From Nocardia spumae (GTDB lineage: Bacteria; Actinomycetota; Actinomycetes; Mycobacteriales; Mycobacteriaceae), in the NCBI RefSeq assembly GCF_020733635.1, contig NZ_JAJFZL010000001.1, positions 3,472,001 to 3,536,000 of the forward strand: DNA of 64,000 nt, in the 5' to 3' direction. This document shows, piece after piece, positions 1 to 64,000 of the stretch; position 1 is the first letter of the stretch; each line of letters starts with the position of its first letter. The notes under the pieces are model-generated. The model searched no databases and was not told the DNA's origin. It saw nothing but the letters and a program-made list of their open reading frames with translations. A program made the position numbers and the translations under genes.

Positions 1-1605
1 GCGGCCACCGGCACAGCGGGGGCCGACGAATCGATGCTGCGCGTGCGCGAGCACATTCTGCGGGACTTCCGGCGCAGCGGTGTGGATCGCGACGACCGGA
101 CCCGGGCCAGGTTGCGCGACATCTCCGAACGGCTCACCACCCTGGAACAGGAATTCGGGCGGACGATACGCGAAGACGTGCGCACCGTTCGGCTCACCCG
201 GGAGCAACTCGACGGGCTGCCGGGCGATTTCATCGCCGATCATCGACCCGCCGAGGACGGACTCGTCGCGGTGACCACCGACTATCCGGACTATCTGCCG
301 GTGCGCACCTACGCTCGGGACGCCCGCGCCCGCCGCGATCTCACGGTCGCCTTCGAGTCGCGCGGCTGGCCGGCCAACGACTCGGTCCTGCACGAGATGG
401 TCGACCTTCGTGACGAGAAGGCCCGGTTGCTGGGATACGGCGGGTGGCCCGATTACGACGCGGAGGTCAAGATGATCGGCAGCGGGAGCGCGATCGGCGA
501 ATTCATCGAGCGGATCGCGGGTGCCGCCGCGGCGGCCGGCGGGCGCGATCTCGACGCGTTGCTCGAGCGGCGCCGCGCGGACGAGCTCTCCGCCACGACT
601 ATCGACCGCGCCGAAGTCGCCTACTACACCGAGCTGGTCCGGCGGGAACGGTTCGGCGTCGACGCGCGGGAGGTACGGCGGTACTTCGACTTCCGGCGCG
701 TGCGGGACGGCCTGCTCGAGGTCACCGGCCGCTTGTTCGGCCTCGAGTACCGGCCCGTCGAGGTGCCGCGCTGGCATGAGGATGTCGCCGTCTACGACGT
801 CTACGCCGACCGTGAACGACGCGGACGCATCTATCTCGATCTGCATCCACGGGCGGGCAAATACAAGCACGCCGCGCAATTCGACCTCACCGGCGGTATC
901 ACCGGCCGGCTGCTGCCCGAGGGGGTGCTGGTGTGCAACTTCTCCCGGGGGCTGATGGAACACCAGCATGTCGTCACGCTGTTCCATGAATTCGGGCACC
1001 TGATCCACCACGTGGTCGGCGGGCGGCAGCACTGGGCGCGTTTCTCCGGCGTTGCCACCGAGTGGGATTTCGTCGAGGCGCCGTCGCAAATGCTCGAGGA
1101 ATGGGCATGGGACGCCACGGTGCTGCAGACCTTCGCCGTCGACGAGACCGGCGCGGTCATCCCCACCGAACTGGTGGAACGGATGCGGGCGGCGAAGGAT
1201 TTCGGGAAGGGTATCTCGGTGCTGACCCAGGTCGGCTACGCCGAGGTGTCCTACCTGCTGCACCGGGACCGTCCCGCGGACCACAGCCCGATGGTCTTCG
1301 ACACCGTGGGCCGTCACAACCGGATCGCCGGATTGCCGCACACCCATTTCCAGACCTCGTTCGGGCACCTCGCGGGCTATACCTGCGGGTACTACACCTA
1401 TCTGTGGAGCCAGGTGATCGCCAAGGATCTGTTCTCCGCCTTCGACCACGGCGATATGTTCGATCCCGCTGTGGCACAGCGCTATCGCGACCGCGTTCTC
1501 GCTCCGGGTGGCTCCCGCGACGCGGCCGATCTGGTGGCCGACTTCCTCGGTCGGCCGTTCGCCTTCGATGCGTTCGCGGCATGGCTCGACGACGTCGCGG
1601 CCTGA
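1..1605 (+). CDS. M3-family oligopeptidase, 5' end outside window
   Basis: Zinc metallopeptidase of the thimet oligopeptidase/oligopeptidase A family (M3), expected to degrade short peptides in the cytoplasm. The frame is already open at base 1, so the first ATG at 34 is probably internal; about 534 residues are visible, whereas family members usually have 620-700. The zinc motif HEFGH lies at 985-999, followed by HH, and the third-ligand region FVEAPSQ lies about 25 residues further on. The C-terminal FGHLAGY and GYYTYLWS segments are also typical of M3 enzymes. The gene is followed after 28 bases by a convergent NUDIX gene. No frameshift is visible. The family call is firm; substrate and full start are not visible. 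Confidence 0.9.
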   Translation, partial: AATGTAGADESMLRVREHILRDFRRSGVDRDDRTRARLRDISERLTTLEQEFGRTIREDVRTVRLTREQLDGLPGDFIADHRPAEDGLVAVTTDYPDYLPVRTYARDARARRDLTVAFESRGWPANDSVLHEMVDLRDEKARLLGYGGWPDYDAEVKMIGSGSAIGEFIERIAGAAAAAGGRDLDALLERRRADELSATTIDRAEVAYYTELVRRERFGVDAREVRRYFDFRRVRDGLLEVTGRLFGLEYRPVEVPRWHEDVAVYDVYADRERRGRIYLDLHPRAGKYKHAAQFDLTGGITGRLLPEGVLVCNFSRGLMEHQHVVTLFHEFGHLIHHVVGGRQHWARFSGVATEWDFVEAPSQMLEEWAWDATVLQTFAVDETGAVIPTELVERMRAAKDFGKGISVLTQVGYAEVSYLLHRDRPADHSPMVFDTVGRHNRIAGLPHTHFQTSFGHLAGYTCGYYTYLWSQVIAKDLFSAFDHGDMFDPAVAQRYRDRVLAPGGSRDAADLVADFLGRPFAFDAFAAWLDDVAA

Positions 1606-1633
1606 CGATTCGGATCGGACGCGGCGGCGGCAT

Positions 1634-2242
1634 TCAGCGGTGCGTCCAATCGGGCTGTTGCAGATCCGCGACCCGGGTCTCGCGGCCGAGCAGGACGACG
1701 TCGCGGAACTGCAGCAGTATCGCGCCCGTCGGTGCGTGTATCGTCATCGCGTCGCCGAGCCGCAGTTGCAGCAGGCGGGTGCCGTCGGGGCGGTCCACCC
1801 AGTGGGGCGTGTCGTCGGCGGCGAGGCGATCCAAGGCGACGTAGTGCACGGCGTGCACTTCGTGATTGGGCGTGAGCGGGCCGGGATCGTCGAGGGCCAC
1901 CACGATCGGGGTGATGGCGAATCCGGAGGCCGCGGGGAAGTCGTCGAGCCGGCCCAGCACATCGTCTCCGGTCGCGGTCAGGCCGATCTCCTCGTGTAGT
2001 TCCCGCAATCCGGCCGCCACGGCGGTCTCATCGCCGTCGACCCGCCCGCCGGGGATGGCCCATTGTCCGGCGTTGCGGCCGTGGTAGGCGCGTTTGATCA
2101 CGATCACGCAGGGGTGTCCGTGGTGTTCGAGCACGCACAGCACCACGGTCGCGCGCCGCATTCCGGGTGTATCGGGAGTCGCCCGAAAGTCGAAGTCGCG
2201 CAAGCGCGCCGCGGCGAGGTCGCGGAAATTCTGCAGACTCAT
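1634..2242 (-). CDS. NUDIX hydrolase
   Basis: A 202-residue hydrolase of nucleoside-diphosphate-linked compounds. The NUDIX box G-x5-E-x7-RE-x-HEE-x-G is intact in the middle of the protein (GGRVDGDE, then RELHEEIG), giving the Mg-binding glutamates needed for catalysis. The flanking sequence (QWAIPGG before the box) is typical of the fold. It is convergent with the M3 peptidase gene. The N-terminal 30 residues (MSLQNFRDL...) lie outside the catalytic fold. Substrate specificity cannot be read from the sequence; CoA pyrophosphatase or an ADP-sugar/dinucleotide hydrolase are possible. The ATG at 2242 is the only well-placed start. Confidence 0.88.
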   Translation of the reverse strand: MSLQNFRDLAAARLRDFDFRATPDTPGMRRATVVLCVLEHHGHPCVIVIKRAYHGRNAGQWAIPGGRVDGDETAVAAGLRELHEEIGLTATGDDVLGRLDDFPAASGFAITPIVVALDDPGPLTPNHEVHAVHYVALDRLAADDTPHWVDRPDGTRLLQLRLGDAMTIHAPTGAILLQFRDVVLLGRETRVADLQQPDWTHR

Positions 2243-2486
2243 CCCTCGATCGTGTCACCAACGATCATCGGGTGATCGATCCGGACCGGCAGCTGGAACA
2301 TCTCCGAGGCCGATGGGGTGTGATCGTGGGGGCGATATTCGTTTGCCCGCGGGGCACGGGAGTGGATGTAATGGCCGGAATCCGGCGAACTCCGACCGCT
2401 TCCCGACCTCGCACGTCGGCCGGTCACCCGGCGGCAGTTCCCGCACCGATTCCGAAACCCCGCTCGATAGAAAGGTTTTCGACGCT

Positions 2487-3047
2487 GTGAAGCACGAATA
2501 CGAGGCCACGTTCCCGGCCATCGATGTCGAGGCCGTCCGCACCGCGCTCACCGTGCTGGGTGCTGTGCCGACGATGCCGCGAACGCTGTTGACGCGCAGG
2601 ATCTTCGACGGTGACGCCGTGGCCCGCGGTGCGTGGGTCCGGTTGCGTGACGAGGGTGCGCGCTCGACGCTCACCCTCAAACAGGTCACCGACGCCACCA
2701 CGATCGACGGGACGACCGAGATCGAGACCACGGTGGGCGATCCGAACGCCGTCGCCGAGATTCTGGTGCACCTCGGCCTGACCGAGGTGCGGTACCAGGA
2801 GAATTACCGTGAGGAGTGGCAGCTGGGCGAGGTCGTGTTCGATATCGACACCTGGCCCGCTCTCCCGACGTTTCTGGAGATCGAGGGACCCGACGAGGCG
2901 GCTGTCCGCCGCGCGGCCGAGAGTCTCGGCTTGGACTATTCCGATGCGCGCTTCGGCAGTGTCGACGTGTTGTACGCGAGTGAGACCGGTCGCGACATTC
3001 TCGCTGAGCGGGTCCTTCTCTTCGACGAGACGGCGACGCCGCGCTGA
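2487..3047 (+). CDS. CYTH-domain protein (CyaB/thiamine-triphosphatase type)
   Basis: A 186-residue protein of the CYTH superfamily (class IV adenylate cyclase, thiamine triphosphatase, inorganic triphosphatase), which binds triphosphates and divalent metal inside an eight-stranded tunnel. Visible hallmarks are the acidic N-terminal strand HEYEATF, basic/acidic alternating strands (WVRLRDEG, LTLKQV, EIETTV), and the late acidic pair FLEIEGPDE. The start is taken as GTG 2487 because an AGAAAGG-like ribosome site lies about 12 bases upstream and homology-like sequence begins there, although the frame is open further upstream. It stands alone between a NUDIX gene and a secreted protein, and a strong hairpin follows its stop. 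Which triphosphate it acts on is unknown. Confidence 0.82.
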   Translation: MKHEYEATFPAIDVEAVRTALTVLGAVPTMPRTLLTRRIFDGDAVARGAWVRLRDEGARSTLTLKQVTDATTIDGTTEIETTVGDPNAVAEILVHLGLTEVRYQENYREEWQLGEVVFDIDTWPALPTFLEIEGPDEAAVRRAAESLGLDYSDARFGSVDVLYASETGRDILAERVLLFDETATPR

Positions 3048-3063
3048 ACACCGCTCGGGACGG

Positions 3064-3098
3064 CGGAGGCGGTGTGGCGAGCAGGCTCGGCGCCTCCG
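3064..3098 (+). terminator. hairpin after CYTH gene
   Basis: An 8-bp outer stem CGGAGGCG/CGCCTCCG encloses an inner stem CGAGC/GCTCG. It starts 17 bases after the CYTH stop codon. There is no clear U tract, which is common for high-GC actinobacterial terminators. Confidence 0.55.
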
Positions 3099-3247
3099 AG
3101 GCTAGTTGTGGGCAATCGATCGGCGGCGTGGGTGGCGCACTGGGGCCGTGCGGGACCGCCGCGGTCTTGACACGGCGCGGGTCGCGGCTTTGACTAACGT
3201 GGAAGCTCGGTCGTACCTGGTTCGATAGCGTTCTGGGAGGTGGGCAC

Positions 3248-4156
3248 ATGCATCGCACGACATCGGCCGGCCGGAGACGCCGGCGCGGATCGTCCACAGG
3301 ACGCGTGGCCCTGTCGGTACTGGCGTTGACCGGAGCGTCCCTGCTCACCTTCGTGGTACCTCAGACGGCCTATGGCGAACCAGTGGCAAACGCCGCCGAC
3401 ACCGGGTTCGCCCTGCCCTTCTCCGGCGCGCCCGCCTACGAGAACGCGGCACCGACGCAGCTGACCGGTCCGGATCAGCTCAACCAGCCGCTGGGCCAGG
3501 CCCGGGCCGACGATATCGCGGGCCGGATCGGGTTGCGTCGCGACGACGTGCTGACCGATCAGCAGTACCAGGACCTGACTACGGGGGGCGGCGTCGGCGG
3601 CAGCGTCGAGAACGCGCAGGTGATCGATGCGTGTGTCGATATCCTCACGAACACGGTCGGCCGTCCGCTCCACTCCGACGTCGGCGGCCGGCCCACGCCC
3701 TCGGTCCTGGCGAGCTACGGGCTGTACGTGAATCCCGGTGGGCTGCTGGAGAGTCCGGCCAATGCGGACGCGCCGACGAGGCAGGTGAACACCTTGATCG
3801 CGCCCGGCGGCTATGTGGGCAACTGGTTACGAGACAACGGCGCCACCCGGACGCTCGCTGCCCTCTACCGCTCCGCCTATACCGTGCAAGCGGCCTACGG
3901 ATTCGCGGCGCAACAGATTTCGGGCCGAGCCCAGTTGGTGACCAACACCAAGGGCGATGTCGGCGCGGTCGTCGGCATGTCGATGGCGCCGCCGCTGTGG
4001 ATCGTGAACTTCGCCCTGATCTACATCATGAAGCCGACGCTGGCGGCGGACATGCCCGCCTACTGGGCGCCGATTCCCGGACCCGTCGTCGACGCCATCG
4101 ATGCCAGCCCCACCGGCCAGGTTCCCTACGGCGACTTCGCCTCCTACTTCCGCTGA
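3248..4156 (+). CDS. secreted protein of unknown function
   Basis: A 302-residue exported protein. The N-terminus is basic (residues 1-16 rich in Arg), followed by a hydrophobic core ALSVLALTGASLLTFVV and a probable signal-peptidase site near TAYGEP (about residue 41). The mature part is acidic to neutral and rich in Ala, Gly, Asn and Thr, with a hydrophobic stretch LWIVNFALIYIM near residues 250-265 that could associate with membrane. A GGGAGG ribosome site lies just before the ATG. The 3' end overlaps the convergent next gene by 13 bases. I do not recognise a family; it resembles the small conserved secreted proteins of mycolic-acid bacteria only in general character. Confidence 0.75.
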   Translation: MHRTTSAGRRRRRGSSTGRVALSVLALTGASLLTFVVPQTAYGEPVANAADTGFALPFSGAPAYENAAPTQLTGPDQLNQPLGQARADDIAGRIGLRRDDVLTDQQYQDLTTGGGVGGSVENAQVIDACVDILTNTVGRPLHSDVGGRPTPSVLASYGLYVNPGGLLESPANADAPTRQVNTLIAPGGYVGNWLRDNGATRTLAALYRSAYTVQAAYGFAAQQISGRAQLVTNTKGDVGAVVGMSMAPPLWIVNFALIYIMKPTLAADMPAYWAPIPGPVVDAIDASPTGQVPYGDFASYFR

Positions 4157-5286
4157 TTCGACGGTGCCGGAGGCAGCGGATCCGGAGGCAGCAGGTATTG
4201 CACCTCGGCCGCCGGCACGGCGAAGGCGGCGGTGGCTGTCGCGGGAGGCGGCCACGTGGCCGCGTTGACCAGGGCGTCGTGGAGGACGTGGGCGATCGTC
4301 CCGGCACGTTTACCTCGAAGCACCACCTCGGTGAATCCATCGATCAGCGCCTGCTCCGGATTCAGCGGGCTGAAGGTCGACGGTCCGGACCGCAGCGACA
4401 GGGGCAGGATCTGCTGCCAAGCCTGCTCACGCGCGCGGAAGCCACCGGCACGGTCCAAGGTGTGCGCGTATTCGCGAACGACCGCGGTGTACAGCGCGCG
4501 GTCGGGACGGCGGCGTGGCGATCGCCAGCGGGCGCGCGGGCGAGGTGGTCGGCCCAGGGCCGCTCGGTCCAGCACGATCCAGGCGGCGGCATCGTCGGCG
4601 GACCGGTCGGGTACGGGCAGGTTCGAGGATCGCTCGAGCTCCGGATGTGGCGATCCGTCGCGAATCTCGATGCCCCGCAGCGGGATCGGATATGTTCTGA
4701 CCAGATGATCCACCGCGGACGTGATCTCCCGGGCCAGCCTCGCGTCGACGTCGCCGCGGTCGAAGCCGATCAGCTCCCAGCGGTAGGTGGCGGGGGCTGC
4801 CGGATCGACCTGGCCGAGACCGGCGATGTGTGGGTCGGACGCGACGATATCGTGGGAGCTGACGGAGGTGCGGGGCGCGGAGCCGCCGAGGCCGGCCGAA
4901 ACGGACGGCCCAGCGGGCATGAGCGCCGCCGGCTCCGCAACAGGCGGCGGGACCGGTGGAGTAGCCGGCGGCGCGGATCGGCGAAGGTGGTGTGGGCGTA
5001 CCGGACTCGGCGGTGGCGGTGCCGTCGCGACGGATGCGGTAACCGGCTTCAACCCCGCCCACGGCGTCGGCTGCGCCCGCGTGCCGGGCCGGTGCACGCC
5101 CGGCGAGGGGGTACGTTCCGGTGCGGGCGCCGCTACCGGGGTGTCGTGACCGCCGGTGATCGCCTCGGCGTCGGCGAGTGTCGTCTTCAGGCGCTGAATC
5201 GTTCGGGTGGCGTCGGCGACGAGCTGTTCCAATGTGGAAATCAACGAGTGTATTTCGTCCGCATCGGACCCAGACGGCTGAACCAC
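4144..5286 (-). CDS. protein with degenerate zincin-like domain and Pro-rich linker
   Basis: A 380-residue protein with three parts: an N-terminal predicted helix (residues 8-42), a low-complexity Pro/Ala/Ser linker (about 50-135), and a C-terminal domain (about 165-345). The C-terminal domain resembles the zincin-like peptidase domain found in actinobacterial and phage toxin-type proteins: a helix, the segment AAAWIVLDRAAL, then REYAH at 271-275 followed by LDRAGGF, and a downstream acidic residue E320 in DGFTEVV. In active relatives the motif is HExxH; here the first His is Arg while Glu272 and His275 remain. This suggests a non-catalytic or altered-metal protein. No secretion signal is visible. 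The start is GTG 5286. Family assignment is by pattern only. Confidence 0.6.
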   Translation of the reverse strand: MVQPSGSDADEIHSLISTLEQLVADATRTIQRLKTTLADAEAITGGHDTPVAAPAPERTPSPGVHRPGTRAQPTPWAGLKPVTASVATAPPPPSPVRPHHLRRSAPPATPPVPPPVAEPAALMPAGPSVSAGLGGSAPRTSVSSHDIVASDPHIAGLGQVDPAAPATYRWELIGFDRGDVDARLAREITSAVDHLVRTYPIPLRGIEIRDGSPHPELERSSNLPVPDRSADDAAAWIVLDRAALGRPPRPRARWRSPRRRPDRALYTAVVREYAHTLDRAGGFRAREQAWQQILPLSLRSGPSTFSPLNPEQALIDGFTEVVLRGKRAGTIAHVLHDALVNAATWPPPATATAAFAVPAAEVQYLLPPDPLPPAPSNQRK

Positions 5287-5512
5287 CGGCCTCTCCTGCT
5301 CGTAGTGGCCGGTCGCGGGACCGGTCGATACCGGCCGTAGCTTCGCGGCGGCGAGATCACTACTGTCTCATGGCCGGATCGGTCGGTACCGCCACCGATG
5401 CAGATAGTTCGCGGCCACCGCCGGCCAGGTGTGCCAACCGGTGGCGGCGCGTCCTATCTTCTACGATCGTGTCGGCTGCCGGGAGCCCGCCGCCCGCGAT
5501 CCCGCGTGCTGG

Positions 5513-7312
5513 TCACCGCTTCGCGCCGACGAGCTGCTGGTAGCGCGTGTTGCGGGCCAGCAATTCGTCGTGCGGGCCACTGTCCGTGATTCGCCCGTCC
5601 TCGAGGAACACGACGGTGTCCGCTTCGCGGATCGTGGACAGCCGATGGGCGATCACGAGTAGTGCGCACTCGCGTCGCACCGCCTGGATGGTCGCGTTCA
5701 ATGCCTTCTCGGTCTCGGCGTCCAGCATCGCGGTGGGCTCGTCCAGCATCATGAGCACGGGGCGGCGAATCAACGCCCGGGCCAACGCAACGCGCTGACG
5801 TTCGCCGCCCGAGAGCAGAACACCGTGCTCACCCACGGAGGTATCGAGACCGCGGGGCAATCGCGCGACAAGATCGGCCAGTCCCGCGAGCTCTACGGTC
5901 CGGGCGAGGTCGTCCTCGGCGAGATCCGGTTGCCGGTATGTCAGATTGTCCCGAAGGCTGCCGAACAACAGTGGCGCGTTCTGTTCGAGCAGACTGATCT
6001 CCGAGCGCCATGCCCGGCGCGGACGATCGGCGGACAACCGGCCGTCCAGCAGGATATCGCCGGCATCCGGCTCATAGAACCTGCTGACCAGCGAGAAGAC
6101 GGTGGACTTTCCCGCGCCCGAATGTCCGACCAATGCGACGTGCCCGCGAGGTGGAACCGAGAAGGTAACTCCCTTCAGTATCTCCCGGTCACCGTAGGAG
6201 AAGTGCACTCCGCGGAACTCGAGCGCGAGATTCGCGTTGTCGGCGGGTGACCGGCGTGCCGACATCGCTTGCTGCCCACTATGTTCGCTTCGATCGGCGG
6301 TGATGTCGTCGACATCCTCGGCAGGCAATCGAAGCGTGCCCTCGATGCGGTTGAGCGCGCCGAGGGCCTGTTGGAGGCCGACCGAGCCGTTGAAGAGATC
6401 TCCGACCGGTACGAGCAGATTCAGCGCGAGAAGCATCATGGTCACCAGACTGCTCAGTTCCATCTGGTCGTTCGCCACCCGGATGCCGCCGACCAGCAGG
6501 GAAACCACGAACGATCCGGTCACCGCCAGATGTGTCGCCGGATTTCCCCATGCCTTGAGCCGAGCGGCGCGAACACCGGCGGCGAACGCCGCCCCGGCCA
6601 ACTCGGCCAAGCGCTCGTGCTCACTGTGCTCGGCGTTGTTCGCCTTCACCGTGCGTACTCCGTTGAGCGCGCGTTCGATATCGGCGGACAGCGCGCCGAC
6701 GCTCTCCTGCAAGCGATTCGAGGCCATCTCGATCCTCGTCATCACCAGCAACATCGCGGCGGCGGCGGCGCCGACGGTGACGATGACGACCGAGAACAGC
6801 AGCCAATCGAGATAGATCATCACCGCGACGGTCCCGATCAGCGTGATCATCCCTGTCAGCAACTGGACCAGGCTGGACGCGACGGCATTACGGACGACCG
6901 TCGAGTCGACAGTGACACGGGAGATCAGGTCCCCGACCCGCAGGGACTCGAGAGTGGGTATCCGCAATCCGAGCAGATGCCCGGTCAAGCGGTTCCGCAC
7001 GGACAGCAGCAGGGACTCACCGGACCGCTCGAGGATGTAGAGCCCGCTGGTGTCGACCACGGCGTACAGCAGATAGGACCCCACCAACGCCGCGAGCGAC
7101 CATCCGATCGCCGTCCCGGAGGCCGCGTTCCGGACGACCTGACCGGCCAGCAGCGGTTGCACCAGGGTCAATCCGGTGCCGAGGAGTAGCAGCGTCGTAG
7201 CCAGAATCAGCGAATTGCGCTGTGGTGCGATGAGTCTGAGCAGAGCTCCGGCTCGGCGCGGCCACGAATCGCTGTGCCCGGTGTCAGCGCTGCTGTCGGT
7301 CGACATCTCCAC
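5513..7312 (-). CDS. ABC exporter, fused membrane and ATPase domains
   Basis: A 599-residue half-transporter of the peptide/lipid/drug exporter type. Residues about 25-320 hold six predicted membrane segments with the usual cytoplasmic loops (SRVTVDSTVVR). The C-terminal ATPase has Walker A GHSGAGKS, Q-loop LLEQNAPL, signature LSGGERQ, Walker B LMMLDEP and the H-loop AHRLST. No peptidase C39 domain is present. Directly upstream on the same strand are remnants of a lasso-peptide cyclase and B2 peptidase, and the B2 remnant overlaps this start by 29 bases, so the gene is probably the D (export/immunity) gene of that cluster. It is the only intact member. The start is GTG 7312; an ATG two codons later is possible. 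Confidence 0.92.
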   Translation of the reverse strand: MEMSTDSSADTGHSDSWPRRAGALLRLIAPQRNSLILATTLLLLGTGLTLVQPLLAGQVVRNAASGTAIGWSLAALVGSYLLYAVVDTSGLYILERSGESLLLSVRNRLTGHLLGLRIPTLESLRVGDLISRVTVDSTVVRNAVASSLVQLLTGMITLIGTVAVMIYLDWLLFSVVIVTVGAAAAAMLLVMTRIEMASNRLQESVGALSADIERALNGVRTVKANNAEHSEHERLAELAGAAFAAGVRAARLKAWGNPATHLAVTGSFVVSLLVGGIRVANDQMELSSLVTMMLLALNLLVPVGDLFNGSVGLQQALGALNRIEGTLRLPAEDVDDITADRSEHSGQQAMSARRSPADNANLALEFRGVHFSYGDREILKGVTFSVPPRGHVALVGHSGAGKSTVFSLVSRFYEPDAGDILLDGRLSADRPRRAWRSEISLLEQNAPLLFGSLRDNLTYRQPDLAEDDLARTVELAGLADLVARLPRGLDTSVGEHGVLLSGGERQRVALARALIRRPVLMMLDEPTAMLDAETEKALNATIQAVRRECALLVIAHRLSTIREADTVVFLEDGRITDSGPHDELLARNTRYQQLVGAKR

Positions 7313-7505
7313 CCACGTTCGTTTGCGGGCCGACTACGATCAGCCGGCTGAATGTAGACATGCTTCCTGCCTCGCCGACGAGCCTGCCCTCGGCTTCGAC
7401 CCACGCGTGCGCCGCGAACGGCAGTTCCGTTCGCACGCCGACGCACCAGGTCGTCCACGCACCGTACCGTCGGCTCAGCAGGGTGGTGCCCACAGATCTT
7501 TCGTT
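7284..7505 (-). pseudogene. remnant of lasso-peptide B2 (transglutaminase-like) leader peptidase
   Basis: About 74 codons resemble the C-terminal half of the lasso-peptide B2 protease. The segment NERSVGTTLLSRR leads to TWCVGVRT and then to FAAHAWVE, which carries the catalytic His and nearby acidic residues of this family. In intact B2 proteins a catalytic Cys immediately precedes the ERS motif (C-x-ERS type); here the preceding residues are W-G-N, so the Cys and the whole N-terminal half are missing. The frame has no own start, begins inside the end of the cyclase remnant and stops 29 bases into the exporter gene. It is best read as a deletion product that also removed the B1 (precursor-recognition) gene. 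Confidence 0.65.
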
Positions 7506-8639
7506 CCCCCACAGTGTTGTTGGTGCGATGTCGTTCCGGGCTCGACGAAGGTTCGCTCGAGGTCGCGTAGCCAGAGCTCGCAGGCGATGGTGGTGAACAT
7601 GGTGCCCTCCTCCAATTCGAACGAACTGGGCCGGGCGCACAGGTCCGCGAGCTTCTTCGAGTCGACGAGGCCGATATCGCCGAGCCGCGATTGTTCCCAC
7701 AGGGCTACGAGTTCGTCTCGGTGCTTTCGCAATCCGGCTTCCACATCGTTGGAGCCGTCGTCCTTCGTCTGGCGCCGCAACACCGAATCGGGAACGATGT
7801 CGCGCATCGCCGCCGCGAGGAGCGGCTTGTAGGTCCCCGCGCTGACCCGATGCTCGACCGCGACGGACAAGGCCGCGGTGATCACGCCGTCGTCGAAATG
7901 GGGTGCCGCCAGCGGCGGCCCGCCCGCGGCCATGGACAGGCGGTTCAACACCGCCGCCGTCCGCGCACCCTCGATGTTCGTCGCCAGTTCGAAGTGGCGG
8001 CCGCGTCCGGGCGCCACTGGTTCGGTAGCCGACGCCATCCAGAGAATGCCGTGCCGTATCGCCTCGCGAGCTGTGCCGGTTGCCCAGAGGGGCGTCGACG
8101 GAACGATCGCCCAGCATGGGTTTGCGCTTGTCGCTTACGCCGACGACAGGATCGGAATTCTTCCACCGGGTATGGAAATCGGACGGTTCGAGCGCGCTGT
8201 AGAGGAGGTCTCGCATACGCCATCCGCCGAGAGCGCCGAATGCCCGCAGTCCCCGCCACGCCGTGACCGGACGGTGCCGGAGCAGATGGCGATAGCGGGC
8301 GGGTGCGCCGCTGAAGACATGGTCACCGCCATGGCCCGTCAGATGCACACGCGGGCCGAAGGTCGCGGCCAGCCGGGTGAGTGCGCCGACCCGGCTTCTG
8401 CCGACGATCAGCGGCGACGGTTCGTTCAACCAGGTAGGACCATCCGTCGATCCGGCATATGTCAAGGGCAGCTTCGATTCCGGCAGAATCCTGTGCTCCA
8501 GTTCCGGAAAGCGCAGCGCCCGGTCGAGGTCCTCGTTGGCGGAATCGCGACCGCGAGCGGTCAGCAGCGTGATCCGCGCCGGTCCCCGCGCGGCGAGGAA
8601 GCTGACCGATGTCGAGTCGTAGCCGGCGCCGGACCGCGT
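7475..8639 (-). pseudogene. remnant of lasso-peptide cyclase (asparagine-synthetase homologue)
   Basis: This shows the synthetase half of an AsnB-like lasso cyclase in two frames. The first frame starts without a start codon at about 8639 with SGAGYDSTSVSFLAA, the ATP pyrophosphatase loop (usual form SGGxDST), and continues through HLTGHGGDHVF to SVDAPL near 8100. A one-base shift there moves the homology to a second frame, where PLWATGTAREAI, LNRLSMAAGG, APHFDDGVI and GTYKPLLAAAMRD follow in canonical order, ending at 7475. The N-terminal glutamine amidotransferase-like domain is absent. With truncation, frameshift and a distorted loop, the gene is very unlikely to be functional. No precursor-peptide gene is visible nearby. 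Confidence 0.75.
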
Positions 8640-8726
8640 GCGCCCGTCTCGGAGGTCTCCTGCGGGATCGGCTCGAGCGGATGCGCGGCGAGGGCGTGCA
8701 CATCGAGCTGTCCGCCACCGAGGTGA

Positions 8727-8858
8727 TGCGGCGCGTGGCCGCGACTGCTCGAGGCCGGTGCGGCGGCGGTCTTCCCGACCGGCACCCCGCTGGAATCGCT
8801 GGTGACCGAGATCCGCGCACTGACCGGCACTCCCGCTCCCGCACCGGAATCGAGCTGA
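8727..8858 (+). pseudogene. 3' fragment resembling a cobalamin-binding mutase domain
   Basis: A 43-codon open stretch ends with RLLEAGAAAVFPTGTPLE, then SLVTEIRAL and a short tail before TGA. This matches the end of the B12-binding domain of acyl-CoA mutases (methylmalonyl-/isobutyryl-CoA type), where an A-G-V/A-x-x-V-F-P/T-x-GT segment precedes the last helix. There is no start codon or upstream domain. It lies on the opposite strand from the cyclase remnant, only about 90 bases from that remnant's broken 5' end, so both genes appear cut at the same junction. The rest of 8640-9190 shows no other recognisable gene. Confidence 0.4.
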
Positions 8859-9190
8859 TCGGCGCCCGATCGGCGTCGTCCACGGCCGGAGGTCACGAGG
8901 TGGCCGCGAGCGAGCGTCGGCCCGGTCACGAGGGGCGGTCGGCGCGCCGATTCCGTCCGCGCCGGCTCGGGCATTTCGGACCGATACGCCGATGCCCGGT
9001 CGCTCTGACCGGGCGTCGGGCGACCGCCTGTGATGAACTCGTGCCCGTTTTCACAGGTTGAACACGGTCCGGACTGACATAGTTGCGGCAGGTGGTTCCG
9101 TTCGGGCAACGCGCGCTTGTCGAGGCTCAAGTGGTCGTCGGCGTGAGTGAACGGAACCACAGTCGGCAGGGGCAGTCGAGGAGGTCGGCC

Positions 9191-9931
9191 GTGCACACAG
9201 CGGTGACGACGGCAATCACCCGGCGTGAGCTGATGCGGCTCACCGGGATCACGGCGCATTCGGTGAGCCGGCGCGGTGGCAGATCACTCAATGCCGATGC
9301 GGTGTCGGGGTATATCGACTCGGCGGTCGGCCGCAGCGCCTTCGCCGTCGCCGACGGGATCGGCGATCATCTGCTGGCCGCTCGCGCGGCCCGGACCGTG
9401 GCCCAGGTCGCGGCGCGGGTGGCCGTGGGCGGCAGCGCGGTGGCGGGACTGCTTGCCGCACAACAGCAATTGCTGCGTGAGTTTCCCGAGCCCTCGGCCG
9501 ACAGCGTGATGGTCGTGGCCGTCTGCCCGACCCCGGATCGCGTCGACGGGCCCTGCGATATCGCCTGGGTGGGCGATTGCCGGGCCTACCACTGGAACGG
9601 GCGGGTGCTACATCAGGTCACCAGCGATCACACCGTCGCCGAGATGATGAATGCGCGCGGCATCGCCGTCGCCCCGCGGATGCATCACATGGTGACGACC
9701 TCGGCGCGTACCGTGCGCGCCGACGCGATCGGCCACGGCGTCACCGGTACCGGCACCGGACGGTGGCTGCTGAGCACCGACGGCGTCCACAAGACGCTGG
9801 CCATGACCGAGATCAAGCAGATCCTCGCCGACTCCGACTCCGCCGCTTCCGCCGCCGACGCATTGGTCGAGGCCGCGATCACGGCGGGGGCCACCGACAA
9901 CACCACCGCGCTGGTCTTCGATCACCGGTGA
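9191..9931 (+). CDS. PP2C-family Ser/Thr protein phosphatase
   Basis: A 246-residue metal-dependent phosphatase that would reverse Ser/Thr kinase phosphorylation in the cytosol. Visible motifs in order are LNAD (first metal-ligand region), FAVADGIGD, WVGDCRAY, SDHT, LLSTDGVHK and ATDNTTALV; these correspond to PP2C motifs 1, 2, 6, 7, 8 and 11, with DGIGD in place of the usual DGMGG. No membrane segment or extra domain is present. GTG 9191 was chosen because GAGGAGG lies just upstream; longer reading upstream is possible. The 3' end overlaps the convergent lycopene cyclase gene by 10 bases. No kinase or FHA partner is adjacent. Confidence 0.88.
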   Translation: MHTAVTTAITRRELMRLTGITAHSVSRRGGRSLNADAVSGYIDSAVGRSAFAVADGIGDHLLAARAARTVAQVAARVAVGGSAVAGLLAAQQQLLREFPEPSADSVMVVAVCPTPDRVDGPCDIAWVGDCRAYHWNGRVLHQVTSDHTVAEMMNARGIAVAPRMHHMVTTSARTVRADAIGHGVTGTGTGRWLLSTDGVHKTLAMTEIKQILADSDSAASAADALVEAAITAGATDNTTALVFDHR

Positions 9932-11001
9932 TCCGGGATCGCCCCGGCCGCGGCGCTCGCCAGGACCCGCCGCAGCGGCCACGGCAGTTCGCGGAACAGC
10001 GCCGACATCGCCACGACGGTGCCGCGCAGATCGGAGCGTCCCGACAGGTAGGCCCGCTGCCGCGCGGGCGGCAGCGCGAAGAAGGTATCGAAGAACACCG
10101 GAATCTCGTGCGGCGGCAGCGCCAGCAGCGCGCGCAGCCCGGCTGTACGCAGGATGTGCACCAGTCGCGCGGAAGGGGACCACAGCGAACGGCCGCGGGC
10201 GACCGAGTCGGCGGCCGACAGCGTGGCCGCCAGGCTGTATCCGGTCGCCGGGTGCAGCAGGGCGCCGGCAGCGCCGAACGCGTTGTCGCGAGGACGGCCG
10301 CCCTCGAGCGGGAACCGCACGCGCTCGACCGCCTCGACGGTGCCGAATTCGATTCCCCGGCAGCGCAATCGGTACGCGAGGCGGCGCCGCAGGTGTTCGG
10401 GGGACAACGCCGGCCGCCCCGCCAGGCAGGTCTCCTCGTACAGGATCCGGCCACCGCCGAGGGGGATCGTGTACAGGAAAGACGGGATCTCGTCCGCGGT
10501 CGCGCCGTTGTCACGGCACCAGTCCATGAAAACGGCAGGGGGATCACCGTCGTCGTGGACCACGATGCCGTACGCGGTCTGCTCGGCCCGCCGCGGTGCC
10601 CGGGCGAGGCCGCGCGCGTCGACGACCCGGCCGCCGGTGAGGGTCGTTCCGGAGGCCAGCAGTACGCGGCCGGGCCGCTCGATGCCGGTGACCCGGTCGG
10701 CGAGCACGCGGACCCCGGACAGATCCAGGCTGTCCTGCAGCGCGGCGGTGTCGAACACGTCATAGGCGCGCGGCAGGGTGAACCAGCGCGTGCCACGGGC
10801 GCGCGGATGCGGCACCGTCGCGGCCACCACCTGCGGTGCCAGCCAGTCGGGGAGGTCGTCGGCCCAGGCCGCGTAGGTGGCCTGCCACCGGCGGCCGGGA
10901 TGCGGATCGATCGCCGTCACAGCCAGTCCGAGGCGGGCGGCGCGATGGGCCAGCGCCCGCCCGGCAGGGCCCAGTCCGCAGACGATCAGATCCGCACTCA
11001 C
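9922..11001 (-). CDS. lycopene cyclase (CrtY/CrtL type flavoprotein)
   Basis: A 359-residue FAD-binding protein of the lycopene beta-cyclase family, which closes ionone rings on lycopene in carotenoid synthesis. The dinucleotide fold is at the very N-terminus (DLIVCGLGPAGRA), which fixes GTG 11001 as the start; a longer frame to 11151 adds an unrelated Cys/Pro-rich extension. Family features include the VFMDWCRDN segment, FLYTIPLGGGRILYEETCL, and GAAGALLHPATGYSLA near the C-terminal third. No other carotenoid genes (crtE, crtB, crtI) are in the window, so substrate supply must come from elsewhere. It is divergent from a membrane protein gene with a 143-base gap. Confidence 0.85.
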   Translation of the reverse strand: MSADLIVCGLGPAGRALAHRAARLGLAVTAIDPHPGRRWQATYAAWADDLPDWLAPQVVAATVPHPRARGTRWFTLPRAYDVFDTAALQDSLDLSGVRVLADRVTGIERPGRVLLASGTTLTGGRVVDARGLARAPRRAEQTAYGIVVHDDGDPPAVFMDWCRDNGATADEIPSFLYTIPLGGGRILYEETCLAGRPALSPEHLRRRLAYRLRCRGIEFGTVEAVERVRFPLEGGRPRDNAFGAAGALLHPATGYSLAATLSAADSVARGRSLWSPSARLVHILRTAGLRALLALPPHEIPVFFDTFFALPPARQRAYLSGRSDLRGTVVAMSALFRELPWPLRRVLASAAAGAIPDHR

Positions 11002-11144
11002 CCGGCTATTGCAGCAGATGGGCACCGGTGGGCGGACGCCCGGCGTATCGCAAGGGGCGCAGTGGGTCCGGTAGGGTCGACGGACGATGCCCGGGGGGAC
11101 GAACCGCGGAGGGTGCTGCCCCGGGATGTGGAAGGTGGCAGCAG

Positions 11145-12020
11145 ATGACATATCCCCCCGGCTCCGGGCCCTACGGTAGCGGCCCGCAGCAACCCCACGA
11201 GGGAGGCTGGGGCCATGACCCCGGCCGGCCGGGGTCCGGCTGGGATGCCCAGCCGACGGGGTGGGAGTCGCCGTCGTGGGATCACCAGCCCGCGCAGCCG
11301 ATGTGGGAACAGCCCGGCTACGGCGGCTACCCGCCCCCGCAGCCCCCGAAGAACAACAGCGGGCTGATCGTCGGCATCGTCTTCGGTGTCATCGCCCTGC
11401 TGGTGATCGCCGGCGGTATCGCCGTGGTCGCCACCCGGGACTCCGGCACCGAGAACCACGCCGGGGCGTCGAGCACTCCGGCACTGGTACCCGCCAGCAC
11501 CGAGGCCGGGACGACCAGCGCCGCACCGTCCACCTCCGCGCCCGGCACCAGTGCGAAACCCGGCACCTCGGGTCACATCAGCTACCAGGACTACGGCAAG
11601 GACTGGAACTTCAAAGCCGGCGATGTGGAACTGCACGCCGACTGGGTCGAGGGCCGCGACCACCCGACCTGCTCCGATATCGAGGTCGGCGGCAAGTTGA
11701 CCGGATTGGGCTGCCAATACGCGGCCGAGATGGTGTATCGAGCCGAGGGCGGGTCGCTGATGCTGACCCAGTTCATCCTCGGGATGTCGAGTGCGGATGC
11801 GGCCGAGGCGGCGCCGGGGCAGTACACCGACGCCGACCTGAAACTGCGGCCCGGCACCTATGTCGACCACTTCGCGGTCGGTAAATGGAAGGACGACGCC
11901 GAGAAGGAGTATCTGGTGGTCACCTTCGCGACGGCCACCACATCGGTCGACGAGGAGACCGCCAAGAAGTACCTCAAGTACCGGCACGGCGATATTCTGG
12001 GCGCCCTCGCCTTCCGCTGA
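11145..12020 (+). CDS. single-pass membrane protein with Pro/Gly-rich N-terminus
   Basis: A 291-residue protein with cytoplasmic Pro/Gly/Gln/Trp-rich residues 1-70, one membrane helix (about 73-95, SGLIVGIVFGVIALLVIAGG), a Ser/Thr/Ala/Pro linker (about 100-140), and an extracytoplasmic domain of about 150 residues. That domain contains two Cys (CSDIEVGG and GLGCQYAAEM) that could pair. This layout is common among mycobacterial and nocardial surface proteins whose outer domain is of unknown function. The start ATG 11145 has GGAAGG upstream. Its stop codon directly abuts the stop of the convergent SDR gene. No enzymatic motif is visible. Confidence 0.8.
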   Translation: MTYPPGSGPYGSGPQQPHEGGWGHDPGRPGSGWDAQPTGWESPSWDHQPAQPMWEQPGYGGYPPPQPPKNNSGLIVGIVFGVIALLVIAGGIAVVATRDSGTENHAGASSTPALVPASTEAGTTSAAPSTSAPGTSAKPGTSGHISYQDYGKDWNFKAGDVELHADWVEGRDHPTCSDIEVGGKLTGLGCQYAAEMVYRAEGGSLMLTQFILGMSSADAAEAAPGQYTDADLKLRPGTYVDHFAVGKWKDDAEKEYLVVTFATATTSVDEETAKKYLKYRHGDILGALAFR

Positions 12021-12785
12021 TCAGATGCCGCCGGTGGCCAGCAGGCCGCCGTCGACCCGCACCACCTCGCCGGTGATCCAGGACGCCTGATCGGAGACCA
12101 GGAAGCCGACCAGCGCGGCGACATCCTCCGGAGTGCCCAGTCGCCGCAGCGGATAGGTCGCCGCGACGCCGTCCTCGTCGTCGGAGATCAGCGCGTCGGC
12201 GAATTTCGTCTTGACCACGCCGGGAGCGACCGCGTTGACGCGGATCGTGGGACCGAGCTGCCATGCCAGCTCCTCGGTGAGCCGGATCAGGGCGGCCTTG
12301 GACGCGCCGTAGGCGGCGATGACATCGGTCGACCGCAGTCCGGCCACACTGGCCAGATTCACCACCGCGCCGCCGTGCTCACCCATCCAGGCCCGGTAGG
12401 CCTGCTGCACGTAGCCCAGCGCCGCGACGACGTTCACATCGAAGATCTTGCGTACGGCGTCGAGATCGGCATCCATCAGGGGCCCGTACACCGGATTGAT
12501 CCCGGTGTTGTTGATGAGGATGTCGAGCGAGCCGAATTCGTCGACCGCGGTGGCCACCTGCTCGGCGCGTGCCGATTCGTCGCCCGAATTGCCCGCGAGC
12601 GCCAGCACTTTCCCGGGATGACCGAGCGCGCGCAACTGCTCCGCCGCGGCCGCGAGCGGTTCCGGCTTGCGGGCGGTGATCGCCACGCTCGCCCCACGCC
12701 GCAACAGCTCGGCCGCCACGGCATGCCCGATACCGCGACTGGCGCCACTGACCAGCGCGCCCTTACCCAACAGATCCTGAGTCAT
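12021..12785 (-). CDS. SDR-family oxidoreductase
   Basis: A 254-residue classical short-chain dehydrogenase. Visible features are the nucleotide-binding GASRGIG, NNTG (usual NNAG), the catalytic Ser in NLASVAG, YGASK, and the C-terminal ITGEVVRVDGG typical of FabG-like enzymes. Arg residues after the glycine loop (TARKPE) suggest NADP preference. It probably reduces or oxidises a beta-keto/hydroxyacyl or related substrate; several such paralogues exist in nocardial genomes. It is monocistronic as far as seen, convergent with the membrane protein gene. The bases 12786-12962 upstream show no gene and probably hold its promoter. Confidence 0.88.
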   Translation of the reverse strand: MTQDLLGKGALVSGASRGIGHAVAAELLRRGASVAITARKPEPLAAAAEQLRALGHPGKVLALAGNSGDESARAEQVATAVDEFGSLDILINNTGINPVYGPLMDADLDAVRKIFDVNVVAALGYVQQAYRAWMGEHGGAVVNLASVAGLRSTDVIAAYGASKAALIRLTEELAWQLGPTIRVNAVAPGVVKTKFADALISDDEDGVAATYPLRRLGTPEDVAALVGFLVSDQASWITGEVVRVDGGLLATGGI

Positions 12786-12962
12786 ACGACGGCACCTTAC
12801 TCAGCGAACCGAGCTGCGCCGGCCTGCCCCGCGCGCCCGCGCGCCCGGGTGCACGGGGGATCGCCACTGCGTACCGCGTGCTCCTGGTGGGCCGGCGGAG
12901 GGGCGGCCGACTCGTTCGCCCCGATACGAAACATCCGGTGGCGGTAGTGCGATCTGTCGAAT

Positions 12963-13256
12963 GTGAGTATCAACGGCCTGTCGGTGGCCCAGCAGCGAGC
13001 GGCGCTTCGCCGGCTGGTGGTGGTCTTCGGTGAACTGAACGCGATCGTCGAACTCGCCACGAGCGAGGCCTCGCCCGAACTGCGTGTGCGGGCCGAAGCG
13101 GCCCGAGATCTGTTGGGCGAGCTGGTCGCCGAGGTCGCGGTGCCGGGTCGTGACCGCACGTGCGCGGCCGCCGCGGTCGATCCGCCGTCGATCGCGTCCC
13201 GGGCGCGGTACCGGGTCGGTCGATACACTCGGCCGATGCTGCGTTCTCTGCAGTGA
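12963..13256 (+). CDS. small hypothetical protein
   Basis: A possible 97-residue protein starting at GTG 12963. Residues 1-60 would form amphipathic helices (AQQRAALRRLVVVFGELNAI, VRAEAARDLLGELVAEV) with codon use like neighbouring genes; the last 35 residues look less structured. No family is recognised and no strong ribosome site is visible. It may be real, or be a chance open frame in GC-rich DNA; the helix-forming composition favours a real gene slightly. Confidence 0.4.
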   Translation: MSINGLSVAQQRAALRRLVVVFGELNAIVELATSEASPELRVRAEAARDLLGELVAEVAVPGRDRTCAAAAVDPPSIASRARYRVGRYTRPMLRSLQ

Positions 13257-13738
13257 GAAGCGTGCTTCCGCGGTGAGGCGGGGTGGCCGCTGGTCGGCCG
13301 CGGTGCGGGCTCGCGGGCGTCGTCTCGTGCCCGGTGATCCCGGTCCTGCGGGAATCGTCCTCGCGCACAGCGGATTCCATGTCAGCGGGCATCGGATCGG
13401 CCGGCGCGCCACGGTCGCGCGCATCGCGGTCGCGGTTGTAGCGCGCTGTGGCCTGGCGCAGGTCCTGGGGGGAGGGGCGTCGATGGGTCGGGGTGGGCCA
13501 TGGGTCGCCTTCGCTGTTCTCGTGCCGACGACCACCGCCGGCGGCGCACCCGGTGGGCGAATCCGCCACCGGACCGCGGCGCGTCGCACGACGCTGGGCG
13601 ACGGCCGCGGAATCGAGGGTAACGATTTTTCCCGATCGGGGAAAATAGTTCGGCGGATTTCTCGGTCCGGGCGCGAGCCGACCGGCGCGGATAGGATGGG
13701 CGATCGGTCCACGGACGAAGGCCAGGCAGGAGTGTGTG
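13257..13738. other. intergenic region with no supported gene
   Basis: Almost 480 bases without a convincing gene on either strand; open frames here are Pro/Arg-rich and look like shadows. The last 120 bases are less GC-rich and hold a palindrome, described separately, in the position of a promoter/operator for the TetR gene. Confidence 0.6.
13625..13646. promoter_or_regulatory. 22-bp palindrome upstream of TetR gene
   Basis: A near-perfect palindrome (ATTTTTCCCGA / TCGGGGAAAAT, one T:G mismatch of 11 pairs) about 95 bases before the TetR start, in an AT-richer patch. Size and place fit a TetR-dimer operator for autoregulation. Confidence 0.5.
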
Positions 13739-14389
13739 ATGGCGTCGAAGGTCGCCGGGCAGCGTCGCCGGCCCACCCAGGAGCGGGCCAAGGCCACCCG
13801 GGAGCACATTCTCGACACCGCCGCGCGGCTCTTCGGCGAGCGGGGCATCGTGAACACCTCGACCAATCGGATCGCCACCGAGGCCGGTCTCAGCATCGGC
13901 ACCGTCTACCGCTACTTCTCCGACCGCACCGTCATCGTCGAGGAATTGCTCGCCCGCCTGCTCGAGAACGTCGAACGACGGGCCACCGAGCGGGTATTCG
14001 ATCTGCCCGACCTCACCACGCACGAGCTGACCGCCCGGCTGCTGGGCTCCATCGCCGAGGAACTGGTCGCCAACGCACTGCTGGTGCGCGCGCTCGTCGC
14101 GGGCGTGCAGTTCTACAGCAGCGGAATTCCGGAATTCGAACCGCGTCTGCGCCTGCTGATCAAGGTGATGCTGATTCAGATGCTCGGCCCCGGCGACGAC
14201 CACGAATTCGATGTCATGACCTTCGTGCTGATCAACACCGGGTTCTCCGCGGTCCTGCGGGCATCGGCGGTCGAGGTCGACGAACAGCAGCGCCGCGAGG
14301 TGATCGATGTGACCGCGCGGATGATCGGCGACTGGATCGATGGCGAGGCCGTGCGTCGGGCTCCGGAGGCGGCGGCGTCACGAAAATGA
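13739..14389 (+). CDS. TetR-family transcriptional regulator
   Basis: A 216-residue TetR regulator. The N-terminal HTH is clear: REHILDTAARLFGERG, then IATEAGLSIGTVYRYFSDR, then VIVEELL. The C-terminal part is the variable ligand-binding helical domain. ATG 13739 is preferred over GTG 13736 because GGAG ends six bases upstream of the ATG. The gene is followed 190 bases later by an ABC1-kinase gene on the same strand, which could be a target, but no operon is proven. The upstream palindrome at 13625-13646 is a candidate autoregulatory site. The ligand is unknown. Confidence 0.87.
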   Translation: MASKVAGQRRRPTQERAKATREHILDTAARLFGERGIVNTSTNRIATEAGLSIGTVYRYFSDRTVIVEELLARLLENVERRATERVFDLPDLTTHELTARLLGSIAEELVANALLVRALVAGVQFYSSGIPEFEPRLRLLIKVMLIQMLGPGDDHEFDVMTFVLINTGFSAVLRASAVEVDEQQRREVIDVTARMIGDWIDGEAVRRAPEAAASRK

Positions 14390-14580
14390 GCGGTCGCCAC
14401 GGACATCGGCGATCGCGGGGGCTCCCGCCGCGCCCGGCCTCGTATCGTCGCTGCTGATCGAACCCGGCCGGGCGCGCGCGGAAGCGGAGTAGAAGGTGAG
14501 CGCGGGCTCGCATTATGTTCGGTCGACGGCGGCACCACCGTGAGTGTGGCATCGGGCGCCGCGCCGAAAGAGGGGTTGAG

Positions 14581-15963
14581 GTGGCAGGTCGAGTCCCCAC
14601 GAGCCGCTTCGCGCGCGGCCGATCATTGGGCCGGCTCGCTGCCGGGCAGGCTGTTCGTGGCGTCGGAACCCGCCTCGCCATGGTCGGGCGGACCGAGCAG
14701 GCGCGCCGGCTGCTGGCCGAACGGTCGACCCTGCAGACCGCGCAGCAGCTGGTGACCGTGCTCGGCGGTATGAAGGGCGCGGCCATGAAACTGGGCCAGA
14801 TGCTGTCGGTGCTGGACTTCGAACTCGTGCCCGAGCCGTATCGAGATCAGTTCCGCGACAAGCTCGCCCAGCTGCGCGATCAGGCTCCGGCGGTCTCGTT
14901 CGACCGGATGCGGACGGTCGTCGAGGAGGATCTGGGCCCACTGGGGCGGATCTTCGCCGACTTCGACGAGACGCCGATCGCGGCTGCCTCGATCGGCCAG
15001 GTCTACCGGGCGACGCTGCGCGACGGTCGCGCGGTCGCGGTGAAAGTGCAGTACCCGGGAGTGGACGACGCCATCGAGGCGGATATGCGCAACCTCGCGA
15101 TGTTCGCCCGGCTGTGGAAATCCTTCCTGCCCACCGCCGCCGACACCGCGGTGCTCGACGAGATCTCCCGGAATCTGACCGGTGAACTGGATTATCCACG
15201 GGAGGCGCGCACCCAGCACCTGGTGGCGCGACGCTATCGCGGCCATCCCTACATCACGGTCCCCGACAGCATCGGGGAGTTCTGCGCGCCACGGGTTCTG
15301 GTGTCGGAGTACTTCGACGGGCAATCGTTCGATCGGATCCGGACGCTGGCGGCGCCCGAGCGGGACCGGATCGGCGAACTCGTCTATCGCTTCTACGTCG
15401 GCTCGCTGTTCGTCGATCACGAATTCTGCGGAGATCCGCATCCGGGCAATATGCTGCTCGGCGCCGACGGCCGGCTCGCCTTCATCGATTTCGGCCTCTA
15501 CAACCGGATGGAACCGGCACATGTGGAGCTGGAGCGCGCGGCGTTGTGCGCGGCGGCCGAATATCGCGCCGAGGATCTGCACGACATGTGGTCCGAACAG
15601 GGCATCATCGACCCGGGACATGACGTGGGGCCGCAGGAATGCCTGGAGTACACCTGGGCGGCGGCGGGGTGGCATCTGCTCGACGAACCGATCACCATCA
15701 CCTCCGAACTGGCGACCGGCGCCTTCGTGCTCGCCGTCGATCCACGCACCGCGGAGTTCCGCGGTATGCGCCACCAATTGCTGCCGCCCGAGCATCTGTT
15801 CTCGCGGCGCGCGGACTTCTACACCGTCGGGGTGCTGGGACAGCTGGAGGCCACCAACAACTGGCATCGGATCGCGCGGGAGTGGCTCTATCACGAGCCC
15901 CCGGTCACCGAGATCGGACAGGCGTCGAGGCAATGGCGACGCGACCGCGTCGACCCGCGTTGA
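14581..15963 (+). CDS. ABC1/UbiB-family atypical protein kinase
   Basis: A 460-residue ABC1 (AarF/UbiB/ADCK) family protein. Members use an atypical kinase fold with ATPase activity and are tied to quinone or lipid metabolism. Visible motifs are KLGQML of the KxGQ inhibitory extension, the Ala-rich loop AAASIGQVYRA replacing the Gly-rich loop, VAVKVQYPG with the ATP-anchoring Lys, a catalytic loop with DPHPGNML and the metal-binding IDFGL. GTG 14581 fits an upstream GAGGGG and the usual family start; a longer frame begins at 14515. No membrane helix is evident. It follows a TetR gene and is convergent with another TetR gene. Confidence 0.88.
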   Translation: MAGRVPTSRFARGRSLGRLAAGQAVRGVGTRLAMVGRTEQARRLLAERSTLQTAQQLVTVLGGMKGAAMKLGQMLSVLDFELVPEPYRDQFRDKLAQLRDQAPAVSFDRMRTVVEEDLGPLGRIFADFDETPIAAASIGQVYRATLRDGRAVAVKVQYPGVDDAIEADMRNLAMFARLWKSFLPTAADTAVLDEISRNLTGELDYPREARTQHLVARRYRGHPYITVPDSIGEFCAPRVLVSEYFDGQSFDRIRTLAAPERDRIGELVYRFYVGSLFVDHEFCGDPHPGNMLLGADGRLAFIDFGLYNRMEPAHVELERAALCAAAEYRAEDLHDMWSEQGIIDPGHDVGPQECLEYTWAAAGWHLLDEPITITSELATGAFVLAVDPRTAEFRGMRHQLLPPEHLFSRRADFYTVGVLGQLEATNNWHRIAREWLYHEPPVTEIGQASRQWRRDRVDPR

Positions 15964-15969
15964 CCGGCC

Positions 15970-16581
15970 TCAGCGGGTGAATACGTCCGTCACGAAGCGC
16001 GCGATCACCGCGGATGCCTCGGCCGGATCGAGATCGTCACGCGCCAGGTGAAGCAGCAGGCCCTCGACGAGGGCCAGTAGTCCGCGCGCATCGCGTCGCG
16101 CCGTGCCGAGGGGGCGGTGGGTGCGCATCCGGATGGTCTCGGCGATCGCTCGGGCGAGCCGATCGGAACCGGCGGACAACCGCGCCGACATCTGCGGATT
16201 CCGCGCGGCCGCGCCCACCACGGTCAGCCAGGCCATCACCTGGATCCGCCCGACGTCGTCGGCTACCGGCGTGCCGGGAGTCGCGCCCGGGATCATGCTC
16301 TGAAGCACGTGGCGCACAGTAGATTCGGCCTGCCGTGGGTCGGCGAGGGCGGTGAGCTGATCGACGAGCCGCGCGTCGAGGACATCGAGCACTCCGCCGA
16401 CGGCGTAGTCGAGCAGGTCGTCCATGCCCGCGAAATAGTGTTGCAGCGAGCCCAGCGACAGCCCCGCTTCGGCGGCGACCCTGCGCAGGCTCACCGCGCT
16501 CCAGCCCTCGCGGTAGGCCACCCGCCAGAGGGCGGCGGCGACCTCGTCGCGACGCTGTCGGCGGTCGACGATCTTCGGCAC
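15970..16581 (-). CDS. TetR-family regulator
   Basis: A 203-residue TetR protein with HTH region RRDEVAAALWRVAYREG, LRRVAAEAGLSLGSLQHYF and a helical C-terminal domain. The BetI-like C-terminal pattern (VMAWLTVVGAAARN, GLLALVEGLLLHL) suggests that subfamily. It is divergent from the carboxylesterase gene across 62 bases, an AT-rich spacer with a T7 run and TTATAT, so it probably controls both its own gene and the esterase. The ligand is not known. Confidence 0.88.
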   Translation of the reverse strand: MPKIVDRRQRRDEVAAALWRVAYREGWSAVSLRRVAAEAGLSLGSLQHYFAGMDDLLDYAVGGVLDVLDARLVDQLTALADPRQAESTVRHVLQSMIPGATPGTPVADDVGRIQVMAWLTVVGAAARNPQMSARLSAGSDRLARAIAETIRMRTHRPLGTARRDARGLLALVEGLLLHLARDDLDPAEASAVIARFVTDVFTR

Positions 16582-16643
16582 CGAACCTCCTTTTTTTAGT
16601 ACAGTGACTTATATCAGAATGGGTTCGATCGAAGGGGGCGCTG

Positions 16644-18125
16644 GTGAGTGTCGTCGTTCGCGCGAAGTGCGGTGCGGTACGGGGGGAATCGCGGCAGGGG
16701 CACTCGGTGTTCCTGGGCATTCCCTATGCCGCGCCATTGGAGGGCGCCCGCCGCTTCCAGGCGCCGGCTCCCGCGCGCGGCTGGGATGGTGTGCGCGATA
16801 CGCGGACGTTCGGCTCCTCGGTTCCCCAGCCGATTCTCTGGCATCCCGGCGACGATCCGGAATGCCTCACCGTCAATGTCTGGACTCCCGACACCACGTC
16901 CTCGGGGATGCCGGTGCTGGTGTGGCTGCACGGTGGCGCGTGCCTGGGCGGCACCGCCGCCACCACCGATTTCGACGGCGCGGCCTATGCCGCCACGGGC
17001 ATCGTCGTGGTCACGGTGAACTACCGGGTGGGATACGAGGGATTCGGCTGGGTCGACGACGCACCGTGCAACCGTGGCGTACTCGACCAACTCGCCGCAC
17101 TCCGATGGGTGCACGAGAACATCGCCGCCTTCGGTGGTGATCCGGGCGCGGTGACCTTGATCGGACAATCGGCCGGCGCCTCGTCGGTGCTGGGGCTGAT
17201 CGCCGATGACGTTGCGCCGGAACTGTTTCGGCGCGGTATCGCGCAGAGTCCGGGAAAGATCTTCGTTCCCGCCGACGAGGCCCGCGCGGTGTCGGCGATG
17301 ATCACCTCGAAGCTCGGCGTTGCCGCGAAAGCCGATGCGCTGGCCGCGCTGGCGCCCGAGAGGATTCACGCGGTGCAGATGGCGCCGGTGGCGATCATGT
17401 CGAGTGAGCCGGGACGCTGGACCCATCCGAACGCGCCCTACTCTCTGATCGTCGACAACGAACTGTTCGACGCGCCACCGTGGACAGGCCGGCGACAGCG
17501 ACTATCCGGAACGAACCGAGAACTGATCTGCGGGTTCACCACGGACGAGGCGCGGATGTTCACCGTCGACGCCGACCTCTCGGGTATCGATCCCCTCGAC
17601 ACCGCTCGTGGGTGCGGCCTGGACGCGGATGCGGTTCGCGACTACCGCGCCGGACATCCCGGCATCACCGACGACGACCTCCATGCCCTGATCCTGTCCG
17701 ATGCCCTGTTCCGGATCCCGGCGCTGTGGTGCGCGCAGGCCCACGCCGAGACGGGCGCCGCTACCTACCTGTACGAATTCGCGTGGCCGAGCCCGGCGCG
17801 CGACGGCGCGCTGCGCGCCTGTCACGGCCTCGACATCCCCTTCACCTTCGACACTCCCGGCAGCCCGCTCGCCGCGAGTCTCATCGGTGCGCGGATTCCG
17901 TCCGACTTCGCCGCGTTGTCGGCGGCGATGCGCGATGCCTTCACCGCATTCGCCGCGACCGGCGATCCGGGGTGGCCACGATTCGACGACACCGATCGAC
18001 TGCGCCGGATCTGGAGCACCCCACCCGCACTGGGCGGCGAGTCGCTGGCGATCTCCGGTCGGATCTGGCTGGGCGAACGGCCCGTGCCGAGCCGCCGGGA
18101 CGCCGCGCACGAGTCGCTCAGATGA
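16644..18125 (+). CDS. type B carboxylesterase
   Basis: A 493-residue alpha/beta-hydrolase of the carboxylesterase type B family, cleaving carboxylic esters. Visible are the substrate-entry motif FLGIPYAAPL, the ECLTVNVW segment, the oxyanion-hole WLHGGACLGG, and the nucleophile elbow GQSAGASS; the acid lies in the TDEARMF region and the His in ACHGLDIPF. No signal peptide is present, so the enzyme is likely cytoplasmic. The start is GTG 16644, with GAAGGGGG upstream. The divergent TetR gene probably regulates it. Its 3' end overlaps the convergent GMC oxidoreductase by 8 bases. The natural ester is unknown. Confidence 0.88.
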   Translation: MSVVVRAKCGAVRGESRQGHSVFLGIPYAAPLEGARRFQAPAPARGWDGVRDTRTFGSSVPQPILWHPGDDPECLTVNVWTPDTTSSGMPVLVWLHGGACLGGTAATTDFDGAAYAATGIVVVTVNYRVGYEGFGWVDDAPCNRGVLDQLAALRWVHENIAAFGGDPGAVTLIGQSAGASSVLGLIADDVAPELFRRGIAQSPGKIFVPADEARAVSAMITSKLGVAAKADALAALAPERIHAVQMAPVAIMSSEPGRWTHPNAPYSLIVDNELFDAPPWTGRRQRLSGTNRELICGFTTDEARMFTVDADLSGIDPLDTARGCGLDADAVRDYRAGHPGITDDDLHALILSDALFRIPALWCAQAHAETGAATYLYEFAWPSPARDGALRACHGLDIPFTFDTPGSPLAASLIGARIPSDFAALSAAMRDAFTAFAATGDPGWPRFDDTDRLRRIWSTPPALGGESLAISGRIWLGERPVPSRRDAAHESLR

Positions 18126-19716
18126 CGGTGCCGATATCGCCGGCGACGATGTGGTCGAGGGCTCGTTCGGCTACCGCGGCGATGGTCATCGACGGGTTGC
18201 ACGCGGCGGTACTGCCCGGGATGAGCGCTCCGTCGAGGACATAGAGCCCGCGGGTGCCGTGGACCCGGCCCTCCAGATCGCAGACCGAGCCCATCGCCGC
18301 ACCGCCGAGCGGATGCCAGGTGCTCGGCATCGCCAGATTCGTGTCGAGCACGGTGCTGCCGGGGCCCGCGATGGTGTGGACGCGCGCGGCGATGCGTTGC
18401 TGCAGTTCGGCGTCGCCGTCGGCGGGCCAGAACAGTCCGACGTCGTCGGTGGCCGAATCGTAGGCGAGGTGGCCGCGACCCTGCGTGATGCCGAAGCCGA
18501 CCAGCATCGTGGAGTGCGCGTCGAGGCCGGCCGGTGGAATCGACGCCTGGATCACCGTGTTGGCGGTCGCGGGATCGTCCCATTCCTTGCTGCCGTAGAC
18601 GACCGGGCCGCCCTGCTGGGTGCCGAAGTCGTCGGCGAGGCTGGTCCAGGTGAAGATGCGGTCGCCGTTGTTGCCCCAGTTGCTGCCCAGACCGTCCGGC
18701 AGATCCGGAATCTGCTTCTTCGCGGCGGCCCGCAGCAGCAGTTTGGTGGTGTTGATACTGCCCGCGGCCATGATCAGCGCCGTGGATGTGAGGATCAGCT
18801 GCTCGACCACCGTGCCTGTGGGGTCGAGGCGATCGACGTGGATCTGCCAGCGGCCGTCGGACGTCCGCGCGATATCGGTGACCTCGTGCAGTGTGCGCAC
18901 CGTGGCCCGCCCGGTGGCCTCGGCCTGGGCCACGTAGGTGACATCGACCGAATGCTTGCCGCCGTTGTTGACACCGAGTGCGCAATCGCCGTTGGTGTAG
19001 GACGGTTTCATCTCTCCGCGCAGCTCGCGCAGCGCGAAATTCCAGTCGATCGGCATCGGGATCTTCGACAGTGGATAGCCGGCCGCGGTCACATTGCGGG
19101 CGAAAGCCCGCGACGGCAGATAGGTGGGGCTGTCGATCAGCTCGTCGGGGGCCACGGCGGCACCGAGCATCCGGGCCACTCGCGGATAGTGGTCGCGGGC
19201 CATCGTCGAATAGTCCAGTTCGGGCGGCAGGACCGTATTGAACGCGGCCTCGGTCGGCTGCAGGGTCATCCCCTGGTAGACCAGCGATCCGCCGCCCACA
19301 CCGGCAGCGCACACCGCTGTCATGTTGTCGCCGACGACCGCCTCGAGCAGTCCGGTGTAGCGCCCGACCGATACCGGCCGGCCCAGGACCTCGGGTGCCG
19401 AGCGGTACCACAGCATCCGTTTGTCCGGGCGCGAAGGATGCGGGAAGGTGTCGGCGTTCGGGCCGGTCGGCCAGCGCATTCCGCGTTCGAGCACCAGCAC
19501 ATCGACACCGGCTCGAGCCAGGCGCAGTGCGCTGACTCCGCCGCCGAAACCGGATCCGATGATGACGACGCGATGGTCTTGCCTGGTCAGCGGGACCGAC
19601 GTCCGACGTCTCCCGGTGCTCATCCAGGGCTGGGCGCTCGCGGTGGCCGCGGTGGCCAGGGTCAGTCCGGCCGCGGTCGCGCCGACCAGGAACGAGCGTC
19701 GCTTCATCGGGGGCAT
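18118..19716 (-). CDS. secreted GMC-type cholesterol-oxidase-like enzyme
   Basis: A 532-residue flavoprotein related to secreted class I cholesterol oxidases of Streptomyces and Rhodococcus. A Tat signal (KRRSFLVGATAAG) occupies residues 4-30; the FAD loop GSGFGGG is at 54-60, GVGGGSLVYQG near 140, and the active-site His468 (WHPLGG) and Asn507 (CNPSMTI) are conserved. The residue aligned with Glu361 of the Streptomyces SA-COO enzyme, which performs the isomerisation step, is Gln390 (VIQASIPPAG). ATG 19716 was chosen over 19731 because GGAG lies five bases upstream. It probably oxidises a 3-hydroxysteroid or similar sterol outside the cell. A TetR gene is divergent. Confidence 0.85.
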   Translation of the reverse strand: MPPMKRRSFLVGATAAGLTLATAATASAQPWMSTGRRRTSVPLTRQDHRVVIIGSGFGGGVSALRLARAGVDVLVLERGMRWPTGPNADTFPHPSRPDKRMLWYRSAPEVLGRPVSVGRYTGLLEAVVGDNMTAVCAAGVGGGSLVYQGMTLQPTEAAFNTVLPPELDYSTMARDHYPRVARMLGAAVAPDELIDSPTYLPSRAFARNVTAAGYPLSKIPMPIDWNFALRELRGEMKPSYTNGDCALGVNNGGKHSVDVTYVAQAEATGRATVRTLHEVTDIARTSDGRWQIHVDRLDPTGTVVEQLILTSTALIMAAGSINTTKLLLRAAAKKQIPDLPDGLGSNWGNNGDRIFTWTSLADDFGTQQGGPVVYGSKEWDDPATANTVIQASIPPAGLDAHSTMLVGFGITQGRGHLAYDSATDDVGLFWPADGDAELQQRIAARVHTIAGPGSTVLDTNLAMPSTWHPLGGAAMGSVCDLEGRVHGTRGLYVLDGALIPGSTAACNPSMTIAAVAERALDHIVAGDIGTVI

Positions 19717-19867
19717 GCACACTCCATACAAGACCTACAGGTACGTAACCGGCGTCGAGCGGCTCGGCCTCACCGACTGCGGAAGGGGGGCGAGCTGCTC
19801 GACACCCAACCGGACACATAGCTCCGGTTGCACAGGGCAGTGTGTACGAACCGGTGCGTCACGTCAA

Positions 19868-19883
19868 CTGCAACGTGTTGCAG
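19868..19883. promoter_or_regulatory. palindrome between GMC oxidase and TetR genes
   Basis: A perfect inverted repeat CTGCAA-CGTG-TTGCAG within the 312-base divergent spacer between the oxidase and the TetR gene. Its position makes it a candidate operator controlling one or both; the rest of the spacer shows no gene. Confidence 0.45.
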
Positions 19884-20028
19884 GGGCAGGGTCCGGTGGG
19901 TGCGAAATCCGCTCGCGCCGAACGTCGCCCGAGCGTGTGGTGGGGGGCCGCCCAGGGGGCGGGGTCTCGGCCGGGCCCGCGGGTCGCGGCGGAAAGGACC
20001 GAGCCGCGGGTGCGGTAACGTCAGTGCG

Positions 20029-20601
20029 ATGACCGCGTCACCCCGGGCCAATCGAGGGCCTAAGGCCGCTGCGGAGAACCGGCGGGCTCTGGTTCGCGCC
20101 GCGCGGGACGTATTCGCCGAGAACGGCTTCGACGCGCCCCTGAGTTCCATAGCCCGCGCCGCCGGGGTCGGCCCGGGCGTGCTCTACCGGCACTTCCCGA
20201 ACCGTGAATCGATGATTCTGGCCGTCTTCGACGACAACATCGTCGCCATCGAGGAGGTCGCGAACCGGCCCGGGACGACAGCGGAGAATCTGCTCGATTT
20301 CATCGTCGACCAGATCGCGGTCTCGGCCGGATTCATCGCGACCATCGACCCGACCGGATTCGACGACCCGAGGCTGTTCGAGGTGTCGCGCCGGGTGGTC
20401 GACCTGATCGACGCCAAACTCGCCGACCAGGATCAGCGCGGGACCCTGCGCGCCGATCTGAGCGCCGACGATGTGGTGATGGCGCTGGCGATGCTGGCCA
20501 CCGTCCTGATCAAGACCCAACTACCGGCCCGCAGGGCCACGGCCCGGCGGGCCTGGGGTTTGCTCATGCGCGGACTGCGCGATCCCGCCGCGGTGCCGTG
20601 A
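20029..20601 (+). CDS. TetR-family regulator
   Basis: A 190-residue TetR protein: HTH helices AAENRRALVRAARDVFAENG and ISSIARAAG-like segment LSSIARAAGVGPGVLYRHF, then a ligand-binding part. ATG 20029 starts the recognisable domain; the frame is open further upstream but that part is Arg/Gly-rich and unlike the family. The gene is divergent from the cholesterol-oxidase-like gene and has a palindrome at 19868-19883 in between, so local regulation is plausible. The next gene is convergent 11 bases downstream. Confidence 0.85.
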   Translation: MTASPRANRGPKAAAENRRALVRAARDVFAENGFDAPLSSIARAAGVGPGVLYRHFPNRESMILAVFDDNIVAIEEVANRPGTTAENLLDFIVDQIAVSAGFIATIDPTGFDDPRLFEVSRRVVDLIDAKLADQDQRGTLRADLSADDVVMALAMLATVLIKTQLPARRATARRAWGLLMRGLRDPAAVP

Positions 20602-20612
20602 CCCGCGGATGA

Positions 20613-21053
20613 TCACGCGACCAGGTCGGTGGAGTCGAACGGTGCGAAGAACGCGGCCATTCCGCCCGCGGTGAGCAGATCGCCCAGCGCGATGAAATCG
20701 CAGGTGTCCCCGGACTTTCCGATGATCGCGCGAAGGTCGGCCGCGATATCGGCACCGGTGCGGTCCAGCGACTGCGGGCGGATCAGGGACAGGTCCCGGC
20801 CGGGAGCGCGCCGCTCGGCGTGGGTGAGCATCAGCTGCAGGCACAGCTGCTGCGCGGGTGTCGCCGGGACCGGTCGACGGCCGCGAGCGCGGTCCGATTC
20901 CAGCGCCTCGAAGGTCTGCGCCAGATAGAACAGGAATACCGGGCGGGGGCTGTGCAACAGGACGGCGCGGACTTGATCGCCGAGCTCTCGCGCCGCGGCG
21001 CACAGTGATTCGGTCAGTCGCGGATCCGGTCCGGCGATGTCGAAGTCACTCAT
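20613..21053 (-). CDS. conserved-looking hypothetical protein
   Basis: A 146-residue, largely helical protein without signal peptide or membrane segment. I do not recognise a family. Its ATGAG start sits inside the end of an SDR gene remnant (the remnant's TGA is at 21046-21048), the arrangement of a translationally coupled operon pair. It may therefore be a former partner of a now-truncated dehydrogenase. AGAGACAG lies just upstream of the ATG. Whether it is still expressed without its upstream partner is uncertain. Confidence 0.6.
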   Translation of the reverse strand: MSDFDIAGPDPRLTESLCAAARELGDQVRAVLLHSPRPVFLFYLAQTFEALESDRARGRRPVPATPAQQLCLQLMLTHAERRAPGRDLSLIRPQSLDRTGADIAADLRAIIGKSGDTCDFIALGDLLTAGGMAAFFAPFDSTDLVA

Positions 21054-21180
21054 CTGTCTCTCCCAACCACTGTGTTCGGTGCTGCGTGCTGCCTCGGTCC
21101 ACCGGGATCGCGGCGCCAGTGAGGTAGCGGGACTCGTCGGAGGCGAGCCGGCGGACGTGTCTCGGCGAGATCCCCGGCGG
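21046..21180 (-). pseudogene. C-terminal remnant of an SDR dehydrogenase
   Basis: About 45 codons read RRLASDESRYLTGAAIPVD followed by RGST and a stop. This is the standard end of a FabG-type SDR (FLASDESRYLTGAAIPVDGG). There is no start and no upstream catalytic part on either strand, so it is a truncated gene. Its stop overlaps the start of the 146-residue protein gene. Confidence 0.65.
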
Positions 21181-21277
21181 TAGCGGTGACGAATGCGACC
21201 CTGTCGGTGCGTCGGCCGGTCACGTACCCTCCTGTGACCTCGGCGGAAATGAACACGGCGAGAACGGATCTCGTCGG

Positions 21278-21640
21278 TCAGTGGGCGGTCCCTCCGGTGC
21301 TCGGGCGGTCGTAGTAGCGCAACAACACCAGAGCCAGGACGAAGGCGACCACTGCCGCGCCGGCGAACAGATGGAAGATGTTCGTATAGGCCGCGCCGTC
21401 GGGCAGTTGTGCCATCGGGCCGCTGTCGAGTTTACGGTCCTCGACGTGCCCGGGGGCGTTGATCGGCTCGGGGTGAACAACTCCCCGGCGTAGAACGCCA
21501 CCGGCAGGATCACGCCGCCGATGAGCCGGCTCAACGCCGACAGCTACCCCCAGCCCCGGGTGCTGCCGTTGCTCAGGTAGATCAGCACACCGGCGATGCC
21601 GGCGCCCAGCGGCAGGCGCGGTGTCGGGCGCGAGGTCGTC
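21278..21640 (-). pseudogene. C-terminal remnant of an MFS transporter
   Basis: Fragments of a major-facilitator permease in two frames. The first reads IAGVLIYLSNGSTRGWG, meets an in-frame TAG (21544-21546), then continues LSRLIGGVILPVAFYAGELF. A frameshift near 21465 moves the homology-like sequence to INAPGHVEDRKLDSGP and then to the last membrane helix FHLFAGAAVVAFVLALVLL before the stop at 21278. Start, N-terminal helices and a continuous frame are absent. It lies between the SDR remnant and an intact SDR gene, in a stretch that has clearly lost DNA. Confidence 0.65.
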
Positions 21641-21651
21641 GTGCGGGCGGC

Positions 21652-22572
21652 TCAGACCCGATGCGAGGCGGTGAGCTGTTCGGCGTAGTCCCACAGGTCG
21701 CGTTCCCGCACCGGGTCGTAGGAATCGCGGGAGGAGTCGGCGACCCGGTCGCGATCGATGTAGCTGCCGGTGGGCGCGGCGACCGCGCCGGTGACGACCG
21801 CGGCGAGCCGGCGTCCCGCCGTCTCGGCATCGGTGGCCAGCGGGGTGACGGTCAGCAGCGGTGCGATGCGGCGCATGGCGAATCGGGCCGCGGGCCCGGC
21901 GTTGCGGGCCAGATCGGTCCCGGGCACGAAGCCGGGATTGTAGGACAGGATGTCGACTCCGGCCGGCAGTCGGCGTGCGTACTCGTGGACCAGGTGGATC
22001 ATCGCCAGCTTGCTCGTGGAGTAGGCGATCCGGCCCGCGGAGGTGCTCGTGGGATGAGGGAAGGCGCGCGGCCGGGCCAGGACGTCGGGGGAGTGCCAGA
22101 CCGGACCGGGCACCATGCCCAGGTTGTGCCGCAGATCGCCGAAATGGGTGTCGCTGACGGTGATCACGCTGCGCGACCCGACGATGAACCGGTCGGCGAG
22201 CGTGCGCAGCAGCAGGTGGTTGGCGAGCACGTTGACGGTGAAGGTGGCCTCCAGTCCGTCGTCGGTCTCGGTGATGTCGTCGGTGTACTGGATACCGGCG
22301 TTGCCGACGAATCCGGCGAGCGGCGGCACTTCGCCCCGGTCGAGCAGGTCGTGGATGGCGCCGGCGGCCGCGCGCACGCTCGACAGTGACGACAGGTCTG
22401 CCTCGACGGCGGACGCGGCATACCCCGCGCCGGCCAGCTCCGCGCACATCCGCGCGCCCGAGGAACCGCGGGCGAGTACCAGCAGCCGGGCCTCCGGCGC
22501 GGTGCGCATGATGCACCGTGCGGCGACCCGGCCGATCCCGCGGGTCGCGCCCGTCATCACGAGGGTGTGCAT
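21652..22572 (-). CDS. SDR-family oxidoreductase (protochlorophyllide-reductase-like)
   Basis: A 306-residue SDR with TGATRGIG near the N-terminus, VGNAGIQ, the catalytic Tyr/Lys in YSTSK, and an extended insertion between the catalytic Ser region (VITVSDTHFGD) and the Tyr, as in the retinol-dehydrogenase/POR-like subgroup. The long substrate loop (residues 150-185) suggests a bulky substrate. It lies 31 bases downstream of the P450 gene on the same strand, so the two probably form an operon and could act on the same compound. The 3' side runs into the decayed MFS fragment. Confidence 0.85.
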   Translation of the reverse strand: MHTLVMTGATRGIGRVAARCIMRTAPEARLLVLARGSSGARMCAELAGAGYAASAVEADLSSLSSVRAAAGAIHDLLDRGEVPPLAGFVGNAGIQYTDDITETDDGLEATFTVNVLANHLLLRTLADRFIVGSRSVITVSDTHFGDLRHNLGMVPGPVWHSPDVLARPRAFPHPTSTSAGRIAYSTSKLAMIHLVHEYARRLPAGVDILSYNPGFVPGTDLARNAGPAARFAMRRIAPLLTVTPLATDAETAGRRLAAVVTGAVAAPTGSYIDRDRVADSSRDSYDPVRERDLWDYAEQLTASHRV

Positions 22573-22603
22573 GCCACGAAGGTAACCCCGCGGCGTCGCG
22601 GCG

Positions 22604-23890
22604 TCACGGACCCGAGGAGATGTTCAGCGGCGGGGAGGGCGGGAAGCGCACCGGCAGCGCGGACAGTGAGCGGTGGAACGGGCCCGGGCGCCAATGCAAT
22701 TCGTCCGCCGGGACGGCGAGTTCGATATCGGGCAGCGCGTCCAGCAGCTGATCGACCGCGTCCTGTGCGACCAGGTATCCGATCCGGCGGGCGGGACAGG
22801 CGTGCGGTCCGGCGCTGAAGGCGAGGTGGGAGCGATTGCCGTTGCGATCGCCCGTGCGGACCAGCGGATCGTCGTTGCAGGCGGCGATGCTGATCAGCAC
22901 CGGCTGGTGTGCAGGCAGCCAGACGTCGTCGACGAGGATCGGCTGGCGCGGATAGCTGGCGCAATAGTTGGCGAGCGGCGGGTTGTTGAACAGCACCCAA
23001 TCCAGGGCGTCGCGGGTGGCCAGACTGCCGGCGAGCAGACTTCCGGAGAACCGATCGTCGGTCGTCATCAGCAGTAGCGCGTTGGCGACCAGATGGACCT
23101 GTGGTTCGATGCCCGCGCCGTAGAGGGTGACCAGCTGGTTGATCATCTCCTCGTCGTCGAGCCCGGCGTCGTGGGCGATGAGCCGGGAGGTGATGTCGTC
23201 GCCGGGCGCGCTGCGTTTGCGGCGGGTGTGTTCCTGAAGGGCGGCGGTGAGCACCCGGTTTCCCTCTTCGGCGTCGCCGGTGGCGTCGAAGATGGCCGTC
23301 ATACCGGCGGTTACCCGCTGGCCGATATCCGGCTCGATACCGAGCATCGTGTTCAACGTGGTGAACACCAGCGGGTGGATGTACTGGGTGATCAGATCGG
23401 CCCGCCCGTCCGCCCCGAAGGAGTTGATCAGCGGAATCGCGATCCGTTCGACGACGGTGTGCAAGGTGTGCAGGTCCACCTTGTCGATGGCCTCACTGTT
23501 GGCCGCGCGGAACCGCGCGTGTTCGGCACCTGTGCTGCGCAAGGCGTTGGGCCGCCATCCCAGCATCGGCAGGATCGGGCAGTCGGCCGGTACATCGCGT
23601 TCCCAGATGCGTGGATCGGCGGGAAAGTGGTCGGGGTCGTTGAGAATTCGGATGGCGGCCTGATATCCGATCACCAAGGTGGCCGGGACGCCGGGCGCGA
23701 GTTCCACCGGGGCGAAGGACTTGTGGTGCCGGCGCATGCGGTCGTATTCGCGGTGGGGGTCGGCGGCGAACTCCTCGGTGTAGAGGCGAACCCGCCGCCC
23801 GTCGGGCGGGGCCGGCGAATTGTGAACGACCGGGCACTCATTCGGCGACAGACCCGGTGAGGGTGGCAGAGGCACAGCAGGCAACTCCAT
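22604..23890 (-). CDS. cytochrome P450, CYP157-like, without ExxR
   Basis: A 428-residue P450. The heme Cys is at 365 in FSAGPHACPAR. The I-helix segment is YGAGIEPQ (257-264), lacking the usual acid/Thr pair followed by Thr. The K-helix segment is DALDWVLFNNPP (294-305), where the universal ExxR is replaced by DALDW. The following PPLANYCASYPR and WLPAHQPVLISIAACNDDP match the CYP157 group of actinobacterial conservons, which is known to lack ExxR. The other conservon genes (sensor-like kinase, roadblock, DUF742, GTPase) are not adjacent. It is probably co-transcribed with the SDR gene downstream. A redox partner is not nearby. Monooxygenase activity should not be assumed. Confidence 0.85.
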   Translation of the reverse strand: MELPAVPLPPSPGLSPNECPVVHNSPAPPDGRRVRLYTEEFAADPHREYDRMRRHHKSFAPVELAPGVPATLVIGYQAAIRILNDPDHFPADPRIWERDVPADCPILPMLGWRPNALRSTGAEHARFRAANSEAIDKVDLHTLHTVVERIAIPLINSFGADGRADLITQYIHPLVFTTLNTMLGIEPDIGQRVTAGMTAIFDATGDAEEGNRVLTAALQEHTRRKRSAPGDDITSRLIAHDAGLDDEEMINQLVTLYGAGIEPQVHLVANALLLMTTDDRFSGSLLAGSLATRDALDWVLFNNPPLANYCASYPRQPILVDDVWLPAHQPVLISIAACNDDPLVRTGDRNGNRSHLAFSAGPHACPARRIGYLVAQDAVDQLLDALPDIELAVPADELHWRPGPFHRSLSALPVRFPPSPPLNISSGP

Positions 23891-24272
23891 GCGGATGTGG
23901 TGGTCGATGACGATGCGATGTGATCGGCGGGGTCCGGCCGGAGGTCGGCGTCGGGAATCGACGAACGCCGGTCACCGCATCGGCGCCCGCGAAAACATCG
24001 ACGCGCGAACGCCGTTCGTCGTTGCGGGATATCGACGGCTCGTGCCGGCCCCGACCGGGTGATTATCGGTTCCGGTGCCGCGCCCCCTTGTCGTATGCCG
24101 ATGGCGTCCCGCCGAGCCGTCGTTCTGGGTTACGCGCGCAGATGTTACTGACCGGCACATGTCCGCGCACGAGAAACCGGTCATCGGTTCGAATGTGTCG
24201 GCGGTCGGTCTCCGGGCCAGTGTCGCGGTACTGGCTCTGGTGGCGCGCGGCGTCCGGCCGCAGACTTGTCCT
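23891..24272. other. intergenic region, nothing recognised
   Basis: About 380 bases upstream of the P450 gene. No supported gene on either strand. An 8-bp separated inverted repeat (GACGAACG ... CGTTCGTC, about 50 bases apart) near 23960-24020 is the only structure noted. Promoters for the P450 and the following small gene presumably lie here. Confidence 0.5.
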
Positions 24273-24443
24273 ATGACGACTCTGCTGCTGATCGCGGTCG
24301 TGGCGGCGGTGGGGGCCGGCACCTACGACATCTTCGCGCCACAGGGGGATCGCGCGCAGTTCCGCAGCGCTGTGGCGCGGGCTCGTCATTCGCTGACCGA
24401 TTGGGACGCCTCGCGCGAGGGATCCCGGCGGTTGCCATGGTGA
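24273..24443 (+). CDS. small putative membrane protein
   Basis: A 56-residue open frame from ATG 24273: a hydrophobic start (MTTLLLIAVVAAVGAGTYDI) followed by a charged tail with SAVARARHSL. It could be a single-pass membrane protein or a short secreted peptide. The frame extends upstream without change, but the hydrophobic N-terminus makes this start likely. No family recognised; similar tiny proteins often go unannotated in actinobacteria. 24444-24585 contains only the likely promoter of the ABC-F gene. Confidence 0.45.
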   Translation: MTTLLLIAVVAAVGAGTYDIFAPQGDRAQFRSAVARARHSLTDWDASREGSRRLPW

Positions 24444-24585
24444 CGAATCTCGCTGTCGTGGCCGGTTGCGGGTGGTGTGCTGATTCGTCCGGGTGGGGTT
24501 ACAGCCGGTAAAATAGGTGGTTCTGGTGCGTCCGAGGGATGCACAATCGAACCGTTTGCCCCCTTTATCGTGCTAGGAGACTGTT

Positions 24586-26217
<1,632 letters not shown>

Positions 26218-26229
26218 GCGCGGCGAGTT

Positions 26230-26248
26230 CCCGGCGCGACGCGCCGGG
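26230..26248 (+). terminator. hairpin after ABC-F gene
   Basis: A perfect 9-bp stem CCCGGCGCG/CGCGCCGGG around a single A, starting 13 bases after the stop codon. The one-base centre means that the real loop would open a few pairs. No U run. Confidence 0.5.
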
Positions 26249-26356
26249 CGCGGCGAAATATCTTCGCAATCGGTGAGTTTCATCACAATGAGGCGTTGAT
26301 CACTGCCGGTCGAGTGTCTAGCCTGGAATCAGGCTGCACGGCGACCGGAGGAAGCC

Positions 26357-26599
26357 ATGAGTGACAGGCCCGCACAGGGGAAGTCGATGTTGGGTAAGGG
26401 CACGCGCGTGACGGGCAAATCGCGCGACCGGCTACAGACCCAGCTCAAGAAGCAATACGAGGCGGGCGCCAGTATCCGATCACTGGCGCGTGAGACCGGC
26501 CGTTCGTATGGGTTCATCCACAACGTTCTGGTGGAGTCGCATGTGCAGCTCCGCAGTCGTGGTGGTGCCAACCGTCGTAAGGCGATCAGTAAGGCCTGA
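26357..26599 (+). CDS. small helix-turn-helix DNA-binding protein (Rv1473A-like)
   Basis: An 80-residue basic protein. A central HTH is visible: YEAGASIRSLARETGRSYGF followed by IHNVLVESHV, which resembles resolvase/Lsr2-tail or transposase-type HTHs where a degenerate repeat binds DNA. Both termini are Lys/Arg-rich. GGAGG lies a few bases before the ATG. It follows the ABC-F gene as in M. tuberculosis (Rv1473A). It probably acts as a small transcription factor or nucleoid-associated protein; targets are unknown. A hairpin before it implies its own promoter. Confidence 0.8.
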   Translation: MSDRPAQGKSMLGKGTRVTGKSRDRLQTQLKKQYEAGASIRSLARETGRSYGFIHNVLVESHVQLRSRGGANRRKAISKA

Positions 26600-26771
26600 T
26601 CGGCCGGCCTCGGCCGAGTGATCCGCGCGCGTACCTGTTGATCGGTCCGCGCGGGGATTCGCTCGTCCGCGCCCGGCCGGACGACGGAGAACCGGCGGCG
26701 CCGGCCGGATGCGGAATTCTTCGCGAGCACGCGGTAATCCGTTGTGACCGTAAGGTTTCCGTGTCGACCGC

Positions 26772-27275
26772 TCATGCCCGGTTCGCGTTGCGTTCGGCCC
26801 ACCACGCCGGTGCGTCGACGAAGTGGTTGTCGAACTCCTCCTGGGTGGCGGCGAGTTCGGCGAGCGTCGCCTCACCCGCGGCGACCCGCTCGAGGAGGCG
26901 GAAGTAGCCGAATCGCTCCACCGCGGGAGTCAAAGCGATGAGGATGCGGGCCGGCGAGCCGGGGGCGGCGCCGAACGCGTGCGGCATGAAGCGCGGGACG
27001 GTGATCGCACCGCCCGCGCCGACGGTGACGATCTCGTCGCCCGCCAGGACCTGCAATTCACCGTCGGCGACGTAGAAGAGTTCGTCCGAGAGCGTGTGGT
27101 AGTGCGGGGTCGCGCCGTCGGCGCCCGCTGTCATGGTCACCTCCAGGGTGCTGACACTGCCGCCGGTGCGACTCGAGTCCAGGAGCAGCCGCATCGTCAC
27201 CGCGTCGGTCGCGCGGACCTCGGCCTCGGCGGGCTGGACGACGGCGGCGGGGATGCGGGGGGTGGTGGTGGACAT
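26772..27275 (-). CDS. cupin-domain protein
   Basis: A 167-residue single-domain cupin. Motif 1 is HYHTLSDELFYVADGE with two His and a Glu as metal ligands, motif 2 is PRFMPHAFG with the remaining His. Such proteins can be dioxygenases, isomerases or metal-binding sensors. It is divergent from a MarR-family gene with a 65-base spacer that holds an inverted repeat, so it is probably regulated by that MarR protein. The last 40 residues are helical and charged. Its reaction is not known. Confidence 0.83.
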   Translation of the reverse strand: MSTTTPRIPAAVVQPAEAEVRATDAVTMRLLLDSSRTGGSVSTLEVTMTAGADGATPHYHTLSDELFYVADGELQVLAGDEIVTVGAGGAITVPRFMPHAFGAAPGSPARILIALTPAVERFGYFRLLERVAAGEATLAELAATQEEFDNHFVDAPAWWAERNANRA

Positions 27276-27304
27276 CGGAACCTCCGGTGTAGTTCGGCGC
27301 TTGA

Positions 27305-27322
27305 TAATTCGCTACCGAACTA
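27305..27322. promoter_or_regulatory. inverted repeat between cupin and MarR genes
   Basis: TAATTCG-CTAC-CGAACTA, arms matching at 6 of 7 positions, in the short AT-rich divergent spacer. It has the size of a MarR-dimer operator and overlaps the expected promoter of the cupin gene. Confidence 0.5.
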
Positions 27323-27346
27323 TATCCCATCGAATAGAGTGTGTCC

Positions 27347-27862
27347 ATGGCCGGACAGCAGACCGATGCGGTGGACGCGATCGTGGAACAGTGGCGGCGG
27401 GAACGACCCGACCTGGATCTGGCGGCGATGGCGATCATCGGCCGCCTCGGCCGGATGCAGGTGCTCGCCGAACGTGAGATCGAGGCCGTTTTCACCGCGC
27501 ACGGTCTGCACCGCGGGGAGTTCGATGTGCTTGCGGCACTGCGGCGTTCGGGAGAGCCCTTCGAACTCACGCCATCGGTGCTGGCCGACACCCTCATGCT
27601 CTCGCGGGCAGGGATGACCGGCCGGCTGGACCGCCTGGAATCGGCCGGGCTGGTGCGGCGCATCGCCGATCCGGCGGACCGGCGCGCGGTCCGGGTCGCG
27701 CTCACCCCGGCCGGTCGGGAGCGGGTGGACGAGGTGGTCACCGCGCATACCGAGAACGAGACCCGGCTGCTGTCGGCACTGACGGAACACGACCGTGGCG
27801 AACTCGATCGGATCGCCCGCACCCTGCTCGTCGCGCTCGAACACGACGGGGCCGGGCGATGA
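27347..27862 (+). CDS. MarR-family transcriptional regulator
   Basis: A 171-residue MarR protein. The winged HTH is visible: LHRGEFDVLAALRRSG, then LTPSVLADTLMLSRAGMTGR, LDRLESAGLVRR and the wing DPADRRAVRVALT. ATG 27347 is used; GTG 27341 two codons earlier is equally possible, and no ribosome site is clear, so translation may be leaderless. It is divergent from the cupin gene and probably represses it through the inverted repeat at 27305-27322. The ligand is likely a small aromatic or phenolic compound, as for many relatives, but this is a guess. Confidence 0.87.
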   Translation: MAGQQTDAVDAIVEQWRRERPDLDLAAMAIIGRLGRMQVLAEREIEAVFTAHGLHRGEFDVLAALRRSGEPFELTPSVLADTLMLSRAGMTGRLDRLESAGLVRRIADPADRRAVRVALTPAGRERVDEVVTAHTENETRLLSALTEHDRGELDRIARTLLVALEHDGAGR

Positions 27863-27881
27863 CCCGTCCCGATTCCGGTGA

Positions 27882-28841
27882 TCAGTCGCTGATCATCGCC
27901 TCGCCGTGGACGAGAAACCGGGCCAGGCTGGCGAAGATCGGCAGACCCGTCTTGATCTCCAGGTAGGCGAACTGGCCCTGCGGATTCACCTCGAGGAAGT
28001 AGTACTCACCGTCGAGTCCGAGACGGAGGTCGAGGACACCGAATCCCAGACCGAGCGCGCCCATCAGTGTGGTCAGCGCCTTGCTCACCGACGCGGGCAG
28101 TCGTTCGGGAGTGAACGCGACCGAGGTGTCCAATCGTGAATCCACCCAGCCCGCACCGGCTTGCGAATCGATCCGGACCGCCCATTCGACCCCATCGATC
28201 CACACCACCCGGAGATCGCATTCGGCCTCGACATAGTCCTGGAAGGTGGTCGGCGCCGAACGGATCGTGCCCAGTCGCGCGATATCGTCGACCCCCACGA
28301 TCCGGGTCTCGGTGAATTCGGCTCGCCCGGTGCCGGTGCGCTTGTAGACGACCGAACCGCCGCGGGAGTCGACGAAACTCCGGGCTTCGTCGGGATCGTT
28401 GGTGATCAGGGTCTCCGGAATCGCGAAACCGCAGCGCCGCGCGGTGTCGAGTTGCACGATCTTGCGGGTGGCGGTGCGGTCGGCGCCGGGATCGTTGACC
28501 CAGACGGCGGGAATGGACCACAGCAGGCCCTGCAGGAAACCGTCGCATTCGGCCTGGCGGAAATCGTCGTCACCGTTGTGGAAGCCACCGGGCACCCGGC
28601 ATCGGTGGGGCCGCCGCCACCAGACCGAGGTCACCTCGTCGAGACCGGGCAGATGCGACAGTGATCGAGCGGTGCCCGCTCGGTCGAGCCGGAAACTGCC
28701 GCTCTCATGCGGAAAGTCACGCATATCGAGAAGAATCGGACTGAGCCGGTAGCTCTTTCGCAGTGTCGAGGCCATCGCATCGGCGTGCAGATCGCCGCTT
28801 TCCGAGACGATCAGTACGGCACCCGGCGAACGGGCACTCAT
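27882..28841 (-). CDS. ATP-grasp ligase of the graspetide/MvdC-TgmB type
   Basis: A 319-residue ATP-grasp enzyme. The N-terminal pre-grasp part has ILLDMRDFPHES and WWRRP, as in microviridin-type ligases; the middle carries NDPGADRTATRKIVQL and VYKRTGTGR (nucleotide-binding Lys); the C-terminal motif LEVNPQGQF followed by AYLEIKTGLPI is the family hallmark with metal-binding Glu/Asn. Enzymes of this type make ester or amide crosslinks between side chains of a ribosomal precursor peptide. It lies 12 bases downstream of the 156-residue gene on the same strand, with GAGGG before its ATG, so the two form an operon. No separate transporter or protease is adjacent. Confidence 0.85.
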   Translation of the reverse strand: MSARSPGAVLIVSESGDLHADAMASTLRKSYRLSPILLDMRDFPHESGSFRLDRAGTARSLSHLPGLDEVTSVWWRRPHRCRVPGGFHNGDDDFRQAECDGFLQGLLWSIPAVWVNDPGADRTATRKIVQLDTARRCGFAIPETLITNDPDEARSFVDSRGGSVVYKRTGTGRAEFTETRIVGVDDIARLGTIRSAPTTFQDYVEAECDLRVVWIDGVEWAVRIDSQAGAGWVDSRLDTSVAFTPERLPASVSKALTTLMGALGLGFGVLDLRLGLDGEYYFLEVNPQGQFAYLEIKTGLPIFASLARFLVHGEAMISD

Positions 28842-28853
28842 CGCGGCTGTCCC

Positions 28854-29324
28854 TCAGTCCAGGCTGTCGCAGGCCGTACCGTCGTCACCGATACCTCGGC
28901 TGTTCGTCTGGCTGTAGCTCACGGTCGCTCCGACGACGCCGGGCGCGCGCCGGAGCCGCAGCCGGCGAGCCCACTGGTCGGTGAGCCGATCCAGTGCGTC
29001 ATCATCGACCGCGGGGCTGGGCTGCGGCGGGAGGGTCAACGGGCGCTCGGTCAGCTGAATCCGGCGGCGCTGCGTGAAATCGGCTGCGGCGCCGGGGCGT
29101 ATCCACACCAGGACCGCTCGTTCGGCGGTGCCGGGATCCGCGCCCGGGGATCCGTCGCGGAGTTGGAGGACATCGTCACGGTCGAGGGTCCAGGTACCCT
29201 CGGCGACCCGAACACTGATGGTGTCGCGGGATTCGGCGACCAGGCTTCCGGACAGCGGCGGTGCCGATCGCTGGGGTTGTGGGCGCGGCCGGGTGTCGGG
29301 CACCTGGCGGCGGGCATGGCTCAT
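28854..29324 (-). CDS. 156-residue candidate precursor/partner of the ATP-grasp ligase
   Basis: A 156-residue protein ending in a hydroxyl- and acid-rich tail. Residues 1-25 are Arg/Pro/Gln-rich; 27-100 look like a small beta domain (TISVRVAEGTWTLDRDDV, AVLVWIRPG); 105-125 is an amphipathic helix (DDDALDRLTDQWARRLRLRR). The tail from 132 has Thr134, Ser136, Ser138, Thr140, Ser142, then Asp147, Asp148, Thr150, Cys152, Asp153, Ser154 and a terminal Asp156. Hydroxyl residues followed by Asp residues are what graspetide ligases link. Known precursors are mostly shorter, so it may instead be a substrate protein with a folded domain. No signal peptide. No family recognised. Confidence 0.6.
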   Translation of the reverse strand: MSHARRQVPDTRPRPQPQRSAPPLSGSLVAESRDTISVRVAEGTWTLDRDDVLQLRDGSPGADPGTAERAVLVWIRPGAAADFTQRRRIQLTERPLTLPPQPSPAVDDDALDRLTDQWARRLRLRRAPGVVGATVSYSQTNSRGIGDDGTACDSLD

Positions 29325-29498
29325 GGGCTGGACTCCGATCTGCTCGCGATTTGCCCCGGAAGTCGAGCGTGAACTGGATCATAGCCCGCGACGGCGCCCG
29401 ACCGGTTCGCATCGAAAGAATTTCGGTGCAAATACCCGGCCTGGGCGGGACGTGGAAAACGCTATCGCCGAAAGATATTCGGTTGAGCTGTCAACGCT

Positions 29499-29915
29499 TC
29501 ACAGGCCGAGTACATCGGCGGATTCGGCGAGCTCGAGAAAACGCTCGCTCGGATTCGATACGAGTTTGCGCGCTTGGAGATCCATCAGTCCGAGCACGAC
29601 CGAGAACTCGGCGGAGACGGTGCCGTCGAGTTTGCGGATCTGCTGATCCATCCAGAACGCCTTGCCGGAGCCCCAGCGGGTCCGGCAGGTGATGGTGATC
29701 TCGTCACCGAGGTGCAGTTCGCGCAGGTACTTGACGTTGGATTCCAGGACCACCGGACCGAGTCCGGACAGGCGCATCTTGTCCGGCAGCAGCCCGGCCG
29801 CACGCAGGATCTCCCACCGCGCGTGCTCGGCGTACTGGTGGTACACGGCCTGATTGAGGTGGCCGTTGACATCGAGTTCGTAACCGCGAACGGTAACGGG
29901 CACGGAAAAGGTCAT
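29499..29915 (-). CDS. hot-dog acyl-CoA thioesterase
   Basis: A 138-residue protein of the 4-hydroxybenzoyl-CoA thioesterase/YbgC group, hydrolysing acyl-CoA or acyl-ACP thioesters. The hallmark ELDVNGHLNQAVYHQY near the N-terminus carries the catalytic Asp and the helix dipole; ESNVKYLRELHLGDEI follows in the usual place. ATG 29915 begins the recognised domain; the open frame further upstream is unrelated. It is separated by 109 bases from the acnR gene and by 174 bases from the ATP-grasp operon, in which region I see no gene. The substrate chain length is unknown. Confidence 0.83.
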   Translation of the reverse strand: MTFSVPVTVRGYELDVNGHLNQAVYHQYAEHARWEILRAAGLLPDKMRLSGLGPVVLESNVKYLRELHLGDEITITCRTRWGSGKAFWMDQQIRKLDGTVSAEFSVVLGLMDLQARKLVSNPSERFLELAESADVLGL

Positions 29916-30024
29916 ACTCGGGCGAACCTCCGCTGTATGCCCGCTATTTCCGAATTCCGCGTGGTGTCGGTCACGGGCGGCAATGGTGTTGGGGCACTGT
30001 CGATTCGAATGGCGCGGGCCGGGA

Positions 30025-30591
30025 TCAGTCCTTACGCCGGACCGAGGCCTCGACCAGATCGAGCACCGCGGTGAGATTCTCGTTGACGTGCCCGGAGGCG
30101 ATCCGGGCGATGAGGCCGTCGAGGACGAGATCCAGATAACCGAGCAGCACATCGGTGGGCACGTCGTCGCGCAACGCCCCCGCCGCCTTGCGACGCTCCA
30201 GACGGGCCAGCGTGGCCGCGGTCAGCTCGGCCGATCGCTGGGTCCAGCCGGCCGCGAACTCCGGATCGGTCCGCAGCCGCCGGGCGATCTCGAGCCGGGT
30301 GCCGAGCCAGTTGTACTGCTCCGGATTGTCGAGCATCTCCCGCATGACCTGCACGATGCCCTCGTTGGCGGCGACTTCGGCCATTCGTCCGGCATCTTCC
30401 TGGGCCAGGGCGAGAAACAGTGCGTCCTTGTCCCGGAAGTGATGGAAGATCGCCCCGCGCGACAGGCCGATGGCCTCCTCGAGGCGGCGGACGGTGGCGC
30501 CCTCGTACCCGAATTCGGCGAAACACCGCCGCGCCCCGTCCAGAATCTGGCTGCGCCGGGCGGCGAGGTGATCGTCACTGACCTTGGGCAT
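30025..30591 (-). CDS. acnR: TetR regulator AcnR, aconitase repressor
   Basis: A 188-residue TetR protein. HTH: RRSQILDGARRCFAEFGYEG, then VRRLEEAIGLSRGAIFHHF. It lies directly downstream of acn on the same strand, the arrangement of Corynebacterium glutamicum acn-acnR and M. tuberculosis Rv1475c-Rv1474c. C. glutamicum AcnR represses acn and responds to citrate/Mg. ATG 30591 has GGAGGAG upstream. A perfect hairpin at 30617-30648 separates it from acn, so acnR may be partly independent of acn transcription. A matching operator sits upstream of acn at 33727-33742. Confidence 0.9.
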   Translation of the reverse strand: MPKVSDDHLAARRSQILDGARRCFAEFGYEGATVRRLEEAIGLSRGAIFHHFRDKDALFLALAQEDAGRMAEVAANEGIVQVMREMLDNPEQYNWLGTRLEIARRLRTDPEFAAGWTQRSAELTAATLARLERRKAAGALRDDVPTDVLLGYLDLVLDGLIARIASGHVNENLTAVLDLVEASVRRKD

Positions 30592-30616
30592 GGGCTCCTC
30601 CAGCGGGAATGCGCGG

Positions 30617-30648
30617 ACCCCCGCGCCGGGACGATCCGGCGCGGGGGT
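30617..30648 (-). terminator. perfect hairpin between acn and acnR
   Basis: A 12-bp perfect stem CCCCCGCGCCGG/CCGGCGCGGGGG with a six-base loop, extendable by one A-T pair. It lies after the acn stop and just before the acnR ribosome site, so it can act as a partial terminator (attenuating acnR) or protect the acn mRNA 3' end. Confidence 0.65.
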
Positions 30649-30772
30649 TGTCACAGTACGAGCGTCGAGCGCGCGTAGATCATCGGCGGCGCAACGATAT
30701 TCGCGCCGGGCCCGGCTACCCACCGGTGGCCGGACCCGGCGCGGTGTGTCGAAACACCGCAGGCGCGGATGA

Positions 30773-33742
<2,970 letters not shown>

Positions 33743-33922
33743 TGAAACGTGCGGGGCACGTCCGGCGCGGCGTGCCGCAATCCATCATGCGCCCGTCGCG
33801 TACTGTGCTCGCAGGCCCCGTCGGAGTTGTCGCCTCCGGTGTGCCGGCCGGTGTGTGTTGATCATGTGAATGTGTTGGACGTCCGCCGCTGGAGTCGGCG
33901 GCTCGACAAGACCGGATGGAAG

Positions 33923-34483
33923 ATGACCGTCTCGTATGCCTCGGTTTTCACCCCAATGGCCGCTGCGCTGCCGCCGGATACCGATGTCGATGCCATAGTG
34001 GCGGACCTGGCCGACAATCACGTCGCGGCGCCCGAGGAAACGAAGCAGGACAAACTCGCCGAGATCGCCGACCAGGCGCGGGCGCACGGCATCGATCTCG
34101 ACATCGTGGTCGTGCAGGGGAATCGGGGCCGGGACTCGGACCTGCGTGACCTGGCCACCACGCTCGGCAAGTCCGAGCACGGCACCGTCGTCGTGTTCAG
34201 CGACGACTGGATCGGTACCTACAGCGATACGATCAGCCGTTCCCGGCTGGAGTGGGCCGAGGACAAGGCCAAATTCCAGGGCGGCGGTCATGCCACTACC
34301 GCCGCGCAGATCTTCGTCGATCGTCTCGAAGCGCCGGAGAAGGTGTCCTGGACCGCGATTACCGCGGTTTTGCTGGCAGGCCTGGTGGTCGTGATCGGTG
34401 GCCTGTACGTCGTGAAATCCCGCCGTGCGGCGGGCGCGCGTGCCGCGGCGCCGGAAGCAACGGCCGACCCCGCCGCTCGGTAG
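33923..34483 (+). CDS. small membrane protein (Rv1476-like)
   Basis: A 186-residue protein with an N-terminal soluble domain (DIDAIVADLADNH-like segment at about 17-29, then DIVVVQGNRGRDSDLRDLAT, TVVVFSDDWIGTYSDTISR) and one C-terminal membrane helix (AITAVLLAGLVVVIGGLYVV, about 147-166) followed by an Arg/Ala tail. ATG 33923 was chosen because it gives the same length as M. tuberculosis Rv1476 (186), also between acn and ripA. The soluble part resembles TPM-type domains without the usual signal peptide, which is only a fold impression. Its job is unknown; its constant place next to RipA suggests an envelope role. Confidence 0.82.
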   Translation: MTVSYASVFTPMAAALPPDTDVDAIVADLADNHVAAPEETKQDKLAEIADQARAHGIDLDIVVVQGNRGRDSDLRDLATTLGKSEHGTVVVFSDDWIGTYSDTISRSRLEWAEDKAKFQGGGHATTAAQIFVDRLEAPEKVSWTAITAVLLAGLVVVIGGLYVVKSRRAAGARAAAPEATADPAAR

Positions 34484-34518
34484 CGGCAGTTCGTCACCCA
34501 CGCGCCGTGACGGCGTGA

Positions 34519-34548
34519 TCCCCGGCGATGCTGGCTGATCGCCGGGGA
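34519..34548 (+). terminator. hairpin after Rv1476-like gene
   Basis: A perfect 11-bp stem TCCCCGGCGAT/ATCGCCGGGGA with an eight-base loop, followed by GGTTTCG. It begins 36 bases after the stop codon and separates the gene from ripA. Confidence 0.7.
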
Positions 34549-34899
34549 GGTTTCGACGTCTCGAAGTGCGTATACCGGCGGGCGATATGTCCCGCTTCCG
34601 CAAACGAAACTGAACGATCGGTTTGTTTGCACTCCCGAACCCGTATTCGCGGTAGCAAATTCATGGCTACCTGAAAAATTACCCGCGTGTGATTTGTCGT
34701 CCGATGTTTCCTCTGTGAAGGAAGTGTCGTACGGTTTCGATTGACGCTTTTGGGGAAGAAGTGTCACATGGGCCTCCAGCGTCCCCCCGAGGAGGGACGG
34801 GCCGCTGGTGCTCGTGCGGCGACGCCTCGACCGGTCGCCCAGCGCAGTCCTGGCGAATCTCTTTTCCGCCCGGAGCCGCAGCGGGATCAGGGAGGTGTG
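34549..34899 (+). promoter_or_regulatory. long structured leader before ripA
   Basis: About 350 bases without a supported gene. The first half is AT-richer (promoter-like: TTTGTTTGCA, GAAAAATTACC). The second half has a nested stem, CCAGCG (34776-34781) with CGCTGG (34803-34808), and GTCCC/GGGAC inside, then further GC-rich repeats up to the GGAGG of ripA. A short start at 34741 reads in frame with ripA but encodes no known signal. The arrangement suggests an mRNA leader with control of translation; I see no hallmark of a known riboswitch. Confidence 0.4.
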
Positions 34900-36318
34900 A
34901 TGCGAATATCGGCGAGTCGGCCCGGGGGTGCCGCGAGGGTCGCTGTGGGGTTGCTCTTAAGTGGGATCGCGCTGACGATCACAGCTCCGCTGGTGGCCGC
35001 CGTGCCGCCTCCACCGCCCAATCCGAGTGACGGCGATATCGCCGCGGCGGGGGCGCAGGTCGACGCGGGGGTAGGTCAGGTCAGCGGGCTCATCAATCAG
35101 GTCGCCACCGCCGATCAGCAGCTGGCCCAGCTCGATACCGAGGTCGCCGGTAAGCGTGAGGCCGTGAACAAGGCGCTGGTCGACCTGCAGGACGCCCGCG
35201 ACGCCGCCGACGCGGCCGCGGCCACCGTCGCCGCCACCCAGCGCGATCTGCAGGCCGCGGGGACCCAGGTCGATCGGGCACAGGGCAAATTCGACGAGTT
35301 CGCGGTCGACGCCTACACCCATCCCGGCTCGACGTCGATGGTGAACTACCTGGCCGCTCCCGATCCGGCGGGCGCACTCGACCGGGCCGATCTGCTCGGG
35401 ATGGCCTCGAAGAATCAGCAGTCGGCCATCGACGGCCTGCGTCGCGCGCAGGTGGAGCAGGCCAACAAGGACTCCTCGGCGCGCCAGGCGAAGAAGTCCG
35501 CGGACGCGGCAGCCGCCGAGGCCGAGCGCAAGCAGCAGCAGGCCCAGGCCGCGGTGGCCGCGGCGAAGGCCGCTCTCGACGATCAGGCTCAGAAACGCAA
35601 TGCGCTGATGGCGCAGCGGGATTCGGCCCAGCAGCAACTCGACCGGGCCCGGTCGGCGGTGGCGGGCCTGCAGGGGCAGCGTGAGGCCTATCTGAGCTGG
35701 GACCGGCAGCGCCGCGCCGAGGTGGCCGCGGCCCAGGCCGCGGCCGGTGCGGCGGCCGCGCGGGCCGCGGCCGATCAGGCCGCCCGCGACCGCGCCGCGG
35801 AACTGGGCGCGGGCAGGCGCCCGCATACGCAGCTCGACAGTTCACCTCCGCCGCGCCGCTCGATGTCGACCCCCAGCCGGCCCAGCGGCAGCCGCTCGGA
35901 ACTGATCGAAACCGTTGTCGATCGGGCCATGTCGCAGCTGGGCGTCACCTACTCCTGGGGCGGCGGCGACGAGGACGGCCCGACCAAGGGTATCCACGAC
36001 GGCGGCGTGGCCGATTCCTACGGCGACTACGACAAGGTGGGGTTCGATTGCTCGGGCCTGATGATCTACGCCTTCGCCGGGGTGGGGATCTCCCTGCCGC
36101 ACTACAGCGGCTACCAGTACACGATGGGCACCCGGGTCGATGTCGACGAGCGCGAACGGGGCGACATGCTGTTCTGGGGCTCCAACGGCAGTGAACACGT
36201 CGCGCTGTACCTGGGCGACGGCAAGATGATCGAGGCGCCGGAATCCGGTGACGTGGTGAAGATTTCACCGGTGCGCGAGGGCGGCATCATGCCGTACGCG
36301 GTGCGGCTGATCACCTAG
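34900..36318 (+). CDS. ripA: RipA-type NlpC/P60 peptidoglycan endopeptidase
   Basis: A 472-residue secreted D,L-endopeptidase that cuts peptidoglycan stem peptides during daughter-cell separation. Layout: signal peptide (about 1-34), long Ala/Gln/Asp coiled coil (about 45-310), Pro/Ser linker, NlpC/P60 domain (about 345-472). The catalytic Cys384 (FDCSGL), His433 (SEHVALYLG) and Glu445 (IEAPESG) each fall one residue after those of M. tuberculosis RipA (Cys383, His432, Glu444), and the length is the same, so orthology is strong. ATG 34900 has GGAGG four bases before it. It is followed by an MraY gene where mycobacteria carry ripB. Confidence 0.93.
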   Translation: MRISASRPGGAARVAVGLLLSGIALTITAPLVAAVPPPPPNPSDGDIAAAGAQVDAGVGQVSGLINQVATADQQLAQLDTEVAGKREAVNKALVDLQDARDAADAAAATVAATQRDLQAAGTQVDRAQGKFDEFAVDAYTHPGSTSMVNYLAAPDPAGALDRADLLGMASKNQQSAIDGLRRAQVEQANKDSSARQAKKSADAAAAEAERKQQQAQAAVAAAKAALDDQAQKRNALMAQRDSAQQQLDRARSAVAGLQGQREAYLSWDRQRRAEVAAAQAAAGAAAARAAADQAARDRAAELGAGRRPHTQLDSSPPPRRSMSTPSRPSGSRSELIETVVDRAMSQLGVTYSWGGGDEDGPTKGIHDGGVADSYGDYDKVGFDCSGLMIYAFAGVGISLPHYSGYQYTMGTRVDVDERERGDMLFWGSNGSEHVALYLGDGKMIEAPESGDVVKISPVREGGIMPYAVRLIT

Positions 36319-36450
36319 CGGTCACTGCGCCGGGCCGATCGCCGCCCGGACGAGGTATCGCCGAATGATCTTGGCTACCATGCGAATCGGCACAAATCGT
36401 GCCGGTCCGTTCGGTAGCATGCCGAGAGCTCGGCAGTAGTTGGGGTATTG

Positions 36451-37527
36451 ATGAGGCAGATCCTGTTCTCGGCGGCGATCGCACTCGCGGTCTCGATCAC
36501 CGTGACGCCGTTGCTGATCAGGTTGTTCGCGCGCAGAAATATCGGTCAGCAGATCCGCGTCGAGGGTCCGCAGAGCCACCAGGCCAAACGTGGTACCCCG
36601 ACGATGGGCGGTATCGCCATCGTGGCGGGGCTGTGGGCCGGCTATCTGGCCTCGCATCTGATCGGGCTGCGCTACGACGTCGCCGGGCCCTCGGCGTCGG
36701 GACTGCTGGTGCTCGGCCTGGCCACCGCACTGGGATTCGTGGGATTCCTCGACGATTTCATCAAGATCCGCAAACACCGCAATCTCGGCCTGACCGCGAC
36801 CGGCAAATACGTCGGCCAGATCGGCGCCGCCGTGATCTTCGGTGCGCTGGCGCTGCAGTTTCCCGGCCGCACCGGCCTCACCCCGGCCGGCAGGCAGGTG
36901 TCCTACGTCCGGGACTGGCCGACGGTCTCGTTTCCGCTGGTCGTCTTTCTGCTGGCGGTCTGCTTCGTGGTCGTCGCCTGGTCCAACGCGGTCAACATCA
37001 CCGACGGGCTCGACGGCCTGGCCGCGGGGTCGATGGGGTTCGCCCTGGGCGCGTACGTGATCGTCACCTTCTGGCAGTACACGAACTCCTGTGCCGCCCA
37101 CGCGCTGCCGGGCTGCTACAGCGTGCGTGATCCGCTGGATCTGGCGGTGGTCTGCGCGGCCGGTGGCGCGGCCTGCATCGGCTTCCTGTGGTGGAACGCG
37201 GCCCCGGCCAAGATCTTCATGGGTGACACCGGCTCGCTGGCACTGGGTGGGCTGCTGGCAGGAATCTCGATCACCACCCGCACCGAATTGCTGATGGTGG
37301 TCGTCGGCGCGTTGTTCTTCGCCGAAATTCTGTCGGTGGCGGTGCAGATTCTGGTTTTCCGGACCACCCGCAGCCGAGTGTTCAAGATGGCGCCGTTTCA
37401 TCATCATTTCGAACTCGGCGGCTGGCCCGAAACCACGGTGATCATCCGGTTCTGGCTGCTCGCCGGGATCGCCGCGGCCGTCGGGCTCGCGTTGTTCTAC
37501 GCGGAATATCTGGCGGCCGTGGGCTGA
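36451..37527 (+). CDS. mraY: MraY-type phospho-MurNAc-pentapeptide translocase outside a dcw cluster
   Basis: A 358-residue membrane enzyme that transfers phospho-MurNAc-pentapeptide to undecaprenyl phosphate, forming lipid I. About ten membrane helices are predicted. All MraY hallmarks are present: GTPTMGG (48-54), FLDDFIK with the Asp pair 101-102, [13 protein letters not shown] (179-191), [10 protein letters not shown] (258-267) and the His triad APFHHHFE (314-321). Its usual place is between murF and murD; here no mur or fts gene is near. It sits between ripA and moxR, where M. tuberculosis has ripB. No strong ribosome site is seen before ATG 36451. It may be a second copy. Confidence 0.93.
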
Positions 37528-37718
37528 TCGGGCGTGCCGCCATCGGCCGTGACGCGATAATTCGGAATCAGCGCATTCCGGACATCGATAAGTGTCTCCC
37601 CCTCCGCCCGGGAGACCAGGGCAGCGACATAGTGCGAGCCCAGTTGCGGCAATCTTGCTCGATACCTGGAATAGTTGGGGCGGCACGCATAGAGACCGAA
37701 GCGAAAGCGGGGAGTTTG

Positions 37719-38894
37719 GTGACTTCGACGGACGATGTGAGCGCTGCGAGTGCGGTGAAGCCGACGCCGGAACCGGTGTCGGCCAGCCTGGAGCGTGACG
37801 TCGCGACCCTGGAGAAGGCGATCTACGAAGTCAAACGGGTCATCGTCGGTCAGGATCGGTTGGTCGAGCGGCTGCTCGTCGGCGTTCTGGCTCGTGGGCA
37901 CGTGCTGCTCGAGGGTGTGCCCGGTATCGCCAAGACGCTGGCGGTCGAGACCTTCGCGAAGGTGGTCGGCGGCAGTTTCTCGCGTGTGCAGTTCACTCCC
38001 GACCTGGTGCCCACCGACCTCATCGGTACCCGCATCTACCGGCAGGGCCGCGAGGAGTTCGACACCGAGCTGGGCCCGGTGGTCGCGAACTTCGTGCTCG
38101 CCGACGAGATCAACCGCGCCCCGGCGAAGGTGCAGTCGGCCTTGCTCGAGGTCATGGCCGAGCGGCATGTCTCCATCGGCGGCAAGACCTACCCGATGCC
38201 CGATCCGTTCCTGGTCATGGCGACCCAGAACCCGATCGAGAGCGAGGGTGTGTACCCGCTGCCCGAGGCGCAGCGCGACCGCTTCCTGTTCAAGGTCGTC
38301 GTGGACTACCCGACGGTCGAGGAGGAACGCGAGATCATCTACCGGATGGGTGTGACCCCGCCGGAGCCCAAGCAGATTCTCGAGCCGGACGAGCTGATCC
38401 GGTTGCAGAAGCTGGCCTCGAACACCTTCGTGCACCACGCGCTGGTCGACTACGTGGTCCGCGTCATCGCCGCGACCCGCACCCCGGCCGAATTCGGCCT
38501 CGAGGATGTCGCGGGCTGGATCGCCTACGGCGCCTCGCCGCGTGCCAGCCTCGGCATCATCGCCGCCGCCCGCGCGGTGGCGCTGATTCGCGGTCGTGAC
38601 TACGTGGTGCCGCAGGATGTGGTCGAGGTGGTGCCCGACGTGCTGCGCCATCGCCTGGTGCTGTCCTACGACGCACTCGCCGACGAGGTCAGCCCCGACG
38701 ACGTGATCCGCCGGGTGCTACAGACCGTCGGCCTGCCGCAGGTGGCCACCCAGGCCAACACACCCACGCCGCAGAACGGCCCGGCGCCGATGCCGGCTCC
38801 CGGTCCGCAAGGCGCGGTACCGCAGCCCATTCCGCCGCATCCGGCCGGGCAACCGCAGAACGGTCAGGGCGCCGGGCAGCCACCGCGCCAGTGA
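37719..38894 (+). CDS. moxR1: MoxR-family AAA+ ATPase
   Basis: A 391-residue AAA+ ATPase of the MoxR family, chaperone-like enzymes that work with VWA proteins on metalloprotein or envelope complex assembly. Walker A is EGVPGIAKT, Walker B is VLADEINRA, sensor 1 is MATQNPIE, and the helical lid contains GASPRASLG. The last 60 residues are Pro/Gln/Ala-rich and disordered. GTG 37719 has GGGGAG upstream. It heads a tight operon: its TGA overlaps the DUF58 start by four bases. The order MoxR-DUF58-VWA equals M. tuberculosis Rv1479-Rv1481, with no gene in between. Confidence 0.92.
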   Translation: MTSTDDVSAASAVKPTPEPVSASLERDVATLEKAIYEVKRVIVGQDRLVERLLVGVLARGHVLLEGVPGIAKTLAVETFAKVVGGSFSRVQFTPDLVPTDLIGTRIYRQGREEFDTELGPVVANFVLADEINRAPAKVQSALLEVMAERHVSIGGKTYPMPDPFLVMATQNPIESEGVYPLPEAQRDRFLFKVVVDYPTVEEEREIIYRMGVTPPEPKQILEPDELIRLQKLASNTFVHHALVDYVVRVIAATRTPAEFGLEDVAGWIAYGASPRASLGIIAAARAVALIRGRDYVVPQDVVEVVPDVLRHRLVLSYDALADEVSPDDVIRRVLQTVGLPQVATQANTPTPQNGPAPMPAPGPQGAVPQPIPPHPAGQPQNGQGAGQPPRQ

Positions 38895-39894
38895 GCGGGG
38901 CATCGGATTCGGTTGCGCCAGTGACGAACTCAGCACACGTCCCCGCCCACCCAGATAGTGCTCCGCCTTCGTTCCGGGCCGGTGACCTGCGCGATCCGCG
39001 CCTGTCGGCGGCTCTGAAGACGCTGGAGCTCACGGTGCGCCGCCGGCTCGACGGCGTCCTGCACGGTGATCATCTCGGCCTGATACCGGGCCCCGGGTCC
39101 GAACCCGGGGATGCCCGGATGTACCAGCCCGGTGACGACGTGCGGCAGATGGATTGGTCGGTCACCGCCCGTACCACCCATCCGCACGTGCGGCAGATGA
39201 TCGCCGACCGCGAACTCGAGACGTGGCTGGTGGTCGACCTGTCGGCCAGTCTCGACTTCGGGACCGCGTTGTGCCAGAAACGCGATCTGGTGGTCGCGGC
39301 CGCCGCCGCGGTGACCCATCTGACCAGCGGCGGGGGTAACCGGATCGGCGCGGTCATCGCCAACGGCGAACGGCTGTACCGGATTCCGGCGCGCACCGGT
39401 CGGGTACACGCGCAATCGCTGCTGCGGCGCATCGCCACCACCCCGCATGCGAGCGACGGCGTCCGCGGCGATCTCCGCGGCGCCATCGAATCGTTGCGTC
39501 GGCCACAACGCAAACGCGGTCTGGCCGTTGTGATTTCGGACTTCCTCGGCGAGATCGACTGGCAGCGTTCATTGCGCGCGATCTCCGGCCGTCACGATCT
39601 GCTCGGTGTGGAGATCCTCGATCCGCTGGATCTGGATCTGCCCGATGTCGGTGATGTGGTGCTCCACGATCCCGAGACCGGCCGCACCCGCGAATTCACC
39701 GTCACCCCCACGCTGCGCGCCGATTTCGGGCGCGCGGCGGAGCAGCATCGCGAACAGGTCGAGGCGGCCTTGCGCAGCTGCGGCGCGCCGGTGATGACTC
39801 TGCGCACCGATCGTGACTGGATCGCCGACGTGGTCCGCTTCGTGTCCACCAGGCGCCACACGTTCGGCGCCCCGACCGGGCGGGTGCCCCGACA

Positions 39895-39898
<4 letters not shown>
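38891..39898 (+). CDS. DUF58 protein (Rv1480-like)
   Basis: A 335-residue DUF58 protein, part of the MoxR-DUF58-VWA module. The N-terminal half has the DUF58 signature (GSEPGDARMYQPGDDVRQMDW type: GDARMYQPGDDVRQ, then TARTTHPHVRQMIADRELET), followed by a VWA-like domain starting WLVVDLSASLDFG with a DxSxS metal site. No membrane segment, unlike some family members. It overlaps both neighbours by four bases (GTGA type), so the three are translationally coupled. In other bacteria such modules are needed for envelope stress tolerance; the exact client here is unknown. Confidence 0.9.
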
Positions 39899-41675
<1,777 letters not shown>

Positions 41676-41724
41676 CCCCTTCCGCCTCACCCCACCCCAG
41701 CTTCCAGAGGAGAATTCACCACTC

Positions 41725-42561
41725 ATGAGCGGAATCCTGGACGGGAAGACCGTCCTGATCACCGGCATCATCACCGATTCGTCGATCGCCTTCCACGCGG
41801 CCAAGGTCGCGCAGGAACAGGGCGCGAAGGTGATCATCACCGGAATTCCCGAGCGGCTGCGCCTGATCGATCGCATCGCCAAGCGGCTGCCGCAGGAGGT
41901 GCCGCCCGCCATCGGCCTCGACGTCACCAATGAGGAGAATCTGGCCGAGCTGGCCGACAAGGTGCGTGAACTCGCGCCCGAGGGCGTCGACGGCGTCCTG
42001 CACTCGATCGCCTTCGCGCCGCGCACGCTGATGGGCCCCGAGGCGTTCCCCTTCCTGGAGGGCCCGGGTCCGGACGCGGCCAAGGCGTTCGAGATCTCCG
42101 CCTGGAGCTACGCCTCGCTGGCACGGGCCGTGCTACCCGCCATGAACGAGGGCGGCTCGATCGTGGGGATGGACTTCGATCCGCGTACCGCGTTGCCGTT
42201 CTACAACTGGATGGGTGTGGCCAAGGCCGCGCTCGAGTCGGTGAACCGCTACGTGGCACGAGAAGTGGGCGAGGCCAAGCGGATTCGCTCGAATCTGGTC
42301 GCCGCCGGACCGATCAAGACGCTCGCCGCCAAAGCCATCGCGGGCACCGCGACCGATGACGCCAAGCAACTGAACATGCTCAACACCTACTGGGATGGCG
42401 CCTCGCCGATCGGCTGGGACGTCGACGACCCGACCGTGGTCGCCAAGTCGATCGTCACGCTGCTGTCGGATTGGCTTCCGGGCACCACTGGGTCGATCAT
42501 CTACGTCGACGGCGGCGCCAGCCACAACACCTGGTTCCCCGAGAACTGGTCGTCGAACTAG
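41725..42561 (+). CDS. inhA: InhA, NADH-dependent enoyl-ACP reductase
   Basis: A 278-residue enoyl-ACP reductase of FAS-II, the isoniazid/ethionamide target in mycobacteria. The FabI-type active site is Tyr160 and Lys167 ([13 protein letters not shown]), two positions later than Tyr158/Lys165 of M. tuberculosis. NAD contacts that are mutated in resistant M. tuberculosis are wild-type-like: Ile21 (ITDSSIAFH) and Ser94 (HSIAFAP). The substrate-loop end [16 protein letters not shown] is conserved. GGAG precedes the ATG. Its product feeds elongating meromycolate chains; it implies the cell makes mycolic acids. Confidence 0.96.
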
Positions 42562-42580
42562 CAGCGGGAGGTCATTCGCC

Positions 42581-43633
42581 GTGTCCGGGACCGTCGACGC
42601 ACTGCTCCTGCTGTCCTTCGGCGGTCCCGAACGCCCCGAGGACGTGATGCCGTTCCTCGAGAACGTCACCCGGGGCCGGGGAGTGCCGCGTGAGCGCCTC
42701 GAGGAGGTCGCTCAGCACTATCTGCATTTCGGTGGGGTCTCACCCATCAACGCGCTCAACCGCGAGCTGATCACCGCCATCGAGGCCGAATTCGATGCGC
42801 GCGCACTGGATCTGCCGGTGTACTTCGGCAACCGCAATTGGCACCCGATGATCGAGGAGACCGTCGCGACCATGCGCGCCGACGGTGTCGGACACGCGCT
42901 GGTCTTTCCGACGTCGGCCTGGGGCGGGTATTCGGGGTGCCGCCAGTACGACGAGGACATCGAGCGCGCGCGGACCGCTGTACCCGGCGCACCGGAGTTG
43001 ACGAAACTGCGGCAATACTTCGATCATCCACTGCTGATCGAGTCCTTCGCCGACGCCGTCCGGGCCGCGGTGGAGCGGCTTCCGGCGCGGGTCCGCGGGC
43101 GTGCGCGGCTGGTGTTCACCGCGCATTCGATTCCGGTCTCCGCCGATATCGCGGCCGGCCCGCCCGCCGACGGCGGGCATCTCTACAGCCGCCAGGTCGC
43201 CGAAGCGGCCCGATTGTGCGCCGCGGCCGCGGGTTTCGACGACTTCGACGTCGTGTGGCAGTCCCGTTCCGGACCGCCGCAGGTGCCGTGGCTGGACCCG
43301 GATATCGTCGACCACCTCGACGTGCTGTCGGGTAAGGGGGTGGACGCCGTGGTGGTGTGTCCGATCGGCTTCGTCTCCGATCACCTCGAGGTCGTGTGGG
43401 ATCTGGACAACGAGGCGGCGGAGAAGGCGGCCGAACTCGGAATGGCCTTCGCCCGCGCCGCGACCCCCGGTCCGGACCCGCGCTTCGCCCGCATGGTCGC
43501 GGAGTTGGTCGACGAACATCTCGGCGCACAGCAACCTCGCCGGCTCAGCGCCGAGGTGCCCGGCTACGGCTGCACTCGCAACGGAGAGATCTGCGCTCCC
43601 GGATGCTGTGAACCGGTGCGTCGCCGACCGTAA
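42581..43633 (+). CDS. hemH: ferrochelatase
   Basis: A 350-residue ferrochelatase, inserting Fe into porphyrin. Visible: [14 protein letters not shown] at the N-terminus, [26 protein letters not shown], the catalytic His in FTAHSIP, the acid in [16 protein letters not shown]. The C-terminal tail has Cys331, Cys338, Cys342 and Cys343, and with Cys120 these could hold the [2Fe-2S] cluster known in actinobacterial ferrochelatases (coproporphyrin-dependent type, where the substrate is coproporphyrin III). GTG 42581 has GGGAGG upstream. It is the third gene after fabG1 and inhA, exactly as M. tuberculosis Rv1485. Confidence 0.94.
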
Positions 43634-43693
43634 CCCCGCCGAGGGATACGCCGCCGGCAGCGATGATCCGGCAGCCGTCCGATCGGCCGCGGA

Positions 43694-44443
43694 TCAGAAA
43701 TCGAGTGCGGGCACCCGCGCGTAGACGCCCGGGAAGCCCGGTTCCGCGGCACCCTTACCCCACGAGGTGATTCCGGCGACCTTGCCGTTCACCAGCAGCG
43801 GTCCGCCACTGTCGAATTCGCCGGTGTCGGCGGCCGGCGATCCGGCACACACGGCTTCGTGCGGATCGAATTCACTCCCGTAGGCGGCGGCGCAGGCGGC
43901 GTCGGGAACCAGCGGAACCGATGCCGAGTGCAGTGCGCTGTTGGATCGATCGTCCGCGGCGGTGGCGCCCCATCCGACGATGGTGGCCGAATCTCCCTGT
44001 GGGGCGGCCACTTCCAGGGTCGGCAGGTGGACCGGCGCGGCGAGGACGACGATCGCGACGTCGTTGTGATAGCTGAGATCGGTGCCGAACAGTGACACCC
44101 GGAAGTCCGGATGGATCCGGACCTCGGAGATGCCGACGGTGACGCCGCCGTCGCCGCCGGCGTCGGTGCGCCCGAAGGTCACCGTCGTCCTGGGCAGGGT
44201 GCGCGCCAGTGCTCCGCAGTGCGCGGCGGTGAGCACCCGGTCCGGGGCGATCAGTGTGCCGGCGCAGAATTGGCCACCCGGCCGGGTGGCGTAGACGGGA
44301 GTACCGATGGCGCCCAGCCAGGGGTAGTCGGCGGCCTGGGCGGGCGCACCACCTACCACGGCGTGCGCGGCGGTGTTCTGGCTCGCCGCACAGGCGATCG
44401 CGGCGGCGGCCACGACCGCTGCCCGGCGCGAAAATTTCCTCAT
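43694..44443 (-). CDS. secreted trypsin-like S1 protease with altered Ser loop
   Basis: A 249-residue secreted S1-family protease. Signal peptide 1-28 is followed directly by VVGG, the activation-type N-terminus. The triad is His75 (LTAAHC), Asp128 (HNDVAIVV) and Ser212 (FDSGGPL). Two disulfides are kept (Cys60-Cys76 and Cys184-Cys199). The third usual pair (chymotrypsin 191-220) is missing: the positions are Gly208 and Ala232/233. The residue at 193, normally Gly in the oxyanion hole, is Phe210. It may therefore be a slow or non-catalytic binding protein. ATG 44443 begins a proper signal; the open frame continues upstream. It is convergent with hemH. Confidence 0.87.
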   Translation of the reverse strand: MRKFSRRAAVVAAAAIACAASQNTAAHAVVGGAPAQAADYPWLGAIGTPVYATRPGGQFCAGTLIAPDRVLTAAHCGALARTLPRTTVTFGRTDAGGDGGVTVGISEVRIHPDFRVSLFGTDLSYHNDVAIVVLAAPVHLPTLEVAAPQGDSATIVGWGATAADDRSNSALHSASVPLVPDAACAAAYGSEFDPHEAVCAGSPAADTGEFDSGGPLLVNGKVAGITSWGKGAAEPGFPGVYARVPALDF

Positions 44444-44494
44444 GACGACCTCGATGCTCCGATGACCTGTCCGGCGAAGTTCTACCGTACGACT

Positions 44495-44986
44495 ATGACG
44501 AGCTGGACCGAATTCGCCGGCGTCGCGCCACGCGTTTCGGCGATATTCTCGCGCCGCCACGCCGCGGCCGGGAATCTCTGCTTACTGGGCACCACCCGGC
44601 GCGACGGATATCCGCGCATCAGCCCGATCGAGCCGCGGTTGTTCGAGGGGCAGCTGTGGCTGGTCGGAATGCCGGGCACGGTGAAATTCGCGGATCTGGG
44701 GCGTGACCCGCGATTCTGCCTGAACACCGCCACGGTCGATCCCGAGGTCGGCGACGGCGACGCGAAACTGTGGGGCGTGGTGTATCAGGTGGACGATGTG
44801 GATCTGCGGCGGCGCTGGGCCGACGCGCTCTACACCGATACCGGATTCGACCTGCGCGGGCAGCGCCTGGAGCCGTTCTTCGCCGCCGATATCACCGGCG
44901 CGGCCGCGGTGGAAGTCCGCGACGGCCATATGGACGTGGTGATCTGGAAACCTTCGTCCGGTGAGACGGTGGTACGTAAACATTGA
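44495..44986 (+). CDS. pyridoxamine-5'-phosphate-oxidase-like flavin/F420 protein
   Basis: A 163-residue split-barrel protein of the PNPOx-like family. The first strand and loop LCLLGTTRRDGYPRISPIEP and FCLNTATVDPEVGDGDAKLWG are the cofactor-binding parts. Such proteins use FMN, heme or F420 and many in mycolic-acid bacteria are of unknown reaction. ATG 44495 was selected because the barrel begins soon after; ATG 44462 or 44450 would add a short basic piece. It is divergent from the S1 protease gene. No ribosome site stands out, so it may be leaderless. Confidence 0.75.
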   Translation: MTSWTEFAGVAPRVSAIFSRRHAAAGNLCLLGTTRRDGYPRISPIEPRLFEGQLWLVGMPGTVKFADLGRDPRFCLNTATVDPEVGDGDAKLWGVVYQVDDVDLRRRWADALYTDTGFDLRGQRLEPFFAADITGAAAVEVRDGHMDVVIWKPSSGETVVRKH

Positions 44987-45059
44987 GGTCATCGGCTTTT
45001 CCGGGTGTTTCCGGCGATATCTGACCTGAGATCAGCTAATCCATCGCTATTGTTCGGAT

Positions 45060-45908
45060 GTGGACATCGCGCTGGAGTGGGACCAGCATCCGGGTACGGG
45101 TTTGCGACTGGCCGCCGAGTTGGCGGGCCGTACCGGGTTGCCCCTGCTCGAGGACATTTCCGTAGCCGACGGGACGGCGGATCTGCTGGGGGTGATCGCG
45201 GCCCGCGGTGGTGGTGAGCTGCTCGGGTGGGCGGAACTGCGCGATGCCGGTCTCGGTGAGGCGTGGGTGCAAGCGGTATCGGCGCAGCGCCTGGTGCATT
45301 CGCTGCATCTGGGCCGCGCCGACGAATCGGAACCGGATGCCGCCGAGACCGGGATGGTGTGCCGCCTGACCGCGGAGGCCGCGCGCCGGGCCGCCGCGGG
45401 CGGATATCGCGTATTGCGATGGCAGGGGACCGATATCGGTCCCTCTGGCCGGGCCGCAGTGGAACTGGGCGCGCGTAGGGTCGACGAATACGCGCGGTTG
45501 TGGGAGCTGGAGCTGGCTGTACCCGCTGCCTGGATGCCGCCGTACGACCGATTGGTGCATACCGTCGCGGAGTCGGCCGACCCACCCGGGCGCGTGCTCA
45601 TCACCACGGTTCTGTCCGCGCGGCCGCGCAGCGAACCGGTCGCCACGGTCACCACCTTCGCCGGCGGCTCCGAGGCCTACATCAGTGCCGAGGACGGATT
45701 CCCGCATCACGAGGCCGACGCGGATCTGCTCACCGAGGTGTTCGGTGCGGTCGCGGCCGAACTACGAGCGATGGTGCCGTCCGTCGCGGTGCTGCGGGTG
45801 TTCGAATTCGACGACGAGACGCTGCGCGTCGCGCTGACCCGGGTCGGCATGCGGATCTGCGGTCGCTACAACGACTATGAGCTGCGCCTGCAGGGGCCGC
45901 GACGTTAG
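45060..45908 (+). CDS. double GNAT-like protein
   Basis: A 282-residue protein with two GNAT-like halves. In the first, CRLTAEAARRAAAGGYRVLR, IGPSGRAAVELGARRVDEYA and RLWELEL follow the acetyl-CoA binding, turn and final-strand pattern; the second ends with LRVFEFDDETLRVALTRVG, MRICGRYNDYELRL in the same way. The usual R/Q-x-x-G-x-G/A acetyl-CoA loop is poorly conserved in both, so catalytic activity is uncertain. No signal or membrane segment. GTG 45060. The end overlaps the convergent gene by four bases. Confidence 0.62.
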   Translation: MDIALEWDQHPGTGLRLAAELAGRTGLPLLEDISVADGTADLLGVIAARGGGELLGWAELRDAGLGEAWVQAVSAQRLVHSLHLGRADESEPDAAETGMVCRLTAEAARRAAAGGYRVLRWQGTDIGPSGRAAVELGARRVDEYARLWELELAVPAAWMPPYDRLVHTVAESADPPGRVLITTVLSARPRSEPVATVTTFAGGSEAYISAEDGFPHHEADADLLTEVFGAVAAELRAMVPSVAVLRVFEFDDETLRVALTRVGMRICGRYNDYELRLQGPRR

Positions 45909-46714
45909 CGCGGACCGGCGGCCGCGTTGACCGCGGCCAGGCGGGCGGCGCGAATCGCGTTCCACAGCGGGCGCAGCAACGTCTCCTGAGCCTGGAGCGC
46001 GCTGGCCGAACTGGGCGAGGAGGGTGCGGTCTGCTGGGCCACGGTGAGGATGGCGGCCACATGGTCGGCGGAGTCGAGGATGCGGCGGGCGCGCAGCGGC
46101 GCGGAATCGGGATAGATGTGACGTGAGCAGTCGGCCAGTTCGGCCTCGATCAGTTCGCGGGGATCGTCGTCGCCGCCGACCGCGGTGGTGTGCAACTGCA
46201 TCAGCGCCTCGGCCGCATCCCGGACCGCCTCGCGCATCGCGAATTCGGCCTCGCCCAGCGCCATATCGGGGATGGGGACCGGGACCGAGGTGTAGAAGAC
46301 GGTCCATTGCAGCGAGTCCTCACCGATCCACTGCGGAACCAGTGCGACGCCGTCGCCGCCGGGGACCCCGGCGACCACGCCCTCCTCGGCATCCATTGCC
46401 GCCGTGGCGAACTCGGTGCCGGTCGGCAGTCCACGCGCATCGCCGGGAACCGGCAGCACCAGCCGCATCTGCGCCGCCGGGTCAGCCATCGCCTCGCGAA
46501 TCACCTTGAGCAGCATCATGATCCCGGTGCCCGCTTCCAGCGGTTCGGCCGTGGGCCACGGCAATCCGCTGCGCCCGCCGGTGACCGGATCACCGGCGGC
46601 GACGCTGTGGTGGGCCGACCAGGCGCGTAAGGCGTCCAGTACGTCGTCGGGCGCGCTGCGGCCGGACAGCCACGAGCCTGCCCACACCGTAAGCGTGGCA
46701 CTGGGAGAACACAT
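45905..46714 (-). CDS. hypothetical protein
   Basis: A 269-residue acidic cytoplasmic protein. I do not recognise the family. The first part contains SATLTVWAGSWLSGRSAPDD and DALRAWSAHH, the middle MRLVLPVPGDARGLP and alternating strands with WTVFYT, and the last 80 residues are helical (RRILDSADHVAAILTVAQQ). ATG 46714 is picked because the residues before it in the same frame look like translated spacer. Proteins of this type (conserved in mycobacteria and Nocardia) have no assigned role. Divergent neighbours are unrelated. Confidence 0.65.
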   Translation of the reverse strand: MCSPSATLTVWAGSWLSGRSAPDDVLDALRAWSAHHSVAAGDPVTGGRSGLPWPTAEPLEAGTGIMMLLKVIREAMADPAAQMRLVLPVPGDARGLPTGTEFATAAMDAEEGVVAGVPGGDGVALVPQWIGEDSLQWTVFYTSVPVPIPDMALGEAEFAMREAVRDAAEALMQLHTTAVGGDDDPRELIEAELADCSRHIYPDSAPLRARRILDSADHVAAILTVAQQTAPSSPSSASALQAQETLLRPLWNAIRAARLAAVNAAAGPR

Positions 46715-46897
46715 GTGATCGAGGATAATCGCGCGGCAGAACTCGCGTGGCGCAGGTGAGCCAACAGCAGGCAAGTCTTTTCCGTCGAACCCGCCCGCGC
46801 CCGGATTTCGGTCGGTTCGCCCCGTGCCGGGGAAATGCGCTGCGGCAGACCGCATTGCCGGGTGGCAGGCGTGGGCCGGGGCCGGTCGCGCGTGTGG

Positions 46898-47506
46898 TCA
46901 CCGGGCCCGGGGGCCCGATGGTGCGTTCAGCGCGGGGGCGACCCAGGTGGTCAGGTAGTCGCGCAGCTCGCGGCCGCGGCGGGGCGGGCGGCCCGGATCG
47001 ATCACGAAGGATTGCACGATACGCAGCATGTGTTCGGCCAGCTGATCGACGTCGGCGATGCCGGCGGCGGCCCAGTCGACGGAGAAACGCCGCAGTATCG
47101 AACGGCCGAAGGCCAGAGCGGTATCGGAGGTGACCCCGGCGGAGAAGGCGCCGGTCCGGCCCGGGGTGAGCAGCAGAGCGAGGTACTTCTCCTCGGGCAG
47201 GCGTTCGAGGGTGAGGGCGATTCCCTCCACGACCGCGGTGGCGGGATCGCGGACGTCGCGGAGATGGTCGGCGAGTACATCGAGAAAGTGGTCGGTGTGC
47301 GCGATCGCGGTGGCGGTGAGCAGCGCGTCGGCGCTGGTGAAGTAGCGGTAGACGGTCTGGCGGGTGACCCCCAGATCGCGGGCCACCTCGGCGATGGTGA
47401 AGTCGCCGCCGGAGCGGTCGATCGCCGTGCGGGCCGCGGCCAGGATGCGCTCGACGGCCTCCTCGTCGTCGGCCGGCGCGGCACCCGACCATCCGTGTGT
47501 GCGCAC
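46898..47506 (-). CDS. TetR-family regulator
   Basis: A 202-residue TetR regulator. The HTH is AVERILAAARTAIDRSGGDF, then IAEVARDLGVTRQTVYRYF. GTG 47506 has AGCAG/GCGAG in front and places the HTH at the normal distance; the frame is open to 47683. It is divergent from the Ddn-like oxidoreductase gene with a perfect 8-bp inverted repeat in the spacer, a strong hint of local control. The C-terminal domain (LLTPGRTGAFSAG etc.) resembles TetR_C_33-like groups, without a known ligand. Confidence 0.86.
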   Translation of the reverse strand: MRTHGWSGAAPADDEEAVERILAAARTAIDRSGGDFTIAEVARDLGVTRQTVYRYFTSADALLTATAIAHTDHFLDVLADHLRDVRDPATAVVEGIALTLERLPEEKYLALLLTPGRTGAFSAGVTSDTALAFGRSILRRFSVDWAAAGIADVDQLAEHMLRIVQSFVIDPGRPPRRGRELRDYLTTWVAPALNAPSGPRAR

Positions 47507-47590
47507 CTGCTCGCCGACCCTTCGTTCATACCGGAACCGACCGGTCCTGTGCGCGGCCGGGCTTCTCGACCTCGCGGTGCCACGCGGACC

Positions 47591-47621
47591 TTGACCATAC
47601 ACCTGAAATGCGATGTATGGT
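47591..47621 (+). promoter_or_regulatory. promoter with embedded TetR-type operator
   Basis: A perfect inverted repeat ACCATACA (47594-47601) and TGTATGGT (47614-47621), 12 bases apart, centred between the divergent genes. TTGACC at 47591 and TATGGT at 47616 have the look of -35 and -10 elements (19-base spacing), so a bound repressor would cover the promoter of the gene at 47654. Confidence 0.62.
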
Positions 47622-47653
47622 CTCCCGTAGCTCGCCCCAGGGAAGGAATCTCC

Positions 47654-48139
47654 GTGACGACCACACCGCCGCGTCCGAAACAACTCGACTCACCGCTGCT
47701 GCCGAAGATCTTCAAATACGCGACGAAGGTGCAGGTCGCGGTCTATCGGCGCACCGGCGGCCGGATCGGCGGAAAGTGGCGTGTGGGAGCCGGATTCCGC
47801 AAACCCGTGCCGACCCTGCTGCTCGAACATCGTGGCCGCAAGTCCGGGGCGGTCTACACCACGCCGCTGCTCTACATCAGCGACGGCGCCGATATCGTGA
47901 TCGTCGCGTCCCAGGGCGGACTGCCCAAACATCCGCAGTGGTATCACAATCTGGTCGCCGGGCCCGACGTGCACATCCAGATCGGGCGGGAACGGCGCCC
48001 GGTGCACGCCGTGACCGCCGACTCGCGCGAGCGTGCCCGGTTGTGGCCCGCGCTCGTCGCCGCCTACGCCGATTTCGACACCTACCAGGCATGGACCGAA
48101 CGCGAGATCCCGGTGGTCGTCCTGCGTCCCCGCCGGTGA
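47654..48139 (+). CDS. deazaflavin(F420)-dependent nitroreductase-family protein
   Basis: A 161-residue protein of the Ddn/Rv3547-like family, split-barrel enzymes that use reduced F420 for quinone or ester-linked substrates and that activate nitroimidazoles in mycobacteria. Hallmarks: PTLLLEHRGRKSGAVYTTPL, IVIVASQGGLPKHPQWYHNL and WPALVAAYADFDTYQAWTER. GTG 47654 has GGAAGGAA upstream. The nearby divergent TetR gene and its operator suggest that it is induced by a small ligand. Whether F420 or FMN is used cannot be told for certain, but F420 is typical of this group. Confidence 0.86.
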   Translation: MTTTPPRPKQLDSPLLPKIFKYATKVQVAVYRRTGGRIGGKWRVGAGFRKPVPTLLLEHRGRKSGAVYTTPLLYISDGADIVIVASQGGLPKHPQWYHNLVAGPDVHIQIGRERRPVHAVTADSRERARLWPALVAAYADFDTYQAWTEREIPVVVLRPRR

Positions 48140-48166
48140 GTCTCCGGCCGCCGACGGGCGGCCGGC

Positions 48167-48631
48167 TCAGGTGACGCGGTACGCGGTGTAGCGAACCTCG
48201 TCGGCGTCGCGGACCGCGGAGGCGACGAACAGGTGGTGTTCGAGTTCGGCGAGTTCCGGGTCCGAGGTCTCGAGCCGCACACCGAGGCGGAAGTAGTACT
48301 CGCCCGGATCGACCGGCTCACCCCGCGCCAGCGCCCGCAGCACCTCCGGCGGTCCGCTGCGCACGCCGAAGGTGCGGAGGTAGACGTGCGAGCCCGCGCC
48401 GGTCAGTGCCGAGTACCGGGTGTCGATCTCGATCGCACCGTCGGGGCGCACCACCTGCCAGTCGGCACCGCCCGCGACGATGTCCGCGTCGAAGATCCCG
48501 GTGATCCGGCCGCCGACGATCGGCACCACACGGCGGTGACCGGCGCGGGTGCGGCCGTGATCCGCCAGCGGGCCCAGTCGTGCGCACACGTGGAACGCGG
48601 TGACCAAGCCGGGAACCGGCGGGGCGGTCAC
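48167..48631 (-). CDS. DUF3237-family protein
   Basis: A 154-residue DUF3237 protein, a beta-barrel family of unknown role. The middle reads RRVVPIVGGRITG, ADWQVVRPDGAIEIDTRYSA and the end YFRLGVRLETSDPE and HHLFVASAVRD, all common in this family. GTG 48631 is preferred over GTG 48643 because GTGGAG lies six bases before it. Downstream of and on the same strand as a MarR gene and a flavin monooxygenase gene, but with a 160-base gap. In other actinobacteria DUF3237 genes often lie near aromatic or polyketide catabolic genes. Confidence 0.75.
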   Translation of the reverse strand: MTAPPVPGLVTAFHVCARLGPLADHGRTRAGHRRVVPIVGGRITGIFDADIVAGGADWQVVRPDGAIEIDTRYSALTGAGSHVYLRTFGVRSGPPEVLRALARGEPVDPGEYYFRLGVRLETSDPELAELEHHLFVASAVRDADEVRYTAYRVT

Positions 48632-48791
48632 GGGTGACTCCACACCGGGAGGTCCAGGCGCGACGGTGCGCCCGAGTGCGAGATCTCTTGGGTGGCGCGG
48701 TGCAATATCGTTGCGGTGGCGCCGGATTCGCCCGATCCCAGGCAGGGTTCGCGCCGCTGGAGCCGGCGCGCCAGACGGTGGCGCACAGTGT

Positions 48792-49247
48792 TCATTCGGG
48801 GTCCTGGGGGGTGCGCTGCAGGGCTTCCCGCAGGCGCTCGAGCGCGGGCAGTGCGGCGGCCAGGGCGGCCCGGTCGCCGGGGGAGAGGGTGGCGGCCGCG
48901 TCGCAGACCAGGGCGCTGCTGGCCGCGTCGAAGCGGTCGAACAGGTCACGGGCGCGGGCGGTGGTGACGATCTCGACGCGGCGGCGATCGCCGGGGCGGG
49001 GCCGGCGTTCGATCAGGCCACCGGCCTCCATCGTGGTGAGCAGATTGCTGACGGTGGGCCGGCTCAGGCCGAGACGCTGCGCCAGCTCTCCGGAGGTGAC
49101 GGCGGTACCGGGCGGCAGCGCTCGGATGATCTCGATCTGGGCGTCCGGAATCTCGGGCAGTTGTTCCGCGGCGCGGGTGGCGGTGAGCAGGGTGCGGCGC
49201 AGCGGGGAGATCACGGCCGCCAGCCGGGCCGGATCCAGGCCGCTCAC
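48792..49247 (-). CDS. MarR-family regulator
   Basis: A 151-residue MarR protein with the winged HTH SGELAQRLGLSRPTVSNLLT, MEAGGLIERR and the wing PGDRRRVEIVTT. GTG 49247 overlaps the TGA of the upstream monooxygenase gene (GTGA), so the two are co-translated. It probably senses a substrate or product of that enzyme and controls the operon. The last 20 residues (ALERLREALQR) are a dimerising helix. No operator is evident in the short space before the operon start at 50500. Confidence 0.84.
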   Translation of the reverse strand: MSGLDPARLAAVISPLRRTLLTATRAAEQLPEIPDAQIEIIRALPPGTAVTSGELAQRLGLSRPTVSNLLTTMEAGGLIERRPRPGDRRRVEIVTTARARDLFDRFDAASSALVCDAAATLSPGDRAALAAALPALERLREALQRTPQDPE

Positions 49248-50500
49248 AGCTGTGCTCCCGTGGTGGCGGGCGGGTGCGTGACGGCCGGGGGCGTCAGTGA
49301 GGGGCGTGAATTCAGCGCGTCCGGATGGAATCCGGCGGCCTTCTTGTATCCGGTCGCGATGGTCGTGAGCTCCTCCGCTGAGATCACTTCGTGGATGTGG
49401 GCGAATCCGTTCGGCGCGCGCTCGTGGGCCAGCACCATGACCCGCTCGGGTCCCTGCCGCCGATTGCTGAGCGCCAGAGCCGTGGTGGCGGGGCGGCGTT
49501 CGGCCTCGTAGGCCGCCAGCGCCGCCTCCACGGAGGTCGCGGTGGCGAGGTGGAAGGCGAGTGTGCGGGCGTCCAGGACGGCCTGCGATGCCCCGTTGGA
49601 TCCGTTCGGATACATCGGGTGCGCCGCATCGCCCAGCAGCGTGGTCCGGCCGTGCGTCCATCGGTCGAGCGGATCCCGGTCCACCATCGGATATTCGAGT
49701 ACCTCGCCGGCCGCGGCGATCAATCGGGGAATATCGAGCCACGGGAAGCGCCACGTGCGGAACAGCTCGACCACGGTCGCGGAATCGACGGCGCGGTGCC
49801 AGTCGCCCGCGGCGCCGGCGACTGCGGGCGTCCGGCGTTCGGCGACGAAATTGACCTCGTCGCCGAGCGGATAGGCGACGAACTTCTGGTCGGCGTCACC
49901 GGCCATGATCATCGTTCGGCCGTCGGCGAAAGCGGGGACCCGGGCGGTGCCGCGCCACAGTGTCAGGCCGTTCCACAGTGGCGGCCCCTCGTCCGGGCGG
50001 TGCTGACGTCGCAGGGTCGAATGGATGCCGTCGGCGCCGATGATCACCTCGGCCGCCACGTCCACGTCACCGTCCGCGGTGGCGAAGCGACCGATTCCGG
50101 AGGGTTCGGCGGCGACCAGCCGGTGTCCGAGCCGCACGGACGCCGGGCCGAGCCGATCGCGCACGGCGGCAAGCAATTCCATCTGCAACACGCCGCGGTG
50201 CACCGACAACTGCGGCCAGCGGTACCCGGCCGCGATGCCGCGGGGCTCACACCAGATCTGCTGTCCGTACCGGTTGAAATAGGCGAGGGTTTCCGGTGCC
50301 GTACCGGACGCGGCGACGCGGTCACCGAGACCGAGTTCGGTGAGCTCGCGCACAGCGTGCGGCAGCAGGTTGATGCCGACTCCCAGCGGCCGCAGCGCCT
50401 CGACGCGGTCGTACACCACGACATCGCGGAACCCGGCCGCGTGCAGACTCAACGCGGCGCTGAGGCCGCCGATACCCGCGCCGGCGATCACGATCCTCAT
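49244..50500 (-). CDS. FAD-dependent aromatic-type monooxygenase
   Basis: A 418-residue class A flavin monooxygenase (salicylate/hydroxybenzoate hydroxylase or zeaxanthin epoxidase-like group). The FAD loop GAGIGGLSAALSL is at the start, the DG motif is GADGIHSTLRR, and the GD motif is LLGDAAHPMYPNGSNGASQA. ATG 50500 puts the Rossmann fold right at the N-terminus. It is followed by an overlapping MarR gene, typical of an inducible aromatic catabolic or detoxifying step. The substrate is not predictable. The spacer to the DUF3097 gene upstream is 49 bases. Confidence 0.88.
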   Translation of the reverse strand: MRIVIAGAGIGGLSAALSLHAAGFRDVVVYDRVEALRPLGVGINLLPHAVRELTELGLGDRVAASGTAPETLAYFNRYGQQIWCEPRGIAAGYRWPQLSVHRGVLQMELLAAVRDRLGPASVRLGHRLVAAEPSGIGRFATADGDVDVAAEVIIGADGIHSTLRRQHRPDEGPPLWNGLTLWRGTARVPAFADGRTMIMAGDADQKFVAYPLGDEVNFVAERRTPAVAGAAGDWHRAVDSATVVELFRTWRFPWLDIPRLIAAAGEVLEYPMVDRDPLDRWTHGRTTLLGDAAHPMYPNGSNGASQAVLDARTLAFHLATATSVEAALAAYEAERRPATTALALSNRRQGPERVMVLAHERAPNGFAHIHEVISAEELTTIATGYKKAAGFHPDALNSRPSLTPPAVTHPPATTGAQL

Positions 50501-50549
50501 GGCGGAACAGTTTTGCAACAAAACGAATCGCGGTCAACGGGTGCGCGAT

Positions 50550-51377
50550 CTACGGACCGTCCGGTTCGGTGACGAAATCGATGAGTTGTTCCACCGCGCC
50601 CAGCAGCGGGGCTTCGAGGTCGCGGAAGCTGTCGACGGCGTTGTAGACCCGGCGCCAGCCGTCGGCGGGGGTGCCCCAGCCGAGGCGGCGGCATACGCCG
50701 GTTTTCCAATCCTCACCGCGCGGGACCCTGGGCCACGCGTCGATGCCGAGGGCCTGCGGGCGCACCGCCTCCCAGACGTCGATGTAGGGGTGGCCGGTGA
50801 CCAGCACATGCGGTCCCAGCCCGGTGGTCAGGTTCGTCTCCTTCGAGCCGGTGACGAGGTGATCGACCAGCACGCCGACCCGGCGACCGGGTTGCGGCCG
50901 GAATTCGGCGAGGCGCTCGGCGAGATGATCGAGGCCCTCCAGATGTTCCACCACCACGCCCTCCACCCGCAGGTCGTGGCCCCACACCCGTTCGACGAGA
51001 GCGGCGTCGTGCACGCCCTCGACCCAGATCCGGCTGGCGCGGGCCACCCGGGCGCGGAGTCCCTCCACCCGGGTGGACCCCGAGGCCGAGCGGGACGGCT
51101 TCGCCGGTGCGGACGCCTGGGGCCGCACCAGGGTGACCGCCTGCCCGTCGATCAGGAAGGCCGCCTCGCGCAGGGCGAACAGCCGGATCCGGCCGCCGCC
51201 GTCCTCGAGTTTCACGAACTCGCCGTCGTAGGTTCGCTCGAAACCCACCACGGCGCCGCAGAATCCGCTGGCCGCATCCTCGGCGACCAGATCGCGCTCG
51301 GCGATCACCTGCGGCACCGCGCGTTTGCGGGTGCGAGTATGGCCGGAATAGATGTCACCGTAATCGCGCGCACTCAC
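50550..51377 (-). CDS. DUF3097 protein (Rv1486c-like)
   Basis: A 275-residue DUF3097 protein, conserved in actinobacteria between the hemH and nfeD genes (M. tuberculosis Rv1486c). The N-terminus SARDYGDIYSGHTRTRKR is followed by VVGFERTYDGEFVKLEDGGG. A TOPRIM-like core can be seen: ASRIWVEGVHDAALVERVWG, VVEHLEGLDHL, VGVLVDHLVTGSKE and LVTGHPYIDVWEAV, with the Glu and DxD-like acids expected in such domains. This suggests nucleic-acid or metal-dependent phosphoryl chemistry, but no reaction is known. GTG 51377. Divergent from nfeD. Confidence 0.85.
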   Translation of the reverse strand: MSARDYGDIYSGHTRTRKRAVPQVIAERDLVAEDAASGFCGAVVGFERTYDGEFVKLEDGGGRIRLFALREAAFLIDGQAVTLVRPQASAPAKPSRSASGSTRVEGLRARVARASRIWVEGVHDAALVERVWGHDLRVEGVVVEHLEGLDHLAERLAEFRPQPGRRVGVLVDHLVTGSKETNLTTGLGPHVLVTGHPYIDVWEAVRPQALGIDAWPRVPRGEDWKTGVCRRLGWGTPADGWRRVYNAVDSFRDLEAPLLGAVEQLIDFVTEPDGP

Positions 51378-51555
51378 GCGGCCGAAACTACCTGTTTCAC
51401 TTGTCCTTCGGGGGGAGGCGTGACGCTCGCGAACAGATCTCCGGGTTCGACAGTGCCTCGCCCGCATGCGATCCGGACCGTCGACCGGGTACTCGGCGCT
51501 CGACTTGTCCGTCTTAAAGGCGCGGAAAAACGGACAGGCACGGTACGGTGAAGTC

Positions 51556-51987
51556 GTGGCCGCAATCGTATGGCTGGTCGCGGGAATTCTGCTCGCCGCA
51601 GCCGAGATGCTCACCGGTGACTTCACGCTGCTCATGTTGGGAGGCGCGGCGCTCGTCACGGCCGGGGTCGCCGGGGTGGCCGATACTCCGGTGGTGATCG
51701 ATGCCGTCGTCTTCGGTATCTCCGCGATCGCGCTGTTGTTCCTGGTTCGTCCGATGTTGTTGCGCCGCTTCGCAACTCCGCCGCCCACGCCGACCAATGT
51801 CGATGCGCTGCCGGGAAAGACGGCGAAGGTACTCGAGGCGGTGAACGAGAACAGCGGTCAGGTGAAGATCGGTGGTGAGGTGTGGAGTGCACGCCCGTTC
51901 GATCCGGCCGAGGAATATACCGAGGGTGAGACCGTCTACGTCATGAAGATCGACGGCGCGCACGCCGTCGTCTGGAAGGGGCCGTAA
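51556..51987 (+). CDS. NfeD-like membrane protein (Rv1487-like)
   Basis: A 143-residue protein of the short NfeD type: three to four N-terminal membrane helices (VAAIVWLVAGILLAAAEML onward to about residue 75) and a C-terminal OB-fold (ALPGKTAKVLEAVNENSGQV, GGEVWSARP, YVMKIDGAHAVV). NfeD proteins are encoded next to SPFH/stomatin proteins and act with them on membrane microdomains. Its stop TAA overlaps the ATG of the SPFH gene by one base, showing that the two proteins work as a pair. The GTG 51556 start gives nearly the same length as M. tuberculosis Rv1487. Confidence 0.9.
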   Translation: MAAIVWLVAGILLAAAEMLTGDFTLLMLGGAALVTAGVAGVADTPVVIDAVVFGISAIALLFLVRPMLLRRFATPPPTPTNVDALPGKTAKVLEAVNENSGQVKIGGEVWSARPFDPAEEYTEGETVYVMKIDGAHAVVWKGP

Positions 51988-53234
51988 TGGCTGTACTGAT
52001 CGTCGCGATCGTCATCGTGGTGCTCGTCGCGGTGGTGGTCTTCAAGTCGATCGCGCTGGTGCCGCAGGCCGAGGCTGCGGTGATCGAGCGGCTGGGCAGA
52101 TATTCGCGCACCGTCTCGGGTCAGCTGACGTTCCTGGTCCCGTTCGCCGATCGGATTCGTGCGAAGGTCGACCTCCGCGAGCGGGTCGTATCGTTCCCGC
52201 CGCAGCCGGTGATCACCCAGGACAACCTCACCGTGCAGATCGACTCGGTCGTGTACTTCCAGGTCACCAGCCCGCAGGCCGCGGTCTACGAGATCAGCAA
52301 CTACATCGCCGCGGTGGAGCAGCTGACCATCACCACACTGCGCAACGTGGTCGGCGGCATGACCCTGGAAGAGACCCTGACCTCCCGCGATCAGATCAAC
52401 TCGCAGCTGCGCGGGGTGCTCGACGAGGCGACCGGACGCTGGGGTCTGCGGGTGGCGCGAGTGGAGCTGAAGGCCATCGATCCGCCGCCGTCGATTCAGG
52501 AATCGATGGAGAAGCAGATGAAGGCCGACCGGGAGAAGCGGGCGATTATCTTGACCGCGGAAGGTAACCGTGAGGCTCAGATCAAGACCGCCGAGGGCGC
52601 CAAGCAGTCGCAGATCCTGGCCGCCGAGGGTTCCAAGCAGTCGGCGATCCTGTCGGCCGAAGGTGAACGGCAGAGCCGGATCCTGCGGGCTCAGGGTGAG
52701 CGCGCAGCGGCCTATCTGCAGGCGCAGGGCCAGGCCAAGGCCATCGAAAAGGTGTTCGCCGCAATCAAATCCGGTAAGCCCACCCCGGAATTGCTCGCCT
52801 ACCAGTACATGCAGACGCTGCCGCTGGTGGCCAAGGGTGACGCCAACAAGGTGTGGATGGTGCCCAGCGACTTCGGCAAGGCCCTGGAAGGGTTCGCCCG
52901 CAACTTCGGCACACAGGGCGAGGACGGGGTCTTCCGGTACGAGCCGAGCCCCGACAACGATGCCGCGTCCGGGCCCGACGACGATGCCGAGGAAGTCGCC
53001 GACTGGTTCGACATCAAGACCGATCCGGCCGCCGAGCGCGCGGTGCGCGCCGCCGAGGCGGCAGCCGCGACTCCGGTCGATTCGCCACTGGCCGCACCGA
53101 ATCCGCCCCGGACGCTGCCGTCGCAGAGTGCGCCCATTCCGCCCGCGCCGTCGCAGCAACAGCCGCAGCAGATGCCTCGCCCGGGTGAGGGCGAGGCCCG
53201 TCCGTGGCAGCCGCCGGAATACCCTGGGCGATAA
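51987..53234 (+). CDS. SPFH/stomatin-family membrane protein (Rv1488-like)
   Basis: A 415-residue stomatin/QmcA-like protein. An N-terminal membrane helix (1-20) precedes the SPFH domain (about 25-200: VIERLGRYSRTVSGQL, PQPVITQDNLTVQIDSVVYF, DQINSQLRGVLDEATGRWG). A charged coiled coil (about 175-260, Lys/Glu/Ala-rich with repeats AEGSKQSAILSAEGERQS) allows ring formation. The C-terminal 90 residues are acidic then Pro/Gln-rich and probably disordered. It forms oligomers at membrane microdomains with NfeD. A strong hairpin follows the gene. Confidence 0.92.
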   Translation: MAVLIVAIVIVVLVAVVVFKSIALVPQAEAAVIERLGRYSRTVSGQLTFLVPFADRIRAKVDLRERVVSFPPQPVITQDNLTVQIDSVVYFQVTSPQAAVYEISNYIAAVEQLTITTLRNVVGGMTLEETLTSRDQINSQLRGVLDEATGRWGLRVARVELKAIDPPPSIQESMEKQMKADREKRAIILTAEGNREAQIKTAEGAKQSQILAAEGSKQSAILSAEGERQSRILRAQGERAAAYLQAQGQAKAIEKVFAAIKSGKPTPELLAYQYMQTLPLVAKGDANKVWMVPSDFGKALEGFARNFGTQGEDGVFRYEPSPDNDAASGPDDDAEEVADWFDIKTDPAAERAVRAAEAAAATPVDSPLAAPNPPRTLPSQSAPIPPAPSQQQPQQMPRPGEGEARPWQPPEYPGR

Positions 53235-53260
53235 CGGGTAATCCCGTCCCAGCGATGATT

Positions 53261-53297
53261 CGAATGCCGATCCGCGACAATCGCGGGTCGGCATTCG
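53261..53297 (+). terminator. 16-bp hairpin after SPFH gene
   Basis: Arms CGAATGCCGATCCGCG and CGCGGGTCGGCATTCG pair along 16 positions with one G-U wobble around a five-base loop. It ends the nfeD-SPFH unit and separates it from the binding-protein operon at 53343. Confidence 0.75.
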
Positions 53298-53342
53298 ACT
53301 TCCGGTGTCCGGCACCTGGACTCGGATATCACGGGGGTGGTG

Positions 53343-54641
53343 ATGGCGACACGACGGGCGGTTCTGCGGGCGGCGGCGCTCGCGCCGTTGCTGTCGGCGT
53401 GCGCGCCCGGAGTCCTGTTCGGTCATCCCGCCTCGATTCGAATCGCGGTGCCCTGGAGCGGATCCGAGCTCGCCGCGTTCCGCCGGGTGCTCGCGGACAC
53501 CGGGTTGGGGGAGACGGTGGCGGTGCTGCCGCTCGGCGACGATATCGACACCGCCCTGCTGGCCCGCGGCCGGTCGGCGCCGGATCTGGTGATGCTGCCG
53601 GAGGTCGGCCGGATCGGGGAACTGGCGGGCGATGTGCTGCGCCCGTTGCCGGCCACCCTGTGGGGTGACGCGACGGATCCACGCTATCCCGAGCGCTGGC
53701 GGCCCCTGCTGTGGAAAGACCGCGCGCTCTACGGGATTCCGTTCAAGGCCGCCGACAAGTCACTGGTGTGGTACGACCGCTACGCCTTCGGCGGGAACGG
53801 GCCACGTGACGACCCGCGTGACTGGACGGTCTCGGAATGGCCGCATCGGGCCGCGGAGGCGACCGGGCGCAACCCGCTGTCGCTGGGCGCGGCCGACGGC
53901 TGGGTGCTGGCGGATCTGTTCGGCAATATCCTCTACGGTGAATCACCCTGGGACTACGGCGATCTGGCGTCGCCTGGCGATCCGCGGACTCGTCCGCGGG
54001 AGTGGGACCGCGACGCGGTGCGGGCGACGCTGTCGCGTCTGGGCGCGCTGTGGTCACCCGCCGGGGCCTTTCCCGGGGGTATCGCGGCGACCCTGATCCG
54101 GCAATTCCCCGAGTCGATCCGTGAGGTGTTCGAACGGCGCACCGCGGCGATGGTGGTCGCACCCGATTTCGCGGAGCCGATCGTGCGCAGTTGCCTGCGG
54201 CGCGCCCACCGTCCGGCGGACGCGGTCGGTGTGATGCCCTTTCCGGCGGTGGCGCCCGGCGGGTCACGTCCGGCGATCGGCGGTGGCGATGTGATCGTGG
54301 CGACCGCCGCCGGCACCCGCGATGTGGTCCCGGTGATCAGCGCATTGACCGCACCCGACGCGGTAGCGGGCTGGATCGCCGATCACGGAGGTTTCCTGGC
54401 ACCGAGCCCACGGACGGTTCCCGGCCATCCGCCGATGCTGGAGCCGGTCGCCGCGCAGTTGCGGTCGTGGACGGCCTTCGATTTCGCCGATCTCATCGGC
54501 GCGGCCGGGCGGCGGGACGGATTGTGGCGGGTACTGACCGATCTGCTCATCACCGTCGGTGACGGCCGCGGTGACCGCATCGATGCCGCGGTCGACCACG
54601 CGGTACGCGGACTCGACGAGTTCGAGCGGAGAACACGATGA
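53343..54641 (+). CDS. extracytoplasmic solute-binding lipoprotein
   Basis: A 432-residue ABC-importer binding protein of the sugar (family 1) type. Residues 1-20 hold a twin-Arg (ATRRAVLR) and a lipobox LLSAC with Cys20 as the lipid-modified residue. The fold features PWSGSELAAFRR, PDLVMLPEVG, GIPFKAADKSLVWYD and the C-terminal helices resemble maltose/oligosaccharide-binding proteins, though several substrate-contact positions are not recognisable. ATG 53343 has GGGGGTGG upstream; GTG 53337/53340 are alternatives. The TGA overlaps the ATG of the permease gene (ATGA), so the first two genes are coupled. Confidence 0.8.
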   Translation: MATRRAVLRAAALAPLLSACAPGVLFGHPASIRIAVPWSGSELAAFRRVLADTGLGETVAVLPLGDDIDTALLARGRSAPDLVMLPEVGRIGELAGDVLRPLPATLWGDATDPRYPERWRPLLWKDRALYGIPFKAADKSLVWYDRYAFGGNGPRDDPRDWTVSEWPHRAAEATGRNPLSLGAADGWVLADLFGNILYGESPWDYGDLASPGDPRTRPREWDRDAVRATLSRLGALWSPAGAFPGGIAATLIRQFPESIREVFERRTAAMVVAPDFAEPIVRSCLRRAHRPADAVGVMPFPAVAPGGSRPAIGGGDVIVATAAGTRDVVPVISALTAPDAVAGWIADHGGFLAPSPRTVPGHPPMLEPVAAQLRSWTAFDFADLIGAAGRRDGLWRVLTDLLITVGDGRGDRIDAAVDHAVRGLDEFERRTR

Positions 54642-56569
54642 CCGCGGGGCGAATCCACGCGCACGGCCTGGATCTGGAACTGGCGCCCGCGCGGGTCGCG
54701 GGACCGCTGATTCCGGGCCGGCCGCCCCGGCGCTGGGCGACGTGGCCGGCCCAACTCCCGGCGCTCGGGCTGATGCTGATCCTGCTGGTGGGCCCCACCG
54801 CGACGACACTGTGGACCGCCGCCCGCGCGCGCTGGGACATGGTGGCGTGGTGTGCGCTGCTGGTGGTGCTGATCGCCGCGGTCACGCTGCTGTGGCGGGC
54901 CGATGCCGCCGCGCGCGGCGTGGTTGCCGCGGTGGTCCGGGGCCGCTGGTCGCTGGTGCGAATCCGGTTGCGGGAACTGGTCGTGCGCCGCGCGGTGGGG
55001 CCGGGACCCGTGCCGCGGCGCATGCGGTGGCGGTCGCTGTGGTGGCCGGTGCTGATGCTGGCGCTGGGGGTGACCCTGGGGGGCATCGGCGTCGAGCTGG
55101 GCGCGTCCGGGCGCGGGGCCTACGCCCGGACGCTGGTGTGGGTGGTGTGCGGAGTAGCGGTTCTGGTGCTGGCACTCGAGCTGGCCTGGCGGGGCCGCCG
55201 CAGCTGGTGGCCGTGGCAGCCGCTGATCCTGCCGTTCGGGGTATCCGCCTTCGTCGCCGGGCTGGCGTTTCGGCTGCTGGCCGAGAATCCGGACTACCGG
55301 ATGCCGGTGCCCGGCGTCACCGGTCAGCGCGTCTGGTTGATGGCCATGCTGATCACCGCGTTCGTCTGGTGCTGGCTGGGGGCCCTGTTCGCCCTGTTCC
55401 GCGCCGCGATCGCCGCGATCGAGGCCGATCCGGTCCGGCGGGGATACCTCGAGGACGCGCAGGGGGCCTGGCGTACCCGGGCGCGGCTGTTCGAGCTCGT
55501 GCGACCGGTATTCCTGATCCTCGGATTGGTGGTCGCGATCGCCGCGGCCCGGATCTTCGACATCATCCTGATCGCGGTTCCCGGATCACTGCAGTATTCG
55601 CTGGACTCCGCCACCGTGCACTGGTGGCGCCTGGTCTCGGATCCGGATGCCGATCCCGGCGTGGCGGCGGCGTATTCGCTGCCGCTGGCGGTGCTGATCG
55701 GCGCGGCGGCGTGGATCATGCAGACCACGGTGCGTCGGCACCGGGTCGGCTGGATACGCCGCCCGGAGGTCGACCCGTTCCGCACCCGGCGCGACGCCCG
55801 GGGCGTGGTCCGGGTCGGCATCGTCTCGCTGCTGTCGCTCGGGCCGCTGCTGGCCTTGGTGGTGTTCAGCTGGGTGGGCGCCGACGGCCCGGCGTTCGCC
55901 GGTTCGGGCTCGGTGTGGCACCACCGAGAGTTGTTGCACGCCATGGCCAATACCGGATGGGTTGCCGGCTGGGCGACCCTGCTCGTCATCGGCGCCGCGT
56001 TTCCGGTGGCCCACCGGCTCGCCGGGCTGCCCGCCGATGCGATGCGATCGCGGATCACCCTGGTGGTGCTGGTGGTGTTCACTGTGCTGCCCGCGCAGTT
56101 CTCCGTGGGACCCATCCGTCGCGTGATCGAGAGCTTCGGCTTGACCGGCACCTCGATCTCCTCGCTGATCGTCGTCCATGCCGCGATCGGGCTGCCGATC
56201 GCGATCCTGATCCTGCGCGGTGCGCTGCTCGCGCCGTCGGACAGTCCGGCGGCGGACACGCTGCGCGGATTGGCCAGACCGTGGGCCGTGGTGGGCCGGA
56301 TGCTGTCGACCGCGTGGCCGGCCGTCGGGGCGGTCGCGGTCCTGGAACTGATCCAGGTGTGGAACGACTTCTTCATCGGATTGATGGTCAGCGGTGCGGA
56401 TGTGAGCCCGTGGTCGCTGCTGCTGTGGGGGGACGCGCGCCAGTTCCAGGAGAATGCCGCCCACCTCGCGGCGGGTGCGCTGCTGTCGACGGTGCCGCCG
56501 GCGCTGCTGTTGCTCGCGACCTGGCGGCGGTTTCTCGTTCCCGGCCTGACCGGCGGTTTCGTGCGATGA
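54638..56569 (+). CDS. single-chain double ABC permease (MalF-MalG-like fusion)
   Basis: A 643-residue membrane protein joining two importer permease domains. The first half (about 40-360) has around eight helices and a good ATPase-contact loop at 271-290 (LEDAQGAWRTRARLFELVRP; family pattern EAA...G). The second half (about 395-640) is MalG-like: VVFTVLPAQFSVGPIRR, GLPIAILILRGALL, a weak loop at 538-560 (ADTLRGLARPWAVVG) and QVWNDFFIGLMVSG. In most sugar importers these are two proteins of about 300 residues each. The Glu of the second loop is missing. No ATPase gene is in the operon, so a shared ATPase (MsiK type) would be needed. Confidence 0.78.
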   Translation: MTAGRIHAHGLDLELAPARVAGPLIPGRPPRRWATWPAQLPALGLMLILLVGPTATTLWTAARARWDMVAWCALLVVLIAAVTLLWRADAAARGVVAAVVRGRWSLVRIRLRELVVRRAVGPGPVPRRMRWRSLWWPVLMLALGVTLGGIGVELGASGRGAYARTLVWVVCGVAVLVLALELAWRGRRSWWPWQPLILPFGVSAFVAGLAFRLLAENPDYRMPVPGVTGQRVWLMAMLITAFVWCWLGALFALFRAAIAAIEADPVRRGYLEDAQGAWRTRARLFELVRPVFLILGLVVAIAAARIFDIILIAVPGSLQYSLDSATVHWWRLVSDPDADPGVAAAYSLPLAVLIGAAAWIMQTTVRRHRVGWIRRPEVDPFRTRRDARGVVRVGIVSLLSLGPLLALVVFSWVGADGPAFAGSGSVWHHRELLHAMANTGWVAGWATLLVIGAAFPVAHRLAGLPADAMRSRITLVVLVVFTVLPAQFSVGPIRRVIESFGLTGTSISSLIVVHAAIGLPIAILILRGALLAPSDSPAADTLRGLARPWAVVGRMLSTAWPAVGAVAVLELIQVWNDFFIGLMVSGADVSPWSLLLWGDARQFQENAAHLAAGALLSTVPPALLLLATWRRFLVPGLTGGFVR

Positions 56570-58305
56570 GCACCGATACCGAACGCCGAGACGACACCGA
56601 GTCCGCCGCTGCGCTGATCACGGCACCGAAAGCGTCGGTGTGGCAGGGGTTTCTGGGCGCCGCCTGGGTGTTGTCCTCGTCGTTGCTGCTCGAGGTGGTG
56701 GCGAAACTGCTCGAGGGCTCGGTCGGCCAGAGCCATGTGCTGAACTCACTGGCCGGGGTCCTGCGCTGGGTTGCGGTGGCGGTTGTGCTGGCCGCCGCGC
56801 TGTACGTGCTGTGGCGCAAGAGTATGGATATGCGCGAGGGCGCGCGGATCCGCCGGGAGCTGGATCTGACGTCGGATCTGGTGGAGCCACCGGCCGCGGT
56901 CGCCCGCACGGTGACGATCGCACCGGCGCTGCCGCCGGAGCCGGCGCCGCGGCTCGACGCGCAGGACGAACCGGTGGTCGCGGTCCTGCGGGCGCTGCCG
57001 TTCGCCGATTACGAGTCGGCCGCGCTCTACGACATGGTGAGCGCGATGCTGGACTGCGTGTCCATCCTGCCGGGCGATCAGGCGGTGGCGCGTCGGCACG
57101 CGAGTGATGTGCTGATCCGCTTGGCCGCCGGTGGGATCGTCGCACACGACGGTCACGACCGGTTCCGGGTGGATCGCGGGGATCGCCCACCCGCCGGGCC
57201 GGGACGCGACGTCTGTCGTACCCCGCAGTGGCGGGCCGCCCTGCCCGCCCTGGTCCGCCACTACGCGGATCTGGCGCACCGCTGGGCGGTGGCGTTGGAC
57301 TCCGATCGGCTCGGTGCCGGCGCTCACCGCTGGTTCCTCGGATCGGCCGATCGTCTCGCCGCGCTGCTGTGCGCGTGCGCCGAGGCCGAGCACGGCATCG
57401 AGCTCGATATCACGGCCCTGGCGCGCATCGCCGACGCCCTGGACCTCTGGTACGCGCGCATCGGGGTGCCGCCAGGTAGTGCCGCGGCCGTGGCCATGCG
57501 CACTCTCGCGTCCCGCTCACACCCCGAGATCCGGGAATTGGCGTCGATCCGCTGCGGGGACCTGTCGGAACCGGAATCGGGCTCTCGCCGGCGGCCCTGG
57601 GCGCGCGTCCGCAGGCGTCGCGGAACGACGGGCCTGCGAGCGCGCCGCGCGCACGAGACCGCGTTGCGTGGCCTCCAGCGCTACCGGCGCTGGGACGGCG
57701 CGCCGGGTCCGGCCGCGGCGGGGTCGCTGTCGGAGGTCGTGGACGGATTCGAGCGGGCCTGGTGGCTGTTCCCCCGTCGTGACACCGCTGGTGAGGTGTG
57801 CGCCCTGATCGACCTGGCGATCGCCCAGCTGCATCAGGGCCGCCTGGATGCCGCGCGTGATCGGCTGGAGCTGGCCGAAGCGCTGACCCGTGGCGGGCGC
57901 AACCCCTCCGGGCGTGCGCACACCTTCGAGATCCTCGGCGTGTTGTGGTGGATGCGCGGGGAGCCGCGCCGAGCCTTGCGCTGGTGGCTGCTGGCCTTGA
58001 CCCGCTATCGCGATCTGGGTCATGAACTGGGCATCTGCCGCTGCTTGCAGCATCTGGGCAGTGCGGTCGTGGTGGTACCCGAATACGGGGGTCTGGTGCT
58101 GGCCGGGCCGGTGGATACCGGCGAGGTTCTCAGCGAGGCCTCGGGTTGGCTGGCCTACGCCGAACAGCACCGCCCCGACCGTCCCGCGCCGGACTCGCTG
58201 CTCGCGCGCCGCTATAGACGCCAGGTCACGCGGGTGTTGCGTGCCGCGCGGGTGCAGGTCCGCGACACCGTGGGCCGATGGCCGATCGAAGTGTCCGAGC
58301 GGTAG
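56566..58305 (+). CDS. membrane-anchored TPR protein of importer operon
   Basis: A 579-residue protein. Two N-terminal membrane helices (about 25-50 and 63-82) are followed by a Pro-rich link, a winged-helix-like stretch (about 125-185: ESAALYDMVSAMLDCVSILPG, SDVLIRLAAGGIVAHDG), a helical middle (205-345) and a TPR-like end (about 400-520: EVCALIDLAIAQLHQGRLDA, AHTFEILGVLWWMRGEPRRA, HELGICRCLQHLG). The ATG overlaps the stop of the permease gene. No enzyme motif is visible. Its coupling to the permease suggests a regulatory or assembly partner of that transporter. I know no family for the whole architecture. Confidence 0.75.
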   Translation: MSTDTERRDDTESAAALITAPKASVWQGFLGAAWVLSSSLLLEVVAKLLEGSVGQSHVLNSLAGVLRWVAVAVVLAAALYVLWRKSMDMREGARIRRELDLTSDLVEPPAAVARTVTIAPALPPEPAPRLDAQDEPVVAVLRALPFADYESAALYDMVSAMLDCVSILPGDQAVARRHASDVLIRLAAGGIVAHDGHDRFRVDRGDRPPAGPGRDVCRTPQWRAALPALVRHYADLAHRWAVALDSDRLGAGAHRWFLGSADRLAALLCACAEAEHGIELDITALARIADALDLWYARIGVPPGSAAAVAMRTLASRSHPEIRELASIRCGDLSEPESGSRRRPWARVRRRRGTTGLRARRAHETALRGLQRYRRWDGAPGPAAAGSLSEVVDGFERAWWLFPRRDTAGEVCALIDLAIAQLHQGRLDAARDRLELAEALTRGGRNPSGRAHTFEILGVLWWMRGEPRRALRWWLLALTRYRDLGHELGICRCLQHLGSAVVVVPEYGGLVLAGPVDTGEVLSEASGWLAYAEQHRPDRPAPDSLLARRYRRQVTRVLRAARVQVRDTVGRWPIEVSER

Positions 58306-59038
<733 letters not shown>

Positions 59039-59078
59039 GGGTTCGCCGCTCGATCGACTCCCGCATCGATAGCGTGCC

Positions 59079-59115
59079 GACAGGCCCCTCCCGGAAGTGC
59101 CGGGCGGGGCCTGTC
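59079..59115 (+). terminator. strong bidirectional terminator between rpf and LLM gene
   Basis: A 10-bp stem GACAGGCCCC/GGGGCCTGTC continues after one mismatch into CCCGG/CCGGG around the loop AAGTG (15 pairs). Its symmetry lets it serve the convergent rpf and monooxygenase genes alike. Confidence 0.85.
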
Positions 59116-59129
59116 GTCGTTATCCCAGT

Positions 59130-60473
59130 TCAGGCGCCGATTGCGGCGCCGGTCGCGTAACGGCTCTCGACCGGCGCGAGGCCGTAGTGCCCGCGCAGGG
59201 TGTCGGCGCTGTACTCGGTGCGGAACAGGCCGCGTTCCTGCAGGATCGGCACCACCCGGTCGACGAAATCGGTCAGTCCGCCCGGCAGATACGGCGGCAT
59301 GATGTTGAATCCGTCGGCCGCGCCCGCCTCGAACCACGTCTGCAGTTCGTCGGCGATCTGCTCGGGTGTACCCGCGAAGCTGCGGTGCCCGCGCCCGCCG
59401 CCGAGCTTGCCGATCAGCTGCCGGACGGTCAGCTGCTCCTGGGTGGCCAGATCCTTGACCAGCGTGAACCGTGATTTGCCGCCTTCGATATCGCTTTCGG
59501 CCGGCAGGGGCGGCAGCGGTGCGTCGAGGGGGTGCTCGGTCAGATCGATGCCCAGCTGCGTAGACAGTTGGCGCAGTGCGTAATCCGGTGCGATGAGGTC
59601 GGTGAACTCCTGCTCCAGTGCGAGCGCCTCGGCAGTGGTATCGGCGATGTAGGGAACCAGGCCGGGAAGCACCTTCAGCTCGTCCGGGCTCCGGCCGTAT
59701 TTCGGCAGCCGAGCTTTGAGGTCGCGGTAGAAGCGCTGCCCCTCCTCGAGACCGCGCTGCGCGGTGAACACCGCCTCGGCATAGCGGGCGGCGAATTCCT
59801 TTCCGCTCTCCGAGGATCCGGCCTGCACGAGTAGCGGGCGGCCCTGCGGACCGCGCGGGGAATTCAAGGGGCCCCGCACCCGGAACCGGTCGCCGGCGTA
59901 GTCGACGGTGTGGACCTTGTCGGGATCGGCGAAGACCCCGGTCTCGGGATCGAGCACGATCGCCGAGGACTCCCAGCTGTCCCACAATTGCAGTGCGACA
60001 TCGACGAATTCGGTTGCGCGCTCATATCGGCGAGCATGTTCGGGAATGGCGTCGTAGCCGAAATTATAGGCCTCGTCGACGGTGCCGGAGGTGACGATGT
60101 TCCACCCGGCCCGGCCTCCGCTGATGTGATCGAGCGAGGCGAATTTGCGAGCCAGATTGAACGGTTCGTTGTAGGTGGTCGATGCGGTGGCGATGAGGCC
60201 GATGTGCTCGGTCGCGGCGGCGATGGCCGACAGCAGCGTCACCGGTTCGAATACCGCGAGCGTATTGCGCTGAATTCGCGGGCCCACCGCCAAACCGTCG
60301 GCGAAGAATACCGAATCCAATTTCCCACGCTCGGCGATGCGGCCCAATTCCTGGAAATGCCGTACGTCGAGAACGCGTTGTTCTTCGGTGCGCGGATGGC
60401 GCCAGGCCGCCTCGTGGTGGCCGACGCCCATCAGAAAGGCGTTGATATGAAAGGTTTTCCGTGATGGCGACAT
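59130..60473 (-). CDS. LLM flavin-dependent monooxygenase (NtaA/SnaA/DszA type)
   Basis: A 447-residue FMNH2-dependent monooxygenase of the bacterial luciferase family, subgroup of nitrilotriacetate, dibenzothiophene-sulfone and similar enzymes. Hallmarks: HINAFLMGVGHHEAAWRHP, FFADGLAV, ERYERATEFVDV-like RRYERATEFVDVALQLWDSW and GRPLLVQAGSSESGKEFAA. It is the last gene of the ABC importer operon (30-base gap), which suggests oxidation of imported organosulfur compounds to release sulfite. A separate flavin reductase is needed but is not in the window. The exact substrate (sulfonate, sulfone or thiophene-type) is unknown. Confidence 0.87.
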   Translation of the reverse strand: MSPSRKTFHINAFLMGVGHHEAAWRHPRTEEQRVLDVRHFQELGRIAERGKLDSVFFADGLAVGPRIQRNTLAVFEPVTLLSAIAAATEHIGLIATASTTYNEPFNLARKFASLDHISGGRAGWNIVTSGTVDEAYNFGYDAIPEHARRYERATEFVDVALQLWDSWESSAIVLDPETGVFADPDKVHTVDYAGDRFRVRGPLNSPRGPQGRPLLVQAGSSESGKEFAARYAEAVFTAQRGLEEGQRFYRDLKARLPKYGRSPDELKVLPGLVPYIADTTAEALALEQEFTDLIAPDYALRQLSTQLGIDLTEHPLDAPLPPLPAESDIEGGKSRFTLVKDLATQEQLTVRQLIGKLGGGRGHRSFAGTPEQIADELQTWFEAGAADGFNIMPPYLPGGLTDFVDRVVPILQERGLFRTEYSADTLRGHYGLAPVESRYATGAAIGA

Positions 60474-60503
60474 CGGGCGTCGTCGTCCCTTCGAGAGAGT
60501 GCT

Positions 60504-61400
60504 TCAGCGATCGGATTCGGGGCGCCAGCGGGTGAGGCGGCGTTCGATCGCGACGAGGACGGCGTTGTAGACCAGTCCGACGATCGCGATGGCGACGATC
60601 CCGACGTACATATCGGGGATCTGGAAATTCTGCTGGGCGGCGGTGATGAGATAGCCGAGCCCCGCTCGCGCGCCCGACATCTCGGTGGCGATGAGAACCA
60701 GAATGGACGCCGACGCCGCCATCCGGATGCCGGTGAAGATGGTCGGGACCGCGGCGGGCAGAATCACCTTCTGGAACAGCCGCAGCGGTGAGAAACCCAG
60801 TGAGACTGCCGATTTGACCAGTAGTGGATCCACCGATCGCACGCCGCTGATGGTGTTCAGCAGGATCGGGAAGAACCCGGCGTAGACGACGATCGCCACC
60901 TTGGAGGTCTCGCCGATGCCGAGAATGAGGATGAACACCGGTAGCAGCGCCAGCGCCGCGGTATTGCGGAACAGTTCGAGCAGGGGGTTCAGGAAATCGG
61001 CGACCGGTTTGTACCAGGCGATGGCGACCCCGGCCGGTACCGCGAGCGCCACCGCGATCGCGAACCCGACCAGCGACCGTCCGAGGCTGGCGGAGGTGTT
61101 GTCCCAGAGCTGGCCGTTGCGAATCAGCTCCTCACCCCGTGTCACCACGGTGGAGAAGGGCGGCAGGAAGATCCGATCGACGAGACCGAACCGGGGCGCG
61201 AGCTCCCAGAACGCCAAGAACAGGGTGATGACCAGAACGGGTTTGAGCAATCGCCAGCCCCAGCGGCCGGCGATGCCGACCAGTCGCCGTCCCGATCCGG
61301 AAGCCGGGCGGGCGGGGGACTCGGCCGCACTCGCGGCCGAGATGTGCGACTTCTTCGGCACCAGCACGGATTCGGCGGTGGCGGGCAAAGTGGTGGACAC
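60504..61400 (-). CDS. ABC permease, sulfonate/nitrate/taurine type
   Basis: A 298-residue SsuC/TauC-like permease with six predicted helices after a 50-residue Ala/Ser/Lys N-terminus. The signature loop is VKSAVSLGFSPLRLFQKVIL followed by PAAVPTIFTGIRM, the site that contacts the ATPase. AGGAGGTAACACC precedes GTG 61400, a consensus ribosome site, and the gap to the upstream ATPase gene is four bases. Together with the ATPase and binding protein it forms a complete importer for sulfonates or similar anions. The longer frame to 61796 is a shadow of the ATPase gene. Confidence 0.9.
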   Translation of the reverse strand: MSTTLPATAESVLVPKKSHISAASAAESPARPASGSGRRLVGIAGRWGWRLLKPVLVITLFLAFWELAPRFGLVDRIFLPPFSTVVTRGEELIRNGQLWDNTSASLGRSLVGFAIAVALAVPAGVAIAWYKPVADFLNPLLELFRNTAALALLPVFILILGIGETSKVAIVVYAGFFPILLNTISGVRSVDPLLVKSAVSLGFSPLRLFQKVILPAAVPTIFTGIRMAASASILVLIATEMSGARAGLGYLITAAQQNFQIPDMYVGIVAIAIVGLVYNAVLVAIERRLTRWRPESDR

Positions 61401-61404
61401 GGTG

Positions 61405-62238
61405 TTACCTCCTGTCGGCGGCCGCGAGCTCGGCCTGCTCGAGGCCCTGAGCGCGGGCCACCTCGTCGTGCAGCAGTGACCAGATCCGATGCCTGATCTC
61501 GCTGAAGTGTTCGCTCGAGCGGACGTCGGCGTCCGGATCGGCGTCGCGGTCGAGATCGATATCGACCACCGCCTTGACCCGTCCCGGCCTGGAGGTGAGG
61601 ACGGCCACTCGCTGCCCCAGATACACGGCCTCATTGATGTCGTGGGTGATGAACAGGATGGTCTTCCCGGTGGTGCGCCAGATGCGCAGCAATTCGTCCT
61701 GTAGCGATTCGCGGGTCTGCGCGTCGAGCGCGGCGAACGGCTCGTCCATGAGCAGCACCTCCGGATCGAAGGCGAGGCTGCGCGCGATGGCGACACGCTG
61801 TTTCATACCGCCGGACAATTCGTGCGGATACCGGTCGCCGAAGCCGGTCAGGCCGACCAGCTCCAGATATTCCTCGGCGATCCGGCGGCGCTCCCGGCGG
61901 CGAATTCGTCTGGCCTCCAGCCCGAATTCGATATTGCCGCGCGCGGTGCGCCACGGCAGCAGCGCATACTGCTGGAATACGATGCCGCGGTCGAGTCCGG
62001 GCCCGGTCACCGGTTCACCGTCGAGCAGGATCTGCCCGTGGCTGGGGCGGGTCAGACCGCCCAGCAGATCCAGCAGTGTGGATTTGCCCGAGCCGCTGGG
62101 GCCGACGAGTACGAGGAATTCACCGTCGCGCACGTCGACCGTGACGTTCTCGAGCGCGGTGAACGTGGTGCCGGCGCCCCGGGCGGGAAACTCCTTGCGC
62201 ACCCCGTCGAGCGCGAGTTTGATTGCCGTGTCGCTCAT
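61405..62238 (-). CDS. ABC importer ATPase, sulfonate/taurine type
   Basis: A 277-residue SsuB/TauB-like ATPase. Walker A is GPSGSGKST, the Q-loop VFQQYALLPW with LLPW typical of this subgroup, signature LSGGMKQR, Walker B LLMDEPFAALDA, H-loop FITHDINEAVYLG. The last 30 residues (SSEHFSEIRHRIWSLLHDEV) are the usual C-terminal helix. The start codon overlaps the stop of the binding-protein gene (ATGA), so the two are translated in a coupled way. It should be a dedicated ATPase for the permease next to it. Confidence 0.93.
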   Translation of the reverse strand: MSDTAIKLALDGVRKEFPARGAGTTFTALENVTVDVRDGEFLVLVGPSGSGKSTLLDLLGGLTRPSHGQILLDGEPVTGPGLDRGIVFQQYALLPWRTARGNIEFGLEARRIRRRERRRIAEEYLELVGLTGFGDRYPHELSGGMKQRVAIARSLAFDPEVLLMDEPFAALDAQTRESLQDELLRIWRTTGKTILFITHDINEAVYLGQRVAVLTSRPGRVKAVVDIDLDRDADPDADVRSSEHFSEIRHRIWSLLHDEVARAQGLEQAELAAADRR

Positions 62239-63314
62239 TTGGCGGCCACCGCCTCTCCGGTCGGCCCGCTGCCGGGCGGGTACTTCCCGTTGGCGTAGGG
62301 GTTGAAGCTGTTGGTGTAGATATCCTTGGCCGCGGCTTTCCCGGCCGGCAGTTCACCGTTGCGGACCAGCCAGTCGATCCAGATCTGCAGTTCTCGCTCC
62401 TGAATCACCGCACCGGGCACCGGAATGCCGGAGGATTTGTAGGAGTCGAGCAATGTGGTGTTCTCGTTGCGGCCGCGCTTGTGGATGATGTCGGCCAGTC
62501 GTGCCACCACCTGATCGCGCGGCGTGAGCTGCAACCACCGCGTCGCGCGGGCGGTGCCCTGGACGAAGTCGGCTACCGCGTCCTTGTGATCGGAGATGTA
62601 CTCGTTGCGGAAAACGTAGGTGCCGTAGTCGAACTCACCGAACAGCCCCTTGTCGGTGTACAGCGGGTGGATGCCGCCGTGGGCCAGCGCGATGTCCTGC
62701 AGCGGTCCGCCGAGGGCCGCGGCATCGATCTGCCGCTTGCGCAGCGCGTCCTCGGTGTTGACCGGTGGCAGCACCACCAGCTGCACCTGTTTGATCTCGT
62801 CGTCGGTGAGGCCCTGATCGTGCAGCCACTGCCGGGTGATGAATTCGTGGTGTGCGCCGAGGGTGTTGACCCCGACCTTCTTGCCGATCAGATCCTTGGC
62901 GGTCTTGATACCGGAATCGTCGCGGACGTAGTAGCCGGTGAAGCTCTGCGCGTCGGCGCCGTAGGAGCTGAGTACCGAGGTGACCGGGGCGCCGCCGGCG
63001 ATGAGCTTGACGACGGCGCCGTTGAAGGCGCTGCCGAATTCGATCTGCTTGGTGGTGGCGGCCTGGATATTGGCGGGGCCGCTGGTGGTATCTCCCTCCC
63101 ACTTCAGCTCGATCTTGGAGAAGTAACCGAGATCGGCGGCCAGTTCGTAGGGTGTGACCGTTCCGGCCTGGCCCTGGTACCGGAGGATGGCCTTACCGTC
63201 GGCGGTGGTGCCGGCCCCAGAACTCGAGCAGCCGGCCGCGAGCGCGAGGGATATGGGCAGGGCCAGGACGGCGGCGAGGGCGCGCACGACCCGGGGTCGT
63301 CTGAACGACAACAT
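62235..63314 (-). CDS. sulfonate-type substrate-binding lipoprotein
   Basis: A 359-residue SsuA/TauA-like periplasmic-type binding lipoprotein (lipobox ALAAGC, Cys29). Conserved parts are VTPYELAADLGYFSKI, SGPANIQAATTKQIEFGSAF, the hinge KDLIGKKVGVNTLGAHHEF and DAAALGGPLQDIAL. ATG 63314 gives a proper signal with RRPR before the hydrophobic core; the frame continues 12 codons upstream. It is the first gene of the importer operon and is preceded, after about 118 bases, by two short overlapping ORFs. These are likely to control it in response to sulfur supply. Confidence 0.9.
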   Translation of the reverse strand: MLSFRRPRVVRALAAVLALPISLALAAGCSSSGAGTTADGKAILRYQGQAGTVTPYELAADLGYFSKIELKWEGDTTSGPANIQAATTKQIEFGSAFNGAVVKLIAGGAPVTSVLSSYGADAQSFTGYYVRDDSGIKTAKDLIGKKVGVNTLGAHHEFITRQWLHDQGLTDDEIKQVQLVVLPPVNTEDALRKRQIDAAALGGPLQDIALAHGGIHPLYTDKGLFGEFDYGTYVFRNEYISDHKDAVADFVQGTARATRWLQLTPRDQVVARLADIIHKRGRNENTTLLDSYKSSGIPVPGAVIQERELQIWIDWLVRNGELPAGKAAAKDIYTNSFNPYANGKYPPGSGPTGEAVAAK

Positions 63315-63432
63315 GATGGTTTCTTTCACTGAATGCGACCGCGGTCGCACGCATATGGAAATGCGACGACCCGCAGGTCCGCGAAACGAATTGCCTGGGA
63401 GGGGCTTTCGGCGACGGCGATGGCGCCCGGAT

Positions 63433-63510
63433 TCAGGCGCGACAGATCCCGTGCGAAACGCGCATGAGATCGACCGTGCGGCGCCGCGTCAGTGGACGGA
63501 AGACATTCAT
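63433..63510 (-). CDS. 25-residue sulfur-operon leader peptide
   Basis: A tiny ORF of 25 codons (MNVFRPLTRRRTVDLM, then RVSHGICRA). The pattern RR-x-V-D-L-x-R-V-x-x-x-x-C-R matches the short leader peptides annotated in Streptomyces and mycobacteria upstream of sulfur assimilation genes, where they are thought to couple cysteine availability to operon expression. Its ATG overlaps the TGA of the 55-residue ORF (ATGA), so it is translationally coupled. It ends about 118 bases before the binding-protein start. A single Cys codon sits near its 3' end. Confidence 0.7.
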   Translation of the reverse strand: MNVFRPLTRRRTVDLMRVSHGICRA

Positions 63511-63674
63511 CGGGTGGCCTTTTCGGGAAATGCTCGTACCGGCGGCGCGGATCGCGATGACCCGCGGTGATCGCTGACCGACAGTTCGGGGTCGTCGCCG
63601 TCGAAGCAGTTCGGTATCGCGATCGCACGATCGACTGCGCGTGCGCCCGAACGCGGTTCATCGGTGGCGGCCAT
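63507..63674 (-). CDS. 55-residue small ORF before leader peptide
   Basis: A 55-residue ORF from ATG 63674 with a consensus AGGAGG six bases upstream. The sequence (MAATDEPRSGARAVDRAIAI, later NCFDGDDPEL) has no known domain, no signal and one Cys. Its stop overlaps the start of the 25-residue leader ORF. A possible extended -10 (TGCGATACAT, near 63700-63709) lies upstream. It may itself be regulatory or be a small protein of the operon; its ribosome site suggests efficient translation. Confidence 0.6.
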   Translation of the reverse strand: MAATDEPRSGARAVDRAIAIPNCFDGDDPELSVSDHRGSSRSAPPVRAFPEKATR

Positions 63675-63860
63675 AGATCCTCCTGCCGGGACCGAAAACG
63701 ATGTATCGCACTCTGTCCTGCCCGCAGACCTGGGGCAATGGTTGTGCGCAGCGCGAGCGGATCACCGACGCGGAGGAACGAATTCCAGGGCCACGGATTG
63801 CCGCCGATCGGGGGCGAATATCGTGGCGCGCCGACGTGATGAACGAGGACGGCGATCGAC

Positions 63861-64000
63861 ATGTATCGCGGCGCAATCGTCCCCGGCGAGCCGGACTATC
63901 TCGATCGGATCGCGGTGATCGTGGCGAGCCGCCGCGGAAGTACCCGTCGGACACCGCCCAGCGGGCTCAGTGTGGTGCGGGCTCGTCCGCGGGCGCGGCG
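63861..64000 (+). CDS. possible 5' end of a gene leaving the window
   Basis: From ATG 63861 a frame stays open to the window end (46 complete codons, MYRGAIVPGEPDYLDRIAVI at the start, then more basic residues). A GAGGACGG sequence lies about 10-16 bases before it. Another frame from ATG 63840 is open as well, so the choice is uncertain. No family is recognised. The bases 63675-63860 hold the likely promoter of the minus-strand operon and otherwise nothing I recognise. Confidence 0.3.
   Translation, partial: MYRGAIVPGEPDYLDRIAVIVASRRGSTRRTPPSGLSVVRARPRAR

Follow-up and report, generated by a model that had tools for sequence, protein, structure and literature searches.

A probable graspetide-type gene pair conserved across Nocardia: an ATP-grasp ligase and a precursor-like protein with a predicted folded leader

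Graspetides are mostly treated as peptide natural products that vary. In actinobacteria, the graspetides associated with TIGR04187 ligases go by the names TgmA/TgmB. According to one study, graspetide synthetases phosphorylate a carboxylate, which is then attacked by a side-chain nucleophile (PMC13097080). A large graspetide survey restricts candidate precursors to 150 aa or less and reports a Phhx(1,2)h leader motif in about half of graspetide precursors, so that this motif is not strictly defining (PMC8939145). For Nocardia, a survey of 263 genomes lists RiPP cluster types without graspetides, and neither microviridin nor ATP-grasp occurs in its main text. In our literature search, graspetide with Nocardia, or Nocardia with ATP-grasp and RiPP, co-occurred in one paper only, in unrelated passages; an earlier listing of the present family among the numbered graspetide groups may exist, supplementary tables and most subscription papers lying outside that search.

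The window considered here is a stretch of 64,000 nucleotides from Nocardia spumae, whose genome assembly (G000) comprises 7.07 Mb in 5 contigs. It carries two minus-strand genes (Table 1), which the initial annotation had placed 12 bases apart and read as a possible unusual graspetide operon; the spacer does occupy positions 28842-28853. On the evidence set out below, the pair very probably constitutes a two-gene graspetide-type system, in which the 156-aa protein would be the substrate and the ligase would join Asp residues of its tail to tail Ser/Thr residues. The system is notable for its conservation throughout the genus, for its predicted folded leader, and for the change of ligase residue Asn286 wherever the precursor is gone.

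Table 1. Features of the gene pair, with positions in the window.
Feature	Positions	Strand	Basis
156-aa precursor-like protein	28854..29324	-	ORF; stop codon 28854-28856; profile match in 136/150 Nocardia genomes
Predicted beta domain, six strands, residues 24-84	29073..29255	-	AlphaFold2; block means (ten residues each) 70-96 over 21-90
Predicted helix, residues 108-121	28962..29003	-	AlphaFold2; Leu111 and Trp118 in 136/136
GG-like site, residues 131-132 (Val-Gly in the window copy), adjoining the core N-terminally	28929..28934	-	Gly132 in 117/136
Predicted core, residues 133-156 (ATVSYSQTNSRGIGDDGTACDSLD)	28857..28928	-	Conservation pattern; disordered in the AlphaFold2 model
MvdC/TgmB-type ATP-grasp ligase, 319 aa	27882..28841	-	TIGR04187, TIGR04185 and TIGR04184 scores; PDB 5ig8
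EVNP motif of the ligase (Glu284, Asn286)	27981..27992	-	Asn286 in 136/136 ligases with precursor; Asp/Glu in 10/10 without

Both ligase motifs named at the outset, LEVNPQGQF and EIKTGLPI, are found in the 319-aa ORF. Against the NCBIfam graspetide ligase models, the protein scores 211.2 bits with TIGR04187 (GRASP_SAV_5884), 160 with TIGR04185 and 123 with TIGR04184, all below the cut-offs, so that membership of TIGR04187 (curated cut-off 350) is not reached. The Pfam MvdD match is weak (13 bits). Six PDB matches include solved graspetide ligases, the best being 5ig8 (E 4.5e-32). Taken with these structures, the sub-cut-off scores of 123-211 bits place the protein among ATP-grasp enzymes of the graspetide-synthetase type, and by these comparisons it is a divergent graspetide-type enzyme. 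The ATP-grasp superfamily also contains RimK, and a RimK-like tailing reaction would add amino acids to the acidic C-terminus or to tail Asp residues without making internal rings. This reading could draw on a 49-bit match of the ligase to PHROG 2599, an S6 glutaminyl transferase by annotation, and on the invariance of the C-terminal Asp156. However, the RimK-family model TIGR00768 gives only 18 bits (curated cut-off 143.4) against 123-211 for the graspetide ligase models, and tailing would leave the conserved hydroxyls at 134, 136, 140 and 142 unexplained; we regard it as highly improbable.

The precursor has no Pfam or NCBIfam match. Its N-terminal part had been described as folded-looking, and the AlphaFold2 model computed from 44 sequences (mean pLDDT 70.7, pTM 0.45) agrees: six strands at residues 24-84 and a helix at 108-121 are predicted, with most of residues 134-156 below 50. 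The layout of folded domain, helix and disordered tail is therefore a prediction. A profile of the beta domain only, searched against proteins of 0.55-1.75 times the query length, matched four small proteins; the same core tail is present in all four, and both of the named ones are from Nocardia. An occurrence of the beta domain outside the precursor family was rejected, every match in this length range carrying the core tail. Likewise, an apparent relative outside Nocardia, in an alphaproteobacterial MAG (L200, 31%), lies antisense to a 509-codon ORF and was set aside as a chance match. The Phhx(1,2)h motif, sought in the first 40 residues from a script-chosen start, is mostly missing: 47 of 135 sequences have it if Ala is counted as hydrophobic, and 5 of 135 if it is not. 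In one locus (L017, about 1100-1350; also P0018, 220 aa), the precursor carries a GTEGSATHGNDVL-like tandem-repeat insertion between beta domain and helix, which suggests that the linker tolerates long inserts.

The tail of the window copy, GATVSYSQTNSRGIGDDGTACDSLD, has Ser/Thr at 134, 136, 138, 140 and 142, and Asp at 147, 148, 153 and 156, as first described. Across the family it is the most conserved of three regions, with a mean column entropy of 0.79 bits (133-156) as compared with 1.20 (30-98) and 1.32 (99-127). Over the 121 full-length tails, the ten positions at which the family consensus has Ser, Thr or Asp average 0.04 bits, Ser and Thr being merged as well as Asp and Glu, whereas the remaining 14 of residues 133-156 average 1.32. 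There is no overlap between the two sets (U=0, p=2e-5, a p-value that is only a guide since the sequences are related). Among the 136 precursors, Asp153 and Asp156 are invariant, and Asp148 is replaced once, by Glu. Position 136 always bears a hydroxyl (Thr 125, Ser 11), Thr134 is found in 134 (Ala in 2) and Ser154 in 135. Thr140 and Ser/Thr142 (Ser 109, Thr 12) are found in 121; the remaining 15 have short cores, GATFTF[R/H]DGINCDSLD, devoid of this stretch. Ser138 of the window copy is no family feature: position 138 is Cys in 82 sequences, Ser in 16, Ala in 16, a gap in 15, Val in 4 and another residue in 3. Ser146, present in 118 of 136 precursors, is Gly in the window copy. Cys152 was rejected as an essential ring partner, since 9 of the 136 precursors have Ser at this position and 3 have Ala.

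Substitution rates depend on the distance considered. In 47 close pairs, dN/dS is lowest in the tail (0.13, vs 0.21 in the beta domain); at larger distances the tail (0.36-0.44) does not lie below the beta domain (0.27-0.38), and its amino-acid change is lower than that of the beta domain in two of three bins. Recurrence across the genus together with purifying selection rules out a chance ORF or a chance pairing.

Changes of the tail donors and of the acid at 147 tend to coincide. Of 17 tails lacking at least one donor among 134, 136, 140 and 142, 16 also lack an acid at 147, and none of the 119 tails with all four donors lacks it; L075 is the exception. This covariation, which stems from few evolutionary events, hints at ring pairing. 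A one-to-one pairing of donors and acids was not adopted, support for it being partial, with few events and one exception.

All 136 precursors with the C-terminal Ser/Thr/Asp core stand beside a ligase. This linkage and the conserved residue pattern support the earlier proposal that the tail is the modified core, the cross-linking being what we infer. In the mechanism that we favor, the beta domain and the helix would act as the leader and present the flexible C-terminal tail of 24 residues to the ligase. This enzyme would use ATP and metal ions to activate the side chains of Asp147, 148, 153 and 156, and the activated residues would be joined to the Ser/Thr hydroxyls at 134, 136, 140 and 142, giving up to four side-chain ester rings. 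Fewer rings would form in the short-core lineage. The chemistry, the ring connectivity, the biological role and whether the tail is cleaved or not are all at the level of what we infer.

Of 150 genomes of the genus, 146 encode the ligase. The precursor profile matches 136 of these 150, each precursor lying directly upstream of a ligase; one of them, L185 (tail end DSID), fell outside the scripted tail pattern and was added on reading. In 135 loci, the intergenic gap is about 1-30 bases, mostly 11-12, with the ligase start taken from the alignment. Occurrence of precursor homologues without the ligase, which would speak against the pairing, was checked and found in 0 of 136: no precursor stands alone, since the 14 genomes without precursor include all four without ligase. 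In 31 loci retrieved with wider flanks, the neighborhood is the same for the pair and for the ligase without precursor: acnA and a TetR gene flank one end, an HTH gene and an ABC-F gene the opposite end. Genes for a hotdog thioesterase, a MarR protein and a cupin are variably present across these loci, three of which (L037, L075, and L076) reach contig ends and miss one flank. Three of the genomes devoid of both genes (G089, G110, and G139) show the hotdog gene followed by HTH or MarR, with no trace of the pair; in the fourth (G054), the site was not located.

Outside the genus, the precursor seems to be missing. When the 301 genomes of the family were searched with the precursor profile, 12 candidates being scored per genome, 25 genomes matched, all from the genus of the window (one of 31 genera). 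Ligase matches elsewhere in the family show at most 38% identity, except for a 50-residue fragment at 44%, and those outside the genus at class level at most 40% among the matches listed. All 44 named precursor homologues of one search belong to Nocardia. In a protein-database profile search, the named ones among the best 120 of 148 matches are also from Nocardia, with one exception, labeled Streptomyces gardneri by NCBI yet bearing a truncated UniRef name starting 'No'. As judged from these distributions, the pair appears to be inherited vertically, restricted to the genus and kept at one conserved site.

Among eight flanking genes scanned, no peptide exporter or protease was recognized; one encodes an ABC-F ATPase. 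The features that had been singled out as unusual for a graspetide, namely a large folded leader (as predicted), a single core and no neighboring transporter or protease, are all upheld. The conserved flanking 80-aa HTH protein (window 26357-26599, plus strand) bears a weak resemblance, at 36.7 bits against a cut-off of 140, to the CRISPR repeat-binding model Cbp1. A PADLOC search for defense genes gave no match at E <= 1, and PHROGs gave only E 0.43 for the precursor; a defense or phage gene was therefore dismissed.

Other ligases were encountered during these searches. A second, distant Nocardia ligase, about 30% identical, occurs in two genomes (G136 and G067), in loci L047 and L048, at about 5685-6683 and 6025-7005, respectively, in the orientation of the ligase. 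Ahead of it lies an ORF, about 118-138 codons long and with the end MACTTYYQTYVWTGTTLDPWGADCD, which is another candidate long-leader graspetide. Relatives from two further genera of the family (g22 and g27; L049-L054) show short candidate precursors with a GG leader ahead of the ligase, unlike the precursor of the window. In L080 (2424-3644, minus strand) and L081 (2421-3686, minus strand), which have the closest ligases outside Nocardia, the ligase comes immediately after a gene encoding an astacin-type zinc protease (PF01400, 165 and 164 bits) with C-terminal KDP-type Lys/Asp repeats, possibly a zinc protease with a cross-linked tail.

Ten genomes (L037-L046) have kept the ligase with no profile-detectable precursor. 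All 146 ligases of the genus were compared at K167, D209, R211, D271, E284, N286 and E295, which we take to be active-site residues from the ATP-grasp and graspetide literature; Glu284 and Asn286 of the EVNP motif presumably bind metal. The seven residues are identical in the 136 ligases with a precursor. In the ten without, N286 has given way to Asp in nine cases and to Glu in the remaining one. Moreover, 15 to 32 of the 110 positions invariant in 135 precursor-linked ligases are altered in each of these ten, many of them within 224-243 and 286-298. The ligase tree (145 rows, without L039) requires at least two events, and the tree of flanking acnA and ABC-F DNA (28 loci, without L037) at least four on well-supported branches, with six in the best tree; long branches and recombination limit these counts, as does treating the changes as losses. 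This natural experiment supports a coupling of precursor presence and ligase Asn286, as far as sequence comparison can tell, and the joint change offers a natural test of which ligase residues serve the precursor.

The altered ligases look as if they were retained for something. Their dN/dS is 0.11-0.17 in the closest pairs and 0.26-0.39 in more distant ones, as compared with 0.08-0.20 computed for intact pairs, which suggests that part of the ligase conservation may not depend on the precursor. They are possibly pseudoenzymes with a retained role, and their persistence raises the question of a second one. This would suit a scheme in which the tail is a mere docking or recognition tag and the ligase acts on another part of the protein or on another substrate, purifying selection on precursor-less ligases in close pairs making a second ligase role conceivable. 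However, alteration of the EVNP Asn in all ten precursor-less ligases argues that catalysis needs the precursor, and the conserved tail positions are precisely the chemically relevant Ser/Thr/Asp; we consider the tag very unlikely. In L045, 12 nt separate the ligase from the end of a precursor-like ORF of 33 codons, whose N-terminus is the usual one and whose end is rich in Ser/Thr/Asp, the beta domain being absent; the ligase of this locus has lost both K167 and N286. L037 and L046 have short ORFs of 17-27 codons left at the precursor site.

If the tail is cross-linked, as we favor, its product probably serves an internal function in Nocardia, as the core shows next to no variation within the genus; such constancy at a single inherited site speaks more for an endogenous function than for a weapon. 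We rate release of the core and its retention on the folded domain as about equally likely. In one variant, quite possible though short of probable, the core is cut behind the GG-like site and freed by enzymes encoded elsewhere, to act for example as a protease inhibitor or bacteriocin. Gly132, present in 117 of 136 precursors, stands immediately ahead of the core, and two studies report that a double-glycine peptidase is typically absent from ATP-grasp loci (PMC8939145) and that microviridins and plesiocin inhibit serine proteases (PMC13097080). The near-constant core at one site genus-wide speaks against this variant, as do the flanking genes, none of the eight being recognized as an exporter, and the lack of a match to Peptidase_C39, the only protease family searched, in the genome of the window. 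A further version, which we hold to be unlikely, makes the precursor itself, and no released peptide, a housekeeping cross-linked protein with a core role in the genus, its tail being tied by the ligase into a multicyclic knob that is never removed; several lineages would have abandoned the modification and retained the ligase as a pseudoenzyme with a second, non-catalytic role.

The graspetide proposed here would appear to be a vertically inherited trait that is nearly universal in one genus and has an almost invariant core, which points to an endogenous role. As only 14 of the best 120 of 148 precursor homologues have 150 aa or less, the family would probably be missed under the length limit of the large survey (PMC8939145). 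Among described systems, the nearest ligase model (211 bits) is that of the actinobacterial GRASP_SAV_5884 graspetides; unlike these, the Nocardia precursor has about 150-170 aa and a predicted folded beta domain. Immediately upstream of the ligase, class-level relatives (L089-L091 and L095) likewise have a small precursor gene whose product is rich in Ser/Thr and Asp at its C-terminus, but these candidate precursors have about 70-90 aa and a P[WFY]G-type leader. Nearly the whole ligase, EVNP motif included, can be aligned with the microviridin ligases MdnB/MdnC and their relatives (PDB 5ig8, 5ig9, 7m4s, and 7mgv), whereas the precursor sequence is unrelated to those of microviridins and its alignment contains no motif resembling PFFARFL, the leader motif given in the survey (PMC8939145). 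Finally, corallotide and rosaritide also involve a large precursor or require an extra protein, and corallotide clusters are likewise confined to one genus; in contrast to corallotide, with its five repeats and an oxygenase, the Nocardia system has a single core, no extra enzyme, and a folded part, as predicted, fused to the core (PMC13097080).
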